Assembly (NCBI GenBank): GCA_900467185.1
Contig: UBPA01000015.1
Span: forward strand, 1 to 64,000
DNA length: 64,000 bases
Source: Hyphomicrobiales bacterium
Lineage (GTDB): Bacteria; Pseudomonadota; Alphaproteobacteria; Rhizobiales; Rhizobiaceae
Direction: 5' to 3'
This document shows, piece after piece, positions 1 to 64,000 of this stretch. The position numbers and the translations under genes were made by a program. Position 1 is the first letter of the stretch. The number at the start of each line of letters is the position of its first letter. The notes under the pieces are model-generated. The model was not told where the DNA came from. It did not search any database and saw only the letters and a program-made list of their open reading frames with translations.

Positions 1-101
1 ATAGAATGTACCCGGCTACACGGTCCGATCACATAATCAACGTTATGGAACTTAACCGCCAGGATAGAACGGCCCGCCGCGCGAACCGTCGTCGCACCCG
101 T

Positions 102-1046
102 TTACCGTTCGCCGCGTCGGTATGGCTGCATCAGCGCCTGGGGGACGCGGGCGCGGCGGGCCATGATGGCGAGGGCGGCGATGGAGAGGATATAGGGGAT
201 CATCAGGAAGAGCTGGTACGGGACCGTGCCGCCCAGCGTGGTCTGGAGGCGGAGCTGGAAGCCGTCGAAGAAGGCGAAAAGAAGCGCGCCGAGCAGCGCG
301 CGGCCCGGGCGCCAGGAGGAGAAGACGACGAGTGCGATGCAGATCCAGCCGCGCCCCTGAACCATCGTCGGGAAAAAGCTGTTGAAGGCGGAAAGCGTCA
401 GGAAGGCGCCGGCCATGCCCATCAGAGCGCTGCCGGCCATGACGGCGCCGTAGCGCACCGTCATCGGGTTAATGCCTTGCGCTTCGGCGGCATGCGGGTT
501 TTCACCGGTCATGCGGATGGCGAGGCCGAGCGGCGTGCGAAACAGGCCATAGGCCATGGTCAGCGCGATCAGGATCGCGAGATAGGTCGGCGGCGTCTGG
601 ACGAAGAGCGCCGGGCCGACAAAGGGCAGATCGCTCAGACCCGGGATGGCGATCGGCTGGAACGGCTCGATGGTCGGCGGCGTGCCGGCGACCGGCACCA
701 GCAGGCGGAAGAGGAAATAGCTCAAGCTGGAGGCAAACAGGGTGACGCCGAGACCGGACACATGCTGCGACAGGCCGAGCGTGACGGTGAGCAGCGCATG
801 CAGAGCACCGAAGACCGCACCGGCAACAGCCGCGACGAGCAGGCCTGTCCACAGGTCGGCACCGTTATAGACCGAGAGCCAGCCGATCATGGCGCCGAAG
901 GTCATGATGCCCTCGATCCCCAGATTGAGGACACCTGCCCTCTCGCAGAGAAGCGCGCCGAGCGTACCGAGGATCAGCGGCGTGGCGATGCGCAGCACGG
1001 CGGCCCAGAGCCCGGCGGACGCAAGAATGTCAAGCACCGCGGTCAT
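102..1046 (-). CDS. BMP-type ABC transporter, second membrane permease (NupQ/YufQ-like)
   Basis: This 314-residue polytopic membrane protein is one of the two inner-membrane subunits of a nucleoside/purine-type ABC importer (BPD_transp_2 family). Hydrophobic segments run along its whole length, and the early stretch with ERAGVLNLGIEG is the usual family signature. The start at 1046 overlaps the preceding permease's stop by 4 bp (ATGA), so translation is probably coupled. Longer in-frame upstream extensions would run deep into that permease and are rejected. It is the last gene of the operon inside the window; 1-101 shows nothing recognisable. Family assignment is firm, substrate is inferred only. 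Confidence 0.93.
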   Translation of the reverse strand: MTAVLDILASAGLWAAVLRIATPLILGTLGALLCERAGVLNLGIEGIMTFGAMIGWLSVYNGADLWTGLLVAAVAGAVFGALHALLTVTLGLSQHVSGLGVTLFASSLSYFLFRLLVPVAGTPPTIEPFQPIAIPGLSDLPFVGPALFVQTPPTYLAILIALTMAYGLFRTPLGLAIRMTGENPHAAEAQGINPMTVRYGAVMAGSALMGMAGAFLTLSAFNSFFPTMVQGRGWICIALVVFSSWRPGRALLGALLFAFFDGFQLRLQTTLGGTVPYQLFLMIPYILSIAALAIMARRARVPQALMQPYRRGER

Positions 1047-2092
1047 CGGCGGATCCTGTACTGGGTGAAGAACAAGGCGACCAGCATGGTCAGCAGCGAC
1101 AGCGACACGGTGAGATCTGCGATATAGCTCGGAATGCCCATGCTGCGGCTCATGCCGTCGGCACCGACGAACATGGTCGCGGTGAACAGCGCGGCGAGCA
1201 CCACGCCGAGCGGATGCAGATTGGCCAGCATGGCAACGACGATGCCGGAATAACCGTAACCGGGCGAGAGGTCGGTCGTAACATAGCCCTTGACGCCCAT
1301 GACCTCCACGGCGCCTGCGAGGCCTGCAAGGCCGCCCGATATGCAGGCCACGGCCACCAGCGTGCGACCGAGCGGCACGCCGGCGAAGACGGCGGCCTGC
1401 GGGTTGAGACCGGCCGCGCGCGACTGGAGGCCGAAAACCGTGCGCGATTGCACGACATGCAGGAGAACCGCAAGGACGAGCGCGATGCCGAGGCCGAGAT
1501 GGAGGCGGGAGCGCGAGAGCAGTTTCGGCAGCATCGCGCCATCCGCCACCGATTGGGATTGCGGCCAGCCGAAGGCGGCGGGGTCCTTCAGCACCGTGTC
1601 GATCAGCATGGAGACGAAGAGGACGGCGACGAAGTTGAGCAGCAGTGTCGTCACCACTTCGTCGACCGAGAAGCGCAAGCGCAGCCAGAGCGGCACCAGC
1701 AGGAGAACCATCCCCGCAATCGCGCCGAGCGCGAGCAGCGCGGGAATCTGGACGAGCGGCGGAAGACCGCCGAGGAGATGCGAACTTGCCGCGGCCACGG
1801 TGATGGCCCCGAGATAGAGCTGGCCCTCGGCGCCGATATTCCACAGCCGCGCCCGGAAGGCGACGGCCGCGGCAAGGCCGGTGAGCATCAGCGGTGTGGC
1901 GCGTGTCAGCGTTTCCGTGGCCGAAAGGCGCGAGCCGAACGCGCCCTTCAGGATGCGCCAGTAGGCCTCGAGGACGGGCGCACCGGCAATGGCGATCAGC
2001 ACGCCGGAGATGGCGAGCGCCGCGAGGATCGCAAGGATCGGGGTGGCGATGACCAGAGCGAGAGGCCGGTGTTCGCGCCGCTCAAACCGCAT
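1043..2092 (-). CDS. BMP-type ABC transporter, first membrane permease (NupP/YufP-like)
   Basis: This 349-residue protein begins with a cytoplasmic tail and a membrane anchor (about residues 12-36), followed by at least seven more hydrophobic segments. The motif NIGAEGQLYLGA near residue 86 is typical of the BPD_transp_2 permeases that pair with BMP-family binding proteins. It overlaps the ATPase gene upstream by 11 bp and the second permease by 4 bp, as expected for tightly coupled transporter subunits. It should form the heterodimeric channel with the product of 102-1046. The substrate is probably a nucleoside, purine or similar ring compound, by analogy only. Confidence 0.93.
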   Translation of the reverse strand: MRFERREHRPLALVIATPILAILAALAISGVLIAIAGAPVLEAYWRILKGAFGSRLSATETLTRATPLMLTGLAAAVAFRARLWNIGAEGQLYLGAITVAAASSHLLGGLPPLVQIPALLALGAIAGMVLLLVPLWLRLRFSVDEVVTTLLLNFVAVLFVSMLIDTVLKDPAAFGWPQSQSVADGAMLPKLLSRSRLHLGLGIALVLAVLLHVVQSRTVFGLQSRAAGLNPQAAVFAGVPLGRTLVAVACISGGLAGLAGAVEVMGVKGYVTTDLSPGYGYSGIVVAMLANLHPLGVVLAALFTATMFVGADGMSRSMGIPSYIADLTVSLSLLTMLVALFFTQYRIRR

Positions 2093-3608
2093 GGTTCACC
2101 TCCGCCTGCCATTCGCCTGCCATCATCAGGCCGAGCCTCTGCCGGTCGGCATCCTCGTTGCGGATCGGCGGCGACAGCCGGCCACCGACAATGGCCTGGA
2201 TCCGGTCGGCCAGCGCCATCACCTCGTCCAGATCCTCCGAGATCAGCAGCACGGCCGTGCCGGCCTTGCGCGCCTGGAGGATGCGTTCGTGCACGGCGGC
2301 GACAGCGCCTTCGTCGAGACCGCGTGCGGGCTGGGCGGCGAGCAGGATGCGCGGGCGGTTGATGAGGTTGCGACCGAGGATGAGCTTCTGCATGTTGCCG
2401 CCGGAGAGCAGCCGAGTGCGCGTGCCGGGCGCTCCCCCGCGCACGTCGAACTGCGCAATGATATTGCCGGCAAACCGCATGCCGCCCGCGCGGTCCACGA
2501 GGCCGTATCGCGCGTAGTCGCCAAGCCGCTCGAGAATGGCGTTTTCCCAGATCGCCATTTCGCCGATCGCGCCCTCCGCGTTGCGATCCTCCGGAATGCG
2601 CCCGATGCCGGCGGCCACGACATCGGCGACGGTGAGACGATCGACGGGCTTGCCGAACAGGAGGAGGTCTCCCGCGGTGCGGGATACGGTTCCCGACAGA
2701 AGCCGGGCGAGGACGCCCTGCCCGTTTCCGGAAACGCCGACGATGCCGAGAACCTCGCCGGCCCGCAGGCGGAAATCCACCGCCTTCAGCGTATCGACGC
2801 CGTGCTGGCGTACCGTCACGGCGGCAGCCTCCAGAACCGTTTCGCCGGGTACCGCCGCCTCCCGCACGGGCCGCGCCACGCTGCGCCCGACCATGAGTTC
2901 GGCAAGCTCCGCCTTGCTGGTTTCCAAGGCCTTGCGGTCCGCGACGTGGCGGCCGCCGCGCAGCACGACGATGCGGTCGGCGGTCGCCATCACCTCGTCC
3001 AGCTTGTGCGATATGAAGATGAGCGAAAGACCCTGCCGCGCCATGACCTTCAGCGTCGAGAACAGCGTCTCGGCCTCGGCCTGTGTCAGCACCGCCGTCG
3101 GTTCGTCCAGCACGAGAATGCGGGCATCGTTGTAGAGGGCTTTGAGGATTTCCACGCGCTGCTGCTCGCCCACCGAGAGATCCCCCAGCCGGGCGTCGGG
3201 ATCGACGCCAAGCCCGAAGCGTCGCGCGATGTCGGCAAGCTTCGCACGGGCCTCGGCCCGGCGGGAGCGGGGCGACCAGAGGCTTTCCGTTCCCGTCATC
3301 ACGTTTTCAAGAACCGTGAGGTTCGGGGCGAGCGAGAAATGCTGGTGTACCATGCCGATGCCGGCGCGGATGGCGGCACGCGGCTTGCCCGGCGGCAGAG
3401 CCGTTCCGTCGACCAGCACCCTGCCGCTGTCGGGCACGTAATGGCCGAAGAGAATGCTCATCAGCGTCGTCTTGCCGGCGCCGTTCTCGCCGAGAAGCGC
3501 GACGATCTCCCCTTTCGCAAGCGAAAGCGAGATGCCGTCATTGGCCAGGTTGGTGCCAAAACGCTTGCTGACGCCGACGATCTCGAGCACGGGCACGGCC
3601 ACCGTCAT
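2082..3608 (-). CDS. BMP-type ABC transporter, double ATP-binding subunit (NupO/YufO-like)
   Basis: This 508-residue protein has two fused nucleotide-binding domains. Domain 1 (about 8-235) has a full Walker A at 40-48 (GENGAGKTT), a VGEQQR-type signature and DEPTAVL as Walker B. Domain 2 (about 255-495) has a degenerate Walker A (GVSGNGQ) and Walker B (AAQPARGLD) but keeps the signature LSGGNMQK. This asymmetry is normal for the RbsA/YufO class, where one site hydrolyses ATP. The ATG at 3608 overlaps the amidase stop by 4 bp; an in-frame start farther upstream would lie inside the amidase. It energises the permeases at 102-2092. Confidence 0.94.
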   Translation of the reverse strand: MTVAVPVLEIVGVSKRFGTNLANDGISLSLAKGEIVALLGENGAGKTTLMSILFGHYVPDSGRVLVDGTALPPGKPRAAIRAGIGMVHQHFSLAPNLTVLENVMTGTESLWSPRSRRAEARAKLADIARRFGLGVDPDARLGDLSVGEQQRVEILKALYNDARILVLDEPTAVLTQAEAETLFSTLKVMARQGLSLIFISHKLDEVMATADRIVVLRGGRHVADRKALETSKAELAELMVGRSVARPVREAAVPGETVLEAAAVTVRQHGVDTLKAVDFRLRAGEVLGIVGVSGNGQGVLARLLSGTVSRTAGDLLLFGKPVDRLTVADVVAAGIGRIPEDRNAEGAIGEMAIWENAILERLGDYARYGLVDRAGGMRFAGNIIAQFDVRGGAPGTRTRLLSGGNMQKLILGRNLINRPRILLAAQPARGLDEGAVAAVHERILQARKAGTAVLLISEDLDEVMALADRIQAIVGGRLSPPIRNEDADRQRLGLMMAGEWQAEVNHAV

Positions 3609-5023
3609 GACGTCAGCCCTGCGACGGGGAACCGATGTGCATACCGTCCCTCCTGCTCCAGACGCCGCGCCAGTTGCAGCAGCAGCGCCTCGCCGCCCAT
3701 CGGCGCCATGATCTGAACCGGCAATGGCAGGCCGGCGGCATCGCTGCCGAACGGAAGCGTGAGGGCCGGACATCCCGAAGCATTGGCCAGCGAGACCAGC
3801 GGCGCGAAGGCCGCCATACGCCCGAAGTGCAGGTCGAGATCCGTGTGGTCGCTCGGGAAGGAGCCGATGGGCACGGGCGGCCCCGAGAGGATCGGGCAGA
3901 GCAGAACGTCGATGCCGTCGAAGAGACGCCAGAGATCGCGGCTGACGAGAACCATGGCGTTGAGGTTCTTCCAGAGATCGACGGCCGGAAGCGACAGGCC
4001 CCGCGCGATGACGGCCTGCGTCAGTGTTTCCGCACGCGCGGCATCGAGGCCGAATGTGGTGACGGCCGTGGCGAGGTTCGCGCAGACGATATCAACGAAG
4101 GCGCGGCGGCTGGCGGCGCAGGCGTCCTTTATCGCCGCGAAAGGCACGGAGACCAGCCGATGCCCGTCCGCCTCGAGGGCCCGTCCCGCGGCCTCGACCG
4201 TCGCCATCCGGTCGGCGTCGGTCGGGTATTGCGTGCCGGTTTCGGTAAGAATGCCGATGCGAAGAGAACCAGTGGCCTCGCAAGTCCGTGTCGCAGGCGG
4301 AAACGGGCCTCGCGCATCTCCGCTCAGTGCGGCAAAGACCGTCGACGTGTCGCGAACCGAGCGGCAGACCGCAAGTTCCGAGGCGATGCCACCGAGATGA
4401 TTGCCGAAGTTCGGGCCGGCCGGCATCGCACCGCGGCTGGGCTTGAGGCCGACGAGGCCGCAACAGGCGGCCGGCACGCGGATCGACCCACCCGCATCCG
4501 TCGCATGGGCGATGGCGACGATACCGGCGGCGACGGCGGCCGCGGCCCCGCCCGACGAGCCGCCCGCCGTCCGCCCGGGATCGAGCGGGTTGCGGCAGAC
4601 CGGGCCGATGGCCGGTTCGCTTGCCAGCGCGAGCCCGAATTCGGGGCTCGTGGTCAGCCCGAAAAGGCAGAGGCCGGCGGCGCGGAAGCGTGTGGCAAGA
4701 TCGGAATCCGGGCTGTCGATTTCCGCACCGGCACGGGCAAGCAAGCGGGAGCCGGCCGCGACCGGAAAGCCCGCAAACGGCCCACCCAAGTCCTTGGCCA
4801 GTGTCGGCACGCCGGCGAATGGCATGGCGGCACGTTCCGGTGCGCCGGGAGGAAGGGCATCGATGGCGGCGGCGGCGGCAAGGCCCCTCGCCTCGTCCCG
4901 ATAGGCAATGGCGCCGAGACCCGCGAAGGTCTCGGCAGCAGCGAAGGACGCCTGCATGGCCTGCGTGCTGGTGAGGCGGCCACTGGCGATCGCCTCGGCC
5001 AGCGCAGTCGCATCGGCCGTCAC
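3605..5023 (-). CDS. amidase signature enzyme inside the BMP transporter operon
   Basis: This is an amidase-signature hydrolase of about 472 residues. The catalytic triad is visible as Lys77 (VPTLAKD), Ser156 (GGSSGG) and Ser180 (DAGGS); the 24-residue Ser-Ser spacing matches the family. It probably cleaves an amide in a compound brought in by the flanking importer, because it sits between the binding-protein gene and the ATPase gene with tight spacing on both sides. The start is uncertain: a GTG at 5023 lies 7 bp past the previous stop, whereas an ATG at 5062 would overlap that gene by 32 bp. Neither has a clear ribosome binding site. The substrate is unknown. Confidence 0.88.
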   Translation of the reverse strand: MTADATALAEAIASGRLTSTQAMQASFAAAETFAGLGAIAYRDEARGLAAAAAIDALPPGAPERAAMPFAGVPTLAKDLGGPFAGFPVAAGSRLLARAGAEIDSPDSDLATRFRAAGLCLFGLTTSPEFGLALASEPAIGPVCRNPLDPGRTAGGSSGGAAAAVAAGIVAIAHATDAGGSIRVPAACCGLVGLKPSRGAMPAGPNFGNHLGGIASELAVCRSVRDTSTVFAALSGDARGPFPPATRTCEATGSLRIGILTETGTQYPTDADRMATVEAAGRALEADGHRLVSVPFAAIKDACAASRRAFVDIVCANLATAVTTFGLDAARAETLTQAVIARGLSLPAVDLWKNLNAMVLVSRDLWRLFDGIDVLLCPILSGPPVPIGSFPSDHTDLDLHFGRMAAFAPLVSLANASGCPALTLPFGSDAAGLPLPVQIMAPMGGEALLLQLARRLEQEGRYAHRFPVAGLTS

Positions 5024-5030
5024 GCGCAGG

Positions 5031-6017
5031 CTACTTCGGCTCGTCCGCAACCCGCGGAACATCGAACGTGCCGGCCTTGATCTCGGCGCGCTTAGCTTCC
5101 ATCGCGGCTTCGGCATCCGCCGGTGCGACGCCCTTCACGAACACGATATCGCTGCCGCCTTCCTTCATCAGGCCATAGGCGGTGTAGTCGCGACCGGTCG
5201 GCTTGCCGCTCGCGACATCGGCCAAGGCGGCGTTCAGGATCGGGCGGAAGTTCCACAGGGCGTTCGCAAAGACCGTATCGGGATAGCGCGGCGTGTAATC
5301 GACCAGCGACCCGACGGACCGGATGCCGCGCTCCTTGGCGGCATCCGCCGTGCCGATGCGCTCGCCGAACAGTATGTCCGCGCCGGCATCGATCTGCGCG
5401 AGACCGGCTTCGCGGGCCTTCGGCGGATCGAAGAAGGTGCCGATGAAGGTAACGAGGTGTTTGGCATCGGGGTTGACGGCCTTCACGCCCGCGGCAAACG
5501 CGTTGATCAGCATGTTGACCTCCGGGATCGGCATCGCGCCGACCGAGCCGACCACGTTCGACTTGGTCATCTTGCCGGCAAGCATGCCCGCGAGATAGGC
5601 GCCATCGAAGTTCCATGTGCCGAAGACGCCGAAATTGTCGCCGGCTTCCTTGCCGCTGGAGCCCATGACGAAGGCCGTCTCGGGGTAGTCGGCGGCTACC
5701 TCGCGCGCCTGCTTCTCGACCGGGAAGGTTTCGCCGATGATCAGCTTTGCCCCCTGCTCCGCATATTCGCGCATGGCGCGGGGATAGTCCGTGCCGGAGA
5801 CACCTTCCGAGAAGACATATTCGATGGTGCCGTCCTTGGCGGCGTCCTGAAGCGCCTTGTGGAGCACGGAGTTCCAAGCATTTTCGACCGGAGACCCGTG
5901 GATGCCGGCGACCTTCACCGGCGTTGCGGCGCGCAGGGAGGGCGCAAAGGCGCTCGCGCCGAGGGCCATTCCCGATGCCAGAACGGCACGGCGCGACATC
6001 AAGAATCTCTTCGTCAT
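5031..6017 (-). CDS. BMP family periplasmic substrate-binding protein
   Basis: This 328-residue exported binding protein belongs to the basic-membrane-protein (PnrA-like) family. Residues 1-31 form a signal with a twin-arginine-like SRRAVLA stretch and a cleavage region near SLRA. There is no lipobox cysteine, so it is probably a free periplasmic protein. The mature part (from about 34) shows the family pattern, including a GVSGTDYP loop and a GTWNFDGAYLAGMLAG segment. It is first in the operon and carries GGGGA before its ATG. It should capture the ligand for the importer encoded at 102-3608; related proteins bind nucleosides or purines. Confidence 0.93.
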   Translation of the reverse strand: MTKRFLMSRRAVLASGMALGASAFAPSLRAATPVKVAGIHGSPVENAWNSVLHKALQDAAKDGTIEYVFSEGVSGTDYPRAMREYAEQGAKLIIGETFPVEKQAREVAADYPETAFVMGSSGKEAGDNFGVFGTWNFDGAYLAGMLAGKMTKSNVVGSVGAMPIPEVNMLINAFAAGVKAVNPDAKHLVTFIGTFFDPPKAREAGLAQIDAGADILFGERIGTADAAKERGIRSVGSLVDYTPRYPDTVFANALWNFRPILNAALADVASGKPTGRDYTAYGLMKEGGSDIVFVKGVAPADAEAAMEAKRAEIKAGTFDVPRVADEPK

Positions 6018-6048
6018 TTGCGTTCCCCATTTTTACCGATTGGTTCAA

Positions 6049-6077
6049 TTTCTATGAGGGGCCTAAAAATGTGTCAA
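6049..6077 (-). promoter_or_regulatory. sigma-70-like promoter of the BMP transporter operon
   Basis: On the minus strand TTGACA (6077-6072) is separated by exactly 17 bp from TAGAAA (6054-6049). The binding-protein ATG at 6017 lies about 25 nt downstream of the expected transcription start. The rest of the gap (6078-6230) shows no gene that I can support. Confidence 0.65.
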
Positions 6078-6230
6078 GCGGCTTACGGGGTTATAAAATG
6101 AGCAAGGCTGGTCTACCCACAGCTGCGTTCTTGTGAGCGCGATCCGGATCGACACGCTCCCGCAACGAACCCGGCCGCTGGCGGATCGAAGCGCCAGCCT
6201 TTCGGGATCGTTGCAGGAGATGCCGGCCGC

Positions 6231-6653
6231 TTATGCCGTCTGCGGAAGCGTGTGAGCGTCCCGTTTCCCGAAGACGTCCTTTGCTGCGGAGAGGCCGTTG
6301 AGTGCTGCGGGGAAGCCGGCATAGACCGCCATCTGCATCATGATTTCTGTGATCTCGTCCCGCGTTATCCCGACATTCAGCCCCGCCTCGATGTGGACCT
6401 TCAGTTGCGGCGCTGCCGTGCCCATGGCCGTCAAAGCCGCAATGGTCGCAATCTCCCGGGCCCGCAGATCGAGGCCCGGCCGGCTGTAGATGTCGCCGAA
6501 GGGGAACTCGAGGAGATAGGTCGCAAAATCCGGGGCGATATCCGCCAGAGCGGCTACGACGTTTTCCCCCGCCTGCCCGTCGATCTCAGCGAGGGCGCGC
6601 CGCCCTCTTTCCAGCCGGCTTTCGCTCGCGCGTCGGTGTTCCTGCATCATCAT
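6231..6653 (-). CDS. carboxymuconolactone decarboxylase family protein
   Basis: This 140-residue protein aligns by eye with the gamma-carboxymuconolactone decarboxylase/AhpD fold. It has the LDLRAREIATIAALTAMG helix, the HIEAGLNVGITRDEI turn and MQMAVYAGFPAALN. It contains no cysteine, so it lacks the CxxC of the peroxidase-active AhpD branch. The start is the first of three consecutive ATGs (6653), 6 nt after AGGGA. It is encoded directly behind a MerR regulator, overlapping the end of that gene by 68 bp, a pairing common in proteobacteria. The function is probably small-molecule stress response or a decarboxylation, but cannot be fixed from sequence. Confidence 0.88.
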   Translation of the reverse strand: MMMQEHRRASESRLERGRRALAEIDGQAGENVVAALADIAPDFATYLLEFPFGDIYSRPGLDLRAREIATIAALTAMGTAAPQLKVHIEAGLNVGITRDEITEIMMQMAVYAGFPAALNGLSAAKDVFGKRDAHTLPQTA

Positions 6654-7014
6654 GATCTGTCCCTTGTGCTGATCCGGCATATCCGGAGATCTTGGTATCG
6701 AGGACGAGAAGATTGGCCTGGAGATCGGCGACGTGTTGCCCGACGCGATCCCGATGCCGCTCCAGAAGGGTCCGCCGCTCCGGCTCGGTCGAAGGACCGC
6801 GGCTGCGGAGTTCGGCGTAGAGCAGCATCTCCCGGATCGGCATGCCCGTCGCCTTCAGGCGGCGCAGGAAGGCGATCCAGGTGAGGATGCCGGTATCGTA
6901 ATCACGCTGGCTCGATCCGTCGCGATCGGCATAGGGCAGCAGACCGATACGCTCGTAGTAGCGGATGGTATGCGCCGATAGCCCGGACCGTCTTGCAAGC
7001 TCACCGATCTTCAT
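6586..7014 (-). CDS. MerR family transcriptional regulator
   Basis: This 142-residue protein opens with a standard MerR winged helix (MKIGELARRSGLSAHTIRYYERIGLL), followed by the wing and a dimerisation coiled coil (about 75-115). No conserved cysteine cluster is present, so it is not a typical metal sensor; it resembles the group that responds to organic or redox signals. The last 25 residues are read in a frame that overlaps the downstream gene and are rich in Arg/Lys/Gly, which may be a degenerate tail. It probably autoregulates through the 19-bp-spaced promoter at 7045-7075 and controls the decarboxylase-like gene behind it. Confidence 0.88.
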   Translation of the reverse strand: MKIGELARRSGLSAHTIRYYERIGLLPYADRDGSSQRDYDTGILTWIAFLRRLKATGMPIREMLLYAELRSRGPSTEPERRTLLERHRDRVGQHVADLQANLLVLDTKISGYAGSAQGTDHDDAGTPTRERKPAGKRAARPR

Positions 7015-7044
7015 GGGCCCCTTTTTCTTCCAACGACGCTCCCG

Positions 7045-7075
7045 AGGCTACGGGTTCGAGTGCACTCTCAGTCAA
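7045..7075 (-). promoter_or_regulatory. MerR-type promoter/operator with 19-bp spacer
   Basis: On the minus strand TTGACT (7075-7070) and TAGCCT (7050-7045) are 19 bp apart, the over-long spacer typical of MerR-activated promoters. The spacer holds the perfect palindrome GAGTGCACTC (7058-7067). It precedes the regulator start at 7014, which implies autoregulation. The rest of the divergent gap up to 7257 holds no other signal that I can name. Confidence 0.75.
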
Positions 7076-7257
7076 GGACAAAATTTCGTGGCGTGTCGCC
7101 GCCGACACGCTGGTCGTGGACGGCGTTCCCGCGTCGGTCTCGCGTCGCATGTCAGCCAGCAAAAGTCTTTCGCAGCGTCTCTTCAAAAGCATCCGTTTCC
7201 ATACGCGTTCTATTAAGTGCATGCAGCTAGGATGGCGTCCATGGGAGAACTGCCGTC

Positions 7258-8112
7258 ATGAACGCATGGGTGAAACGCCGCATCCTCACGCTGTGTGCAA
7301 CCGATGCGTTTGCCACGCGTGGCGACGTCCTGTCCTTTGCCAGCCGCATCACGCTTGCTGTCGTTCTGGTCGCCGATATCCTGAACGTAGCCGCGCATCT
7401 CACGCTCGATGCTTTCGGCCTGCTCCCTTATGCCGTCGTGCCGGCGGCGACCGTCGGCGTCATCATCACGACCTTTCTTGCCAGCTCGCTGACCTTTAGC
7501 ATCCTCTATATCGTCGGGCTGTCGATCCACGAACTGTCGATCTCGCGGGCGACGTTCCAGCATCTGAGCCAGACCGACCAACTGTCCGGCCTTCTCAACC
7601 GGCGCGCGTTCCTCGAAGCCCATGCGCTCCATCGCGGCGATGCCTCTCTGGTCGTCTTCGACATCGACCGGTTCAAGGCGCTGAACGACAGTTTCGGCCA
7701 TGACGCCGGCGACCATGCGATCGTCTCCGTCGCCGCCGTCCTCACGGCCATGTTTCCCGCGCCCCACGTCGTCGCGCGGATCGGCGGGGAGGAATTCGCC
7801 GCTCTCGTGGTGGGCCTGCAGGCGCAGGACCGTCTGGCGCTCGCGCAAGAGGCCCTGTCGATGGTGGCGCGCAGTCCCATCCAGTTGGGAGACCAGGTCA
7901 CATCGGTCACGGTGTCTGCCGGTGTTGCGGAGTTCTCCACCTATTCCGGCTTCGGCCCCCTTTTCGCGGCGGCAGACAAGGCTCTCTACCTCGCAAAGGC
8001 CGCTGGTCGAAACTGTTTGCTACACGACGCCGAGATCTCCGCGCAGATCAAGAGGGACGCCCTGAACGGCAATGCGATCCAGCCTCTGCCGCCGATCGCG
8101 AAGATGGGATAG
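7258..8112 (+). CDS. membrane-bound diguanylate cyclase (GGDEF)
   Basis: This 284-residue protein has two or three N-terminal hydrophobic segments (about 28-48 and 58-90) and a C-terminal GGDEF domain (about 103-265). The signature is intact as GGEEF at 176-180, and the metal-binding FDIDRFK is at 134-140. It should make the second messenger c-di-GMP from two GTP. No RxxD inhibitory site is seen at the usual position just before the signature, so product inhibition may be absent. The start has GGGAG about 10 nt upstream. It stands alone, divergent from the MerR gene. Confidence 0.92.
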   Translation: MNAWVKRRILTLCATDAFATRGDVLSFASRITLAVVLVADILNVAAHLTLDAFGLLPYAVVPAATVGVIITTFLASSLTFSILYIVGLSIHELSISRATFQHLSQTDQLSGLLNRRAFLEAHALHRGDASLVVFDIDRFKALNDSFGHDAGDHAIVSVAAVLTAMFPAPHVVARIGGEEFAALVVGLQAQDRLALAQEALSMVARSPIQLGDQVTSVTVSAGVAEFSTYSGFGPLFAAADKALYLAKAAGRNCLLHDAEISAQIKRDALNGNAIQPLPPIAKMG

Positions 8113-8166
8113 AGCCTTTCTGCGCGCGGACAGGGTGGAAGCTCCGAGCCCTGTCCTCGTTCGGCA

Positions 8167-9690
8167 TCACATCGTTGCCCCGATCTGCCACGGAACGAAC
8201 TCGTTCGCACCATAGCCAAGCTCTTCGGATTTCGAGCGCTCGCCGGAGGCGACGCGCAGGACGGTCTGGAAGATCTCCCGGCCCTTTTCCTCGATGCTCA
8301 CGCCTTCGAGGACGTCGCCGCAATTGATGTCCATATCCTCTTCCATGCGACGGTAGAGATCGGAATTGGTGGCGAGCTTGATCGATGGCGTCGGCTTGCA
8401 GCCATAGGCCGAGCCGCGCCCCGTGGTAAAGGCGATCACATTCGCGCCGCCGGCTACCTGGCCCGTTGCGGCAACCGGATCGTAGCCGGGCGTGTCCATA
8501 TAAACGAAGCCCTTGCGGTCGATGCGCTCGGCATAGGCATAGACGCCGCGCAGGGTCGAGGTGCCGCCCTTGGCGACGGCGCCGAGCGACTTTTCGAGGA
8601 TCGTCGTCAGCCCGCCGGCCTTGTTGCCGGGCGATGGATTGTTGTTCAGCTCGCCGCCAGCACGCGCGGCATAGTCGGTCCACCAGTCGATCAGATCGAC
8701 GATCTTTTGCCCGACCGCCGCGCTCTCGGCCCGGCGGGTCAGCAGATGTTCGGCCCCGAAGATCTCGGGCGTTTCCGACAGGATGGCCGTGCCGCCCTGC
8801 CGAACCAGCTGGTCTACGGCCGCGCCGAGCGCGGGATTCGCGGTGAGGCCGGAATATCCGTCGGAGCCGCCACACTGCAGGGCCAGCGTGATTTCGGAGG
8901 CGGCAACGGTCTCACGGCGCGCCTTCGCGGCCAGCGGCAGAAGATCGCGGATGCGCTCGACGCCTGCTTCGATCGAGCGACGCGTCCCCCCGGTTTCCTG
9001 GATCGTCAGGCTCTGGAAATGATCGCCCTCGACGATGCCATACTGCTGTTTCAGGCGCGGGATCTGGAAGACCTCGCAGCCGAGGCCGACCAGAACCACA
9101 GCGGCAAGGTTGGGATGTGTGGCATAGCCCCACTGGGTGCGCGCCAGAATGTCGTAGCCCTCGCCCTTCGAGGCCATGCCGCAGCCCGTGCCGTGGGTGA
9201 ACGGAATGACGCCGTCAATATCGGGATAATCCTTCAGGATGCCGGACCGCTCCACCGCCTCGGCAATGAAGCCGGCGACGGTGGCGGAACAGTTCACCGA
9301 GGACAGGATGCCGATATAGTTGCGCGTTCCGACACGCCCGTCCGGGCGGCGGAATCCCTGGAATGTCTCCGGCACCTCGCCGGCCAGAAGACCGCCATCG
9401 GCGCGCGCCTCCGAGGCGAAGGCATAGTCGCGGGAGAAGTCGTGGATCGCGACATTGTGCTCGTGCACCCAGTCACCCGGCGCGATCGGAACGGCGGCGA
9501 AGCCGATGATCTGGCCGAACTTGCGGATGGGCTCGCCTTCGGCGATCGGCGCCAGCGCGATCTTGTGCCCCTTGCCCAACGCGCTGCGCGCCACCACGCC
9601 GTTCTGCAGGCTGTCGCCGTTCGACACGCGGTCGATGGCGATGACCACGTTGTCGGCATCGTTGAGGCGCAGAATGCGGGGCGTCGCCAT
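8167..9690 (-). CDS. uxaA: UxaA-type altronate dehydratase (sugar-acid dehydratase)
   Basis: This 507-residue protein has the full UxaA/GarD layout: an N-terminal SAF domain (about 1-95) joined to the large dehydratase domain. Typical family segments are VGTRNYIGILSSVNC, HGTGCGM, ALQCGGSDGYSG and a late FTTGRGSAYGCKPTP with the conserved metal-site cysteines. The family removes water from altronate or galactarate using iron. The neighbours (tagaturonate-reductase-like and L-galactonate-type dehydrogenases) favour D-altronate, giving 2-keto-3-deoxy-gluconate. The ATG at 9690 lies 2 bp behind the previous stop. Galactarate or another hexonate remains possible. Confidence 0.87.
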   Translation of the reverse strand: MATPRILRLNDADNVVIAIDRVSNGDSLQNGVVARSALGKGHKIALAPIAEGEPIRKFGQIIGFAAVPIAPGDWVHEHNVAIHDFSRDYAFASEARADGGLLAGEVPETFQGFRRPDGRVGTRNYIGILSSVNCSATVAGFIAEAVERSGILKDYPDIDGVIPFTHGTGCGMASKGEGYDILARTQWGYATHPNLAAVVLVGLGCEVFQIPRLKQQYGIVEGDHFQSLTIQETGGTRRSIEAGVERIRDLLPLAAKARRETVAASEITLALQCGGSDGYSGLTANPALGAAVDQLVRQGGTAILSETPEIFGAEHLLTRRAESAAVGQKIVDLIDWWTDYAARAGGELNNNPSPGNKAGGLTTILEKSLGAVAKGGTSTLRGVYAYAERIDRKGFVYMDTPGYDPVAATGQVAGGANVIAFTTGRGSAYGCKPTPSIKLATNSDLYRRMEEDMDINCGDVLEGVSIEEKGREIFQTVLRVASGERSKSEELGYGANEFVPWQIGATM

Positions 9691-9692
9691 GG

Positions 9693-10703
9693 TCAGATCT
9701 CCAGAATGGCTTTGATGGTACCAGCTTCCGGGCGCAGCCACTGCGGGAAAAGTTCAGGGCCATCCTCAAGCGCGCCGCGATGCGTGATGAGGGCATCGAC
9801 GGGCACGCGGCCGGCGGCCATCTGGCGCACGACCTCGGCGAAATCGTCGGCCTGTGCGTTGCGGCTGCCAAACAGCGTCGCCTCGCGCTTGTGGAACTCC
9901 GGGTCTGAGAAGGTGATGTCGGTGCGCACGACGCTGACGAGGACATAGCGCCCGGCATGGGCGAGGAAACCAAAGCCGCGCTGCATGGCTGCGGCATTGC
10001 CCGTCGCGTCGATGACGACGTCGAAAAAGTCGCCGCCCGTCATCCGCGAAGCCTCGGCTTCCGCCGACGCATCCGCCATGATCATCGCATCGGCGCCGAG
10101 CCGGTCGAGCGTGAAGCCCAGACGATCCTCGCGGACATCCATGACGGTCACATTCGCGCCGCGCGCCTTGGCGAAGATAATCGCCGACATGCCGATGGGG
10201 CCGGAGCCGACGACGAGGACACGATCTTCGGCCGAAACGCTGCCGCGCTTCACGCCATGTGCGCCGATGGCCAGAAATTCGATGGTGGCTGCGGCATCGA
10301 GCGAGGCGCCGCCGGCCGACACAACATTGCCTTCCGGCACGCAGAGATATTCCGCCATGCCGCCATCGCGGTGCACGCCGAGCACGGCAATGCTCTGGCA
10401 GGCATTCGACACGCCCTTTCGGCAGGCGTGGCAGGTGCCGCAGGACAGGTAGGGTACGATATAGACCGCCTCCCCTGCTTTCAGAGCGCTGCCCTGCGGC
10501 GCGCTTTCCACCGTGCCCGACAGCTCGTGGCCCATGACCCGGGGATATTCGAGGAACGGGTGCTTGCCCTGGAAGATGTGGTAATCCGTGCCGCAGATAC
10601 CGACGCGGCGGATGCGGACCAGAACCTCGCCCGGCGCCGGCACGGGAATGGGGCGGTCGATGACCGAAAGACGGCCGGGCTCGTTGCAGATCAGGGCTCT
10701 CAT
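9693..10703 (-). CDS. lgoD: zinc alcohol dehydrogenase, L-galactonate 5-dehydrogenase type (LgoD/YjjN-like)
   Basis: This 336-residue medium-chain dehydrogenase has the catalytic zinc motif GICGTD and GHE, and a structural zinc site with four cysteines in the spacing C-x2-C-x2-C-x7-C near residues 89-103. The Rossmann motif VVGSGPIG follows. It resembles E. coli LgoD closely along its length, including GVHRDGGMAEYL and SDPEFHKREATLFGSRNA. LgoD oxidises L-galactonate to D-tagaturonate with NAD. With the reductase at 13740-14894 and the dehydratase at 8167-9690 this gives a complete three-step route. Substrate is inferred from resemblance plus context; other sugar-acid or polyol dehydrogenases of the family cannot be excluded. 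Confidence 0.8.
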   Translation of the reverse strand: MRALICNEPGRLSVIDRPIPVPAPGEVLVRIRRVGICGTDYHIFQGKHPFLEYPRVMGHELSGTVESAPQGSALKAGEAVYIVPYLSCGTCHACRKGVSNACQSIAVLGVHRDGGMAEYLCVPEGNVVSAGGASLDAAATIEFLAIGAHGVKRGSVSAEDRVLVVGSGPIGMSAIIFAKARGANVTVMDVREDRLGFTLDRLGADAMIMADASAEAEASRMTGGDFFDVVIDATGNAAAMQRGFGFLAHAGRYVLVSVVRTDITFSDPEFHKREATLFGSRNAQADDFAEVVRQMAAGRVPVDALITHRGALEDGPELFPQWLRPEAGTIKAILEI

Positions 10704-10742
10704 AGCATCACTTTCGCAGATCGTTCGCAGTCTCGTCAGGGT

Positions 10743-10769
10743 GCGGAAGCCGGGACGGCCGGCTTCCGC
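10743..10769. other. stem-loop after the binding-protein gene
   Basis: GCGGAAGCCGG (10743-10753) pairs perfectly with CCGGCTTCCGC (10759-10769) across a 5-nt loop. It lies between the binding-protein stop and the dehydrogenase start, without a T tract on the minus strand. It looks like a transcript-end protector or partial terminator rather than a full terminator. Confidence 0.6.
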
Positions 10770-10791
10770 GATTGCGCCATCGGCGGCGCGA

Positions 10792-11607
10792 TCAGGTCTT
10801 CGGCAGGGTCGCCGGCAGCGGCACGCCCGTGTAGCGATTGTAGATCTCGCTTAGCTTCCCGTTCTTCAGGTTTTCGGCGATGACCGCGTTCAGCTTGGCC
10901 TTCAGCGCGTCCTCGCCCTTCCGCAGGCCGATGGCGTAGGGATTGGTCTTCAGCACGATCTTGACCGTCAGCGGGTCGGCCGCGCGGCGCTGGTTGACCG
11001 CGGTCATGATCTGCGGCGAGGACGCCATCACGTCCACCTGGCCGGAGACGAGGGCGGTTACCAGCGTCGCGTCGTCATCGTAGCGCGTCAGCTGCGCGCC
11101 CGGCAGCTTGGCCGTCGCCTCGAGGTCGTTGGTCGAGCCGCGCGTCGTGCCGACCTGCACGCTGTTCAGGTCTTCCGGCTTGGTGGCGTTCGCACCGGCA
11201 CCCGAGCCGGCTGCAACCACGATCTGGATGACGCCATAGGCATCGGTGAAATCGATCACCTTCTTGCGCTCGGCATTGACGCTAAACGAGGCCATGACGA
11301 TGTCGGCCTGGCCGGTGAGGAGCGCGGGAACGCGGTTCGGGCCGGTGACCTGCACCAGTTCCAGTTCGACGCCGAGCGCTTCGGCGACCAGACGCGCGCT
11401 CTCGATGTCCGAGCCCGTGGGCTGCATCTGCGCGTCCGTCATGCCGAAGGGCGGCGAGCCCAGATCGACGGCGATGCGGATCTTGCCGCGCTGCTGGATG
11501 TCGGCCAGCGTATCGGCCACGGCGTTCGAGCCGCCCAGCATCGGCAGGCCGATGACGAGGGCGAAGGCTGCCGCGGAAACGGTGGCAAGCAGGTTACGTC
11601 TGTTCAT
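10792..11607 (-). CDS. polar-amino-acid-type ABC transporter, periplasmic binding protein
   Basis: This 271-residue exported protein has a signal peptide (about 1-31, ending near NAVA) and an SBP_bac_3 domain. Hallmarks are GKIRIAVDLGSPPFG, the ligand-loop region MASFSVNAERKKVIDFTDAY and QVGTTRGSTN. The ATG has a strong GGAGG 6 nt upstream. It is the binding component for the ATPase and permeases encoded at 11675-13743. The family usually binds amino acids. Here every enzyme gene in the operon concerns sugar acids, so the ligand may be a hexonate or another carboxylate. Confidence 0.9.
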   Translation of the reverse strand: MNRRNLLATVSAAAFALVIGLPMLGGSNAVADTLADIQQRGKIRIAVDLGSPPFGMTDAQMQPTGSDIESARLVAEALGVELELVQVTGPNRVPALLTGQADIVMASFSVNAERKKVIDFTDAYGVIQIVVAAGSGAGANATKPEDLNSVQVGTTRGSTNDLEATAKLPGAQLTRYDDDATLVTALVSGQVDVMASSPQIMTAVNQRRAADPLTVKIVLKTNPYAIGLRKGEDALKAKLNAVIAENLKNGKLSEIYNRYTGVPLPATLPKT

Positions 11608-11674
11608 GATATTCCTCCCGGTTGAAAGACTGTAGAGCATTTGCGTGCGCTTGTTGTGAGGCACGTCGTGCGCG

Positions 11675-12386
<712 letters not shown>

Positions 12387-12403
<17 letters not shown>

Positions 12404-13046
12404 TGAGCTTCCTTTCAAGCTTCCGGCTCCACATGGACAACGGGAAGCAGATCGCAAAGTAGAACGCTGCCACCACCATGAAGACGGTGAAGGGTTCGAA
12501 AATGGAGTTGTTGATGAGCTTGCCGGCCTGAGCGAGCTCGATGAAGCCGATGACCGAGGCGAGCGACGTGTTCTTCACAATCTGCACGAGGAAACCGACC
12601 GTAGGCGGCGTTGCGATGCGCAGCGCCTGCGGCAGGATGACCCGCGTCATGCGCTGCCAGCGTGTGAGCGCCAGACATTCGGCAGCCTCCCACTGGGTCT
12701 TCGGAACGGCCTCGATGCAACCGCGCCAGATTTCGGCAAGGAAGCCGGAGGCGTAGATGGTCAGGCCCGCGCCCGCCGCGAGGATGGCGGGAAAACCGGG
12801 GCCGGCGAAGATGGCGATGCCGTAATAGATGAGAAACAGGAGGATCAGCAGCGGCGTGCCCTGCACGATCTGGATGTAGGTGCTGGCCGCCCTCCGCAGG
12901 ATTTTCGACGGTCCGATGCGGGCCAGCATGACGCCGAAGCCGAGGAGACCGCCGCCGATAAAAGCGATGGCCGAGAGGCCGAGCGTCCAGAGAGCGGCCC
13001 ATGCCAGAAATTCGACGTGGAGCAGGCTGAATGTGGGGGTCGTCAT
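12387..13046 (-). CDS. polar-amino-acid-type ABC transporter, permease 2
   Basis: This 219-residue membrane protein has about five hydrophobic segments and the coupling-helix motif EAAECLALTRWQRMTRVILPQALR (ExxxxxG-like EAA loop). It belongs to the HisM/GlnP type and pairs with the product of 13060-13743. The ATG at 13046 is 13 bp after the stop of that gene. The reading frame runs further upstream but would overlap the first permease. Confidence 0.92.
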
Positions 13047-13059
13047 CACAGGGGCCGCC

Positions 13060-13743
13060 TCACAATGTCGTGCCGAGCTTGCGCCGGCGGGTAAAGGCTG
13101 CGTGGGCAAAGGCGGAGAAGGCACCGCGCATCACGAAGGACAGGACGAGATAGATGATGCCGACGACGATGTAGGTCTCGAACGCGCGGAAGGTGCCCGA
13201 CTGGATGCGGTTGGCAACGGCGGTGAGCTCTTCGGCGGAAATCTGCGAGGTGATCGAGGACGCCAGCATCAGCAGCACGTACTGGCTGGTCAGGGACGGA
13301 TAGACCCGCTCGATGGCCGGGCGGATGATCACGTGCCAATAGATCTGCGGTTTGGAAAGCCCGAGACACTCCGCCGCCTCGACCTGCGAGCGGTGGATGG
13401 ACTGGAGGCCGGCGCGCACGATCTCGCAGGTATAGGCACCGACATTGACGGTGAGCGCGATCATCGCCGCGAGATTGGCGGAGACGCGGATGCCGAGCGT
13501 GGCGATGCCGAAATAGATGATGAAGACCTGCACCAGCAGCGGCGTGTTGCGGATCACCTCGACATAGGCGGCGACGATCGCCTTGACGACGGGCGAACCG
13601 TCGGCCCGGCCGATGGCACAGAGCGTGCCGACGATGAAGCCGGCAACCGTCGCGACGGCGGACAGCTGCAGCGTGAGAACCGCACCCCAGAGGAAATCCG
13701 GCCAATACGGCAGAAGCGCGGAGAAATCGAACGTATAGGTCAT
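13060..13743 (-). CDS. polar-amino-acid-type ABC transporter, permease 1
   Basis: This 227-residue membrane protein of the HisQ/GlnP type carries QVEAAECLGLSKPQIYWHVIIRPA, the loop that docks on the ATPase. The VIRNTPLLVQVFIIYFG segment is typical for the family. It overlaps the stop of the upstream dehydrogenase gene by 4 bp (ATGA), which puts the transporter and the dehydrogenase on one transcript. It should form a heterodimeric channel with the product of 12387-13046. Confidence 0.93.
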   Translation of the reverse strand: MTYTFDFSALLPYWPDFLWGAVLTLQLSAVATVAGFIVGTLCAIGRADGSPVVKAIVAAYVEVIRNTPLLVQVFIIYFGIATLGIRVSANLAAMIALTVNVGAYTCEIVRAGLQSIHRSQVEAAECLGLSKPQIYWHVIIRPAIERVYPSLTSQYVLLMLASSITSQISAEELTAVANRIQSGTFRAFETYIVVGIIYLVLSFVMRGAFSAFAHAAFTRRRKLGTTL

Positions 13744-14894
13744 GCCTTTGCCCTCTCCGTATGAGGCGTCGCCACGGCCTGCCCGGCGACGACGCCGCGA
13801 AGGATCGGGGCCGCCGGCGTGGTGCCTGTCGTCGCGACCCAGTCGAGGAAGGCGGCGATCCGCCGCTCGATCTTGACGCCGTGGTTCTGGGCGATGTCTG
13901 CCACGCGGTGGTCGAGAAACGGATTGTCGAACCGCTCCAGCGTCACGTCCACATAGGCCTTCGCGTCGTCGGCAATGCCATGGACTGCAAAGCCCGGCAC
14001 GACTTCCTGCCGGTAGACGGCCAGCAGCCGCTCACGCACGGTCGCATCCTGCAACAGGGCCCGCACCGTCTCGTCTACGGCACGGCCCTCGCCCAGCCAA
14101 ATGTCGGCGAGGAGCGTGTGACCGAGATTGAGGATATGCAGCTTCAGTCGCTCATAGGGCTCGAGATCGTCGGTCAAGACGACGGACGGATGGTCGAAGG
14201 GAAGCGCGAGCCCCGGCTTCGCCTCGATCGCCCAGAGCGCGTAAGGCTCGGCTACGGCGCCGACCGGCTCGATCGGCTCGGAGACGATGCGATCCACGAG
14301 CGTGTTGGCGAAGAGAACCTCGGTCTCGACATAGTGATGGAAGGCCTCATCCGCGCCGGCCTCGGCTGCAAGCGAAAGAACCGCCTGCTGCAGAATGTCG
14401 CCGTTGCGGTTCAGAAGCTCGCACGGCAGGACGGTCAACGGACCGCCCCGCGCCTGCCAGCGATGAAAAAGCAAGGCCGTCAGCTTGCCGACGAACGACG
14501 ATGGGACACGACCGGAAAACAGCGCGTCGTTGCGATCGTCTTCCGAGACCTCGTATCCACGATCCCCGGTATTGGAGACGACGAAGCCGGTGTCGTTTGC
14601 AAACAGCGCCGTCAATCTGGCCCAATCGGCCTGCGCGGAGAGGCCGCCATCGACCGATGTCACGGCGATCCGGCGCTCGACTTGCCGACCCGCCTCGAGA
14701 CCGCGGATGACCACTGGATAGCCTTGCGGATGTCCGAAGGCGGCCACGCGACCGGCGCGTTCCGCAGAGCCCGAAACCTGCACGATGGTGATGGGACCGA
14801 TGGCCTGACCCGCTTCGCGCGCCTCGTGAACGAAGAGATCGACATGCGCCTGCAGGAACCGGCTGGTTCCGAACTGAAGGATGCGCGTGCTCAT
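13740..14894 (-). CDS. mannitol dehydrogenase family oxidoreductase, tagaturonate reductase-like (UxaB-like)
   Basis: This 384-residue protein starts with the nucleotide-binding stretch STRILQFGTSRFLQAHVD, matching the N-terminus of the mannitol dehydrogenase/UxaB family. The C-terminal domain contains LKLHILNLGHTLLADI, in place of the KLxxLNxxH catalytic Lys/His block. UxaB-type enzymes reduce D-tagaturonate to D-altronate with NADH, which fits the dehydratase and L-galactonate-type dehydrogenase downstream. The ATG at 14894 has no good ribosome binding site of its own but overlaps the stop of a 24-codon frame (ATGA), so it may depend on coupling. First structural gene of the operon. Fructuronate, mannonate or other keto-acids are alternatives. 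Confidence 0.85.
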   Translation of the reverse strand: MSTRILQFGTSRFLQAHVDLFVHEAREAGQAIGPITIVQVSGSAERAGRVAAFGHPQGYPVVIRGLEAGRQVERRIAVTSVDGGLSAQADWARLTALFANDTGFVVSNTGDRGYEVSEDDRNDALFSGRVPSSFVGKLTALLFHRWQARGGPLTVLPCELLNRNGDILQQAVLSLAAEAGADEAFHHYVETEVLFANTLVDRIVSEPIEPVGAVAEPYALWAIEAKPGLALPFDHPSVVLTDDLEPYERLKLHILNLGHTLLADIWLGEGRAVDETVRALLQDATVRERLLAVYRQEVVPGFAVHGIADDAKAYVDVTLERFDNPFLDHRVADIAQNHGVKIERRIAAFLDWVATTGTTPAAPILRGVVAGQAVATPHTERAKA

Positions 14895-14965
14895 GCGCAA
14901 AGCTCTGGCGCGCCGGCAACCGAAGGCGTGGAGCACGCAGTTCTCTGGCTTTTCAAGTGGGTCAT
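14891..14965 (-). CDS. 24-codon upstream reading frame coupled to the dehydrogenase
   Basis: A short minus-strand frame (ATG 14965-14963, TGA 14893-14891) has GAGGAGG 9 nt before its ATG. Its stop overlaps the dehydrogenase start as ATGA. The peptide begins MTHLKSQRTA and ends PELCA, and has no recognisable domain. The ribosome binding site is stronger than anything visible at the dehydrogenase start, so ribosomes probably enter here and re-initiate. It might be a leader peptide or only a loading device. Confidence 0.5.
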   Translation of the reverse strand: MTHLKSQRTACSTPSVAGAPELCA

Positions 14966-14997
14966 GCGTTCGATCCTCCTCAGTCTCTCCCTTGCGT

Positions 14998-15027
14998 TTT
15001 ATATACAAAAAACAAACTGACCCGCAA
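14998..15027 (-). promoter_or_regulatory. candidate promoter of the sugar-acid operon
   Basis: On the minus strand TTGCGG (15027-15022) and TATAAA (15003-14998) are 18 bp apart in a strikingly AT-rich part of the divergent gap. Transcription would start about 25-30 nt before the short reading frame at 14965. Confidence 0.45.
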
Positions 15028-15037
15028 TGCTTTATTT

Positions 15038-15059
15038 TGTTTATTTTATGCAATAAACA
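15038..15059. promoter_or_regulatory. operator palindrome in the divergent regulator gap
   Basis: TGTTTATT (15038-15045) and AATAAACA (15052-15059) form a perfect 8-bp inverted repeat with a 6-bp spacer. It lies between the sugar-acid operon and its divergent GntR gene, 40 bp before that gene's start, and is the obvious candidate binding site for the regulator. Confidence 0.6.
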
Positions 15060-15099
15060 GGAAGGTGCCGACATGGGGACCGGCCGGGAGGAGTTTGGA

Positions 15100-16026
15100 A
15101 TGAAGGGAAATGCCGTCTACAAGCGGAGTTACAACGGCTGCCTCGCGATGTGCGGGGGCCTTCCGCTCGGCGCGGAAATGCCCTCCGAGAACGAGCTTTC
15201 GCAGGCTCTTGCCGTCAGCCGCACCACGATACGCACGGTCATGGCCGGCCTGGAGGCCGCAGGCATTCTGCGTCGTGAAGAAGGCGCCCGCCGTCTGGCG
15301 CGCCACCCCGAGCCGGACGATGCCTTTCCCGACATGCAGACCGTATCGACCAGCGCCACCGTCGAACGTCGGTTTCTGGAATGGATCCTCGACGGCCATA
15401 TCGGCCCCGGTCATCTTCTCACGGCTGCGGAACTGGCACGACAGTTCGGCACCTCGACCACGATCATCCGCGAACATCTGCCGCATTTCCAGCATTTCGG
15501 CCTCATCGAGCGACGCCCGAACAGTGCTTGGCTCTTCAAAGGCGTCACACCGGCCTTCGCGACCGAGATCTATGAGGTGCGGGAGATGTTCGAACTGCGC
15601 GCCGCGCGCAGTTTCATCGATCTGCCCGAGGAGTCCGCGCCCTGGCGGCGCATGCGGACGATCGAGGCGGAACACCGGGTCCTGCTCGCAAGCATCGACA
15701 CCGACTACGCCCGTTTTCCGGATCTGGACGAACGCCTGCACCGCACCGTCCACGAGACGGCCGACAACCGGTTCATCAAGGATTTCTACGACATCATCTC
15801 GATGCTCTTCCACTACAATGCCCAATGGGACGCCGAAGACGAAAAGCAGCGGACCTTCACCGCGCTGACCGAGCACCTCGCTTACATCGAGGCCCTGCTG
15901 CGCCGCGACCTCAGGGCGATCGACCGCGCCTGCCGCCAGCACCTGAAAACGGCGCGTTCCAACCTGTTGCGCTCGATCGACCTGCGGATGAAGGTGTCAC
16001 CGAGCCCGGATGCATCACCCGCGTGA
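15100..16026 (+). CDS. GntR/FadR-type regulator with two tandem winged-helix domains
   Basis: This 308-residue regulator has an apparently duplicated DNA-binding region. The first wHTH (about 4-70) has PSENELSQALAVSRTTIRTVMAGLEAAGILR. The second (about 86-160) has GHLLTAAELARQFGTSTTIIREHLPHFQHFGLIER and leads into a helical FCD-type effector domain (about 160-295). GGGAGGAG 7 nt before the ATG at 15100 favours this start over an ATG at 15073. It is divergent from the sugar-acid operon and probably controls it, with a hexonate or its product as effector. Members of this family normally have one wHTH per chain. Confidence 0.88.
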   Translation: MKGNAVYKRSYNGCLAMCGGLPLGAEMPSENELSQALAVSRTTIRTVMAGLEAAGILRREEGARRLARHPEPDDAFPDMQTVSTSATVERRFLEWILDGHIGPGHLLTAAELARQFGTSTTIIREHLPHFQHFGLIERRPNSAWLFKGVTPAFATEIYEVREMFELRAARSFIDLPEESAPWRRMRTIEAEHRVLLASIDTDYARFPDLDERLHRTVHETADNRFIKDFYDIISMLFHYNAQWDAEDEKQRTFTALTEHLAYIEALLRRDLRAIDRACRQHLKTARSNLLRSIDLRMKVSPSPDASPA

Positions 16027-16094
16027 ATCGGACATCCCTGATCGATTCATAAGTTTGGTTGGACGCGTCTGCCGCCACGAGCGATTCTCGGCCC

Positions 16095-16367
16095 ATGAAC
16101 CAGCACCCCACCTATCTCTACATCGAACGGACCCAGCCATCGAAAAACATGGCCCGGTTCTACGCCCTGTCGATCGAGCCGTCCTTGTTCGGCAAGGCCT
16201 CGCTCGTCCGCCGCTGGGGGCGTATCGGTACGACAGGGCGCGAGAAAATCCACCTGTTCGAAGACGAGGCTGCGGCCCTCGCGGTTTTTCTGCAGGTTGC
16301 CCGGCAGAAACGACAAAGAGGGTATCGTCCGAGACCCTTCAGATCCAATCACAGGTCGGACGCGTAG
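16095..16367 (+). CDS. stand-alone WGR domain protein
   Basis: This 90-residue protein is almost entirely one WGR domain. It contains the eponymous RRWGRIGTTG, preceded by the N-terminal strand TYLYIERTQPSKNMARFYALS. WGR modules bind nucleic acid or nucleotide ends in PARPs and some bacterial DNA-ligation proteins; as single-domain proteins in rhizobia their role is not established. It ends in an Arg-rich tail. It lies between the GntR gene and the LOV kinase with gaps of 68 and 125 bp, which show no obvious promoter. Domain call is secure, function is not. Confidence 0.82.
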   Translation: MNQHPTYLYIERTQPSKNMARFYALSIEPSLFGKASLVRRWGRIGTTGREKIHLFEDEAAALAVFLQVARQKRQRGYRPRPFRSNHRSDA

Positions 16368-16492
16368 AGCGCTTCGTGAGCGGTCAATACACGCAGCTCG
16401 TCCGACAAGCCGCATGGCGCGGGAACAAACGGCGCGATATGGCATTGTAAGTGGCCGTTGTAATTGCCTCTTTTTCGGCGCCTGGAGTACGC

Positions 16493-17599
16493 ATGAGCCA
16501 GAAAGATGATTGGCATCTGACGGAGATCCTCGATTACGAGCATGGCCGAGGCGACCCCTTTGCCGCAGCCGTTCGTGCGACCCGCATGGCGATGGTTATC
16601 ACGGATCCTGCACAACGCGACAACCCAATCGTCTTCTGTAACGAAGCCTTTCAGAACCTGACGGGCTATGACCGCGAAGAGGTCATCGGCCAAAATTGCC
16701 GTTTCCTGCAGGGCGCCGATACCGACAAGGCCAGTGTTGCGAAAATCCACACCGCCATCGAGGCGGAAGAGAGCATCCACATCGACCTTTTGAACTATCG
16801 CAAGGATGGCTCCACGTTCTGGAACGCCCTGTTCCTCAGCCCGGTTCGCGGCAAGAGCGGGGACGTCCAGTTCTTCTTCGCATCACAGCTCGACGTGACG
16901 GATCGGGTGATGGCTCAGGAGATGATCGCCGCGCAGAAAGCCGCCGTCGACAGCGAGGTCCGCCGCCGCACGGCAGATCTGGAAAAGGCGCTGGAAGCCA
17001 AGACCCTGCTGCTTCACGAGGTCGATCATCGCGTCAAAAACAACCTCACCATGATCGGCGCCCTGTTACGGCTGCAGGTCCGCGCGATCGACGATGCCGA
17101 CATTCGGGTGAAGCTGGAAACGATGATGGAGCGAATCGACGCGCTCGCGACCGTTCATCGTCGACTCTATCAGGCGGACGACGTGACGCGTTTCGACGTT
17201 GCAGCCTTTGCCGCAAATCTTGCGTCGGACGTTATCGGCGCCAGCGGGCGGAGCAATATCCGGCTGAAATGCGATATCGAGCCGATTGAGGTGCGCTCCG
17301 AGCACGCATCGGCTCTCGGGCTGATCCTGAACGAGGTCCTGACCAACGCCATCAAGCATGGCCTGCGCGAAAATCGCGCCGGATCGGTTTCCATCATCGC
17401 AACGCGGGAGGGTGAGGAGGCGAAGCTCTCGATTGAGGACGACGGCGTGGGACTGGTGATGGACCCCGCATCGAGTGGGCTCGGCCACGCCCTGATCAAA
17501 CGCCTGTCGCCGCAAAGCGGCACAACCGTCGCATGGGACCGCTTGCCCACAGGCACCCGCGTGACGTTGCGCATACCCGAAATGGAGCAGACATCATGA
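16493..17599 (+). CDS. LOV-domain histidine kinase (blue-light sensor)
   Basis: This 368-residue soluble kinase has an N-terminal LOV/PAS domain (about 22-140) with the flavin motif GQNCRFLQG. Cys69 is the residue expected to form the light-induced FMN adduct; it has the same number as in Brucella LOV-HK. A coiled linker (about 140-170) leads to a HisKA_2/HWE-type phosphoacceptor helix with HEVDHRVKNNL (His179 the likely phosphosite). A C-terminal ATPase domain follows, with NEVLTNAIKHGL and GLGHALIKRL. GGAG 6 nt upstream supports the ATG at 16493. The stop overlaps the receiver gene (ATGA), a clear cognate pair. Confidence 0.93.
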   Translation: MSQKDDWHLTEILDYEHGRGDPFAAAVRATRMAMVITDPAQRDNPIVFCNEAFQNLTGYDREEVIGQNCRFLQGADTDKASVAKIHTAIEAEESIHIDLLNYRKDGSTFWNALFLSPVRGKSGDVQFFFASQLDVTDRVMAQEMIAAQKAAVDSEVRRRTADLEKALEAKTLLLHEVDHRVKNNLTMIGALLRLQVRAIDDADIRVKLETMMERIDALATVHRRLYQADDVTRFDVAAFAANLASDVIGASGRSNIRLKCDIEPIEVRSEHASALGLILNEVLTNAIKHGLRENRAGSVSIIATREGEEAKLSIEDDGVGLVMDPASSGLGHALIKRLSPQSGTTVAWDRLPTGTRVTLRIPEMEQTS

Positions 17600-18075
17600 C
17601 CCCCTCCCCCTCGGTCTTCAAGGCCCTTCAGGTTCTGATCGTCGAGGACGAACCCCTGCTGGCCATGGACGTGGAAATGATGGTCGAGGAAGCCGGCCAC
17701 AGCGTGGTCGGTGAAGCGGCGTCTCTCTACGAGGTCGAGGCGATGGCGACCGAGCCGGTGCCGGATCTCGCACTGGTCGACATGCAGCTTGCCCGGGGCA
17801 CGAACGGACTGGACGTCTCGAAACTGATCCAGGACCGGTGGCCTTCCGCCGTGATCGTCTTCGTCACGGCCAACCCGAAGAAAATCCCCGAAGATTTTTC
17901 CGGCGCGCACGGCGTCATCGCCAAGCCTTTCTCGCGCAGCGGCTTTCTGTCGGCGCTGAACTATCTTGGCGAGGGCATCGCAGATCCGCCGCCGGCATCC
18001 AGCCAGCCATCGAGTTTCGTGGCCGCGCCCGCGGTGCGCGAGATCTGGTCGTCGCGGTCTCAGATGGAGCGGTAG
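17596..18075 (+). CDS. single-domain response regulator, partner of the LOV kinase
   Basis: This 159-residue receiver protein has the acidic pocket Glu17/Asp18, phosphoacceptor Asp62 (LALVDMQLA), Thr91 and Lys110, all at canonical spacing. No DNA-binding or enzymatic output domain follows; the last 35 residues are a Pro/Ser/Ala-rich tail. It is translationally coupled to the kinase. It may act through protein contacts, as receiver-only proteins of HWE/HisKA_2 kinases in general-stress or motility control do. No output is encoded nearby, so the target is open. Confidence 0.92.
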   Translation: MTPSPSVFKALQVLIVEDEPLLAMDVEMMVEEAGHSVVGEAASLYEVEAMATEPVPDLALVDMQLARGTNGLDVSKLIQDRWPSAVIVFVTANPKKIPEDFSGAHGVIAKPFSRSGFLSALNYLGEGIADPPPASSQPSSFVAAPAVREIWSSRSQMER

Positions 18076-18212
18076 GGGGAGATTCACTCCCGGTCAGTTT
18101 GCGCGAAGTGTTGCCGGTATATCTCCCAAAGAGCCTTCGTGACTTGCGAAAGCACAGGTGGAACCGGTGGATCCACTTGCGCGAAATGCACCTTGCGACG
18201 CAGGTGGGCGTT

Positions 18213-20525
18213 CTACTCCGCCTGTTGAAGCTGCGTTAGCAGGGCCTTCATCTTCACCACCAGCCCCGTCGGCGCGTAGTCGACATCGACGCCGCCAGCA
18301 CCAGCGAGGCCCATGCGCAGGAGCTTCGTGCCGAAACCCTTGCGTTCCGGCGGCGTGACGTGGGGTCCGCCCGTCTCCCGCCACGTCAAATGCAGGGCCC
18401 GCTCAGCGCCCTTCCCGTCGATGAACCAGTCGATCGCGACGCGGCCATGTTCGTTCGAAAGCGCGCCATATTTAACCGCATTGGTACCGAGTTCGTGCAG
18501 CAGCAGCGCCAACGACAGCGCGCCCTTCGGGCCGACGATCGTTCGCGGGCCGCGCATATCGACCCGGTCCGCCGGTGCAACGCTCTCGAGCGTTGTCGCC
18601 ATGATCGCCTGGATCGGTGCGGCATCGTGATTGTCGTGCAGCAGCACGTCATGCGCCCGACTGAGCGCATGGAGCCGTTTTTCGAAGGTGCGCACATGCG
18701 CCTGCTCGGTGACCGGGCGCAAGGTCTGTGCGGCGATGGCCTGGACCATCGCCAGCATGTTCTTCAGCCGGTGCGCCATTTCCCGGTTGATGAGCTCCTT
18801 CTCGGCCTCGACCACCTTGCGGTCGGAAATATCCGTGACCGCGACGACGGCGCCCGTAAGCTCTCCGGAACGGTCCTTGATCGCCTCGCCCACAATCGAG
18901 ATCCAGGTCTTGCTGCCGTCCGGGCGATGATAGAGCACCTCGACCTTGGCGCTGTCGCATTCGCGGGTCATGATGCGGGCCAGCGGATAGTGCTGCGGAT
19001 CGAACGGTGAGCCGTCGTGGTGGGTCGCGACGAAGATATCGTACTCCTCCACCGATTGTGCGGCGGTCGCGTCGTGGCCGAGCAACTGCTGCGACCGCTC
19101 GTTCTGGAGAATGATCCGCCCCGTCGGCGCCTCCGCAAGCAGCACGCCGACCGGCATGGTGTCGATGATCGTCGAGAGCTGCTGCTGCTGGTCGCGCAGC
19201 TCGGCCTCCAGCTTCAGGCGCTCGGTGACCTCCACGAAGACAACGACGAAACGTTCCTCGTCGACCGGCTGGGCATGTCCTTCGTACCACCGGCCGGTCG
19301 TGGCGACCTCCCGCACGAAAACGAGCGGCTCGTTGGAGTGGACGACATGCGCAAATGCCGAGATCCACTCGTCCTCGCTGCCGCCGAAAACGTCGCGAAC
19401 CGTTCGCCCGACAGCCGAGGAAGGGGCAATGCCGACCAGCTCGCCCCAGGCTCGGTTGACCTCGATATAGCGCCAGTCGATCACATCTCCATCCGCATCG
19501 CGGATGAGTTCTCCGAGGATGAAACCTTCTTCAAGCTGCTCGAACAGGCCACGCCAGTGCGCCTCGCTCTTCTGCAGGCGCTCTTCCGCCAGTTTGCGTG
19601 CCGTCACGTCGGAAAAGACGGAGGCGACGCGATCGGACCCGATCCGGCGAATGCGGTTCTCGAACCACTTTCCGCCGATTTCGGTTGCCTGGTTCACATG
19701 AACGATGGGCTCGCCGAGATCGAAGACGGAGCGATAGGCCGGCATCATATCATCGAGCACGCCGGGCGCGATCTGGGAGAGGGTGGCGCCGAGGACCGTC
19801 TCGGGTGGCATTCCGGTCAGGCGCTGGAAGGCCGGATTGACGTCCTCGAACAGGATATCGACGATGCCGCCCGCCGCATCGCGCACAGCACTTGCGACAT
19901 AGTAGCCTTCCTGCATGTCGTGGAAGAGCGAGCGATACATCAGCTCGGAAACGCCGACCTCGATTTGCTTCTCGACAACCTTCGCCAGCGTTTCCAGCGC
20001 TATCCGGTTGCGCTCCGTCCAGATGCGCGGCTTCGTATCGATGGCGGCGAGAGCGCCGATCAGTTGCCCATCCGGCAGGCGGATGGGAACGCCGAGATAG
20101 GCGACGACACCGAGATCGTCGATGGCCAGGTTGTCGCGCACCAGCGCGTTCAGGCGCGCATCCTCGATCGTCAGAACGTCGTCTGTGGCCACGACATGCC
20201 GACAGAACGAATGGGTAATGGGGGTCTCCCCGCGCGCAGCCCAAGGCTCCGGCAAGCCGCAGTGACCGGCAAAAACCTGCCGATTTTCATCCACGATGGA
20301 GATGATGGCGACGGGCACGTCGAGTGCCGCGCGAACATGCTCCGTCAGGTGCCCGAACTGTTCGTTTCCGGCCTTGTCGAGGAGTCCGCTGCGACGGATC
20401 GCAGCGATGCGCTGGGCGGCGAGTTCTTCGGCGTTCATCCTGACCTTGTCGACCTTGATACGGCCGATCTTCCCCGACCCGCGCCAGAGGGACAATCCAG
20501 TGGCTGCGATGTTCGGCTCAGACAT
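18213..20525 (-). CDS. soluble hybrid sensor kinase: GAF, three PAS, HWE kinase
   Basis: This 770-residue protein has an N-terminal GAF domain (about 35-195), three PAS domains (about 205-325, 330-455 and 465-580), and an HWE-family kinase. The kinase is marked by EMAHRLKNMLAMVQAI, LLLHELGTNAVKYGALS and the late LTWRETGGP (the W-x-E of the HWE family). No transmembrane segment is visible, so it senses cytoplasmic signals. It has no receiver domain of its own. Its 3' end faces the LOV system with 137 bp between, where I see no clear terminator. A second start at residue 30 (MNAEELAAQ) is possible. Confidence 0.9.
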   Translation of the reverse strand: MSEPNIAATGLSLWRGSGKIGRIKVDKVRMNAEELAAQRIAAIRRSGLLDKAGNEQFGHLTEHVRAALDVPVAIISIVDENRQVFAGHCGLPEPWAARGETPITHSFCRHVVATDDVLTIEDARLNALVRDNLAIDDLGVVAYLGVPIRLPDGQLIGALAAIDTKPRIWTERNRIALETLAKVVEKQIEVGVSELMYRSLFHDMQEGYYVASAVRDAAGGIVDILFEDVNPAFQRLTGMPPETVLGATLSQIAPGVLDDMMPAYRSVFDLGEPIVHVNQATEIGGKWFENRIRRIGSDRVASVFSDVTARKLAEERLQKSEAHWRGLFEQLEEGFILGELIRDADGDVIDWRYIEVNRAWGELVGIAPSSAVGRTVRDVFGGSEDEWISAFAHVVHSNEPLVFVREVATTGRWYEGHAQPVDEERFVVVFVEVTERLKLEAELRDQQQQLSTIIDTMPVGVLLAEAPTGRIILQNERSQQLLGHDATAAQSVEEYDIFVATHHDGSPFDPQHYPLARIMTRECDSAKVEVLYHRPDGSKTWISIVGEAIKDRSGELTGAVVAVTDISDRKVVEAEKELINREMAHRLKNMLAMVQAIAAQTLRPVTEQAHVRTFEKRLHALSRAHDVLLHDNHDAAPIQAIMATTLESVAPADRVDMRGPRTIVGPKGALSLALLLHELGTNAVKYGALSNEHGRVAIDWFIDGKGAERALHLTWRETGGPHVTPPERKGFGTKLLRMGLAGAGGVDVDYAPTGLVVKMKALLTQLQQAE

Positions 20526-20671
20526 ACGAGCACAGGCCGGTATTTCAAGCCGGCTCCGACGGAAACATGCGCGTTACCGTGTCGGTGACGGAATCCACGT
20601 CGGAAAATCGGCCTGTGTAACCCGCGCGGCACACAGAGGGCGCCTCTCATCCACGACCTGGCCGCGGATGG

Positions 20672-20695
20672 ACCGGCTCCGCACGCGGAGCCGGT
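20672..20695. other. perfect stem-loop after the FAD oxidoreductase gene
   Basis: ACCGGCTCCGC (20672-20682) pairs with GCGGAGCCGGT (20685-20695) around a 2-nt loop, 13 bp beyond the stop of the minus-strand gene. There is no T tract, so it is a transcript-end hairpin or a weak terminator. The remainder of 20526-20671 holds nothing I can support. Confidence 0.5.
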
Positions 20696-20708
20696 TCGCG
20701 ACGTGGGA

Positions 20709-22301
20709 TCAAAACTTCAGGATCTGCCCGGCCGCCAACAGCTTCTTGCGGAGATCGTTGACATTGACCTTGCTCACATTGCCCGACGGCGCCAGAGCCG
20801 CTGCGGCGCCCGCCGCTTGGCCGAGCACCATGAAAGTCGGCTCCACCCGCACAGAGGTGAGAGCAGCATGGCTCGACGAGATGGCAACGGGAACGATGAG
20901 ATTGGTCACCTGAGCTGCCTTCGGCAGCATGGCGCGATACGGTATCTCATAAGGACCGACACCGATGCTTTCGCGCGATTCATCGGCCACATAACCGTTC
21001 AGCACGGTGCGGATCATGCCATGCTCATCCATGGGATAGAAGCCGAGGCCGATGGTATCCTTATACGTCGTCTTCTTGACAAGCTCCTTCTGCGTCAGAA
21101 CAAATTGACCGATCAGACGCCGCGCCTGCCGGACGTACATCTGATAGGGCAAACCGCCATTATCGGTGAACTCGTCGGCGCAGTAGCCGAACTTCGTCAT
21201 ATACTGTCGCACATGCTCCGGGACGCGCGGATCCGTTTGGCCGAACCACATCAACCCTGCGATATGATTGCGAACCCTGGTGCGGATTTGCTCGCGCACG
21301 GCCTCCGTGCCCACGGTGTAGTCGTATCCGATGTGCCAGACATTGGTCGAGAAGTAGCGCAACGAATTGACGTCGAGCTTGTTGCGAACGGTCAACGTTC
21401 GACCGACGAAGTAAGCCTCATCGATTCCCAATCCGGCTTTCTCCATGGCGGCGAAAAACCGTGCCGTTGTTTCATACTGCACCGGATCATATGCGTCAGG
21501 CTTGGAGAACGGGATGCGGTTGTCTGCGGTGTCAGTGACGCAAAGCCGATAGTTGAAGGCCATCATGCTGGTGTCGGCCGAGCCAAGCGGCTTCTGACCA
21601 ACCCCGATGACACCAGGCAGTAATCCGCTTTGAGGGTTGCCCGGGATGACGTAAGGATCGACCAAGATCTGCTTGTTGTGAACCAGCGGGCGTGCAAGCT
21701 TCTGGACACCGGCAGCCGTTTCTCCATATTTGGAGCGGCTTTCCCGGCCGGCGATGGTGTCCACGAAAGCCTTGAACATCAAATCGCCTTCGTAGCTGGC
21801 GTCGATGAACACGGTTCCGCAATAGGTCTTGCCCGAGATCATCGCAACCTCGGTTATGACCTTATTGATCTTCGTGGTTTTGAGCACGCGCTGCTCGAAT
21901 TCCACCTTGACCTTTGCTGTTGCGAGCATGGCATTGAAGGTCGACTCGGCCCATCTCGACTCGAAATAAATTCGGATCGGATCCGATGTTTCGTAATAGG
22001 CCTTCGCATTGGCGAGAAACTCGGCGGCGATGCCGCCATAGACGTTCTTACGGGGAGATGCGTCGGTTTTGGTCAGGCCGTTCGACATCATGCCGCCGAT
22101 ATGCGCCGTCGGCTCCAGCAAGATAACGGATTTCTTAAGGCGCGCAGCCTGGATCGCCGCTGCGATTCCTCCCGGCGTGCCACTGTAAACGACGACATCT
22201 GCACGCTGGCAAACTGCCGCCACGGCCTGTGAGCTTGCGAACAGGACAAAGATGCCCAGAACGAGACACACACGCTTTATCGAATCTGCAATACCAAGCA
22301 T
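20709..22301 (-). CDS. exported FAD-dependent oxidoreductase (xanthan-lyase-type FAD_oxidored)
   Basis: This 530-residue protein has a hydrophobic signal (about 9-29) and then a dinucleotide-binding fold with VVYSGTPGGIAAAIQAARLKKSVILLEP and a GGMMSNGLTKTD loop. It follows the FAD-dependent family once annotated as xanthan-lyase-like. GGGAGGGG precedes its ATG. It is the last of three minus-strand genes behind udh, but an AT-rich gap upstream (TTGTCT, 17 bp, TATCGC) may give it its own promoter. Its base composition looks visibly less GC-rich than its neighbours, suggesting separate acquisition. Substrate unknown; a sugar or sugar acid is only a guess from the neighbourhood. Confidence 0.82.
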   Translation of the reverse strand: MLGIADSIKRVCLVLGIFVLFASSQAVAAVCQRADVVVYSGTPGGIAAAIQAARLKKSVILLEPTAHIGGMMSNGLTKTDASPRKNVYGGIAAEFLANAKAYYETSDPIRIYFESRWAESTFNAMLATAKVKVEFEQRVLKTTKINKVITEVAMISGKTYCGTVFIDASYEGDLMFKAFVDTIAGRESRSKYGETAAGVQKLARPLVHNKQILVDPYVIPGNPQSGLLPGVIGVGQKPLGSADTSMMAFNYRLCVTDTADNRIPFSKPDAYDPVQYETTARFFAAMEKAGLGIDEAYFVGRTLTVRNKLDVNSLRYFSTNVWHIGYDYTVGTEAVREQIRTRVRNHIAGLMWFGQTDPRVPEHVRQYMTKFGYCADEFTDNGGLPYQMYVRQARRLIGQFVLTQKELVKKTTYKDTIGLGFYPMDEHGMIRTVLNGYVADESRESIGVGPYEIPYRAMLPKAAQVTNLIVPVAISSSHAALTSVRVEPTFMVLGQAAGAAAALAPSGNVSKVNVNDLRKKLLAAGQILKF

Positions 22302-22402
22302 CGTACCCCTCCCGGTTTGCGGAAGCGATAGCTAAAATTTACAGAATAGACAATCGGCGAGAGGACGCAGCTGACAGAGAGACATATTCGGTTGTGGAAA
22401 GC

Positions 22403-23128
22403 CTATCCGGCGATCTCTAGGCTCCACGTCGCCTGCCCGAGGGCGATGGTCACGATCCCTGGTGCGGGAATGCCGAGGCCTCCGCAGAGGGAGCCCGTGG
22501 TGACCACCATGCCCTGCCGCAATGTCCCGTCTGGACGACCGGCATCGTTGGCGTAGGCGACGAGTGCGGCCAGAGGGTCGCCGTCCGGATGCAGACCCGG
22601 CGCATCGAAGAGAGGCTGGTTGCCTGCGGTGACGCGAAGATCGTCCGCTGCCCGGCCTTCATCGAGAACAAATGCTTCGAGCGCCGGCCCGACGCGATAG
22701 CCGGCATTGCTCATGAGATCCGCAACCAGCAGGGCGGTGCGCCCCTGCGGGCCGCCTGCATAGCGGCTGCGAACGAACTCGATGCCGATGTGAACGCCGG
22801 CGATGGCGTCCCGGATCTCCGGCCGGCCATAGGGCTCGGCGCGGTGCGGCAGATCCCGACCGAGAACGAGCGCGATCTCGACCTCGAGCTTCAGCCCAGG
22901 CTCATGGGAAAAGCTCGCCGCTTCGGTTACCGACAAGAGCGGGGCGCGGAGCACGCCGTCGCTCCGCAGGGAAAGCTTGTATCCCTTGGGATCGACACCC
23001 AGCCGAGCGACGATCGTGGACTGGATCGCATAGGCCTCGGCCAGATCCGGTTGCGACACGGCGTCGATATCGACGCTTCCGCTACTCCGGATAGCCTCTG
23101 CCAGAATATCTGCCAAATCCATGCTCAT
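22403..23128 (-). CDS. 2-keto-4-pentenoate hydratase / fumarylacetoacetate hydrolase family protein
   Basis: This 241-residue protein matches the MhpD-like branch of the FAH superfamily: KLSLRSDGV, the metal-site stretch KLEVEIALVLGRDL and IAGVHIGIEFVRSRY, and GSLCGGLG near the end. Such enzymes hydrate, decarboxylate or hydrolyse 2-keto acids with Mg. It lies 30 bp behind udh on the same strand, so it may act on a keto-acid or lactone made by the uronate pathway. That role is an inference; none of the textbook steps requires it. Confidence 0.82.
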   Translation of the reverse strand: MSMDLADILAEAIRSSGSVDIDAVSQPDLAEAYAIQSTIVARLGVDPKGYKLSLRSDGVLRAPLLSVTEAASFSHEPGLKLEVEIALVLGRDLPHRAEPYGRPEIRDAIAGVHIGIEFVRSRYAGGPQGRTALLVADLMSNAGYRVGPALEAFVLDEGRAADDLRVTAGNQPLFDAPGLHPDGDPLAALVAYANDAGRPDGTLRQGMVVTTGSLCGGLGIPAPGIVTIALGQATWSLEIAG

Positions 23129-23158
23129 GCCCCTCTCGCTGCCCTGTTTCGGATGGAC

Positions 23159-23956
23159 CTAGCGATCCCTATGGATCGGCTCTGCCACGAAAGGCCCGCC
23201 CTGGTAAAGCGACGCGGGATCGTCTTTCGGCGGCACAGGTATGGCGGCGTCGAGTTCGGCCCGGAAAATCTCGGCATTATCCTTCGGCCGCCATCCCAGA
23301 TAGGCGGCTGCGCTGTTGTCCCACCACGAGCAGTCATTGTCCGAAACGCCCCAGATGATGGGGCAGCCGAGCAGGGGCGCATGAAAGACGCGGCCGATCA
23401 GCGCTTCGAAATCGTCGAAAGACATCCATGTCGCCAGCATGCGGTGGTTGCGCGGCTTTTTAAAGCAGCTGCCGATGCGGACCAGCGCCGTCTCCTGCCC
23501 GAACTTCTCGTAATACATCCGCGCCAGCGCTTCGCCGAAGCACTTGGAAACGCCATAGAGACCATCGGGACGCATCGGCGACGTCGCGTCGATGTGCTCG
23601 TCCTGCCGGTAGAAGCCGATCGTATGATTGGAGCTCGCGAAGAGAATCCGCGGCTGGCCGTGCGCCTGTGCGGCTTCGTAAAGATTGTAGAGGCCTGCGA
23701 TGTTGGCGTTGAGGATCTTCGAAAACGTGTCCTCGACCGAGATGCCGCCGAGATGAAGGATGCCATCGCACCCCTCGACCAGCGCCATCACGGCGTCGGC
23801 ATCGCCGAGATCGCACGCCATCAGTTCCTCGTTCGGCGCGGCGTCGCCAAGGTCGGCAATGTCGGACAACCTGACGATGTCGGCCATCTTGCCCAGTCGC
23901 TCGCGCATCGCGCGGCCCAGCCCGCCCGCAGCGCCCGTTACAAGCAGTCGTTTCAA
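23159..23956 (-). CDS. udh: uronate dehydrogenase
   Basis: Udh oxidises D-galacturonate or D-glucuronate at C1 to the aldarolactone with NAD. The protein matches Agrobacterium Udh nearly throughout (KRLLVTGAAG, LHLGGISVED, FASSNHTIGFY, DGLYGVSKCFGE with Tyr134/Lys138). The start is a TTG at 23956 with AGGAGG 8 nt upstream, giving 265 residues, the same length as the Agrobacterium enzyme. An in-frame ATG at 23989 lies inside the -10 element of the promoter and cannot be the start. It stands divergent from the GntR gene and the rest of the pathway. Confidence 0.94.
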   Translation of the reverse strand: MKRLLVTGAAGGLGRAMRERLGKMADIVRLSDIADLGDAAPNEELMACDLGDADAVMALVEGCDGILHLGGISVEDTFSKILNANIAGLYNLYEAAQAHGQPRILFASSNHTIGFYRQDEHIDATSPMRPDGLYGVSKCFGEALARMYYEKFGQETALVRIGSCFKKPRNHRMLATWMSFDDFEALIGRVFHAPLLGCPIIWGVSDNDCSWWDNSAAAYLGWRPKDNAEIFRAELDAAIPVPPKDDPASLYQGGPFVAEPIHRDR

Positions 23957-23984
23957 CGGCAATTCCTCCTCTGTTGTCGAACTT

Positions 23985-24012
23985 ATCATACAGGCTGCTG
24001 GAATCGCGTCAA
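23985..24012 (-). promoter_or_regulatory. promoter of the udh operon
   Basis: On the minus strand TTGACG (24012-24007), a 16-bp spacer and TATGAT (23990-23985) form a good sigma-70-like promoter. The stretch CTGTATGATAAGT around the -10 may also be where the divergent GntR regulator binds, though I see no clean palindrome. Confidence 0.65.
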
Positions 24013-24080
24013 CAGATCGGCTATATCAGTGGCGGCGGATGCACGTATACTGCATCGAACATCAGTCGGAGACGCAAAGA

Positions 24081-24815
24081 ATGAACAAGGCCCGCGCCAC
24101 GGGAGGCACCTTGACGGCAAGGCTCGGAGAAAGTTTGCGCACGGCCATCGTGGACGGTCATTTCCCCCCGGGCACCAAGCTTCCGAGCGAGGCACAGCTG
24201 GGGAAATCGCATGGCGTCAGCCGCACGGTGGTGCGCGAGGCCATCGCCAGCCTGCGGGCCGACCGGCTGGTCGATACGCGCCAGGGCGCCGGCGTCTTCG
24301 TGCTGGAGCCGCCGCAACCGATGGTGCCGGCGGCCCTCTCGCTGCAGACGATCGACCCGGCGCGCGTCTCCTCCATGATCGAGGTTCTGGAGCTTCGGAC
24401 CGCCGTCGAGGTCGAATCCGCCGGTCTTGCAGCGCTTCGGCGCTCTCCGCTGCAGGAGGAAGTGATTCTCGAGCGGCATTATGCGGTTCGCGCCTGTCTT
24501 GAAGCGGGCACCTCAAGTTCGGAGGCGGATTTTGCGCTTCATCTCGCCATTGCGGAGGCCACGAACAATCCGCGTTTCCGCGATTTCCTCTCGATGATCG
24601 GCGCCAACGTCATCCCGCGGGCGGCCTTGCGCACCGGCGATGAGGAGACCGACCCCACAGCCTATCTCAAGCTGATCGACGAGGAGCATCGCGCCATCGT
24701 CTTTGCCATCTCAAACGGCGACGACGACGGCGCGCGCGAGGCCATGCGCCGGCACCTGCGCGGCAGCCAGACGCGATATCGGGCGCTGCTGCGCGAAAAC
24801 CGAAAAGCTGTATGA
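24081..24815 (+). CDS. GntR/FadR family regulator of the uronate genes
   Basis: This 244-residue protein has an N-terminal winged helix (about 8-75, LPSEAQLGKSHGVSRTVVREAIASLRADRLV) and a helical FCD effector domain (about 95-235) with the metal-ligand-type pattern DFALHLAIAEATNNP and HRAIVFAI...H. It lies between udh and kdgD, so it probably represses both directions and is released by a uronate or aldarate. GGAG 9 nt upstream supports ATG 24081; an earlier in-frame ATG at 24039 lacks a ribosome binding site. Confidence 0.9.
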   Translation: MNKARATGGTLTARLGESLRTAIVDGHFPPGTKLPSEAQLGKSHGVSRTVVREAIASLRADRLVDTRQGAGVFVLEPPQPMVPAALSLQTIDPARVSSMIEVLELRTAVEVESAGLAALRRSPLQEEVILERHYAVRACLEAGTSSSEADFALHLAIAEATNNPRFRDFLSMIGANVIPRAALRTGDEETDPTAYLKLIDEEHRAIVFAISNGDDDGAREAMRRHLRGSQTRYRALLRENRKAV

Positions 24816-24822
24816 CAGGTTA

Positions 24823-25791
<969 letters not shown>

Positions 25792-25792
25792 G

Positions 25793-26941
25793 ATGAAGAT
25801 CGCGGCGGTCCACACCCATCTGCTGGAATACCGGCTGCCGACGCCGTTTGAGAGCGCCTCCATGCGCTTCGACCGGCGGGCGCATATTCTGGTGGAGGTG
25901 GTCTGCGACAACGGCCTCGTCGGCTGGGGCGAATGCCTCGGCCCTGTTCGGCCCAACGCCGCCGTGGTCAAGGCCTATACCCAGTGGCTGATCGGCGCCG
26001 ACCCGCTGGAAACCGAAAAGATCTGGGCCGTGCTCTACAATGCGCTGCGTGACCAGGGCCAGCGCGGCCTTGCCATCACGGCGCTGTCCGGCATCGACAT
26101 CGCGCTCTGGGACATCAAGGGCAAGCATTTCGGCGTGCCCGTCTCGACCCTCCTCGGCGGCCGCTTCCGCGAGAGCGTCAAGGCCTATGCCACCGGCAGT
26201 TTTAAGCGGGACGGCGTCAATCGCCTGGATGACAATGTCGCAGACATCACCCGCTATCAGCGCGAAGGTTTTCACGCGAGCAAGATCAAGATCGGCTTCG
26301 GCGTTGCCGAGGATCTCGCAATCGTGCGGGCCGTGCGCGAGGCCGTCGGCCCGGAATTCCGTATCATGGTCGATGCCAATCACGGCTACGACGCGCTGGA
26401 CGCCATCCGCTTCGGCAACGCCGCGGCCGAACTCGACATCGACTGGTTCGAGGAGCCTGTCGTGCCCGAGCAGCTTGCCGCCTATCGCGAAGTCCGCGAT
26501 CGCCAGCCGATCCCTGTCGCGGGCGGAGAGACCTGGCACAGCCGCTGGGGCATGCGCGAACCCATCGAAACCCGCGCCGTCGATATCCTCCAGCCCGATC
26601 TTGCGGGCACCGGTGGTTTCACGGAGGCGCGACGGATCGCGGATCTTGCAGCCCTTCACGGCGTGCGCGTCGTGCCGCATGTCTGGGGAACGGCAGTGCA
26701 TATCGCCGCAGCCCTCCATTTCATGGCGGCGATGGTGCCGAGCCCGGTGCGCGTCAACCCGGTAGAGCCGATTCTGGAGTTCGACCGCACGGAAAACCCG
26801 TTTCGGCAGGCCGTGGTGAAGACGCCGATCGATCATGTCGGTGGTGTCGTCGCAATCCCGGATGGCCCGGGCCTTGGCATCGAGATCGATCGCGACGCGC
26901 TGGCCAAATACCGCATGCCCGACGCAGAAAAGGACATCTAA
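25793..26941 (+). CDS. gci: D-galactarolactone cycloisomerase
   Basis: Gci opens D-galactaro-1,4-lactone to 3-deoxy-2-keto-hexarate. The 382-residue protein is an enolase-superfamily barrel. The capping domain is at about 1-125, base KxK motif at Lys164/Lys166, metal ligands Asp194, Glu220 and Glu246, and PHVWGTAVH toward the end supplies the opposite-side histidine. It resembles the Agrobacterium enzyme, and its place between kdgD and the lactone isomerase repeats the Agrobacterium cluster. Its stop shares one base with the next start (TAATG). Confidence 0.93.
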   Translation: MKIAAVHTHLLEYRLPTPFESASMRFDRRAHILVEVVCDNGLVGWGECLGPVRPNAAVVKAYTQWLIGADPLETEKIWAVLYNALRDQGQRGLAITALSGIDIALWDIKGKHFGVPVSTLLGGRFRESVKAYATGSFKRDGVNRLDDNVADITRYQREGFHASKIKIGFGVAEDLAIVRAVREAVGPEFRIMVDANHGYDALDAIRFGNAAAELDIDWFEEPVVPEQLAAYREVRDRQPIPVAGGETWHSRWGMREPIETRAVDILQPDLAGTGGFTEARRIADLAALHGVRVVPHVWGTAVHIAAALHFMAAMVPSPVRVNPVEPILEFDRTENPFRQAVVKTPIDHVGGVVAIPDGPGLGIEIDRDALAKYRMPDAEKDI

Positions 26942-27828
26942 TGCTCGTCAGACCTCTCTCTGGACCAGCACCGACGGTCGCCTTTCCCGCCGGCGCCGTC
27001 GATTCACAGATGCATATGTATCTGCCGGGATATCCCGCACAGCCGGGCGGTCCCGACCTCCCCGCGGGCAGCCTCCCCGACGCCGATCAGTATCGCGCCT
27101 TCATGCGCTGGCTCGGCATTGACCGCGTCATGATCACCCAGGGCAATGCGCACCAGCGCGACAACGGCAATCTCATCGCCTGCCTGACAGAGATGGGCGA
27201 CATTGCCCGGGGCGTCGCCGTCATCGATGCCGAGACGAGCGAAGGCGAGCTCGATCGTCTTTCGGCTGCGGGCGTCGTCGGCGTGCGCATCATGGATCTC
27301 CCGGGCGGCGCCGTCGGCCTCGATGCGCTGGAAGCCGTCGATGCCAAGGCCGCCAGCCGTGGCTGGATGGTCGCCATCCAGTTCGACGGCAACCGGATCC
27401 TCGATCATGTCGATCGGCTGAAGGCGCTGAAATCGCGCTGGGTCTTCGATCACCATGGCAAGTTCTTTGCAGGCGCCGCGCCGGATGGCGCCGAGATCAC
27501 GGCGTTGAAACAGCTGATAGATGGCGGTCGATGCTGGTTCAAATTTGCCGGCGTCTACGAGTCCTCCCGTTCCGGCGGGCCTGACTTTGCCGATGTCGCG
27601 GCCTTCTCGCGCGTGCTCGCCGCGCATGCGCCGGAGCGCATCGTCTGGGGCAGCAACTGGCCGCACAATCTGGCGAAGACGCAGGACGCCTATCCCGACG
27701 ATATCGCTCTCGCAAACACGGTTCTCGGCTGGATCGGCGACGAAGCGTCCATCCGTCAGGCGCTGGTCGACAATCCGGAGGAACTGTTCGGCCTTCCCGC
27801 ATGGCAGGCGGCCGAAAAGAGAGTTTGA
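26941..27828 (+). CDS. gli: D-galactarolactone isomerase (amidohydrolase superfamily)
   Basis: Gli interconverts the delta-lactone formed by uronate dehydrogenase and the gamma-lactone used by Gci. The 295-residue protein is a cytosolic amidohydrolase-2 barrel. It has [12 protein letters not shown] in place of the usual HxH start, DHHGKFF, and a late WGSNWPH. The order kdgD-gci-gli, with udh nearby, matches the Agrobacterium pathway. A plain lactonase role is the alternative reading of the fold. Confidence 0.9.
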
Positions 27829-27877
27829 CGCGACCGGCAGAGGAGAGCCGGATTTCTTGAAAAGGTGGAGGAAACAC

Positions 27878-28852
27878 ATGAACATCGCAGGCAAGCTGAT
27901 CATGGCGCTGGGCATTGCCCTCGCCGCATCGACCGCGCAGGCGCAGGAGATCACCCTGCGCTCCGCGGACATTCATCCCGATGGCTATCCGACCGTCGAG
28001 GCCGTCAAATATATGGGACAGTTGCTCTCGGAACGGTCGAACGGCCGGATCAAGATCGAGGTGTCCAACAATGCCGTTCTCGGCAACGAGAAGGACACGA
28101 TCGAGCAGACGCGCTTCGGCGTCATCGACATGAACCGCGTCAATGCCGCGCCGTTCAACAATCTCGTGCCGGAAACCACGGTTCTCGGCCTGCCCTTCCT
28201 GTTCCGCTCCACCGAGCACATGCACCACACCGTGGATGGACCGATCGGCGATGAGGTGCTCAAGGCGTTCGAGCCGCATGGTCTCGTCGGCTTGGCCTTT
28301 TATGACAGCGGCGCCCGCTCCTTCTACACGACCAAGAAGCCGATCGAGAAGCTGGACGATCTCAAGGGCATGAAGATCCGTGTCCAGCAGTCCGACCTCT
28401 GGATCGCCATGATGCAGGCCTTCGGCGCGAACCCGACGCCCATGCCGATGGGTGAGGTGTATTCGTCGCTCGAAACCGGCGTCGTGGATGGCGCGGAGAA
28501 CAACTGGCCCTCCTACGAGTCCGCCCGCCACTTCGAGGTCGCGAAGAACTATACGCTGACCGAACACTCCCTGAACCCGGAGATCCTCGTGATTTCCAAG
28601 ATCTCCTGGGACAAGCTGACGCCCGAAGACCAGACGCTGCTGCGCCAGGCTGCCAAGGATTCCGTCGGCAAGATGCGGGAGCTTTGGACCGCGCGCGAAA
28701 AGGCGTCCGAGGAGAAGGTTCGTGCGGCCGGCAACAACATCATCAAGGTCGACAAGAAGCCCTTCGCCGACGCGATGGGGCCTGTCTATGACCGCTTTGT
28801 CACCGACCCCGCCATGAAGGACCTGCTCGAGCGCGTTAAGGCCGTTCAGTAA
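27878..28852 (+). CDS. TRAP transporter periplasmic binding protein (DctP family)
   Basis: This 324-residue protein has a signal peptide (about 1-22, ending AQA) and a DctP fold. The conserved carboxylate-clamping arginine lies in [10 protein letters not shown], and [10 protein letters not shown] is the usual signature. GGTGGAGG 7 nt upstream fixes the start. It is encoded directly behind the uronate enzymes, so a uronate or aldarate is the likely ligand. It is followed by a hairpin that may raise its level over the membrane subunits. Confidence 0.93.
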
Positions 28853-28863
28853 CATCCGCATCC

Positions 28864-28886
28864 GGCAGGCCCGTCTCGGGCCTGCC
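28864..28886. other. stem-loop between the TRAP binding-protein and permease genes
   Basis: GGCAGGCCCG (28864-28873) pairs perfectly with CGGGCCTGCC (28877-28886) around a 3-nt loop, 12 bp after the binding-protein stop. No T tract follows, so the operon should continue while the upstream transcript end is protected. Confidence 0.6.
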
Positions 28887-28937
28887 GTCGCACGTGCCGG
28901 CGCGGGCATTTCACCGGCTCTTTGGGAGGACTCTGCA

Positions 28938-29459
28938 ATGCGGCATTTCATGTCGACCGTGCGGCCGATTCTGGCCGTGCTCAACCGGACGGCGCTCTAC
29001 CTCGCCGGCCTCGGGATCGTCGCGATGACGCTGATCATCGGCTGGCAGGTGTTCGGCCGCTATGTGCTGAACGACACGCCCAGCTGGTCGGAGCCGCTGT
29101 CGCTGCATCTCATGTCGTGGTTCATTCTTCTCGGCGCCGCCGTCGGCGTTCGCGAAAGCGTGCATCTCGGTCTCGATCTCGTGCACCACATGGTCTCGCC
29201 CGCCGTCCAGAGGCTGATGGACCAGATCAGCCTTGGTCTCATCACCCTCTTTGGCATCGCCATGACCTACTATGCCATCCTCCTCGCGGCCGGCACGTGG
29301 AGCGCGCGCATTCCGGTGCTCGGCTGGCCGGGCGGGGTCGATTTCATCCCCATGATCGTCGGTGGCGTGCTGATCGCGCTGTTTGCAGCCGAACGCTTCG
29401 TTGATGTGTCCCTCGGCCAGGAAGTCACCGACGTCGTCGTGCTGACGGAGATTGCGTAA
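28938..29459 (+). CDS. TRAP transporter small permease (DctQ family)
   Basis: This 173-residue protein has four hydrophobic segments and the family pattern WQVFGRYVLNDTPSWSEPLS near the first loop. It bridges the binding protein and the large permease. GGGAGGA precedes the ATG at 28938, and the stop overlaps the next start by one base. Confidence 0.93.
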   Translation: MRHFMSTVRPILAVLNRTALYLAGLGIVAMTLIIGWQVFGRYVLNDTPSWSEPLSLHLMSWFILLGAAVGVRESVHLGLDLVHHMVSPAVQRLMDQISLGLITLFGIAMTYYAILLAAGTWSARIPVLGWPGGVDFIPMIVGGVLIALFAAERFVDVSLGQEVTDVVVLTEIA

Positions 29460-30739
29460 TGGCTTACACCATCCTTTTCGGCACGTTCACCACGTTGATG
29501 TTCATCGGAATGCCGATCGCCTTCTGCCTCGGCATCGCGTCCGTTGCCACCGTGCTCTATATGGGCCTGCCGCCGATCGTCGTGTTCCAGCAGATGAACT
29601 CCGGCATGAACGTCTTTGCCATGATGGCGATTCCGTTCTTCATCTTCGCCGGCGACCTCATGGTGCGGGGCGGCATCGCCACGCGGCTGATCCGCTTTGC
29701 AGCCGGCCTCGTCGGCCACCTCAAGGGCGGGTTGGGCCAAGTCAACATCGTGGCCTCGACCCTCTTCGGCGGCATTTCCGGCTCGGCCGTCGCCGATGCC
29801 TCGGCCGTCGGCGGGCTGATGATCCCGCAGATGGCCGCGCGTGGCTATGACCGGGGCTATGCCGTCAACGTCACGGTCAATGCGGCGATCATCGCGCTGC
29901 TGATTCCGCCGTCGCACAACATGATCCTCTATTCGATCGCTGCGGGCGGCAACGTCTCGGTCGCCGATCTCTTCACGGCCGGCATCGTTCCCGGCTTCAT
30001 GCTGGCCGGCGCTCTGATGATCACGGCCTATATCGTCGCCCGCAGGCGCGGCTACCCCGCGGAACCCTTCCCCGGTTTCTCGAAAGTCGGCTATTACCTG
30101 CTGGCATCGTTTCCCGGCCTGCTCCTGATCGGCATCATCTTCGGCGGCGTGCGCTCCGGTATTTTCACGGCCACGGAAAGCTCCTGCATCGCCGTGCTCT
30201 ATGCCTTCCTCGTCGCCACCCTCGTCTATCGCGAACTCGACTGGTCCGGTTTCGTCGAGGCGGTCCTCGGGGCGGCCCGCACCACATCCATGGTGCTGCT
30301 CGTCATCGGCACGGCGGCGGCGTTCGGCTGGCTGATGGCCTTCCTGCAGGTGCAGACACTGATGATCGCGGCGATCAGCGCCATTTCCGATAATCCGCTG
30401 ATCGTTCTCCTCGTCATCAACATCATTCTGCTGCTGCTCGGCACCTTCATGGACATGGCGCCGATGGTGATCATCGCAACGCCGGTTCTGCTGCCGGTCG
30501 TCAAGGCATTCGGTGTCGATCCGGTCCACTTCGGCGTTGTGATGATCCTCAATGCCGGGATCGGGCTGAACACGCCGCCGGTCGGCACGGTCCTCTTCGT
30601 CGGCTGCGCCGTGGGCGGTATCTCGATCCGGGAAGCGATGAAGACGATCTGGCCGTTCTTCGGCGCGAGTATCGCAGTGTTGCTGCTGGTCACCTACATC
30701 CCCGCGCTCTCGCTCTGGCTACCGTCCGTCTTCCGATAG
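29459..30739 (+). CDS. TRAP transporter large permease (DctM family)
   Basis: This 426-residue integral membrane protein has about twelve hydrophobic segments. Motifs IPFFIFAGDLM, LFGGISGSAVADASAVGGLMIP and GIGLNTPPVGTVLFVG are standard for DctM. It forms the Na+-coupled channel for the substrate held by the product of 27878-28852 and closes the uronate operon ahead of a good terminator. Confidence 0.94.
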   Translation: MAYTILFGTFTTLMFIGMPIAFCLGIASVATVLYMGLPPIVVFQQMNSGMNVFAMMAIPFFIFAGDLMVRGGIATRLIRFAAGLVGHLKGGLGQVNIVASTLFGGISGSAVADASAVGGLMIPQMAARGYDRGYAVNVTVNAAIIALLIPPSHNMILYSIAAGGNVSVADLFTAGIVPGFMLAGALMITAYIVARRRGYPAEPFPGFSKVGYYLLASFPGLLLIGIIFGGVRSGIFTATESSCIAVLYAFLVATLVYRELDWSGFVEAVLGAARTTSMVLLVIGTAAAFGWLMAFLQVQTLMIAAISAISDNPLIVLLVINIILLLLGTFMDMAPMVIIATPVLLPVVKAFGVDPVHFGVVMILNAGIGLNTPPVGTVLFVGCAVGGISIREAMKTIWPFFGASIAVLLLVTYIPALSLWLPSVFR

Positions 30740-30765
30740 ACGCCCGGCACATCCACAGGTCTCGC

Positions 30766-30797
30766 AACGCCCTGCATCTCCCGATGCGGGGCGTTTT
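30766..30797 (+). terminator. Rho-independent terminator of the uronate/TRAP operon
   Basis: CGCCCTGCATC and GATGCGGGGCG pair (one G-U) around a 4-nt loop and are followed by TTTT. It lies 26 bp after the DctM stop. From 30798 to about 30932 I see no gene or signal. Confidence 0.75.
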
Positions 30798-30932
30798 CGC
30801 GTCCCGGCGCGACGCGCGGTGGCTGACGCAGCACGTCCACGCGCGTCGTCTCGGCGAATGCCGGTCCGCCGCAGATATCCAGCGCCTTGCCGTCGCAGGG
30901 TCGAATATCGATCGTGAGAGCTCTCCAGAAAC

Positions 30933-31089
30933 GGAAAAGCCTGCCGCGGGAGGAGGTGCGGCAGGCTTTCCGAAAAAACCGAACATGGGCTGGGAGGAGG
31001 AGTGCCGATGTTCGAACAGACGTCCCTGGGAGGAGGAGTAGGACATCTGTGGAACGAAGCTTTGCGGGAGGAGGTGCATCGCTTCGTTG
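30933..31089 (-). ncRNA. multi-hairpin anti-Shine-Dalgarno small RNA, copy 1 (alpha-r14/NfeR-like)
   Basis: The minus strand encodes about 157 nt that fold into four successive hairpins. Each carries CCTCCTCCC in or next to its loop (complement at 31066-31074, 31028-31036, 30992-31000 and 30948-30956). The last hairpin (AAGCCTGCCGC with GCGGCAGGCTT) ends in TTTT and acts as terminator. A -10-like TATACT lies at 31101-31096, putting the 5' end near 31089. The loop motif is the reverse complement of a strong ribosome binding site, so the RNA probably blocks translation of many mRNAs. The layout matches the rhizobial alpha-r14 family. Ends are estimated. Confidence 0.85.
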
Positions 31090-31132
31090 GATCTGAGTAT
31101 ACGGATTTTGGCGGTCGATCCCAGAGACGTCT

Positions 31133-31149
31133 TTGCACTGCAGCCATGC
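31133..31149 (-). promoter_or_regulatory. conserved upstream element of small RNA copy 1
   Basis: The plus-strand sequence TTGCACTGCAGCCATGC is shared at 15 of 17 positions with 48371-48387, which lies at the same distance (about -44 to -60) from the second small RNA. It is a probable activator site; LysR-type regulators of the LsrB/VtlR group are candidates, by inference. Confidence 0.55.
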
Positions 31150-31192
31150 GGTAGAAGCAGGACTGAGCAGCCGGGGCAGCGACGACGTTCGA

Positions 31193-32164
31193 TCAGGCGC
31201 GAAACCGGTCGAACGCCGTCAGTCGCCGTTTGGGCGGATCCGCCTCCGGATAGCGGTAGATCTCGCTGCGCAGGAAGCGCAGTTCATCATCCACCGCCTC
31301 CTCCGCGATCTCGATCCACCAGGATTTCGGCCGCCCGTCGCTGCCGTCCGCCCAGCGATAGCCCCGCGCCTTCAGGTGGTCCTTCATGTCGAAGGGGCTG
31401 TGTTCGGCATAGATGCGCACGCGGCTGGCCTGGCTCGCCTGATGCAGTTCGGCAAAGGCCGTGGGAACGCCATCGACGGCTCGGTTCAGCACTTCCAGAA
31501 GCGCGAAGCAATCGTCGACCGCCCGGTGACCGTCATGGAAGAAGCCTGCCTGACCGATGAGATAGCCGAGCTTGGTGCCTTCATAGCCGCGTGCGGACCA
31601 GTCGATCTCCGCATTCGAACACGCCCATGCCTTGCGTTCGAAGACGGGGTGAAATGTCTCGCAGAAAGGCCGGTCGAAGGCCGCATTATGGGCAATGACG
31701 AGGTCGGCCGGTGCCACCATGGCGTCCAGTGCCGCGATGTCGATCTCCTGCCCCGCGACCATCTCGTCCGTGATCCCCGTCAGGCGCGTGATCTCCGGCG
31801 GAATGGGTGCCAGGGGCTGGCGCAAGCCGCCGAAGATGCCGGTGATATCCCCGATGTCGCCACTGGCATTATAGGTGAACGCGATGGCGCCGATCTCGAT
31901 GATCTCGTTGCGGCGATGATCGAGGCCTGTGGTTTCCGTATCCAGAATAATGCCGCGCAACGGGAAACCGGGCCGAGGCTCCGCCGCAATCGCGCGTGGC
32001 TCCAGCTTGCGCAGGATCCGGTAGCGGCCGGTACCGGTCAATTGGGCGACGAGGCTCGCTTCCGCGGCCGGGCCGGACGGCGAAGGCGCGGGCCGCGCGC
32101 GGCGTGTCGCCGGTCGGGATGTCTCGCGCGCCTCCGGCGCGAACATGTCGAACTGCATTGCCAT
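31193..32164 (-). CDS. DnaQ-like 3'-5' exonuclease domain protein
   Basis: This 323-residue protein has a low-complexity basic N-terminus (about 1-55) followed by a DEDDh exonuclease domain (about 85-255). Motif I is ILDTETTGLD, motif II NAAFDRPF after VIAHN, and motif III HRAVDDCFA, so all catalytic residues are present. The C-terminal part resembles DUF5710-like tails (MKDHLKARGYRWADG), a small fold often added to nucleases. It is a stand-alone proofreading-like or repair exonuclease, not the replicative epsilon subunit by its extra domains. The start at 32164 (ATG GCA ATG) has AGGCAGG upstream. Confidence 0.9.
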   Translation of the reverse strand: MAMQFDMFAPEARETSRPATRRARPAPSPSGPAAEASLVAQLTGTGRYRILRKLEPRAIAAEPRPGFPLRGIILDTETTGLDHRRNEIIEIGAIAFTYNASGDIGDITGIFGGLRQPLAPIPPEITRLTGITDEMVAGQEIDIAALDAMVAPADLVIAHNAAFDRPFCETFHPVFERKAWACSNAEIDWSARGYEGTKLGYLIGQAGFFHDGHRAVDDCFALLEVLNRAVDGVPTAFAELHQASQASRVRIYAEHSPFDMKDHLKARGYRWADGSDGRPKSWWIEIAEEAVDDELRFLRSEIYRYPEADPPKRRLTAFDRFRA

Positions 32165-32258
32165 CGCCTGCCTCTTCCGCCCGTCTTGTGCTTTGAGTCT
32201 ATCGGGACTCGCCTGGATCAGTATAACCCGGTACCAGGCCAACGTCAGGAGCAAGCCC

Positions 32259-32465
32259 TTGGAAACCACTGAAATCGGCAGCCGCAGCGACTTTGCGCTT
32301 TGGGCGATCCAGCGCGCCCAGGAGATCGTCACGAGCGAGGGCGCCGCCTTTGCGATCGCCGCGCGCGACATGAACGAGGATGCTCTGGCCGCCACCGCCG
32401 CGGCCCTCGGCACGGCCATTTCCGAAGCGATGCTCGAAGTCTTCGATGGGCTGATCGGCGACTGA
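32259..32465 (+). CDS. small conserved-looking hypothetical protein (TTG start)
   Basis: This 68-residue frame starts with TTG at 32259, with AGGAG 7 nt upstream. The protein is acidic and mostly helical by composition (ALWAIQRAQEIVTSEGAAFAIAARDMNED), with no membrane segment and no domain I recognise. An in-frame ATG at 32145 would overlap the divergent exonuclease start and lacks a ribosome binding site. The coding call rests on the ribosome binding site and a plausible protein composition. Confidence 0.5.
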   Translation: METTEIGSRSDFALWAIQRAQEIVTSEGAAFAIAARDMNEDALAATAAALGTAISEAMLEVFDGLIGD

Positions 32466-32605
32466 GCGGAACCGCCGATGGTCATCGTCAAGTTTCCATC
32501 AATTTCAGACGGATACGCCCTTCCCTTCACAGGGAACCGCCATATCTCCTTCTTCAGCGTCCTGGAGGCTTTTCCCGGAGGCCTTGAATGTAAGGAGTTG
32601 GGGTT

Positions 32606-32773
32606 ATGGGAAGTTCTGCACTGATCAGCATCCTGATCACGTTTCTCGTCGTTGTTCTGGTTCTCTATCTCGTCGCACGCCTGCCGATCGACGGCCGTGC
32701 CAAGCAGATCGTCCAGATCATCGTCATCATCATCGGCATCATCTCGCTGCTGAAATATCTCGCCGTCTTCTAG
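32606..32773 (+). CDS. small two-helix membrane protein
   Basis: This 55-residue frame begins ATG at 32606 with AAGGAG 8 nt upstream and ends at TAG 32771-32773. It has a hydrophobic helix (about 5-24), a short charged loop RLPIDGRAKQ, and a second helix (about 35-52). That pattern recalls the Thivi_2564-type small membrane proteins, though I cannot confirm it. A good terminator follows directly, supporting a one-gene transcript. The 140 bp before it hold no clear promoter. Confidence 0.72.
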   Translation: MGSSALISILITFLVVVLVLYLVARLPIDGRAKQIVQIIVIIIGIISLLKYLAVF

Positions 32774-32795
32774 GCGAGGCGTGATCGACAGATGG

Positions 32796-32828
32796 AACAG
32801 GTCCGGCCGCCCGCCGGGCCTGTTTTCG
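32796..32828 (+). terminator. terminator behind the small membrane protein gene
   Basis: AACAGGTCCGGC (32796-32807) pairs with GCCGGGCCTGTT (32813-32824) with one G-U, followed by TTCGTTT. It also faces the end of the minus-strand siderophore-reductase gene and may serve both. Confidence 0.75.
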
Positions 32829-32847
32829 TTTGTGCTACTGGCGTGTT

Positions 32848-33615
32848 TCAGTCGAATTTTTCATGGGCGTCTGCCCTTCCCATGACCCAGTAGCCGGCCG
32901 CCTTCAGCCAGCCCTGCGGCAGGCCCCGCCGTTCGACCTCCGCGCGCAAGGCGCGGGTGACGGAGGCTTCCGCTGCGATCCAGACGAAGGTTTCCGGCTC
33001 GATCGTGACGGTCTTCAAAAGGTCGAGAAGCGGGCCGGCATCGTTCGCAGGGGCAAGCGAGCGGTAGGCCCAGAGCGCATTCAGCGATGCCTTGGTCTCG
33101 AAGACCTGCTTTTCTCCGGCGTCGGCGACCGCCACGAGGCTGGTGACGACGTGATCGGGGGCTGCCTCCTCGATCCGGCGGCCGATCGCCGGAAGGGCCG
33201 TCTCGTCTCCGATCAGCAACCAACGCTTCACCGTCGCAGGCACGACGGCCGAACCGCGCGGTCCGCCGATCTGCAACTCGTCGCCGACCTTCGCATTCAC
33301 CGCCCATTGCGTCGCCGGGCCGGCTTCGTGCACCGCGAAGTCGATGGCGAGGCTGCCGGTCTCGGCATCATACCGGCGTGGCGTGTAGTCGCGGCGCTCT
33401 TCCTCGCTCGCGGCGGAGGGCAGCAGGATCTTCACATGATCGTCGGGCGACAGGCTCGTGAAGCCGACAAGGTCTCGACCACCAAGGGTGATCCGCAACA
33501 TCGCGGGCGTAACGCGTTCGATGGCGGAAACCGTCAGCGTTCGCCGGGTGAGCACATGGCGGACACGCTCGATTCGCGGTGGCTGGTTTTCAGGTGAGGT
33601 CATGGAGGGGGTCAT
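32848..33615 (-). CDS. yqjH: siderophore-interacting flavoprotein, ferric-chelate reductase (YqjH-like)
   Basis: This 255-residue protein has an N-terminal FAD-binding barrel with RDYTPRRY at 75-82, the flavin motif of the SIP family. A C-terminal NAD(P)H-binding domain follows (LLIGDETALPAIGRRIE, then FVWIAAEASVTRALR). Such enzymes reduce ferric siderophores or ferric citrate in the cytoplasm to free the iron. The ATG at 33615 has AAGGA 10 nt upstream. It is divergent from a His-rich PadR regulator, exactly the yqjH/yqjI arrangement of E. coli, where the regulator represses the reductase until nickel or iron is high. Confidence 0.92.
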   Translation of the reverse strand: MTPSMTSPENQPPRIERVRHVLTRRTLTVSAIERVTPAMLRITLGGRDLVGFTSLSPDDHVKILLPSAASEEERRDYTPRRYDAETGSLAIDFAVHEAGPATQWAVNAKVGDELQIGGPRGSAVVPATVKRWLLIGDETALPAIGRRIEEAAPDHVVTSLVAVADAGEKQVFETKASLNALWAYRSLAPANDAGPLLDLLKTVTIEPETFVWIAAEASVTRALRAEVERRGLPQGWLKAAGYWVMGRADAHEKFD

Positions 33616-33697
33616 GGTCGGGCGTCCTTTCAGAAGACACGGATAGGAGATGTCGGTGCATCGAAGCCCGCCAAATTGGGCGTCAGCTTGACATTCC

Positions 33698-33715
33698 GAT
33701 ATATCGTGATATATC
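33698..33715. promoter_or_regulatory. double GATATATC operator between reductase and PadR genes
   Basis: GATATATCGTGATATATC contains two perfect copies of the 8-bp palindrome GATATATC 10 bp apart, one helical turn. A TTGACA at 33689-33694 lies just before it, so a bound dimer pair would cover the plus-strand promoter. It is the expected site for the PadR/YqjI-like repressor. Confidence 0.72.
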
Positions 33716-33721
33716 CACAAT

Positions 33722-34417
33722 ATGAAAAAATATCAACAGACGCCCCTCCCTGAAACGACCGATATGCCATCTTCAGAAAGTTCAGCAGATCGAGGTGAGG
33801 CGACGACCTCGCCTGTTGGGCACACCCATGCGGAACGACACGGGCATCACGGCAAGCATGAGCGACACGGCCATGGCCCCCGTGGCGGACCGCGCGGGGA
33901 CCATGGAGAGCATGGCGAACGTCATGGTCGGCACGGTGGACATGAGGGAGAGCGCCGCGGCGGGCGACATCGCCTGTTCGACTATGGCGAGTTCCGCCTG
34001 CTTCTCCTCGCGATGATCGCCGACCGCCCGAGCCACGGCTACGAGCTGATCAAGGCCGTCGAGGTACGGTCGGGCGGCAATTACGTCCCCAGCCCGGGCG
34101 TCGCCTACCCCACCCTCGCCTGGCTCGACGATATGGGCTACGCGGTGATCGAGCCGGAAGAAAAGGGCCGGAAGCTCTACCGCATCACGCAGGAGGGCCA
34201 GGCCTTCCTGACGGAGAACCGGGAGATGGCGGATGTCCTTCTCGCCCGTCTCTCGCCCTCGGCCCGTGGCCACATCCCGCCGCCCGTTCTGCGCGCCATG
34301 GAGAACGTCAAATTCGCCCTGCGTCTCCGGCTGAAGCAGGAGACGGTCGATGCCGAGACCATCGAGGCGATTGCCTCGGCGCTCGATGCGGCCGCGAAAG
34401 CCATCGAGCGGAGCTGA
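33722..34417 (+). CDS. yqjI: His-rich PadR family regulator (YqjI-like)
   Basis: This 231-residue protein has a histidine-rich N-terminal segment, with 14 His between residues 34 and 83. A PadR winged helix follows (about 85-165: LFDYGEFRLLLLAMIADRPSHGYELI ... VAYPTLAWLDDMGY), then a C-terminal dimerisation helix pair. In E. coli YqjI a similar metal-binding extension senses nickel or iron and controls the divergent ferric reductase. The ATG at 33722 lies only 6 bp from the operator, so the transcript may have a very short leader; an internal ATG at 33764 is a less likely start. Confidence 0.88.
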   Translation: MKKYQQTPLPETTDMPSSESSADRGEATTSPVGHTHAERHGHHGKHERHGHGPRGGPRGDHGEHGERHGRHGGHEGERRGGRHRLFDYGEFRLLLLAMIADRPSHGYELIKAVEVRSGGNYVPSPGVAYPTLAWLDDMGYAVIEPEEKGRKLYRITQEGQAFLTENREMADVLLARLSPSARGHIPPPVLRAMENVKFALRLRLKQETVDAETIEAIASALDAAAKAIERS

Positions 34418-34493
34418 CGCCCCTTTCCACCGTCTCTTGACGCGAGACGGTTGCCAGACTCGACCGTCCTGGTTTACCCCTGACGATACATAC

Positions 34494-34512
34494 GCCGCGC
34501 CTAAAGCGCGGC
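34494..34512. other. short GC stem-loop before the glucose dehydrogenase gene
   Basis: GCCGCGC and GCGCGGC form a 7-bp stem with a 5-nt loop (CTAAA). There is no T run. It may end the PadR transcript weakly or sit in the leader of the next gene. No other signal is clear between 34418 and 34620. Confidence 0.35.
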
Positions 34513-34620
34513 GATCGGCTTCGGATCGACGCGCCGCGCCGCGTATTCTGCAGGTGCCGCGACGCAAGCAAGGACCCCGCGGCGTGTCGATTTCTGGTTT
34601 TCGAGGATGAGGACATTCCC

Positions 34621-37122
34621 ATGACGAACGCAGCGCCCGGCCATCTTGGCTTCCTCGGCAGGATCTGGCTGGTCATCCTTGGTATAGTGCTCGCTCTGGT
34701 CGGCCTGTTTCTTGCCATCGCCGGCGGCCGGCTGGCACTTCTCGGCGGCAGCCTCTATTTCGTCGTGACCGGCGTCTTCGTCATCCTCTCCGGCGCGCTG
34801 GTTCTCGCCCGTCGGCCGGCCGGCGCCATTCTGTTCCTCGTCATCTCGGCGCTGACGGTGGTGTGGGCGGTTTGGGAGGTCGGGTTCGACTTCTGGCCGC
34901 TGGTTTCGCGCCTGCTCGCATTCGGCGTCGGCGCGACCGTCGTTACGCTGAGCTTGCCACTTCTTCGGCGCGCGCGGGGCCTCCGCCCCGCCACCCTGCC
35001 CTCGCTCGGTCTTGCCGTCGTGCTGGCGGTCGCGTCCGGCGCCGGCTTTGCCGGCATGTTCGTGCCGCATCCGCCCGTGCCCTTTGCCGGAACCGCCGCT
35101 CCGCTCGTGCCGGTCGATCCGGAGCAGGAGCAGAAGGACTGGGCGCATTACGGCAACGACCAGGCCGGGCGCCGCTTCGCCGCACTCGACCAGATCAACC
35201 GCGACAATGTGGGCCAGCTGAAGGTCGCATGGACGTACCGGACCGGCGACGTCGCCGAGAGCCCGACCGGCAACGAAGCCGAGGACCAGCAGACGCCGCT
35301 GCAGATCGGCGACCGCGTCTTCCTCTGCACGCCGCACAACAATGTCGTCGCGCTCGAGGCGGATACCGGGAAGGAAATCTGGAAGGCCGAGATCAACGCA
35401 AAGGCGTCCGTCTGGAACCGATGCCGCGGCCTTGGCTATTTCGACGCCGCCGCACCGCTGCAACAACCGACGGCGGCGGGGGCGACGCCCGTCACCGCGG
35501 TTGCCGTTGCGCCGGGCGCCCTGTGCCAGCGCCGCATTCTCATGAACACTATCAATGCCGAACTCATCGCGCTCGATGCTGATACGGGCGCCTTCTGCCC
35601 CGATTTCGGCACGGCCGGCCGGGTGGATCTGAAGGTCGGCCTCGGCGCCGCGCCGGATCCGGACTACCAGCTGACCTCGCCGCCGACCATCGCCGGTACG
35701 ACGGTCGTCGTCGGCGGGCGCATCGCGGATAACGTCCAGGTGGATATGCCGGGCGGCGTCATGCGCGGCTTCGACGTCATCACCGGCGCGCTGCGCTGGG
35801 CCTTCGACCCCGGCAATCCCGCGATCACCGGCCTTCCACCGGAAGGACAGACCTATACGCGCTCGACGCCGAACGTCTGGGCGCCCATGACCTATGATGC
35901 CGCGTCCAACACCGTGTTCATGCCCGTCGGCAGCCCCTCCGTCGATCTCTGGGGCGGCTCGCGCACGGCCCTCGATCATCGCTACGGCGCGTCCGTTCTC
36001 GCGCTCGATGCGACGACGGGACGTGAGAAATGGGTCTACCAGACCGTCCACAACGACCTCTGGGACTTCGACGTGCCGATGCAACCGACCTTGATCGACT
36101 TTCCGCGCGAAGACGGCAGCAGCGTCCCCGCCGTCATGTTCGGCACGAAGGCAGGTCAGGTTTATGTGCTCGACCGGGCGACGGGCAAGCCGCTGACGGA
36201 GGTTGTGGAGCAGCCGGTGAAGCCCGGCACAATCCGGCAGGAGCAATATGCGCCGACCCAACCCCGATCCGTCGGCATGCCGCAGATCGGTGCGGCGACG
36301 CTGACCGAAGCCGACATGTGGGGCGCAACGCCGTTCGACCAGCTTCTTTGCCGGATCCAGTTCAAGTCCATGCGCTATGACGGTCTCTATACCGTGCCCG
36401 GCACGGATGTGGCGCTCAGCTTTCCCGGCTCGCTCGGCGGCATGAACTGGGGCGGCCTGTCCGTCGATCCCGAGGCGGGGCTCGCCTTCTTCAACGACAT
36501 GCGCCTCGGCCTCTGGATCCAGATGTTCCCGCAGCCGGTGGAACAGAGCGTGCAGCGCGATGCCGCCCAGCCGAAATCGGGACCGAACCAGGGCGATGTC
36601 GACGGCAAGGTTGCCGTCAATGCCGGCGGCGAGACGCCGAACACCGGGATGGGCGCCGTTCCGCTGAAGGGCACACCCTATTCGGTCAACAAGAACCGTT
36701 TCCTCTCGCAACTGCAGATCCCCTGCCAGAAGCCGCCCTTCGGCTCGCTGACGGCGATCGACTTGAAGACCCGCAAGATCGTCTGGCAGGTTCCTGTCGG
36801 CACGGTGCAGGATACGGGGCCCTTCGGCATCAAGATGATGCTGCCCATCCCGGTCGGCATGCCGACGCTTGGCGGCACGCTCGCGACTCAGGGCGGTCTC
36901 GTCTTCATTGCAGGGACACAGGATTACTACCTCCGGGCGTTCGACAGCCGCACCGGTGCCGAGGTCTGGAAGGGCCGCCTGCCGGTCGGTAGTCAGGGCG
37001 GGCCGATGACCTACAAGTCGCAGAAGACCGGCAAGCAGTATATCGTCATCTCCGCCGGCGGTGCCCGGCAGTCGAAGGATCGCGGCGATTATGTCATCGC
37101 CTATGCGCTGGACGATCGGTAG
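34621..37122 (+). CDS. gcd: membrane-bound PQQ-dependent glucose dehydrogenase family protein
   Basis: This 833-residue quinoprotein has five hydrophobic segments in the first about 135 residues and an eight-bladed propeller facing the periplasm. It has the usual opening DWAHYGNDQAGRRFAALDQIN (about 170-190), repeated W-motifs such as DLWDFDVPMQPT, and a C-terminal GTQDYYLRAFD. The family oxidises glucose (or quinate/shikimate) in the periplasm and passes electrons to ubiquinone. The residues around RCRGLGYF and the final KQYIVISAGG favour the glucose type. PQQ biosynthesis genes are not in this window. Confidence 0.9.
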   Translation: MTNAAPGHLGFLGRIWLVILGIVLALVGLFLAIAGGRLALLGGSLYFVVTGVFVILSGALVLARRPAGAILFLVISALTVVWAVWEVGFDFWPLVSRLLAFGVGATVVTLSLPLLRRARGLRPATLPSLGLAVVLAVASGAGFAGMFVPHPPVPFAGTAAPLVPVDPEQEQKDWAHYGNDQAGRRFAALDQINRDNVGQLKVAWTYRTGDVAESPTGNEAEDQQTPLQIGDRVFLCTPHNNVVALEADTGKEIWKAEINAKASVWNRCRGLGYFDAAAPLQQPTAAGATPVTAVAVAPGALCQRRILMNTINAELIALDADTGAFCPDFGTAGRVDLKVGLGAAPDPDYQLTSPPTIAGTTVVVGGRIADNVQVDMPGGVMRGFDVITGALRWAFDPGNPAITGLPPEGQTYTRSTPNVWAPMTYDAASNTVFMPVGSPSVDLWGGSRTALDHRYGASVLALDATTGREKWVYQTVHNDLWDFDVPMQPTLIDFPREDGSSVPAVMFGTKAGQVYVLDRATGKPLTEVVEQPVKPGTIRQEQYAPTQPRSVGMPQIGAATLTEADMWGATPFDQLLCRIQFKSMRYDGLYTVPGTDVALSFPGSLGGMNWGGLSVDPEAGLAFFNDMRLGLWIQMFPQPVEQSVQRDAAQPKSGPNQGDVDGKVAVNAGGETPNTGMGAVPLKGTPYSVNKNRFLSQLQIPCQKPPFGSLTAIDLKTRKIVWQVPVGTVQDTGPFGIKMMLPIPVGMPTLGGTLATQGGLVFIAGTQDYYLRAFDSRTGAEVWKGRLPVGSQGGPMTYKSQKTGKQYIVISAGGARQSKDRGDYVIAYALDDR

Positions 37123-37153
37123 GAGCGAGCGACCCTACCCATCCACAAACGAA

Positions 37154-37178
37154 AACCGGCCTGGCGATGAGGCCGGTT
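37154..37178. terminator. bidirectional terminator between gcd and the PRC-barrel gene
   Basis: AACCGGCCT (37154-37162) pairs perfectly with AGGCCGGTT (37170-37178). CTCTT follows on the plus strand and TTTTCGTTT on the minus strand, so it can stop both convergent genes. Confidence 0.78.
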
Positions 37179-37212
37179 CTCTTGCGTTCGTGACCCGAAA
37201 CGTCTCTTCCGA

Positions 37213-37587
37213 TCAATCGTCGTAGACGGGCAGCTGTGCTGCAGCAGCGGTGTCGATATCCACGACGAGGCGCAGGCCGTCCTGCTTGATCTTGTCGAGA
37301 GCGACCACGCGATGCTCGCGTCCGAGATTGGCGTCGCGCTCGAAATCGATCGCCACACCGGTCGGCGTCGCCTTGTCGCTGCCCACGACATCCTCGATCT
37401 CGCCGATTTTCTGGCCGGCCGCGTTATAGACGTGCATGCTTTCCAGATCGTCTGCCGTGACGTTGAAGCCCGGCACCATCGTCTTTCCCGACACATCCAC
37501 AAACGCCGGCGCCTGCGCGAAAGAGGCTCCAGCGCCTGCGAGAAGCGCGAGGGTCGTGGTGGCGATGCGGGTCTTGAGCTTTGTCAT
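37213..37587 (-). CDS. exported PRC-barrel domain protein
   Basis: This 124-residue protein has a signal peptide (about 1-25, ending FAQA) and a PRC-barrel (about 45-110: ESMHVYNAAGQKIGEIEDVV, then VVALDKI). PRC-barrels are small beta folds of ribosome maturation and of many periplasmic rhizobial proteins of unclear role, often linked to envelope or stress functions. It is a single-gene unit ending at the bidirectional terminator. Confidence 0.88.
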   Translation of the reverse strand: MTKLKTRIATTTLALLAGAGASFAQAPAFVDVSGKTMVPGFNVTADDLESMHVYNAAGQKIGEIEDVVGSDKATPTGVAIDFERDANLGREHRVVALDKIKQDGLRLVVDIDTAAAAQLPVYDD

Positions 37588-37696
37588 AGAGGACTCCGTC
37601 TTTATGGGATGATGACGCAGACCACGGTCGGCGTCGTCTGCAGCCCGGAAAGACGGAAACCACCCGTTCGGTTCCCCGAAAGGTGTCGCTCGACGA

Positions 37697-38812
37697 TCAC
37701 GACGTCGTCAGCGACGAAATCCCGCTGCCGTCCGGCGCGTCGAGCGCGATCCGGCGACCGTCCGGGCCGAACAGATGCAGACGCTCCGCGGGGAAGCCGA
37801 CGGTGAGGTTCGTTCCCGGCGCGAGGAGCGCACGGTCGCTGGTGAAGATCTTGAACGGCAGACCATGCACGGTGAGGTGGAGGATGATGCCGAGACCGGT
37901 CGGCTCCACAAGCTCGACGGCCGCCGCGACCCCGCCTGTCGCCGGGCGGATGGAAACGTGCTCGGGGCGGATACCGAGCGTGACGGACGTCCCCTCGGGT
38001 AGATCGACCGCCTGACCCAGCGCGATCGTGGTTCCGTTCGTCAGGCGCACGAGGCTCGTCCCGTTGTCGGAGACCATGGTGCCGTCCAGCATGTTCATGC
38101 CCGGCGAGCCGATGAAGCCGGCGACGAAGAGATTGGCAGGCCGGTCGTAGAGCTCGAGCGGCGCGCCGATCTGCTGCACCGCGCCGGCATTCATCGCGAC
38201 GATGCGCGATGCGAGCGTCATGGCCTCGATCTGGTCATGGGTGACGTAGACGGAGGTCGCACCGAATTCGGCATGCATGCGCTTGATCTCGGCCCGCATC
38301 TGCTCGCGCAGGCGCGCATCGAGATTGGAGAGCGGCTCGTCGAACAGGAAGGCCTTCGGCTGGCGCACGATAGCGCGGCCCATGGCGACGCGCTGTCGCT
38401 GCCCGCCGGAGAGCGCCTTGGGGCGCCGGGCGAGGAATGGATCGAGGCCGAGCTTGGCCGACGCGGCGGCAACGGCGGCGGCGATCTTCTCTTTCGCCGT
38501 GCGGCGCAGGCGCAGGCTGTAGCTCATATTGTCGGCGACCGTCATATGCGGGTAGAGCGCATAGGACTGGAACACCATGGCGATGTCGCGGTCCTTCGGC
38601 TTGAGGTCGTTGACCTCGCGCCCGTCGATCGACATCGTCCCGGACGAGATCGATTCCAGCCCCGCGATCATCCGCAGCAGAGTGGACTTGCCGCAGCCGG
38701 AAGGGCCGACGAGAACGATGAACTCGCCGTCCGCGATCGACAGATCGACCCCGTGGAGCACCGGGTGGTCTCCATAGGTCTTGACGATATCGCGCATTTC
38801 GATGGAGGCCAT
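37697..38812 (-). CDS. sugar ABC transporter ATPase (UgpC/MsmK type)
   Basis: This 371-residue protein has an N-terminal ATPase domain (about 1-235) with Walker A GPSGCGKST, signature LSGGQRQR and Walker B AFLFDEPLSNLD. A C-terminal TOBE/OB regulatory domain (about 240-365) contains TLGIRPEHVSI. It drives the permeases encoded directly upstream (3-bp gap). It is the last gene of the regulator/PLP-enzyme/transporter operon. Confidence 0.94.
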   Translation of the reverse strand: MASIEMRDIVKTYGDHPVLHGVDLSIADGEFIVLVGPSGCGKSTLLRMIAGLESISSGTMSIDGREVNDLKPKDRDIAMVFQSYALYPHMTVADNMSYSLRLRRTAKEKIAAAVAAASAKLGLDPFLARRPKALSGGQRQRVAMGRAIVRQPKAFLFDEPLSNLDARLREQMRAEIKRMHAEFGATSVYVTHDQIEAMTLASRIVAMNAGAVQQIGAPLELYDRPANLFVAGFIGSPGMNMLDGTMVSDNGTSLVRLTNGTTIALGQAVDLPEGTSVTLGIRPEHVSIRPATGGVAAAVELVEPTGLGIILHLTVHGLPFKIFTSDRALLAPGTNLTVGFPAERLHLFGPDGRRIALDAPDGSGISSLTTS

Positions 38813-38815
38813 GAG

Positions 38816-39640
38816 TTACCCTTTCACCGCGCCGGCCGTCAGGCCCTGCACGAGATACCGCTGGATCAGGAGGAAGAAGAGGCAGGCCGGCACCAGCGCC
38901 ATGACGCCCGCCGCCATCATCTGCCCGAAATCGACGGAGAATTTCGACACGAAGGTGAGCAGCCCGACCGGGAAGGTGGCGCTGTCATTGCCCGAGATCA
39001 GCATGAGCGCGAAAAGCAGTTCGCTCCAGGCGGCCGTGAAGACGAAGCCGAGCGTGGCGGCGATGCCCGGCAGCGTCAGCGGCAGGATGATCTGGCGGAA
39101 GGCGGTGAACCGGCTCGCCCCGTCGATCATCGCCGCATCCTCCAGATCCCTCGGAATGCCGTCGAAGAAGGACTGCATGAGGAAGGTCGCAAACGGTACG
39201 TTGAAGGCGGTGTAGACGATGACGAGGCCCGTCAGGCTGTTGGTCAGCCCGAGCGGCGACAGCATCTTGAAGATCGGCGCGACCAGCATGACCAGCGGAA
39301 ACATCTGGGTGATCAGCATCAGCGCCACGACGGCATACTTGCCGCGGAAGACGAAGCGTGAGAGCGCATAGCCCGAGAGCGACGAGATCAGCGTGACGGC
39401 CAGCGCCGTGGAGCCGGCGACGATCAGGCTGTTGCGGAAGAAGATCGGGAACGCGCTGTTTTCGAGAACGTAGCGATAATGCTCGAGCGTTGCATGCGAC
39501 GGCCACATGCGCACACCCTCGCTGTAGAGCAGGTCGTTCGGCGTCACCGAAACCTTGAGCAGCCAGTAGAGCGGAAACAGGGCGAAGACGACATAGGCGA
39601 GAATGGCCAGGCGGTGCGCGATGGTGAGAAGGATGCTCAT
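38816..39640 (-). CDS. sugar ABC transporter permease (MalG/GanQ type)
   Basis: This 274-residue membrane protein has six hydrophobic segments and the ATPase-docking loop DLEDAAMIDGASRFTAFRQIILPLTLPG. The ATG at 39640 follows the stop of the partner permease by 2 bp. A much longer open frame on this strand reaches into the partner gene but is not translated as a unit. Confidence 0.93.
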   Translation of the reverse strand: MSILLTIAHRLAILAYVVFALFPLYWLLKVSVTPNDLLYSEGVRMWPSHATLEHYRYVLENSAFPIFFRNSLIVAGSTALAVTLISSLSGYALSRFVFRGKYAVVALMLITQMFPLVMLVAPIFKMLSPLGLTNSLTGLVIVYTAFNVPFATFLMQSFFDGIPRDLEDAAMIDGASRFTAFRQIILPLTLPGIAATLGFVFTAAWSELLFALMLISGNDSATFPVGLLTFVSKFSVDFGQMMAAGVMALVPACLFFLLIQRYLVQGLTAGAVKG

Positions 39641-39642
39641 GC

Positions 39643-40569
39643 TCAATCCTTCTCGATCAGGCGCTGGCGGATGACGACGATCACCATGGAATAGGCGAGC
39701 AGCAGCACGAGGAGGACCAGCGCGATGGCCGAGGCATAGCCGAAATCGAGCCGCTTGAAGGCCTGGGTGAAGATGTAGCTGGCGACGATCTGGGTGCGGT
39801 CGGCGGGCCCGCCATTGGTCATGACGATGATGAGATCGGCGAAGTTGGCGATCCAGACCGTGCGCAGGAGGACCGTGATGGCGATGGTCGGCGCGAGGAA
39901 GGGCAGCGTGATCGAGGTGAAGCGCTGCAGCGGATTGGCACCGTCGATTGCAGCGGCTTCGTAGAGGTCGCGCGGGATGGCCTGAAGCGCCGCGAGAAGC
40001 GTGATCGCGAAGAACGGAATGCCCCACCAGACATTGGCAATGATCGGCCCCCACATAGCAAGCTGCGGATCGGCGAGGATGTTGTTCGGCGCCGACAGGA
40101 TGCCGAGCGAGACCATCCAATGCGGCAGCGGGCCGATGACCGGGTTGAACATCCACGCCCAGTTGAGCCCGGCAAGAAAGGTCGGGACGGCCCAGGGCAG
40201 GAAAACCAGCGCCTGCGCGAGGCCGCGTCCGGCGAACGGCTTGTCGAGGAGAAGCGCCAGGATGAGGCCGAAGAAGAACTGGAGAAAGACGGATGCGCCG
40301 GTCCACCAGAGCGTGTTGCGCAGCGCGCGGTAGAACGCCGTGTCCTGCGAAAGCTCGCGGAAATGGTCGAGCCCGACGAACCCGCCGGAGAACGGATTGA
40401 GCAGCTGTATATCGCGGAACGCGTATGACAGGCCAAGCACGAGCGGCACCAGCATGACGGCGACGATCAGCACGAGAACGGGTGCCGTGTAGAGCCATGG
40501 CTCTGCGGCATCGGCAAGCCGGCGTGCGAAAGGCTTGCGCGGGCGGCTGCCGGTCGAGGAAGAGGTCAT
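39643..40569 (-). CDS. sugar ABC transporter permease (MalF/UgpA type)
   Basis: This 308-residue membrane protein begins with a cytoplasmic tail and six hydrophobic segments. The EAA loop is DLYEAAAIDGANPLQRFTSITLPFLAP. It pairs with the product of 38816-39640. The ATG at 40569 lies beyond the hairpin that separates it from the binding-protein gene. Confidence 0.93.
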   Translation of the reverse strand: MTSSSTGSRPRKPFARRLADAAEPWLYTAPVLVLIVAVMLVPLVLGLSYAFRDIQLLNPFSGGFVGLDHFRELSQDTAFYRALRNTLWWTGASVFLQFFFGLILALLLDKPFAGRGLAQALVFLPWAVPTFLAGLNWAWMFNPVIGPLPHWMVSLGILSAPNNILADPQLAMWGPIIANVWWGIPFFAITLLAALQAIPRDLYEAAAIDGANPLQRFTSITLPFLAPTIAITVLLRTVWIANFADLIIVMTNGGPADRTQIVASYIFTQAFKRLDFGYASAIALVLLVLLLAYSMVIVVIRQRLIEKD

Positions 40570-40612
40570 GGTGTCGTCACCTGAAGGTCCGGCGCTGTCA
40601 TGAGGGCGAAAT

Positions 40613-40642
40613 CCGGCGCGCAACGGCATGGTTGCGCGCCGG
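40613..40642. other. 12-bp stem-loop between sugar-binding-protein and permease genes
   Basis: CCGGCGCGCAAC (40613-40624) pairs perfectly with GTTGCGCGCCGG (40631-40642) around a 6-nt loop, 14 bp after the binding-protein stop on the minus strand. No T tract. Like the hairpins at 10743, 28864 and 59818, it sits exactly between binding protein and next gene. Confidence 0.65.
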
Positions 40643-40656
40643 GATCTCGACGAGGT

Positions 40657-41916
40657 TTACTTCGCGGCGAGGAACTTCTTCTGCGCCTTGGTCATGTAGT
40701 CCGCCCACTGTTTGGCAAGATCTTCCGGCGTGATGTCGCCGAGCAGCGCTTCCTGCGAGGTCTTGATGACCAGCGAGTCCTTGAAGAAGGCGAATTCCTC
40801 GAGATAGGTCGGCATGGTCGTCGGCACGGCGTTGGTGTCGGCAAGCTCAGCAAACCAGCCCTTGAACTGTTCGCTCTGGTAGAACGGGTCCTTCTCGGCC
40901 GTCGTCAGAGCCGGCAGGGCGCCGGTCTTCTTGTTCCACGCGATGTTGCCTTCCGGCCCTTCGAGCGTCGAGATCAGCTTCCAGGAGAGGTCCTTGTTGG
41001 CCGACGACGCCATCATCGACCAACCCGCAAAGCCGATGGTCGGGAAGGTCTTGCCATCCGGACCCTTCGGCATGGTCATGACGCCGAAGTCCTCGGCCTT
41101 CATGCGCTGCGCGATCGCGATCAGGGCATCCGGGTCCTGATCGAGGAAGGCGCAGGTGCCGGAGTAGAAGCCAGCGACGATCTCGTTGAAGCCCCAGTTG
41201 ACGCTGTCCTTCGGGGCATAGCCGTTCTTGTAGAGATCGACCACGTAGGTCAGACCCTTGATCCAGCCAGGGCTGTCGAAGGTCGAGGTGCCGTCCGCGT
41301 TGAAGAAGCTGTTGGAGCCGGCCATGCTGGCGCCGAACATGACCCAGCCGTTCAGGCCTCCCGGGCCGCCGCGCAGGCAGTAGCCGTACTTGCCGGGAAT
41401 GGCGGAAACCTTCTTGGAGGCCTCGGCGAACGCTTCCAGCGTCTTCGGCGGTTCGGTCACACCGGCCTGTTCGAGCAGCTTCTTGTTGTAGAACATCGCA
41501 CGGAGATAGAACCCGTAGGGCAGCATATAGGCCGTGTCCTTAACGTCGCGGCCGAGTTCCAGCGTGCGGGCGCTGAGGTCCTTGGTGTGTTCCCACTCTT
41601 TCAGATAGGGCTCAAGGCTCTCCAGCATGCCGTTATTGGCATAGAGCGAGAGCCATGTGTCCGGCATTTCGATAACGTCGGGCACGTCGCCGGCCGAGAC
41701 CATTGTTGCGAACTTCTGGAAAGCGTCGCTCCAGGGCAGCGAGACGATTTCGACCTTCGTGCCCGGATTGGCGCTCTCGAAGGTAGAAACGATGCTCTTC
41801 AGCGTCTCGGTGCGCTCCGGACTGGTGATGACCTCGACGAGCTTCAGGGTGGTATCGGCCAGCGCGGTGCCGGCCATCAGGGCGGTAAAGAGTGTGGCTG
41901 CGATCAGGCGTTTCAT
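40657..41916 (-). CDS. sugar ABC transporter periplasmic binding protein (SBP_bac_1)
   Basis: This 419-residue protein has a signal peptide (about 1-20, ending ALA) and a two-lobed family 1 sugar-binding fold (VITSPERTETLKSIVSTFESANPGTKVEIV). It should bind a sugar or sugar derivative for the operon's importer. It lies 33 bp behind the PLP-enzyme gene, so the enzyme and transporter are co-transcribed. The sugar is not predictable from sequence. Confidence 0.93.
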   Translation of the reverse strand: MKRLIAATLFTALMAGTALADTTLKLVEVITSPERTETLKSIVSTFESANPGTKVEIVSLPWSDAFQKFATMVSAGDVPDVIEMPDTWLSLYANNGMLESLEPYLKEWEHTKDLSARTLELGRDVKDTAYMLPYGFYLRAMFYNKKLLEQAGVTEPPKTLEAFAEASKKVSAIPGKYGYCLRGGPGGLNGWVMFGASMAGSNSFFNADGTSTFDSPGWIKGLTYVVDLYKNGYAPKDSVNWGFNEIVAGFYSGTCAFLDQDPDALIAIAQRMKAEDFGVMTMPKGPDGKTFPTIGFAGWSMMASSANKDLSWKLISTLEGPEGNIAWNKKTGALPALTTAEKDPFYQSEQFKGWFAELADTNAVPTTMPTYLEEFAFFKDSLVIKTSQEALLGDITPEDLAKQWADYMTKAQKKFLAAK

Positions 41917-41949
41917 GCTGTTCTCCCTTTTTTGATTGGAATGTCGGTC

Positions 41950-43131
41950 TCAGGCCGCCGCCGCGGATGTCGCGGCGTGGATGGCAGGTTCCAGATCGGC
42001 CCAGAGCGCCTCGGTTCCCTCCAGCCCAACATGCAGGCGGACGGACCGGGCGCTGATGCCGAAGGTATGTGCGGAATTCGGCTGCGCCTTCTGTTCCAGA
42101 ACGACTTCGCCGGGAACGATCAGGCTTTCATGCCCGCCCCAGGATACGCCGAGCTTGAAGAGCCGAAGCCGATCGGCAAAGGCCCTGACATCGACACCCT
42201 CGCGAAAGATGAAGGAGAAGAGGCCGGACGTGCCGTTCAGTCCCGGGGGAAGGCGGTTGGCGAGACCCGGATGGCACACGGTCTCCACCGCATCCATCGA
42301 CTGCAGACGCGTGGCGATCTCCAGTGCGGATGTCTGATGCTGCTTCATGCGGATCGGCAGGGTGCGCAGACCCCGCACGATGAGCCAGGCGTCGAACGGC
42401 GAAAGCTTGCCGCCGAGATAGGGATAGGCCTCGCCGCGGATACGATCGATCAGCGCCTTCGGGCCCGCGACGACGCCGGCGACGACATCGCTATGGCCGC
42501 CGAGATATTTCGAGGCAGAATGCAGCACGAGATCGCAGCCGAGCGACAGAGGCTGCTGAAAGATCGGGCTTGCCCAGGAGTTGTCGATCACCGAGATCGC
42601 GCCGTGACGGCGGGCAATCGTCGCGAGCGCGCCGACGTCATGCGCCTCCATTACCCAACTCGTCGGGCTCTCCATATAGAAGAGCTTGGCGCCGGGCATG
42701 GCCGCCTCGACGGCCGCCTCGTCGCGTCCGTCGACATAGGTTACAGCGATGTTCATCCGCTTGAAGAAGGTGCCGAACAGGCGGAATGCATCGGGATAGA
42801 GATGGCGGACGGCAACGATCCGGTCGCCAGGCTCGACGAACGACAGCACCGTCGAGGAGATCGCGGCCATGCCGCTCGCAAAACCCAGCGCGTCTTCAGC
42901 GCCTTCGAGCTTTGCCAGCATTTCCTCGAACAGGCGGACCGTCGGGTTCAGGCCTCGGGTATAGACCGGCCTGTTGCGTTCGCCGCGATAGGTCGCGACC
43001 ATCTCGTCATAGCTCGAAAAGGTAAAGAGCGAGGTCTGCACGATCGGCGGCACGACGGCCTCGAACGCGTGGGTTTCGTCATGGGCGACGATCAGCGAGG
43101 CGGGATCGAAGAGATCGTGGCCTTGGGTCAT
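41950..43131 (-). CDS. Cys/Met-metabolism PLP enzyme (cystathionine gamma-synthase/lyase family)
   Basis: This 393-residue fold-type I PLP enzyme has its cofactor lysine in HSASKYLGGHSD, the phosphate-binding FASGMAAISSTV and the RxxxxTxR region near RPVYTRGLNPTV. The family performs elimination or replacement at the gamma or beta carbon of amino acids such as cystathionine, methionine or O-acyl-homoserine. Its position in a sugar-type ABC operon with a FadR-type regulator is unusual and suggests a special substrate. It overlaps the regulator's stop by 4 bp. Confidence 0.9.
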   Translation of the reverse strand: MTQGHDLFDPASLIVAHDETHAFEAVVPPIVQTSLFTFSSYDEMVATYRGERNRPVYTRGLNPTVRLFEEMLAKLEGAEDALGFASGMAAISSTVLSFVEPGDRIVAVRHLYPDAFRLFGTFFKRMNIAVTYVDGRDEAAVEAAMPGAKLFYMESPTSWVMEAHDVGALATIARRHGAISVIDNSWASPIFQQPLSLGCDLVLHSASKYLGGHSDVVAGVVAGPKALIDRIRGEAYPYLGGKLSPFDAWLIVRGLRTLPIRMKQHQTSALEIATRLQSMDAVETVCHPGLANRLPPGLNGTSGLFSFIFREGVDVRAFADRLRLFKLGVSWGGHESLIVPGEVVLEQKAQPNSAHTFGISARSVRLHVGLEGTEALWADLEPAIHAATSAAAA

Positions 43132-43850
43132 TTCGACATGTCCTTGATATCTTCCTCGACGATGGCGAGGATTTTTAGCGTTTCCGTCCGCGCAGCCTCC
43201 GCGTCGCCTGCGGCGATCGCATCGAAGAGCGTCCGGTGGAAAGGAAAGGAGCGCGCCGCGAAATCCGGCCGGTCGAAGGGCTTCGACCAGAAGCGCTCGA
43301 AACCACCCCGCATCTGTTCGAGCAATTGCCCAAACAGCGGGTTGTGGGTGGCGTCGTAGATCGACAGATGAAACGCAAGATCGGCCTTGCCCGACGTGCC
43401 CTCGGCAAGGTGCACCGTCTCCATCTCGTCGAGGCGGGCTTCGATGATCTGGAGATCCGCTTCCGTCCGGCGGCGGGCGGCGGCCATGGAGGCCTCGACC
43501 TCGATGCCGCGGCGAACCTCGAGCGTCATCAACAGGGCGTCGCGAAGACCGACGGATTCGAACGACAGCGGCATATGGACCGTGCCGGCGGAGATCGGCT
43601 TCAGCAGGTAGTTGCCACTGCCCTTGCGGCTTTCGACCACGCCCAGCGCCTGAAACTTGCCGATCGCTTCGCGGATGGTGGAGCGGCCGACACCGAGCGC
43701 CAGCATCAGCTCACGCTCGGCCGGCAACCGATCCCCGGCCTTCAGGCCGGCATGCTCCACATACTGCACCAGCGCCGTCTCCACCTGCTGCGCCCGGTTC
43801 ATGGGCGGCAAGGGCTCGATGTGCGTCGGTGCACGGCGCGACACACTCAC
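43128..43850 (-). CDS. GntR/FadR family regulator of the PLP-enzyme/sugar ABC operon
   Basis: This regulator of up to 240 residues has a winged helix (about 20-85, LPAERELMLALGVGRSTIREAIGKFQALGVVES) and a C-terminal helical FCD domain with DLAFHLSIYDATHNP and FHRTLFDAI. It is the first gene of the operon and probably autoregulates through the site at 43872-43895. The start is uncertain: GTG at 43850 or ATG at 43802 (MNRAQQVE), neither with a good ribosome binding site. Confidence 0.88.
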   Translation of the reverse strand: MSVSRRAPTHIEPLPPMNRAQQVETALVQYVEHAGLKAGDRLPAERELMLALGVGRSTIREAIGKFQALGVVESRKGSGNYLLKPISAGTVHMPLSFESVGLRDALLMTLEVRRGIEVEASMAAARRRTEADLQIIEARLDEMETVHLAEGTSGKADLAFHLSIYDATHNPLFGQLLEQMRGGFERFWSKPFDRPDFAARSFPFHRTLFDAIAAGDAEAARTETLKILAIVEEDIKDMSK

Positions 43851-43871
43851 GATCGGGACTCGTTGATGGAG

Positions 43872-43920
43872 AATTGGTCTGACATCCTGCCAATTGAGAA
43901 TGCCGTGCCGGTTTTGTCAA
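43872..43920 (-). promoter_or_regulatory. promoter and FadR-type operator of the PLP/sugar ABC operon
   Basis: On the minus strand TTGACA (43920-43915) and TCAATT (43897-43892) are 17 bp apart. An inverted repeat AATTGG (43872-43877) and CCAATT (43890-43895) overlaps the -10 and start region. ATTGGTCTGAC inside it resembles half of the ATTGGT-N-ACCAAT sites of FadR-type repressors. 43921-44096 shows nothing further. Confidence 0.5.
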
Positions 43921-44096
43921 GCGGCTATCACCGCTTCTTCAAGCCCCATGCCAACGAATGTTCCGAAATGAACCTTCGCCGCGCTGAGGGTACACGACAT
44001 CGACCCCGTGCCGCATGATCGCTCAGCGGCACGGGGTGAACGTCGGCCGTCCAGTTTACCAGCGGCCGAGGTCGGCGATGGCGGAATGGCTGCGCG

Positions 44097-44552
44097 TTAC
44101 GCGCCTGCGGGCGGAATGACGCCCTTGGTCAACAGGAAGCAGCCGTAAAACCGCGTCTCCCCCGTCGAGATGACGCAATAGGCTTTCTTCGCCAGCTCGT
44201 AGAAAGCGAAGCGCTCGATCCCGTACATGGGGCACGGCTTGCCCTCCGCGCGGTCGATCTCCGCCTGAACCTCGCGCTGCACATCCGGCGCCTCGTCCGG
44301 TGCGCCCATCACTTCCATGCGGCCCGCCGAATTCTGCAGCGGCGTGTCCAGCGGCAGAACGGAGAGGATTGCCGCGATCGCCTGAGGTGCGCTCAGATTG
44401 GCCATCGACAGCGGCCGGCCGATGACCGTTTGTCGTCCAACGCTATCGGTGGGAAAATTGGTGTCCGACACCACGAGCGTATCGCCATGCCCCATCGACC
44501 GCAGGGCATGCAGCACGTCGGCACCGAGTGCCGGATGAATGTTCTTCAGCAA
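44097..44552 (-). CDS. fucU: RbsD/FucU family sugar mutarotase
   Basis: This 151-residue protein matches FucU: MLKNIHPALGADVLHALRSMGHGDTLVVSDTNFP at the N-terminus with the catalytic His22, and a C-terminal AFYELAKKAYCVISTGETRFYGCFLLTKGVI. It speeds anomer exchange of fucose, ribose or related sugars. The start is a TTG at 44552 with GGGAGG 5 nt upstream. It is a single-gene unit here, with no fucose genes next to it. Confidence 0.88.
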   Translation of the reverse strand: MLKNIHPALGADVLHALRSMGHGDTLVVSDTNFPTDSVGRQTVIGRPLSMANLSAPQAIAAILSVLPLDTPLQNSAGRMEVMGAPDEAPDVQREVQAEIDRAEGKPCPMYGIERFAFYELAKKAYCVISTGETRFYGCFLLTKGVIPPAGA

Positions 44553-44755
44553 GATAACCTCCCATTACGTCTTCGTCGCGGCGCCCGCCGCTCATCCCGA
44601 AGGCTTCCGTCACGGCGACTGCCGGGAAGCCCTTGACGATGTACCGCTCCGGGCAGATTGAGACCAGACCAAAGGCGTGATCGAGCGCTGACATTTGAGC
44701 GGATAAGCTTCGGCGTATCGCAGGCCCTCTGTTCAAGCGTTTCCCCGGCTGATAT

Positions 44756-44770
44756 GTTCGTTATTTGTTC
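44756..44770. promoter_or_regulatory. SOS (LexA) box before the helicase/DinB operon
   Basis: GTTCGTTATTTGTTC fits the alphaproteobacterial LexA site GTTC-N7-GTTC exactly. It lies 67 bp before the helicase start. TGTTCCCAAG (44766-44775) and CTTGGGAACA (44803-44812) also form a perfect 10-bp inverted repeat around the likely transcript start. Nothing else is clear in 44553-44836. Confidence 0.75.
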
Positions 44771-44836
44771 CCAAGTCCCGGGCGCGACGATTCCGTGGTG
44801 GGCTTGGGAACATGCAGGCAGCACGGGGAAGACGGC

Positions 44837-46915
44837 ATGGCGGCGGTAGCCTATTTGGAGACGTTGAACGAGCGACAGCGCCAGGCCGTCGAGCATGGCA
44901 TCGTTTCCAACGGGACGACATCCGACACCGTCGCAGGTCCGCTTTTGATCATCGCCGGAGCGGGGTCGGGCAAGACCAACACGCTTGCGCATCGCGTCGC
45001 CCATCTCATCGTGCATGGAGCCGACCCCCGGCGCATTCTTCTCATGACTTTTTCACGCCGCGCGGCGTCGGACATGGCGCGACGGGTCGAGCGGATCTGC
45101 CGGAAGGTGCTCGGCGCCAATGCCGGCGTTCTCACCGACGCCCTTGCCTGGTCCGGAACGTTTCACGGCATCGGCGCGCGGCTGCTGCGGATCTATGCCG
45201 AGCAGATCGGTCTCGATATCGACTTCACCATTCACGACCGCGAGGACAGCGCCGACCTCATGAACCTCGTGCGGCACGAGCTCGGCTTCTCCAAGATGGA
45301 AAGCCGGTTCCCAACCAAAGGCACCTGCCTCTCCATCTATTCGAGGGTGGTGAATTCGCAAACGCCGCTCGCCGACGTGCTCCGCCTGCATTTCCCCTGG
45401 GTCGCCGGCTGGGACGCACAGCTGAAGAGCCTGTTCGCCGCTTATGTCACCGCCAAACAGGCCCAGAACGTGCTCGATTACGATGACCTCCTGCTCTACT
45501 GGGCGCAGATGGTGTCCGATCCCGGCCTCGCGCAGGATATCGGAGACCGTTTCGACCATGTCATGGTGGACGAGTATCAGGATACGAACCGACTACAGGC
45601 CTCGGTGCTGATGGCGCTGAAGCCCGGCGGTCGCGGCCTGACCGTGGTCGGCGACGACGCACAGTCGATCTATGCCTTTCGTGCCGCCACCGTTCGCAAT
45701 ATTCTCGATTTTCCCAGCTCCTTTAGCCCCGCGGCCGACGTCATCACGCTCGACCGAAACTACCGTTCGACCCAGACCATTCTCGCCGCCGCCAATGGCG
45801 TCATCGATCTCGCGCGCGAGCGGTTCACCAAAAATCTCTGGACGGAGCGCCAGTCGGCCGAGCGGCCGAAACTGGTGACGGTGAAGGACGAGACCGATCA
45901 GGCCGCCTTCATCGTCGAGCAGGTTCTGGCCAACCGCGAGACGGGCATGACGCTGAAGCAGCAGGCCGTGCTGTTCCGCTCGTCCAGCCACAGCGGGCCG
46001 CTCGAAGTCGAACTGACGCGGCGCAATATTCCCTTCGTGAAGTTCGGCGGGCTGAAGTTTCTCGACAGCGCGCATGTGAAGGACATGCTGGCCATGCTGC
46101 GGTTCGCGCAGAACCCGCGCGACCGGGTGGCCGGGTTCCGGCTGCTGCAGATGCTGCCGGGTGTGGGCCCTCAGACGGCGGGCAAGATCCTCGATGCGAT
46201 CGCTGCCGATCCCGAGCCGCTCGCAGCTCTGGCCGAAATCCCCGCCCCGCCCCGGGCCGGTGACGACTGGAGCCGCTTCGTCACCATGCTGGAAAGCCTG
46301 CGAAAGTCCGGCCCCGGTTGGCCGGCGGAGATCGGTCTCGCGCGGATGTGGTACGAGCCGCATCTCGACCGCATCCATGAGGACGGCGAAACGCGCAAGG
46401 CGGACCTCCTGCAACTGGAGCAGATCGCCACCGGCTATGCCTCGCGCGAGCGCTTCCTCACCGAGCTGACGCTCGATCCGCCCGATGCCACGAGCGATCA
46501 GGCCGGCGTGCCGCTGCTGGACGAGGATTACCTCATCCTGTCCACCATCCACTCCGCCAAGGGGCAGGAATGGCGGTCCGTCTTCATGCTGAACGTGGTC
46601 GATGGCTGCATCCCCTCGGATCTCGGAACCGGGACGACGCAGGAGATCGAGGAGGAGCGCCGTCTTCTCTATGTCGGCATGACGCGGGCGAAAGACAGCC
46701 TGTCGCTCATCACGCCGCAGCGCTTTTTCACCCATGGGCAGAACCCGCAGGGCGATCGGCATGTCTATGCCGCGCGCACCCGCTTCATCCCCGCAACGCT
46801 GCTGCAGTTCTTCGAGAGTGCAACCTGGCCGCTGGTCTCGGCCTCCGCCTCCGAGCGCAGCGCGCGCGAGATCCGCATCGACGTCGCCGCCCGCATGCGC
46901 GGCATGTGGAGCTAG
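44837..46915 (+). CDS. UvrD/Rep-family DNA helicase
   Basis: This 692-residue superfamily 1A helicase has Walker A IIAGAGSGKT, motif II VDEYQDTN, motif III GDDAQSIYAFR, motif IV LDRNYRST, motif V STIHSAKGQEW and motif VI YVGMTRAK. It unwinds DNA 3'-5' with ATP. Preceded by a LexA box and followed at once by dinB, it is probably a DNA-damage-induced helicase, distinct from the housekeeping UvrD by its shorter length. GGGGAAG precedes the ATG at 44837. Confidence 0.92.
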   Translation: MAAVAYLETLNERQRQAVEHGIVSNGTTSDTVAGPLLIIAGAGSGKTNTLAHRVAHLIVHGADPRRILLMTFSRRAASDMARRVERICRKVLGANAGVLTDALAWSGTFHGIGARLLRIYAEQIGLDIDFTIHDREDSADLMNLVRHELGFSKMESRFPTKGTCLSIYSRVVNSQTPLADVLRLHFPWVAGWDAQLKSLFAAYVTAKQAQNVLDYDDLLLYWAQMVSDPGLAQDIGDRFDHVMVDEYQDTNRLQASVLMALKPGGRGLTVVGDDAQSIYAFRAATVRNILDFPSSFSPAADVITLDRNYRSTQTILAAANGVIDLARERFTKNLWTERQSAERPKLVTVKDETDQAAFIVEQVLANRETGMTLKQQAVLFRSSSHSGPLEVELTRRNIPFVKFGGLKFLDSAHVKDMLAMLRFAQNPRDRVAGFRLLQMLPGVGPQTAGKILDAIAADPEPLAALAEIPAPPRAGDDWSRFVTMLESLRKSGPGWPAEIGLARMWYEPHLDRIHEDGETRKADLLQLEQIATGYASRERFLTELTLDPPDATSDQAGVPLLDEDYLILSTIHSAKGQEWRSVFMLNVVDGCIPSDLGTGTTQEIEEERRLLYVGMTRAKDSLSLITPQRFFTHGQNPQGDRHVYAARTRFIPATLLQFFESATWPLVSASASERSAREIRIDVAARMRGMWS

Positions 46916-46918
46916 GCC

Positions 46919-48124
46919 GTGCAGACGGGTGCTCCCACCCTGACAGAGACGGCAGCGGCCCGCGAGGCGGCGGATCTGGCAGACGCACTGGCGTCTCCGC
47001 CTCCGGAAGCCGCACCGGTGGCCACGCTTCAACCCGGCGATATGCCGGTGCGCAAGATCATCCATGTCGATATGGATGCCTTTTATGCGTCGGTCGAGCA
47101 GCGGGACAATCCCGAGCTTCGCGGCAAGCCCGTCGCCGTCGGCGGATCGGCCGCGCGCGGCGTGGTGGCGGCAGCGAGCTACGAAGCCCGGGTGTTCGGT
47201 GTGCACTCCGCCATGGCATCGGTGACGGCCAAGCGCAAATGCCCGGACCTGATCTTCGTCAAACCGCGCTTCGAGGTCTACCGCGCCGTGTCACAGCAGA
47301 TCCGGGAGATCTTCGCGGACTATACACCCCTGATCGAGCCGCTCTCGCTGGACGAGGCCTATCTCGACGTCACGGAAAACCTGAAAGGCATGGAGATCGC
47401 GACCGAGATCGCCGCCGAGATCCGTGCCCGGATCTTCGCCGCCACCGGTCTAACGGCCTCTGCCGGCATCAGCTACAACAAGTTTCTTGCCAAGATGGCG
47501 TCGGACCAGCGCAAGCCCAATGGTCAGTTCGTCATCACGCCAAAGAACGGCCCGGCCTTCGTGGAGGCCTTGCCCGTGAAGAAATTCCATGGTGTGGGCC
47601 CGGCCACGGCCGAGCGGATGAAGAAGCACGGCATCGAGACGGGCCTTGATCTCAAAACGAAGCCGCTTGCCTATCTCCAGCAGCATTTCGGCAAGTCCGG
47701 CGCGTATTTTCACGGGATCGCGCGGGGGATCGACGAGCGGCGCGTGCGGCCGGACCGTATTCGCAAGTCGGTCGGCGCCGAGGACACCTTTAGCGAGGAC
47801 ATATCCGACCTCGCCCTCGCCGAGGCCGAACTGCGCCCGCTGGCGGAGAAGGTCTGGCGGTACTGCGAGGCGCACGACATCGCCGGCAAGACGGTGACGG
47901 TGAAGATCAAATATGCGGATTTCACGCAGGCGACGCGTGCGAGAACGCTGGCGGCGAATTTTGCCCGGATAGAGGAGGTTCTCGATGTCGCCGACCAGCT
48001 GCTGGCGACGGTTCATCCCTTTCGCCGGCCCGTGCGGCTTCTCGGCGTAACGCTATCCTCGCTGACGACGAGCGGGGGAGAGGCCGACGCGAGCGCGGAA
48101 CCGCAGCTCGATCTCGGTCTGTAG
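46919..48124 (+). CDS. dinB: DNA polymerase IV (Y-family, translesion)
   Basis: This 401-residue protein has a 42-residue extra N-terminus, then the catalytic palm with HVDMDAFYASVE (metal Asp51, steric-gate region Tyr56) and SLDEAYLD (Asp145, Glu146). Finger, thumb and little-finger domains follow. The C-terminus QLDLGL (396-401) is a beta-clamp-binding motif. It copies past DNA lesions with low fidelity. GTG at 46919 has GGAG 8 nt upstream and lies 3 bp after the helicase stop; ATG at 47042 would give the usual family N-terminus but lacks a ribosome binding site. Confidence 0.93.
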   Translation: MQTGAPTLTETAAAREAADLADALASPPPEAAPVATLQPGDMPVRKIIHVDMDAFYASVEQRDNPELRGKPVAVGGSAARGVVAAASYEARVFGVHSAMASVTAKRKCPDLIFVKPRFEVYRAVSQQIREIFADYTPLIEPLSLDEAYLDVTENLKGMEIATEIAAEIRARIFAATGLTASAGISYNKFLAKMASDQRKPNGQFVITPKNGPAFVEALPVKKFHGVGPATAERMKKHGIETGLDLKTKPLAYLQQHFGKSGAYFHGIARGIDERRVRPDRIRKSVGAEDTFSEDISDLALAEAELRPLAEKVWRYCEAHDIAGKTVTVKIKYADFTQATRARTLAANFARIEEVLDVADQLLATVHPFRRPVRLLGVTLSSLTTSGGEADASAEPQLDLGL

Positions 48125-48168
48125 CTTTGGGCGCCTGCGGACGCCGCCGGCAAAAGAGAGGCTCCAAA

Positions 48169-48327
48169 CGAAAAAGCCTGCCGCGGGAGGAGGTGCGGCA
48201 GGCTTTTCGATAAGAACCGAACGGCGACTGGGAGGAGGATGTCGCCATTCCTTCGAACGATCCTGGGAGGAGGAGGGGAGCGTTCGAAACACGAAGGGAT
48301 GCGGGAGGAGGTGCATCGCTTCGTTGG
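48169..48327 (-). ncRNA. multi-hairpin anti-Shine-Dalgarno small RNA, copy 2 (alpha-r14/NfeR-like)
   Basis: The minus strand again encodes four hairpins with CCTCCTCCC loops (complement at 48302-48310, 48264-48272, 48229-48237 and 48184-48192). The last is a terminator ending in TTTTT (48174-48170). The first hairpin and the terminator are nearly identical to copy 1. The two middle stems differ in sequence but still pair (TTCGAACG with CGTTCGAA; GGCGAC with GTCGCC), which supports a selected RNA structure. TACATA around 48335-48340 is the likely -10. Probable function: base-pairing to ribosome binding sites of mRNAs. Confidence 0.85.
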
Positions 48328-48370
48328 GATCATATGTACGCGGACATTCCTGCCCTTACGAGAGGCAATG

Positions 48371-48387
48371 TTGCAGTGCAGCTATGC
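48371..48387 (-). promoter_or_regulatory. conserved upstream element of small RNA copy 2
   Basis: TTGCAGTGCAGCTATGC (plus strand) is the counterpart of 31133-31149, 15 of 17 positions identical, about 45-61 nt before the predicted RNA start. The flanking 30 bp on either side are not conserved. The rest of 48388-48509 shows nothing clear. Confidence 0.55.
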
Positions 48388-48509
48388 AGAAAAAGAAGAG
48401 CAAGATCGGACCGTGGTGGCTGCGCGCAAAGGCCTCCGATACCGCCGCCCTTGTTTATAATGTCAGTCCGTGATTGCATTGGACATGCCGATCCGGCCCT
48501 GGAGGTTTC

Positions 48510-48998
48510 ATGCTCTTGCTTCTCGCATTTCTGATCGGCGTCATCGCCGGCCTGCGCGCCATGACCGCGCCGGCAGCCATTGCCTGGGCCGCAACGCTCG
48601 GATGGATTGATCTCTCCGGGTCCTGGGCATCCTTCATGGGGTCGATCTGGGCGGCCGGCATCCTCACCGTTCTCGCACTTGGCGAATATGTCACCGACCA
48701 GCTGCCGACAACGCCGAGCCGCAAGGTGCCGGTGCAGTTCGCCACCCGCGTCGTCGTTGGCGCGCTGTGCGGCGCGGTCATCGGAACGCCCTCCGGCGGC
48801 TGGCTGATCTGCCTGATCGCCGGTCTTCTCGGCGCCATCGCGGGCACCCTCGGTGGGGCCGCTCTCCGGGGCCGTCTCGCGGCCAGCTTCGGCCGCGATC
48901 GGCCGGCAGCCTTTGTGGAGGACGCCATCGCCATCATCGGCGCGTTCCTCATCATGAGCGCCCTGCCCGTCTCCGCCTCCATGCCAATCCCCGCATGA
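48510..48998 (+). CDS. DUF4126 family membrane protein
   Basis: This 162-residue protein has about four hydrophobic segments and the family-typical opening LLLAFLIGVIAGLRAMTAPAAIAWA. A Gly/Ala-rich membrane segment follows around 90-125. GGAGG lies just before the ATG. Its stop overlaps the start of the flavin reductase gene by 4 bp, so the two are co-translated. The function of DUF4126 proteins is unknown; a role with the redox enzyme is only suggested by coupling. Confidence 0.85.
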   Translation: MLLLLAFLIGVIAGLRAMTAPAAIAWAATLGWIDLSGSWASFMGSIWAAGILTVLALGEYVTDQLPTTPSRKVPVQFATRVVVGALCGAVIGTPSGGWLICLIAGLLGAIAGTLGGAALRGRLAASFGRDRPAAFVEDAIAIIGAFLIMSALPVSASMPIPA

Positions 48999-50380
48999 GG
49001 ACGTTCGACGCGCTCATCATCGGTGCCGGTCAGGCCGGCCCGTCGCTCGCCGCCCGGCTGTCCGCCGCCGGCCGCAGCGTTGCCATCATCGAGCGCAAGC
49101 ATGTGGGCGGCACCTGCGTCAACACCGGCTGCAAGCCGACAAAGGCGCTCGTCGCCAGCGCGCACGCCGCCCATATCGCCCGGCGCGCTGCGGATTTCGG
49201 GGTCGTCGTCGGCGGAGATGTGATGATCGACATGCTCTCCGTGTTTCGCCGGTCGCACAGGATCACGCTCGACAGCCGCGAGAGCAACGAGCGATGGATG
49301 GAGGGGCTTGAAAACGTTACGCTGATCCGTGGCCATGCGCGCTTCGAGGACAGCACGACGGTGCGTGTCGGCGAGGAGCGCCTGTCCGCGCCGCAGATCT
49401 TCATCAATGTCGGCGGCCGCGCCGCTATCTCGGATTTTCCCGGCATTCACGATGTCCCCGCCATGACCAACAGCGACATCGTCATGCTCGATCGTGTGCC
49501 GAAACACCTCGTGATCGTCGGCGGCAGCTATATCGGCCTGGAGTTCGCGCAGATGTACCGCCGGTTCGGCGCCGCGGTCACCATTGTGGAAAAAGGGCCG
49601 CGGCTCGTCGCGCGGGAAGACGAGGAGATATCCGACGCGATCCAAGCGGTGCTGGAGGGCGAGGGCATTGCCGTTCGAACGGCGGCGGAGTGCATCCGCT
49701 TTTCGCGTGACGGCGACGACGTGGTCGTCGGCGTCAGCTGCACGAAGGGGGAGCCAGACATTCGCGGCTCTGACATTCTGCTCGCCACGGGGCGCAAACC
49801 CAACACGGACGATCTCGGGCTCGACGCCGCCGGTGTTGCTCTAAATGAACGCGGCTACATCATCGTCGATGACGCGCTCGCCACCAGCGCGCCCGGCATC
49901 TGGGCAATGGGCGACTGCAACGGCCGCGGCGCCTTCACCCATACGGCGTACAATGACTTCGAGATCATCGCGGCGAACCTGCTGGATGGCGAGACCCGCA
50001 AGGTTTCCGACCGCGTGCCAGGTTACGCGCTCTATATCGACCCGCCGCTTGGTCGCGTTGGGATAAGCGAACGGGAGGCCCGCGCCTCCGGCAGGCGGAT
50101 CCTCGTCGGACGCCTGCCGATCACGCGCGTCGGTCGGGCCGTCGAGAAAGGCGAAACGCAGGGGCTGATGAAGATCATCGCCGATGCGGACACGCGCGAG
50201 ATCCTGGGCGCTGCCATTCTCGGTACGGGTGGCGACGAGGCTATTCATGGCGTACTCGACATGATGAATGTCGGCGCCCGATACGACGATCTGCGTTGGT
50301 CCGTGCCGATCCATCCGACCGTTTCGGAATTCTGGCCGACCCTCGTTCTCGGCATGACTCCCGTCGATACCGCGTCATAG
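48995..50380 (+). CDS. pyridine nucleotide-disulfide oxidoreductase (mercuric reductase-like)
   Basis: This 461-residue class I flavin disulfide reductase has the FAD motif IIGAGQAGPSLA, the redox pair in GGTCVNTGCKPTK, the NAD(P) motif IVGGSYIGLEFAQ, and a C-terminal dimerisation domain with HPTVSEFWP (catalytic His-Glu). It is not lipoamide dehydrogenase or glutathione reductase by context, and no mercury-binding cysteines or mer genes are present. It may reduce a low-molecular disulfide or other acceptor. Confidence 0.9.
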   Translation: MRTFDALIIGAGQAGPSLAARLSAAGRSVAIIERKHVGGTCVNTGCKPTKALVASAHAAHIARRAADFGVVVGGDVMIDMLSVFRRSHRITLDSRESNERWMEGLENVTLIRGHARFEDSTTVRVGEERLSAPQIFINVGGRAAISDFPGIHDVPAMTNSDIVMLDRVPKHLVIVGGSYIGLEFAQMYRRFGAAVTIVEKGPRLVAREDEEISDAIQAVLEGEGIAVRTAAECIRFSRDGDDVVVGVSCTKGEPDIRGSDILLATGRKPNTDDLGLDAAGVALNERGYIIVDDALATSAPGIWAMGDCNGRGAFTHTAYNDFEIIAANLLDGETRKVSDRVPGYALYIDPPLGRVGISEREARASGRRILVGRLPITRVGRAVEKGETQGLMKIIADADTREILGAAILGTGGDEAIHGVLDMMNVGARYDDLRWSVPIHPTVSEFWPTLVLGMTPVDTAS

Positions 50381-50415
50381 AAAAAGGTCCCCGGTTTTAT
50401 TCGGGGACCTCTCTT
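50381..50415. terminator. bidirectional terminator between the flavin reductase and chemoreceptor genes
   Basis: AGGTCCCCG (50385-50393) pairs perfectly with CGGGGACCT (50402-50410). The minus strand ends in TTTTTC, strong for the chemoreceptor; the plus strand has CTCTT. Confidence 0.85.
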
Positions 50416-50442
50416 GATGATTTGGCAGAAGTGACGCGCTTG

Positions 50443-52467
50443 TCAGAACTCTTCCCAATTGTCCTGTGCTGCGGCTGCGGCCGGTGCGGCCCTGGCGGAA
50501 CCGCCGGAGAAGGCGCGGGCCAGCGTGTTCGCCATCTTTCGGGCCGGTGACGCGACAGGCGCGGCGCGCGTGGCGGAGGCGAGTGCGGGCCGGCTCGGCG
50601 TCGTGACGCGGGGGGCCGGATTCGACGGCGCTGCCGGCGCGTAGGATGCCGCAGGCGTATAGCTGGCCGCGGAGGCACCGCCGAACTGGAAGCGCGCGAC
50701 GAGATCCTTCAGCCGCGCAGCTTCGGCGGCAAGCGTGGCGCCGGCCGCATTGGCCTCTTCCACCATCGCCGCATTCTGCTGCGTCACCTGATCCATCTGG
50801 TTGACGGCCGTGTTCACCTCGGCAAGACCCACCGACTGTTCGCGCGAGGACGTCGCGATGGCGTCCATGTGCTGGTTGATGGTGACGATGTAAGTCTCGA
50901 TCGTCTTCAGCGCTTCGCCCGTCTGGCTGACGAGCTGGACACCGCTTTGCACTTCGCCTGAGGAATTGCGGATCAGGTCCTTGATTTCCTTGGCAGCCTT
51001 TGCCGAGCGCTGGGCGAGTTCGCGCACTTCCTGCGCGACCACCGCAAAGCCCTTGCCGGCTTCCCCGGCACGGGCGGCTTCCACACCGGCATTCAGGGCC
51101 AGGAGGTTGGTCTGGAAGGCGATTTCGTCGATGACGCCGATGATCGAGGAGATCTGGTTGGAAGACTGCTCAATCTTACTCATCGCATCGACCGCGCTGT
51201 TGACGACCGCACCGGACTGACGGGCGCTGTCATTGGCCTGCACGGCGACCGTGCGGGCTTCTTCCGCGCGCTTCGAGGAGCTGGCGACGTTGGCGGTGAT
51301 TTCGTCGAGAGCCGCTGCGGTTTCCTCAAGCGAGGCCGCCTGCTGTTCGGTCCGGCGCGACAGGTCGTCGGCGCTCTGGCTGATTTCGCGCGAACCGCTG
51401 TCGATTGAGCCGGTGGCATCCGCAACCGCGCTCAGCGTGTCACGAAGCTGCTCGACGGCCCGGTTGAAGTCCGTGCGCAACGTCTCGAAGTCGTCTGCGA
51501 AGCGCTCGGTGAGCTGGAAGCTGAGGTCGCCGGAGGCCAGATGCGTGAGCCCCTTGGCGAGACCGCTGGTCGCCTGCGCCATCGCTTCGGCACGCTCGTG
51601 CTCCCGTTCGGCCTGGCGGCGGCGCTCGCCTTCGCTCATCGAACGCTGCTCGACGGCTTCCGCCTCCAGCGCCCGCGCCTTCAGGCCATTCTCCTTGAAC
51701 ACCTCCACGGCACGCGCCATACCACCCACTTCGTCACGGCGATCCGTGCCGATGACATCGGCGTCGAGGTCGCCGGTCGCCAACCGCTGCATGACGCTAC
51801 CCAGCGCATCGATCGGCTGGACGAGCCAGGCGCGGATAGCAAAGAATGCCGCGAGGATGACGGTCAGCGTTCCCACGACAACCAAGGCGATCGTCACCCA
51901 GTAGGTGTGGATCGATCCGGTCGTCAGCACGTCGCTCTCCGTATTGGCAATGACGAGGAGCTCGTTGGTTTCTTCCGCCATGGCCTGGCTCATGGGGGCG
52001 AACTGCGTCTCGCATTCCCGCAGAAAAGCGCCCTGCGCGCTGAGGCGATCCTGCGAGCCTCGCGCGTCCGCCGCGCGCGTAAAGGCATTGCCGCAGGCCT
52101 CGTTGAGGATGGACAGGCCTTTGGTCTTCAGTTCGGAGATTCGTGCGTTCTCGGGCGTTGCAGCCAGTGCCGCGTCCATTTCTGTGCCGAACTGCGTTTT
52201 GGCAGCCTGAAGCTCGGCCGTTGCCGCTGCCTTCGCCGCCTCTGTGGTGACGATCATCAGCGTGCCGGCCGCAGCCCGTGCGGTCTGGAATGCCTGGTTG
52301 GCAAGAGCGAGCTCCGTAGCCGCCTTCGACTGCTGGGCCAGCAGCGCGGAATAGGCGTCATCGGTTCTCATGATCCGATCGCCCGAGTAGAACGCAACCC
52401 CCAGGGAGAAGAGCGCGAAGACGCCCATCAGGCTCAAAAATTTGCCAATGATCGGAATGTGTTTCAC
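50443..52467 (-). CDS. methyl-accepting chemotaxis protein
   Basis: This 674-residue chemoreceptor has a first membrane helix (about 5-25), a periplasmic helical sensor (about 26-175), a second helix (about 180-203) and two HAMP-type regions. The signaling tip contains IIGVIDEIAFQTNLLALNAGVEAARAGEAG. It ends in NWEEF, the pentapeptide that tethers the CheR/CheB adaptation enzymes. The start is probably the GTG at 52467, which has GAGG 6 nt upstream and opens directly into the membrane helix; the frame itself runs to 52587. Ligand unknown. Chemotaxis proteins proper are not encoded here. Confidence 0.93.
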   Translation of the reverse strand: MKHIPIIGKFLSLMGVFALFSLGVAFYSGDRIMRTDDAYSALLAQQSKAATELALANQAFQTARAAAGTLMIVTTEAAKAAATAELQAAKTQFGTEMDAALAATPENARISELKTKGLSILNEACGNAFTRAADARGSQDRLSAQGAFLRECETQFAPMSQAMAEETNELLVIANTESDVLTTGSIHTYWVTIALVVVGTLTVILAAFFAIRAWLVQPIDALGSVMQRLATGDLDADVIGTDRRDEVGGMARAVEVFKENGLKARALEAEAVEQRSMSEGERRRQAEREHERAEAMAQATSGLAKGLTHLASGDLSFQLTERFADDFETLRTDFNRAVEQLRDTLSAVADATGSIDSGSREISQSADDLSRRTEQQAASLEETAAALDEITANVASSSKRAEEARTVAVQANDSARQSGAVVNSAVDAMSKIEQSSNQISSIIGVIDEIAFQTNLLALNAGVEAARAGEAGKGFAVVAQEVRELAQRSAKAAKEIKDLIRNSSGEVQSGVQLVSQTGEALKTIETYIVTINQHMDAIATSSREQSVGLAEVNTAVNQMDQVTQQNAAMVEEANAAGATLAAEAARLKDLVARFQFGGASAASYTPAASYAPAAPSNPAPRVTTPSRPALASATRAAPVASPARKMANTLARAFSGGSARAAPAAAAAQDNWEEF

Positions 52468-52549
52468 AAGATGCCTCAAGCCATACGAACAACGAATGGC
52501 GGCACCATACGGCGTGAATTTTAAACGATGGTTTACGTGCGCATCAGCA

Positions 52550-52563
52550 TTCGCACATGCGAA
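52550..52563. promoter_or_regulatory. palindrome upstream of the chemoreceptor
   Basis: TTCGCA and TGCGAA form a perfect inverted repeat around CA, 83 bp before the chemoreceptor start and 57 bp from the end of the transporter gene. It could be a regulator site. Evidence is only the symmetry. Confidence 0.3.
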
Positions 52564-52619
52564 CAGATTCTTCGCCTCATCGTCCACAGTCGCTTACAGA
52601 TAACTTGCTCAAAAACCCT

Positions 52620-53615
52620 TCAGGCGGCCAGTGGCTTTGCCTCCGTCTTCTCCTTCAGCCGCGCGGCATATTTCTGTGCGATCACCGCGCAGGCCATGAG
52701 CTGGATCTGGTGGAACAGCATCAGCGGCAGCACGATGGCGCCGACGGAGGACGAGGCATTGCCGAAAATGGCATTGGCCATGGGCACGCCGCTGGCAAGC
52801 GACTTCTTCGATCCGCAGAAGGTGATGGTGATCTCGTCCTCCTTGGAGAAGCCGAGAAGGCGGCTGCCGAACATGGTGATGCAGATAACGGTGGCCAAGA
52901 GCATCATGTCGACGAGAATCACGGCCGCGATGTCGCCGAGCGAGAAGGTGTGCCACAGCCCCTCCATCACGGCCTCGGAGAATGCGAGGTAGACGACCAT
53001 CAGGATGGAGCCGCGATCGACGGGCATCAGCAGCTTCTTGCGCGAACGGATCCAGTTGCCGATCCACGGCTGCAGGATCTGCCCGACGACGAAGGGCAGC
53101 ATCAGCTGCAGAAGAATGCTCTGCAGCGCATCCCAGGAAAACCCGCCGCCGCCTGTGGTGGACAGCACGAGACCCGTCAGCAGCGGCGTCAGGAACATGC
53201 CGAAAATATTGGAGCCGGAGGCCGATACGATGGCTGCGGGAACGTTTCCCCCGGCCATGGATGTGAAGGCGATCGACGATTGCACCGTCGAGGGCAGCAC
53301 GCAGAGGAACAGGATGCCCGTATAGAGCGGCGCTGCGAGAACGGATGTCGGGATGAGGCCGATGGCAAGACCCAGAAGCGGGAAGATGCAGAACGTCGTG
53401 AGAAGGATCGCCAGGTGTAGCCGCCAGTGCAGCGCGCCCGCCACCACGGTATCGCGCGACAGGCGCGCGCCATGGAGGAAAAACAGAAGCCCGATGGCAA
53501 TATCCGTCGCGAGGCCGAACACATCGGCATAAGCGCCGTGGATCGGCAGGAACGACGCCAGAATGACGGTGCAGACGAGGAGGACGGTGAAGGTATCGGG
53601 CAGATATCGGCGCAT
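52620..53615 (-). CDS. SBF-like sodium/bile-acid-type transporter (YfeH-like)
   Basis: This 331-residue membrane protein has about ten hydrophobic segments, with FLHGARLSRD near the first loops and the broken-helix region FCGSKKSLASGVPMANAIFGN typical of the SBF-like family. Related proteins move organic anions with sodium. It is divergent from a LysR regulator with 114 bp between. The ATG at 53615 lacks a strong ribosome binding site; a longer form from 53702 would overlap the promoter region. Confidence 0.88.
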   Translation of the reverse strand: MRRYLPDTFTVLLVCTVILASFLPIHGAYADVFGLATDIAIGLLFFLHGARLSRDTVVAGALHWRLHLAILLTTFCIFPLLGLAIGLIPTSVLAAPLYTGILFLCVLPSTVQSSIAFTSMAGGNVPAAIVSASGSNIFGMFLTPLLTGLVLSTTGGGGFSWDALQSILLQLMLPFVVGQILQPWIGNWIRSRKKLLMPVDRGSILMVVYLAFSEAVMEGLWHTFSLGDIAAVILVDMMLLATVICITMFGSRLLGFSKEDEITITFCGSKKSLASGVPMANAIFGNASSSVGAIVLPLMLFHQIQLMACAVIAQKYAARLKEKTEAKPLAA

Positions 53616-53729
53616 GTTGCGATCCCATGGTAGCTCTTGGGGGCAGGTCTTGCCTTGAAGTTGGCCCGCGTCATCGCTTATCATGTTTCCAGATGCAAAC
53701 ACTAACAGTCATTATGAAACGGAATAACC

Positions 53730-54584
53730 GTGCTGAACCTGACACATCTCGCCAGCTTCGTCATGCTGGAGCAGACCGGCAGCTTTACGGAGACGTCAGT
53801 GCGTCTCGGTATCGGTCAATCCACGGTCACGCAGCATATCCAGAGGCTGGAAAAGGCGCTGGGGCGACAACTGGTGTTCCGTGACACGCACCAGGTGCGG
53901 CTGACCGCGGAGGGTGAGGCGCTTCTCGGCCACGCCCGTGGAATGCTCGATCTGAATGGCAAGGTGGCCGCTCTCTTCGGCGAGAACCGGTTGCGCGGCC
54001 GTCTGCGGCTCGGCGTGTCGGAAGATGTCGTGGCCAGCCGCCTGACGGCGATCCTCGCCGACTTCATCCGGCTTTACCCGCTGGTGGATCTCGAAATGAC
54101 GGTCGCCCTCAGCGCGGTCCTCAACCAGATGCAGGATGCCGGCGATCTCGATCTGGTGCTTGCCAAGCGGCATATCGGGGAGACGCACGGACGGCTGCTC
54201 TACCGCGAACCACTCGTCTGGCTCGCGCAGGATCCCGATCTCCTGCTCTCGCGCGGGAACGCCCTGCCCCTCATCGCCTTCCCTCCGCCCTCCATCACGC
54301 GTCGCATCGCGCAGGAGGCGCTCGACGCGGCGCACATGCCATGGCGGATCGTCTGCACCTGCGGCAGCCTGAGCGGGCTGACCGCGGCGGCGCGCGCGGG
54401 CATGGGGTTTCTGGTCCAGCCGCGCAGCATGGCGCCGAGCGGCCTGCGCGAGGTCTCGGCAGACCGTTTGCCGCCGCTTGCGGATGTCGAATTCGTGCTG
54501 GTGCAGAGACGTGGTGCGGACGCCGCGCTTGTCGATGCGCTGTCGACCCTCATCGTCGCACAGATCGCGCCGCACCATGCGTAA
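53730..54584 (+). CDS. LysR family transcriptional regulator
   Basis: This 284-residue protein has an N-terminal winged helix (about 1-62: FVMLEQTGSFTETSVRLGIGQSTVTQHIQRLEKALG) and a periplasmic-binding-like effector domain (about 90-280). It starts with GTG at 53730. By position it probably controls the divergent SBF-like transporter, with the transported anion as a candidate ligand. Confidence 0.9.
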   Translation: MLNLTHLASFVMLEQTGSFTETSVRLGIGQSTVTQHIQRLEKALGRQLVFRDTHQVRLTAEGEALLGHARGMLDLNGKVAALFGENRLRGRLRLGVSEDVVASRLTAILADFIRLYPLVDLEMTVALSAVLNQMQDAGDLDLVLAKRHIGETHGRLLYREPLVWLAQDPDLLLSRGNALPLIAFPPPSITRRIAQEALDAAHMPWRIVCTCGSLSGLTAAARAGMGFLVQPRSMAPSGLREVSADRLPPLADVEFVLVQRRGADAALVDALSTLIVAQIAPHHA

Positions 54585-54614
54585 GTCATGTCGTTCGGCG
54601 CTGCAGAGCGCGCG

Positions 54615-54645
54615 AAACGCAAAACGCCCGCGGCAATCGCGGGCG
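54615..54645 (-). terminator. terminator of the DUF1127 gene
   Basis: CGCCCGCG (54625-54632) pairs perfectly with CGCGGGCG (54638-54645); on the minus strand the stem is followed by TTTTGCGTTT. It also lies 40 bp behind the convergent LysR stop. Confidence 0.75.
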
Positions 54646-54708
54646 TGAGGCAGATCGTTGGCCGATACTCCTTGCAGCTTCCGCTGCCGCTGCAAGCCGA
54701 GACCGGAT

Positions 54709-54852
54709 TTAACGGACGGCAGCGCGGGCGACGCTGGTGATCTCGGAGCGGGAGATGCCGAGGTCGTTGAGTTCGCGCGTCGACATGCGGCCGAGTTCGG
54801 TCACCGTCTGACGATACTTGCGCCAGTTGTTGAAAGAGCGTGCTACGTTCAT
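54709..54852 (-). CDS. DUF1127 small Arg-rich protein
   Basis: This 47-residue protein begins MNVARSFNNWRKYR and continues TELGRMSTRELNDLGISRSEI, the standard DUF1127 pattern. AAGGGG lies 7 nt before the ATG. Small DUF1127 proteins in Agrobacterium and Brucella influence RNA turnover and phosphate or carbon responses, and some are controlled by the LsrB/VtlR regulator. A TATAAC at about 54921-54926 may be its -10. It ends in a clean terminator, so it is transcribed alone. Confidence 0.88.
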   Translation of the reverse strand: MNVARSFNNWRKYRQTVTELGRMSTRELNDLGISRSEITSVARAAVR

Positions 54853-55024
54853 GATGATCCCCTTTCCAAGGTCTCCAGCGCTGGCAAAACCCTTGTTTCG
54901 TCTCATCCGCTGTGTTGGGATCGTTATACGCGTGCACCGCAGCATCGACCAGCGCGAAAGCCTCAGGTGACATATGCATGAGCCGCATGCCTCGAATTTG
55001 CACGGCGTAACGGATCTGTAAGAC

Positions 55025-55948
55025 TTATCTGATCTTGGCGCTTTCTTCCGGCAGTTTCCGCGGCTCGACAACGCTTGCATACATACCCGTCGTCCTGAAT
55101 TCCGTCGGACTGGCGCCGAAATGCCGGCGGAAGACCTTGGCGAAATAGTTCGGCTCCTCGAAACCCGACATCAGCGAAATCTCCTTCACCGAAAGATTGG
55201 CAGCTTGCGTCAGCAGCTTGGCGGCGCGCTGCAGCCGCTTGCGCAGCACGAACTCCGCCGGCGGCATGCCCTCGGTCGCGCTGAAGACGCGAGAGAAATG
55301 CGCCCGGCTGAGACCCGAAACGCGCGCGAGGTCTTCCACGGGAAGCGGCTTCTCCAGATTGTCGGCGATGTGGGTCAGGACATGCTGCATGGTGCGATAT
55401 TCCTGCCCGAACACCGGATGCGCCCCGAAGACATCGTCATAGAGCGTCATCGCCGCCTCGTAGGCGATGGCCGAGGCCCGCCCCGGCATCTCGCCGCCGC
55501 CATGGATCAGCCGGTAGCTGCAATCTGCAAGATTCTCGATCGTTTCCGGCTGGAGCGAGAGGATCGGCCCATTGGCGGAGAGAATGGCCTGGTGCAGGCG
55601 CATGGCCTCCTCCCCGTTCATGGAAATCCAGAAAAACTCCCACCGGCCTCCCGGCTCCAGCCAGTAGCGATGATTGTCCGGCACGGTCACCAGCAGCGTT
55701 TCGCCGGGCATGACGCGGTAGGCTCGCCCGTCATAGCGCAGGTTGCCGGCGCCGGAGATGGTGTGCTGGAGGACGGTGAACGGCGTCTGTCCCCTCTTGC
55801 GCCCGTCCCAGTCGTAGTTGGGTTTTTCGCGGATCTCGTAGCCGGTGCTCGTCGGCATCGTGTGCAGCCGATGCCGCCCGCGCGGCAGGGAAACCGTCTT
55901 CATGCAGGGTCCGCTGGCCATCAGTCTTTGCAGCATAGAATTACCCAT
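55025..55948 (-). CDS. agpT: AraC family activator of alpha-galactoside genes (AgpT-like)
   Basis: This protein of about 307 residues has an N-terminal cupin-like sensor (about 35-150: LQHTISGAGNLRYDGRAYRVMPGETLLV) and a C-terminal double helix-turn-helix (about 195-290: VEDLARVSGLSRAHFSRVFSA and VKEISLMSGFEEPNYFAKVFRRHFG). It is divergent from the GH4/agp operon, as the activator AgpT of Sinorhizobium is linked to its operon. The start is uncertain (ATG 55948, with AGAGGG 11 nt upstream, or ATG 55936). Confidence 0.85.
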   Translation of the reverse strand: MGNSMLQRLMASGPCMKTVSLPRGRHRLHTMPTSTGYEIREKPNYDWDGRKRGQTPFTVLQHTISGAGNLRYDGRAYRVMPGETLLVTVPDNHRYWLEPGGRWEFFWISMNGEEAMRLHQAILSANGPILSLQPETIENLADCSYRLIHGGGEMPGRASAIAYEAAMTLYDDVFGAHPVFGQEYRTMQHVLTHIADNLEKPLPVEDLARVSGLSRAHFSRVFSATEGMPPAEFVLRKRLQRAAKLLTQAANLSVKEISLMSGFEEPNYFAKVFRRHFGASPTEFRTTGMYASVVEPRKLPEESAKIR

Positions 55949-55976
55949 GAAAGCACAATCCCTCTCTATCACGTCT

Positions 55977-55998
55977 CGGCATTATACGCATAATGCCG
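55977..55998. promoter_or_regulatory. palindromic operator in the agpT/agaL1 gap
   Basis: CGGCATTAT (55977-55985) and ATAATGCCG (55990-55998) form a perfect 9-bp inverted repeat with 4-bp centre ACGC, whose midpoint is CG. Such symmetry with a central CG is typical of LacI-family operators rather than AraC half-sites. No LacI gene is in the window. Confidence 0.6.
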
Positions 55999-56136
55999 TC
56001 CAAGGGAGCAATACCGGGAGAGTACAGAGCGCATCATGACAGCCGAACGCAGAGCCGAAAGGGCCTCCTGCGTCGCCTGCACCGCGCGATTTTACCCGGC
56101 TCAACGACAAGACCCATTCGGAGGATAGAGACCGCC

Positions 56137-57603
56137 ATGAGCAGCTTCAAGATCGCCATCATCGGCGCAGGCAGCGTCGGCTTCACCAAGAAGCTTTTCA
56201 CGGACATCCTGTCCGTACCGGAATTCGCCGAGATCGAGGTCGCGCTGACCGACATCAGCGAGCAGAACCTCTCGATGATCAAGACGATCCTCGACCGGAT
56301 CGTCGAGTCCAATCGTCTGCCGACCAAGGTGACCGCGACGACCGATCGCCGCAAGGCGATCGAAGGCGCGCGCTATGTCATCAGCTGCGTCCGCGTCGGC
56401 GGGCTCGGCGCCTATGCGGACGATATCCGCATTCCCCTGAAGTACGGCGTCGATCAGTGCGTCGGCGACACGATCTGCGCCGGCGGCATTCTCTACGGCC
56501 AGCGCAACATTCCCGTCATCCTCGACTTCTGCAAGGACATCCGAGAGCTTGCCGAACCCGGCGCGAAGTTCCTGAACTACGCCAACCCCATGGCGATGAA
56601 CACCTGGGCGGCGATCGAATATGGCAAGGTGGACACGATCGGCCTCTGCCATGGCGTCCAGCATGGCGGCGAGCAGATCGCCGAGATCCTCGGCGCGAAA
56701 GATGGCGACCTCGACTTCATCTGCTCGGGCATCAACCACCAGACCTGGTTCACGGATGTTCGCCTGAAGGGCCGCAAGATCGGCAAGGACGAGCTGGTCG
56801 CCGCCTTTGAGGCGCATCCGGTGTTCTCGCAGCAGGAGAAGCTGCGCATCGACGTTCTCAAGCGCTTCGGCGTCTATTCCACCGAGAGCAACGGTCACCT
56901 GTCGGAGTACCTGCCTTGGTATCGCAAGCGGCCGGAGGAAATCACCCGCTGGATCGACATGTCGGACTGGATCCACGGCGAGACCGGCGGCTATCTCCGC
57001 TACTCCACGGAAACGCGCAACTGGTTCGAAACGGAATTTCCGCAGTTCCTGGAAAGCGCCGGCAAGCCGCTCGATCCCGCCAAGCGTTCCAACGAACATG
57101 CGAGCCACATTCTCGAGGCGCTGGAAACGGGCCGTGTCTATCGTGGCCACTTCAACGTCAAGAACAATGGTGTCATCACCAATCTTCCGGCCGATGCCAT
57201 CATCGAGTCGCCCGGCTTCGTCGATCGCTTCGGCATCAACATGGTTGCCGGCATCACGCTGCCGGAAGCTTGTGCGGCAACCTGCATCGCCTCGATCAAC
57301 GTCCAGCGTATGTCCGTTCATGCCGCCATCTCCGGGGATATCGATCTCCTGAAGCTTGCCGTGCTGCACGATCCACTGGTCGGCGCGATCTGCACGCCGG
57401 ACGAGGTGTGGCAGATGGTGGACGAGATGGTCGTCGCCCAGGCCGAATGGCTGCCGCAATATGCCCATGCCGTTCCGGAAGCCCGCGAACGCCTGAAGCA
57501 TGCTACAGTGAAGACCCGCGACTGGAAGGGCGTTGCCCGCCGCGAAGTCCGCTCCATCGAGGAGTTGAGGGCCGAGAAGGCCGAACTGCGGGCTGCGAGC
57601 TAA
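56137..57603 (+). CDS. agaL1: family 4 glycosidase, alpha-galactosidase type
   Basis: This 488-residue GH4 enzyme uses NAD and a divalent metal to split alpha-galactosides by a redox mechanism. The Rossmann motif GAGSVGFT is at 10-17, NANP... as NYANPMA at 148-153, and the metal site Cys171-His172 in GLCHGVQHG. GINHQTWF follows. It leads the agp operon, so raffinose- or melibiose-type sugars are the expected substrates. GGAGG lies 12 nt before the ATG, rather far. Confidence 0.92.
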   Translation: MSSFKIAIIGAGSVGFTKKLFTDILSVPEFAEIEVALTDISEQNLSMIKTILDRIVESNRLPTKVTATTDRRKAIEGARYVISCVRVGGLGAYADDIRIPLKYGVDQCVGDTICAGGILYGQRNIPVILDFCKDIRELAEPGAKFLNYANPMAMNTWAAIEYGKVDTIGLCHGVQHGGEQIAEILGAKDGDLDFICSGINHQTWFTDVRLKGRKIGKDELVAAFEAHPVFSQQEKLRIDVLKRFGVYSTESNGHLSEYLPWYRKRPEEITRWIDMSDWIHGETGGYLRYSTETRNWFETEFPQFLESAGKPLDPAKRSNEHASHILEALETGRVYRGHFNVKNNGVITNLPADAIIESPGFVDRFGINMVAGITLPEACAATCIASINVQRMSVHAAISGDIDLLKLAVLHDPLVGAICTPDEVWQMVDEMVVAQAEWLPQYAHAVPEARERLKHATVKTRDWKGVARREVRSIEELRAEKAELRAAS

Positions 57604-57718
57604 CAACGGCTTGACCATAAGACGGCCCGCTTCTGGAGGAGAGGCGGCCCGGCTTGTTCCGGAGGAGTGCCGCAGCCGGGGAAACCGGACCGGCAGAGAT
57701 TGAGGGAGAGACAGAACC

Positions 57719-59806
57719 ATGACATCGAACCGCCATTTGAGGGCCGTTGCCGCGCTGATGCTCGGCGTATCCGCCTTCGCAATGACCGCCTCGGCCTCCG
57801 AGCCGACCGTCGCGCCGGAAGCGCCGCCCTTTCCGGGGCAAGGCAAAATCACCTATGTTCCGCGCGACTCGATCCTTGAGTTCAAGGCACTGCCGAAATA
57901 TAGCGAGCCGGACTGGGTGACGGAAAAGTTCGTCGCGACCGGCAAGCTGCCGCCGGTGGAACAGCGCCTGCCGAAGGAACCCCTGGTCTACAAGACGGGC
58001 AACATGCCGGACGGCATCGGCGTCTACGGCGATACCCTTCGCCACGTCATCGGCGGACGGCCGGAAGGCTGGAACTATTCCGCCGGGCAGACGCAGGGCT
58101 GGGGCGGCATCGACATCGCCATGTCGGAGTGCCTGACGCGCACCGCACCGCTCTTTCAGGTCAAGGCTGATGACGTCGAGCCGTTGCCGAACCTCGCGCG
58201 AAGCTGGGAGTGGTCGCAGGACGGCCACAAGCTCACCATGCATCTGGTCGAGGGTGCGAAATGGTCGGATGGCGTCGAGTTCACCTCCGACGACGTCATG
58301 TTTTATTGGAACGACAATGTGGTCGATCCGAACGTGACCCCGCTCAACGGCGCTTCGCCCGAGACGTTCGGCGAGGGCACGACGCTGAAAGCCATCGATG
58401 CCTACACGGTCGAATGGACCTTCAAGGATGCCTTCCCGCGCCAGCACCTCTTCGCCATGGCCTATGGCACCTTCTGCCCGGGGCCCGCGCATATCCTGAA
58501 AACCAAGCATCCGAAGTACAACAAGGACGTCACTTACGACCAGTACAAGAACGGCTTCCCGGCCCAGTACATGAACATCCCGGTCATGGGGGCCTGGGTT
58601 CCCGTTTCCTACCGGCCGGACGACATGATCGTGCTGCGTCGCAATCCCTATTACTGGAAGGTGGACGAAGCCGGTCACCAGCTGCCTTACGTCAACGAGC
58701 TGCACTACAAGCTTTCGACCTGGGCCGATCGCGACGTGCAGGCGATTGCCGGCTCCGGCGACTTCTCGAACCTCGAGCAGCCGGAAAACTTCGTCGAGAG
58801 CCTGAAGCGTGCCGCGCAGGAAAGCGCCCCTGCCCGCCTCGCCTTCGGCGCGCGCCTCATCGGCTATAACGTGCACATGAATTTCTCGGCCAATGGCTGG
58901 GGCGATCCGGACGAGCGGACGAAGGCGGTGCGCGAACTCAACCGCAATCCCGATTTCCGCAAGGCGATCACCATGGCGGTCGATCGCAAGAAGATCGGCG
59001 ACAGCCTCGTGAAAGGGCCGTTCACCTCGATCTATCCCGGCGGCATCTCGTCCGGCACAAGTTTCTACGACCGCCAGTCGACCGTCTACTACCCGTTCGA
59101 TCTGGAGGGCGCCAAGGCGCTCCTGGAGAAGATCGGCCTGAAGGACACGGACGGCAACGGCTTCGTCAACTTCCCCGCGGGCACCGCCGGCGGCGATGAC
59201 GTGCAGATCGTGCTTCTCTCGACCTCCGACTATGGCACGGACCGCAATCTGGCCGAAGGCGTGATCGGGCAGATGGAACAGCTGGGCATCAAGGTCACGC
59301 TCAACTCGCTCGACGGCGTCAAGCGCGACGCGGCCCGCGATGCCGGGCGGTTCGACTGGACCCTTCTTCGGCACGGGTCGGAGATCTCCTCCGTCGTCCA
59401 GAACACGCCGCAGCTGGCCCCGACCGGGCCGCGCACCAGCTGGCACCATCGCGCCGGGCCAGACGGCACGATGGACCTGATGCCGTTCGAGAAGGAGATG
59501 GTCGCGACCGTCAACAGCTTCATCGCGTCCAACGACAATGCCGAGCGGCAGGACCTGATGAAGAAATATCAGAAGATCGCGACCGAGAACGTCGATACGG
59601 TCGGCCTGACGGAGTATCCGGGCGCGCTCATCATTAACAAGCGCTTTTCCAACATTCCCCCGGGCGCGCCGATCTACATGTTCAACTGGGCCGAAGACAC
59701 GATCCTGCGCGAACGCGTCTTCGTCAGCGCCGACAAGCAGGGCGATTACGAGCTGTTCAAGCAGCAGCTGCCCGGCAAGCCCGGAGACCCCGGCCCGATC
59801 AACTGA
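57719..59806 (+). CDS. agpA: alpha-galactoside ABC transporter periplasmic binding protein
   Basis: This 695-residue SBP_bac_5 (oligopeptide-type) binding protein has a signal peptide (about 1-27, TASA) and no lipobox cysteine. It is longer than most family members, as AgpA is. It shows LARSWEWSQDGHKLTMHL and KWSDGVEFTSDDVMFYW near the first lobe. Although peptide-type by fold, AgpA-like proteins bind melibiose and raffinose, and the neighbouring GH4 enzymes support this. GAGGGAGAG precedes the ATG. Confidence 0.9.
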   Translation: MTSNRHLRAVAALMLGVSAFAMTASASEPTVAPEAPPFPGQGKITYVPRDSILEFKALPKYSEPDWVTEKFVATGKLPPVEQRLPKEPLVYKTGNMPDGIGVYGDTLRHVIGGRPEGWNYSAGQTQGWGGIDIAMSECLTRTAPLFQVKADDVEPLPNLARSWEWSQDGHKLTMHLVEGAKWSDGVEFTSDDVMFYWNDNVVDPNVTPLNGASPETFGEGTTLKAIDAYTVEWTFKDAFPRQHLFAMAYGTFCPGPAHILKTKHPKYNKDVTYDQYKNGFPAQYMNIPVMGAWVPVSYRPDDMIVLRRNPYYWKVDEAGHQLPYVNELHYKLSTWADRDVQAIAGSGDFSNLEQPENFVESLKRAAQESAPARLAFGARLIGYNVHMNFSANGWGDPDERTKAVRELNRNPDFRKAITMAVDRKKIGDSLVKGPFTSIYPGGISSGTSFYDRQSTVYYPFDLEGAKALLEKIGLKDTDGNGFVNFPAGTAGGDDVQIVLLSTSDYGTDRNLAEGVIGQMEQLGIKVTLNSLDGVKRDAARDAGRFDWTLLRHGSEISSVVQNTPQLAPTGPRTSWHHRAGPDGTMDLMPFEKEMVATVNSFIASNDNAERQDLMKKYQKIATENVDTVGLTEYPGALIINKRFSNIPPGAPIYMFNWAEDTILRERVFVSADKQGDYELFKQQLPGKPGDPGPIN

Positions 59807-59817
59807 TCGTGGTCCGG

Positions 59818-59835
59818 CCCGATCAACGGATCGGG
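59818..59835. other. stem-loop between agpA and agpB
   Basis: CCCGATC (59818-59824) pairs with GATCGGG (59829-59835) around AACG, 11 bp after the agpA stop. No T run. A short leftover of similar sequence (CCGATCAACTGATCG) ends agpA itself, so the hairpin may have arisen by local duplication. Confidence 0.5.
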
Positions 59836-59946
59836 GCGCGGCCTTCCGACATCACCGCCGCCGGGCGTTCCGGCGGCAGAGAAAAATGACCGCACGGGCG
59901 CATGGCAGCGTCGCGTCCGGCGGCCCGTTCTCCCAAAGGATACGAC

Positions 59947-60960
59947 ATGCTCAGGTTTTTGCTTGTGCGGATCGCCTCCGCGCTGCCGGTGCTCTTCGTC
60001 CTGAGCGTCGTCACATTCGTCATCATTCAGGCGCCACCCGGCGACTACAGCGACTATATCCGTTCGCAGGCGATCAACCAGGGCGGCGCCTCCTTCGAGG
60101 AGGCCGACGCGCAGGCGCAGGCCTACAAGATCGCGAACGGCCTCGATAAGCCGCTGCCTCTGCAGTACGTCAACTGGATCACGGGCATCGTCACGCGCGG
60201 CGATTTCGGCCACAGCCTGTTCTACAACAAGCCGGTGTCCGAGGTGGTGGGCGAACGCCTGCCCCGCACGCTGGCGCTGGCACTCGTCTGCCATATCCTC
60301 GCATCCGTCATCGGCATCACCTTCGGCATCCTCGCGGCGACCCGGCAATATACCTGGGTGGATACGCTGCTCTCCGGCATCTCGTTTCTCGGCATGACGG
60401 TGCCGCGCTTCCTGATGGCGCTGATCATCGTCTACATCATGGTGTTTCATTTCAATGTCAGCGATATCGGTTCGTTCCAGTCGGCCCGCTACGGCGGCGC
60501 GCCCTGGTCCTGGGACAAGTTCGTCGATCTCCTGAAGCATGTCTGGCCGGTCATCGCCATCGCGACCTTCGGAGGCCTTGCCTATAATATGCGGGTCATG
60601 CGCGGCAATCTGCTCGATACGCTGAATGCGCAATATGTCGAGACCGCCCGCGCCAAGGGCCTGTCGGAGCGCAAGGTGATCCTGCGCCATGCTGTGCCGA
60701 ACGCGTTGCATCCGCTGGTCATGTATCAGGGCGTCGTCCTGCCCTACATGCTGACCGGCGAGATCGAGACGGCCATCATCTTCGCTCTGCCGACCGTCGG
60801 TCCGGCCATCGTCGGCTCCATGGCCGTGGGCGACGTCTATGTCACCGCCACCTTCATGCTGGTGCTCTCGGCCACCCTGATCGTCGGCAACATCATCGCC
60901 GATCTCTTGCTCGCAGCCCTCGACCCCCGCGTCCGCCAGATGGGAGGGGCCACCGCATGA
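59947..60960 (+). CDS. agpB: alpha-galactoside ABC transporter permease (AgpB-like)
   Basis: This 337-residue DppB-type permease has six hydrophobic segments and the docking loop ETARAKGLSERKVILRHAVPNALHP. AAAGGAT lies before the ATG at 59947. The frame continues upstream to 59902 without support for a start there. The stop overlaps the next gene by 4 bp. Confidence 0.92.
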   Translation: MLRFLLVRIASALPVLFVLSVVTFVIIQAPPGDYSDYIRSQAINQGGASFEEADAQAQAYKIANGLDKPLPLQYVNWITGIVTRGDFGHSLFYNKPVSEVVGERLPRTLALALVCHILASVIGITFGILAATRQYTWVDTLLSGISFLGMTVPRFLMALIIVYIMVFHFNVSDIGSFQSARYGGAPWSWDKFVDLLKHVWPVIAIATFGGLAYNMRVMRGNLLDTLNAQYVETARAKGLSERKVILRHAVPNALHPLVMYQGVVLPYMLTGEIETAIIFALPTVGPAIVGSMAVGDVYVTATFMLVLSATLIVGNIIADLLLAALDPRVRQMGGATA

Positions 60961-62114
60961 CCTTCGAAACCCAGGCTACCCTACCGATCGCGACCTCCGC
61001 CGCGGAACAGCACCAGACCGAACCCCGGATGAGCGAGCGCCATCGCAACGAGAGCTATCTGTCGCTCGTCTGGAGGCGACTGAGGAAATCCTGGACCGGC
61101 ATGCTCGGCCTGATCCTCGTCTGCCTGCTCCTCGTCTCGGCGGTCTTTGCGGATTTCCTGTCGCCGGTCGATCCCAAGGCGACGAATATCGGCTTCTCGC
61201 CGCCGCAACTGCCAAGCTTCACCGACAAGGACGGCAACGTCGTCTTCCCCCCGCGGGTCTACCCGGTGCGGGAAACGGACGAACTCGATCCGGTCACGTT
61301 CCAGCCGATCATCGGCCCGGACTACGACAACCCGCAGATCATCGGGCTCTTCGTCAAGGGCGCGCCCTATCGGCTGCTCGGCCTCATTCCGCTCGATCGG
61401 CATCTGATCGGCACGCAGGACGGTTCGCCGATCCATTTTCTGGGAACCGACAAGTTCGGGCGGGATGTCCTCTCCCGCATGCTCTACGGCTCCCGCATCT
61501 CGCTGTCCATCGCGCTGACGGTCGTGTTCATCGTCACCGTCGTTGGTACCACAGTCGGCATGGTCTCGGGCTATTTCGGCGGCCGCTTCGATGCCTGGAC
61601 GCAGCGCTTCGTCGAACTCGTGCTCGCCTTTCCGCAGCTGCCGCTCTACCTCGCGCTGACCTCGCTGATCCCGGTCACCGCGCCCACGCATGTGTTCCTC
61701 GTCTTCGTGGTCGGTGTCATGTCGGCGCTCGGCTGGGCGCAGATGTCGCGGGAGGTGCGCGGCAAGACGCTGGCGCTCGCTCGGATCGACTATGTCCGTG
61801 CCGCCATCGCGGTCGGTGCCAGCGACCGGCGCATCATCCTCCAGCACATCTTCCCAAACGTCATGAGCCACGTGATCGTCGCGGTGACGCTGGCCATTCC
61901 GAGCGTGGTGCTCCTTGAATCCTTCCTCGGGTTCCTCGGTTTCGCGGTCAAGCCGCCGCTGATTTCCTGGGGGCTGATGCTGCAGGACACCTCGACCTAT
62001 TCCGTCATCGGGTCCTATCCCTGGATCCTGTCGCCCGTCGGCATCGTGCTGATCACCGTCTTCGCATTCAATGCGCTCGGCGACGGCTTGCGCGATGCCA
62101 TCGACCCCTATTGA
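60957..62114 (+). CDS. agpC: alpha-galactoside ABC transporter permease (AgpC-like)
   Basis: This 385-residue DppC-type permease has an N-terminal cytoplasmic tail (about 1-45), a first membrane helix at 48-67, and a large periplasmic loop (about 70-165). Five more helices follow, with the loop DYVRAAIAVGASDRRIILQHIFPNVMSH. It pairs with AgpB. Confidence 0.92.
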   Translation: MTFETQATLPIATSAAEQHQTEPRMSERHRNESYLSLVWRRLRKSWTGMLGLILVCLLLVSAVFADFLSPVDPKATNIGFSPPQLPSFTDKDGNVVFPPRVYPVRETDELDPVTFQPIIGPDYDNPQIIGLFVKGAPYRLLGLIPLDRHLIGTQDGSPIHFLGTDKFGRDVLSRMLYGSRISLSIALTVVFIVTVVGTTVGMVSGYFGGRFDAWTQRFVELVLAFPQLPLYLALTSLIPVTAPTHVFLVFVVGVMSALGWAQMSREVRGKTLALARIDYVRAAIAVGASDRRIILQHIFPNVMSHVIVAVTLAIPSVVLLESFLGFLGFAVKPPLISWGLMLQDTSTYSVIGSYPWILSPVGIVLITVFAFNALGDGLRDAIDPY

Positions 62115-62127
62115 GAGGAGCGAGACC

Positions 62128-63798
62128 ATGACGACCTCAGACATCTCCGTCACGGCCCCCGCCGAGCGCTGCGACCTTGCGCAGCACACGGACACGCCGA
62201 TCATCGACGCCCGCAACGTCGCCGTCGATTTCAAGGTGGAACATGGCATGGTCAGCGCCGTGAAGGACGTGTCCTTCCAGCTCTACCGTGGCGAGACCAT
62301 CGCCATCGTCGGAGAGAGCGGGTCCGGCAAGTCCGTCACCGCCCGCACCATCATGGGGCTGCTCTCGAAACGCGCGGTGACCAGCCCGCGCTCCACCATC
62401 GCCTACAAGGGCGAGGACGTGCTGAAATTCTCGGAAAACCGCCGGCGGAAGCTGCGCGGCGACCGGATTTCCATGATCTTTCAGGAGCCGATGAGTTCGC
62501 TCAATCCGGTCTATACGATCGGTGCGCAGATTGCCGAAGCCATCCTCGTCCACCGCCGCATGAGCCGCAAGGCGGCCATGGCGGAAGCGCTTGAGCTTCT
62601 GCGCCACGTCCAGATCCCCGAGCCGGAAGCACGGCTGAACCAGTATCCGCACCAGCTTTCCGGCGGTCAGCGCCAGCGCGTCATGATCGCCATGGCGCTC
62701 TCCAACAAGCCCGACGTGCTGATCGCCGACGAACCCACGACGGCGCTCGACGTAACCGTGCAGGCGCAGATCCTCAATCTCATCCGCTCTTTGCAGCGCG
62801 AAATGAACATGGCCGTAATCCTGATCACCCACGACCTCACCGTCGTCAGGCAGTTTTCGGACTATGTCTACGTCATGAGCGCCGGCCAGGTGCGCGAGCA
62901 CAACACCACCGAAGCGCTGTTTGCCGATCCCCGCCATCCCTATACCGCCAAGCTGCTCGCCTCCGAGCCGCGCGGCACGGTCAAGCCGATCACCGAGACC
63001 GCGCCCGTGATCCTCGAAGGCCGCAATGTTCGCGTCGCCTTCACGCTCAAATCCGGCGGCTTCTTCAAGCCGGTCTTCAGCGAGTTTCTCGCCGTCAACG
63101 ACCTGAGCCTCACTTTGAAGCGCGGCGAAACGCTGGGCATCGTGGGCGAGAGCGGCTCCGGCAAAACGACCTTCGGGCAGGCGCTCATCCGGCTCCTGAA
63201 CGCCGAGAGCGGCGAGATCACGTTCGACGGCGAGGCGATCCAGTCCTACGGGCGCACCGAGATGCGCCCGCTGCGCGCCCGCATGCAGATCGTCTTCCAG
63301 GACCCGTTCTCCTCGCTCAACCCGCGCATGTCGGTCGGCCAGATCATCGAGGAAGGCCTGATCGTCAACCGTCTTGGCGCCACGCGCGACGAGCGGCTGG
63401 GACGGATCTACGACGCGCTGGCCAGCGCCGGCATGCCGGGCAATATCCTCGGGCGGTTCCCGCACGAGTTCTCCGGCGGCCAGCGCCAGCGCATCGCGAT
63501 CGCCCGCGCCATCGCGCTGGAGCCGGAGTTCATTCTTCTCGACGAGCCGACCTCGGCGCTCGATCTTTCGGTCCAGGCCCAGATCATCGACCTCCTGCGC
63601 AAGCTGCAGGAAGAGCGCGGCCTGTCCTATCTCTTCATTTCCCACGACCTGAAGGTGGTGCGCGCGCTCTGCCATAGGGTCGCAGTGATGCAGAGAGGAA
63701 AGATCGTCGAGGAAGGCCCCGTCGCCGATGTCCTGTCCAACCCCAAGACCGACTACACCGAACGGCTCGTCCGAGCCGCCTTCAATGTTGCAGCCTGA
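62128..63798 (+). CDS. agpD: alpha-galactoside ABC transporter double ATPase (AgpD-like)
   Basis: This 556-residue fusion of two OppD/OppF-type ATPases has Walker [10 protein letters not shown] (about 68-76) and GESGSGKTT (about 350-358), signatures LSGGQRQR and FSGGQRQR, and Walker [13 protein letters not shown] and [11 protein letters not shown]. All are complete, so both sites may hydrolyse ATP. GAGGAG precedes the ATG at 62128. It completes the agp importer. Confidence 0.92.
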
Positions 63799-63814
63799 GC
63801 AGAAAGAGGCCCCC

Positions 63815-64000
63815 ATGACCAGACAACCCAAGATCACCTTCATCGGCGCGGGATCGACCACGTTCATGAAGAACATCATCGGCGACATCCTCCAGCGCCC
63901 GGCTCTTTCCGGTGCGAAGATCGCGCTGATGGACATCAACGCGGAACGGCTGGCCGAAAGCGAGGTCATCGTCCGCAAGCTGATCTCGTCGCTCGGCGCG
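63815..64000 (+). CDS. agaL2: second GH4 glycosidase, 5' part only (AgaL2-like)
   Basis: The first 62 codons are present and the gene runs off the window. KITFIGAGSTTFMKNIIGDIL is the GH4 NAD-binding opening, close to that of the enzyme at 56137-57603. A second GH4 alpha-galactosidase behind the transporter matches the agaL1-agpABCD-agaL2 order known from Sinorhizobium. AGAGG precedes the ATG. Confidence 0.85.
   Translation, partial: MTRQPKITFIGAGSTTFMKNIIGDILQRPALSGAKIALMDINAERLAESEVIVRKLISSLGA

Follow-up and report, generated by a model that had tools for sequence, protein, structure and literature searches.

A predicted four-hairpin small RNA gene of the αr14/SmelA099 type in a genome close to Ferranicluibacter

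Results

Hairpins and loop motifs

The window (the whole stretch of 64,000 nucleotides that was analysed) carries four minus-strand hairpins at 31089-30931, with CCUCCUCCC in each open loop; the last hairpin closes the gene (Table 1). A preliminary description, made from the letters alone, had reported four successive minus-strand hairpins of this kind, and both the motif positions and the fold confirm it. Minus-strand CCTCCTCCC lies at 30948, 30992, 31028 and 31066. On both strands of the window together there are nine exact copies of CCTCCTCCC, compared with a mean of 0.85 and a maximum of 5 in 100 dinucleotide shuffles. Four of the nine belong to this locus and four to a second copy of the array (48185-48311, with motifs at 48185, 48230, 48265 and 48303); one lies elsewhere.

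In the predicted RNA fold of either copy every motif has a hairpin loop to itself, and in the folded ensemble each base of the four motifs was unpaired with a probability of at least 0.98 (copy 1) or at least 0.95 (copy 2). Folds were compared with 300 control sequences per copy, in which the spacers were shuffled base by base and the motifs were kept fixed. Copy 1 folded at -69.5 kcal/mol, compared with -35.9 ± 4.1 kcal/mol for its shuffles (z -8.1), and copy 2 gave a z of -6.9; no control was as low in either case. A broken T run, TTTTCCGTTT, comes after the 3'-most hairpin, which is rich in G+C. A terminator consensus scan, which permits loops of 3-8 bases, found no terminator at the locus, where the loop of hairpin 4 has about 10.

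Table 1. Position of the small RNA gene, its hairpins and neighbouring features, and of the second copy, in the window
Feature	Position	Strand	Basis
sRNA gene, SmelA099-type αr14/cuckoo, about 159 nt	30931..31089	-	RF02344 match; both ends inferred from SmelA099 alignment
Hairpin 1 (5'-most)	31053..31088, loop motif 31066-31074	-	Fold; also in SmelA099
Hairpin 2	31016..31050, loop motif 31028-31036	-	Fold; covariation; arm permutation
Hairpin 3	30979..31015, loop motif 30992-31000	-	Fold; covariation; arm permutation
Hairpin 4, terminator-type, then T-rich tail	30932..30972, loop motif 30948-30956	-	Fold
-10-like box TATACT, -12 to -7 from reference 5' end 31089	31096..31101	-	Loose TANVNT match
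Conserved upstream element, -70 to -52	31141..31159	-	TGCT-N6-GCAT (31159-31146) overlapping GCATGGCTG (31149-31141)
Upstream neighbour, RNase_T-type exonuclease gene	31193..32161	-	PF00929, E 5.7e-17 (31196-32161)
Second four-hairpin copy, ends approximate	48168..48326	-	RF02344 48169-48292, 103.9 bits; fold

Family assignment and copies in the genome

The Rfam αr14 model (RF02344) matched 30932-31055 with 99.1 bits over model positions 1-123, the gathering cut-off being 58.8. The RNA thus belongs to αr14 by covariance-model score, and it also does so by having an unpaired CCUCCUCCC in each hairpin loop. The match comprises hairpins 2-4 and leaves hairpin 1 outside except for its last bases; the Rfam match of SmelA099 likewise excludes hairpin 1. 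The model omits the 5' hairpin of the four-hairpin subtype both here and in SmelA099, so annotation based on it begins one hairpin too late. Searches with the αr14 and suhB models had been proposed: the two αr14 matches are the only ones at gathering score in the window, and suhB gave no match at that score there.

SmelA099 was reported from a deep-sequencing survey as a minus-strand RNA of 160 nt at 1328175-1328334 of S. meliloti pSymA (PMC2873474). The sequence at these published coordinates also forms four hairpins when folded, its motifs lying at RNA positions 16, 53, 89 and 135. Of its 160 bases, 123 are identical to the window locus in a near-colinear end-to-end alignment, in which the published ends fall on 31089 and 30931; the boundaries given in the preliminary description, 30933-31089, are within two bases of these. 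In the narrow sense of αr14, NfeR1-like and with three hairpins, the RNA here falls outside the family, having four; taken more widely, the family extends to RNAs with four (PMC3927594, PMC4504443). Its four adjacent motif hairpins, its length of about 160 nt and its direct alignment with SmelA099 place it in the SmelA099 subtype, or cuckoo form.

Five αr14 copies in the genome score above the cut-off, and five weaker matches fall below it. Two of the good copies are those of the window; the other three lie on another contig, at G000:C9 11939, 85990 and 801784. Four exact motifs are present in four of the five good copies and three in the remaining one (C9:11939). Matches above the cut-off were found in 7/7 genomes searched of the genus, its own included, and at least three tandem motifs in 109 of 151 sampled genomes of the family, with none in 42; the reversed-pattern control gave 0 in all 151. 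The view that four motifs in one RNA are unusually rich fails, since four occur in 4/5 of the genome's own copies above the cut-off and the form recurs in other Rhizobiaceae; SmelA099 has four as well, and the publication of four-hairpin members goes back to 2011 (PMC3927594).

Strand and secondary structure

Motif numbers were counted in 86 distinct arrays, all from loci fetched because they matched, so that the counts are not a prevalence estimate. Allowing exact or one-mismatch motifs, 49 arrays had four, 32 had three, 3 had two, and one each had five and six. Two of the 49 (L126 and L132) were excluded as their fourth match lies beyond the terminator, and 17 of the 47 left, with mutual identity below 92%, were aligned.

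RNAalifold on these 17 non-redundant sequences gave double-sided change in 22 of 31 pairs, many of which were contributed by L128 and L129. When the alignment was confined to 16 SmelA099-type sequences (15 of the 17, and SmelA099), compensatory double-sided change was found in 18 of 40 consensus pairs, the motif-3 region being imperfectly placed by MAFFT in a few rows. By hairpin the figures were 1/9, 8/8, 7/10 and 2/13 for hairpins 1 to 4 respectively. Permutation of the stem arms, with identical stems dropped and kinship otherwise ignored, gave for hairpins 1-3 no pairing as good as the true partners in 2000, with or without L128 and L129. For hairpin 4 the result was weak, with 13/2000 as good, or 73/2000 without the two loci.

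Covariation is thus clear for hairpins 2 and 3. It is uninformative for hairpins 1 and 4, because both hardly vary among SmelA099-type copies: the stem of hairpin 1 is near-invariant and that of hairpin 4 mostly invariant. What supports the predicted hairpins 1 and 4 is their conservation and homology, not covariation; hairpin 1 hardly changes from genus to genus and lies within the transcript published for SmelA099.

L128 and L129, both from genus g17 and related to each other, carry four-hairpin arrays with different stems and without GCATnnCTG; their fourth hairpin is perhaps an independent gain.

The strand was addressed by symmetric scoring of 198 distinct hairpins, in which G-T wobbles numbered 126 and A-C mismatches 24 (92 mismatches of other kinds set aside; binomial p 7e-18, identical stems dropped and relatedness otherwise ignored). 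This asymmetry favours the minus strand as the RNA. The plus strand has GGGAGGAGG in each of its four loops, and sponge RNAs with GGA in their loops resemble such an array. A plus-strand RNA trapping CsrA/RsmA in the manner of CsrB or RsmZ is nevertheless highly improbable: the wobble count is against it, the T-rich tail and the conserved upstream element are placed as expected for a minus-strand gene, and the published strand of SmelA099 (PMC2873474) agrees with the minus strand. CsrA (PF02599) had no match in the one genome searched here (0/1), and the same search was positive in 3 of 14 control genomes. The Csr-sponge reading was rejected on the lack of a CsrA match in this genome.

The minus strand also contains an open reading frame, 31079-30690, in which 129 amino acids could be read from an ATG inside hairpin 1. 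That the locus is a short protein-coding gene is scarcely credible, as motif spacing differs by single bases among homologues (for example 38, 37, 36 and 35; 44 and 45) and the reading frame would therefore shift, and as variation in hairpins 2 and 3 preserves base pairs. The coding reading was rejected since such spacing is incompatible with a kept frame. Wobble pairs, the covariation of hairpins 2 and 3 and an upstream element fixed in position together support a minus-strand RNA as the probable product. Assignment to the αr14/NfeR type, minus strand and length as first described are upheld by the Rfam match, the wobble asymmetry and the SmelA099 alignment.

Upstream region

Upstream sequences were compared in 52 distinct examples, many of which are close relatives. 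Of the 52, 48 had GCATnnCTG at -58 to -61, and 15 had the strict form TGCA-N6-GCAT, at -69 or -70. A -10-like box matching the loose pattern TANVNT lay no more than 20 bases from the reference 5' end in 39. A strict promoter scan for the sigma-70 signature, which accompanies the LsrB box in the conserved αr14 promoter, had no match at the locus. The LsrB box of NfeR1, TGCA-N6-GCAT, is reported at -72 to -60 (PMC10746234); the window has TGCT-N6-GCAT at -70, in the place of that box and one base off the strict half-site. In the second copy GCATnnCTG is present, and TGC-N7-GCAT is absent at that place.

The small RNA lies about 100 bases downstream of the exonuclease gene, on the same strand. 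It could on this ground be a 3'-UTR processing product, of the kind that follows a DUF1127 gene: CcsR1-4 of Rhodobacter sphaeroides are described as cut from the ccaF1 3' UTR (PMC8625941), ccaF1 being a DUF1127 gene according to the title of a reference in that paper, and RS0680a of Rhodobacter, with the anti-Shine-Dalgarno motif in stem loops, has been grouped as a shorter relative (PMC3927594). Such an origin is very unlikely here, as the upstream gene encodes an RNase_T exonuclease, not a DUF1127 protein, and the intergenic gap contains a conserved element of its own, whose distance is constant. Membership of CcsR, taken as derivation from the 3' UTR of the DUF1127 gene ccaF1, was rejected on the RNase_T identity of the same-strand upstream gene.

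Related loci

Eighty loci, in named records encoding a relative of the exonuclease (a few from the same strain), were inspected. In 28 of them an array lies at most about 0.7 kb downstream of the exonuclease relative. This array carries four exact motifs in 21 loci and five in one (L018); in the other six (L014, L023, L024, L027, L038 and L051, L024 being classed by its identity to L023 across the first two hairpins) it has four hairpins, of which one shows an altered loop motif. In the remaining 52 loci the stretch examined, which was short in some, contained no group of at least two exact motifs. The alteration affects loop 3 in L014, L023 and L027, loop 1 in L051 and loop 4 in L038. The third motif, near 6570, reads CCTCCTCTT in L014 and L023 and CCCCCTCCC in L027, the other three being intact. 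Altered third loops in L014, L023 and L027 are as expected if loops are redundant.

The same decay, in L014, L023, L027, L051 and L038, could mean that a sibling copy is kept mainly as spare dosage, or to soak up a protein, and itself silences few mRNAs to any extent. The presence of five good copies in the genome is compatible with this, and only one of six S. meliloti NfeR1-locus copies was reliably detected on northern blots, according to PMC7143759. All four loops are intact here, however, and the upstream element has kept its position, and we consider this role quite unlikely.

Named hosts of the array include Rhizobium, Agrobacterium, Allorhizobium, Neorhizobium, Ciceribacter, Endobacterium and Ensifer. 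A similar stretch was found in 491 plasmid records (331 Rhizobium, 84 Sinorhizobium and 42 Agrobacterium), 96 of which cover at least 80% of the 221-base query. The nearest named organism is Ferranicluibacter rubi, with an exonuclease 92% identical and an array identical to that of G001, a genome of the window's genus.

Two arrays have more than four motifs. That of Rhizobium sp. Root1334 (L018:6495-6685) has five loop motifs, apparently after tandem duplication of hairpin 3 and part of the terminator hairpin, and may be a snapshot of module gain. In a genome of the family, six motifs within about 235 bases (L123:1501-1734, minus strand) were read as two adjacent three-hairpin RNAs.

Candidate target sites

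We searched the genome for sites to which the loops could pair. GGAGGAGG 4-9 bases before an ATG had 47 matches, compared with 6 for the reversed pattern, a few sites being counted twice and one lying inside this αr14 sRNA gene. Thirty of the 47, those that came with loci, were translated, together with L155. A frame of at least 90 amino acids is headed by 12 of the 30 and by L155; the other 18 head no such frame. Ten of these 13 long frames were submitted to Pfam, L159, L171 and L187 being omitted as false frames or starts, judged by eye. Among the ten were an ABC permease (L155, which has GGGAGGAGG before its start), an EamA transporter (L185), an AraC-type regulator (L173), a Gfo/Idh oxidoreductase (L183) and, just above the cut-off, a solute-binding protein (L174); L170 and L182 had no Pfam family. 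These candidate sites, which are a list of matches only, would fit targets in transport and metabolism. GGGAGGAGG before ATG had 10 matches and the control 1, two of the ten being inside αr14 copies and one site being counted twice. For ntrB, the one NfeR1 target checked, which was assigned from its position before ntrC and from its sequence, there is no GGAGGAG before the start in this genome, and the NfeR1-ntrB circuit is therefore not evident here.

Discussion

Proposed function

We give a probability of about 0.9 to the reading that the locus encodes a trans-acting αr14/cuckoo sRNA of the SmelA099 subtype, which silences mRNAs, including those of transporters, through their Shine-Dalgarno sequences by means of redundant loops. 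Structure, strand, homology, the conserved upstream element and the candidate target sites are supported by computation. From S. meliloti we infer that the gene is transcribed and how its transcription is controlled, as well as the way in which the RNA silences and what it does in physiology. Since just one of the six NfeR1-locus copies of S. meliloti is reliably seen on northern blots (PMC7143759), the window copy could be nearly silent. The promoter would be built like that of NfeR1, having an LsrB-type box near -70, GCATnnCTG near -60 and a -10-like box; transcription would begin at about 31089, and the RNA would end with the fourth hairpin. With CCUCCUCCC unpaired in each of the four loops, any one loop could base-pair to a purine-rich Shine-Dalgarno sequence and keep the ribosome from entering, which would lower the translation of a set of mRNAs including those for transporters. 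The binding of ribosome sites put forward in the preliminary description has been established experimentally for NfeR1 in S. meliloti, as anti-Shine-Dalgarno silencing through its loops (PMC10746234); for the window RNA it is carried over by homology and may be expected to hold.

That description also proposed simultaneous control of several mRNAs by one molecule. This proposal is unsupported, and the loops of NfeR1 are reported to be functionally redundant (PMC10746234). In a stronger form, SmelA099-type RNAs would be multivalent through their extra 5' hairpin, one molecule holding at the same time at least two mRNAs or several sites of a polycistronic mRNA, and hairpin number would be a dial turned by tandem duplication. 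Hairpin numbers of 3, 4 and 5 were seen in this analysis, and 2 is reported for Rhodobacter. We consider multivalency unlikely; if it were true, the five genome siblings would restrain, in a graded way, genes whose Shine-Dalgarno sequences are strong. Under the preferred reading, what the four loops most likely provide is redundancy together with a raised effective dose, and not a target set for each.

Comparison with known small RNAs

The window locus looks like a further copy of a small-RNA type known from root-nodule bacteria and their relatives, with SmelA099 as a close homologue. As the type has already been described in these bacteria, the locus is ordinary, not new; what it adds is the presence, in a genome close to Ferranicluibacter, of an NfeR/SmelA099-type riboregulator that is well kept and occurs in several copies. 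SmelA099 (smrA6) shares with it the four hairpins, the four CCUCCUCCC loops, the length (160 compared with about 159 nt), the start relative to hairpin 1 and the upstream GCATnnCTG, which lies at -59 in SmelA099; it differs in the stem sequences of hairpins 2 and 3 and in its megaplasmid location. αr14 (RF02344), with NfeR1 (Smr14C2), shares the loop motif, a score above the gathering cut-off and an upstream element where NfeR1 has its LsrB box, whereas NfeR1 is described with three hairpins and the window RNA has an extra one at the 5' end.

A cuckoo RNA family was reportedly defined by Reinkensmeier and Giegerich in 2015. As described in a citing paper, the cuckoo motif comprises 2-4 hairpins whose loop motif is conserved and whose helices are not (PMC4504443); the window RNA fits that citing description, and no difference from it was found. 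The hairpin loops number three in RFMSmelA075 and four in RFMSmelA099, each with similar loop motifs CCUCCUCCC, and the two RNAs have been suggested to form one family with a varying number of modules (PMC3927594). More distant are the Rhodobacter RNAs, RS0680a and CcsR, with two stem loops and, for CcsR1-4, derivation from a 3' UTR, whereas the window RNA is encoded by a gene with its own upstream element. RS0680a is presumably a member of the CcsR group.
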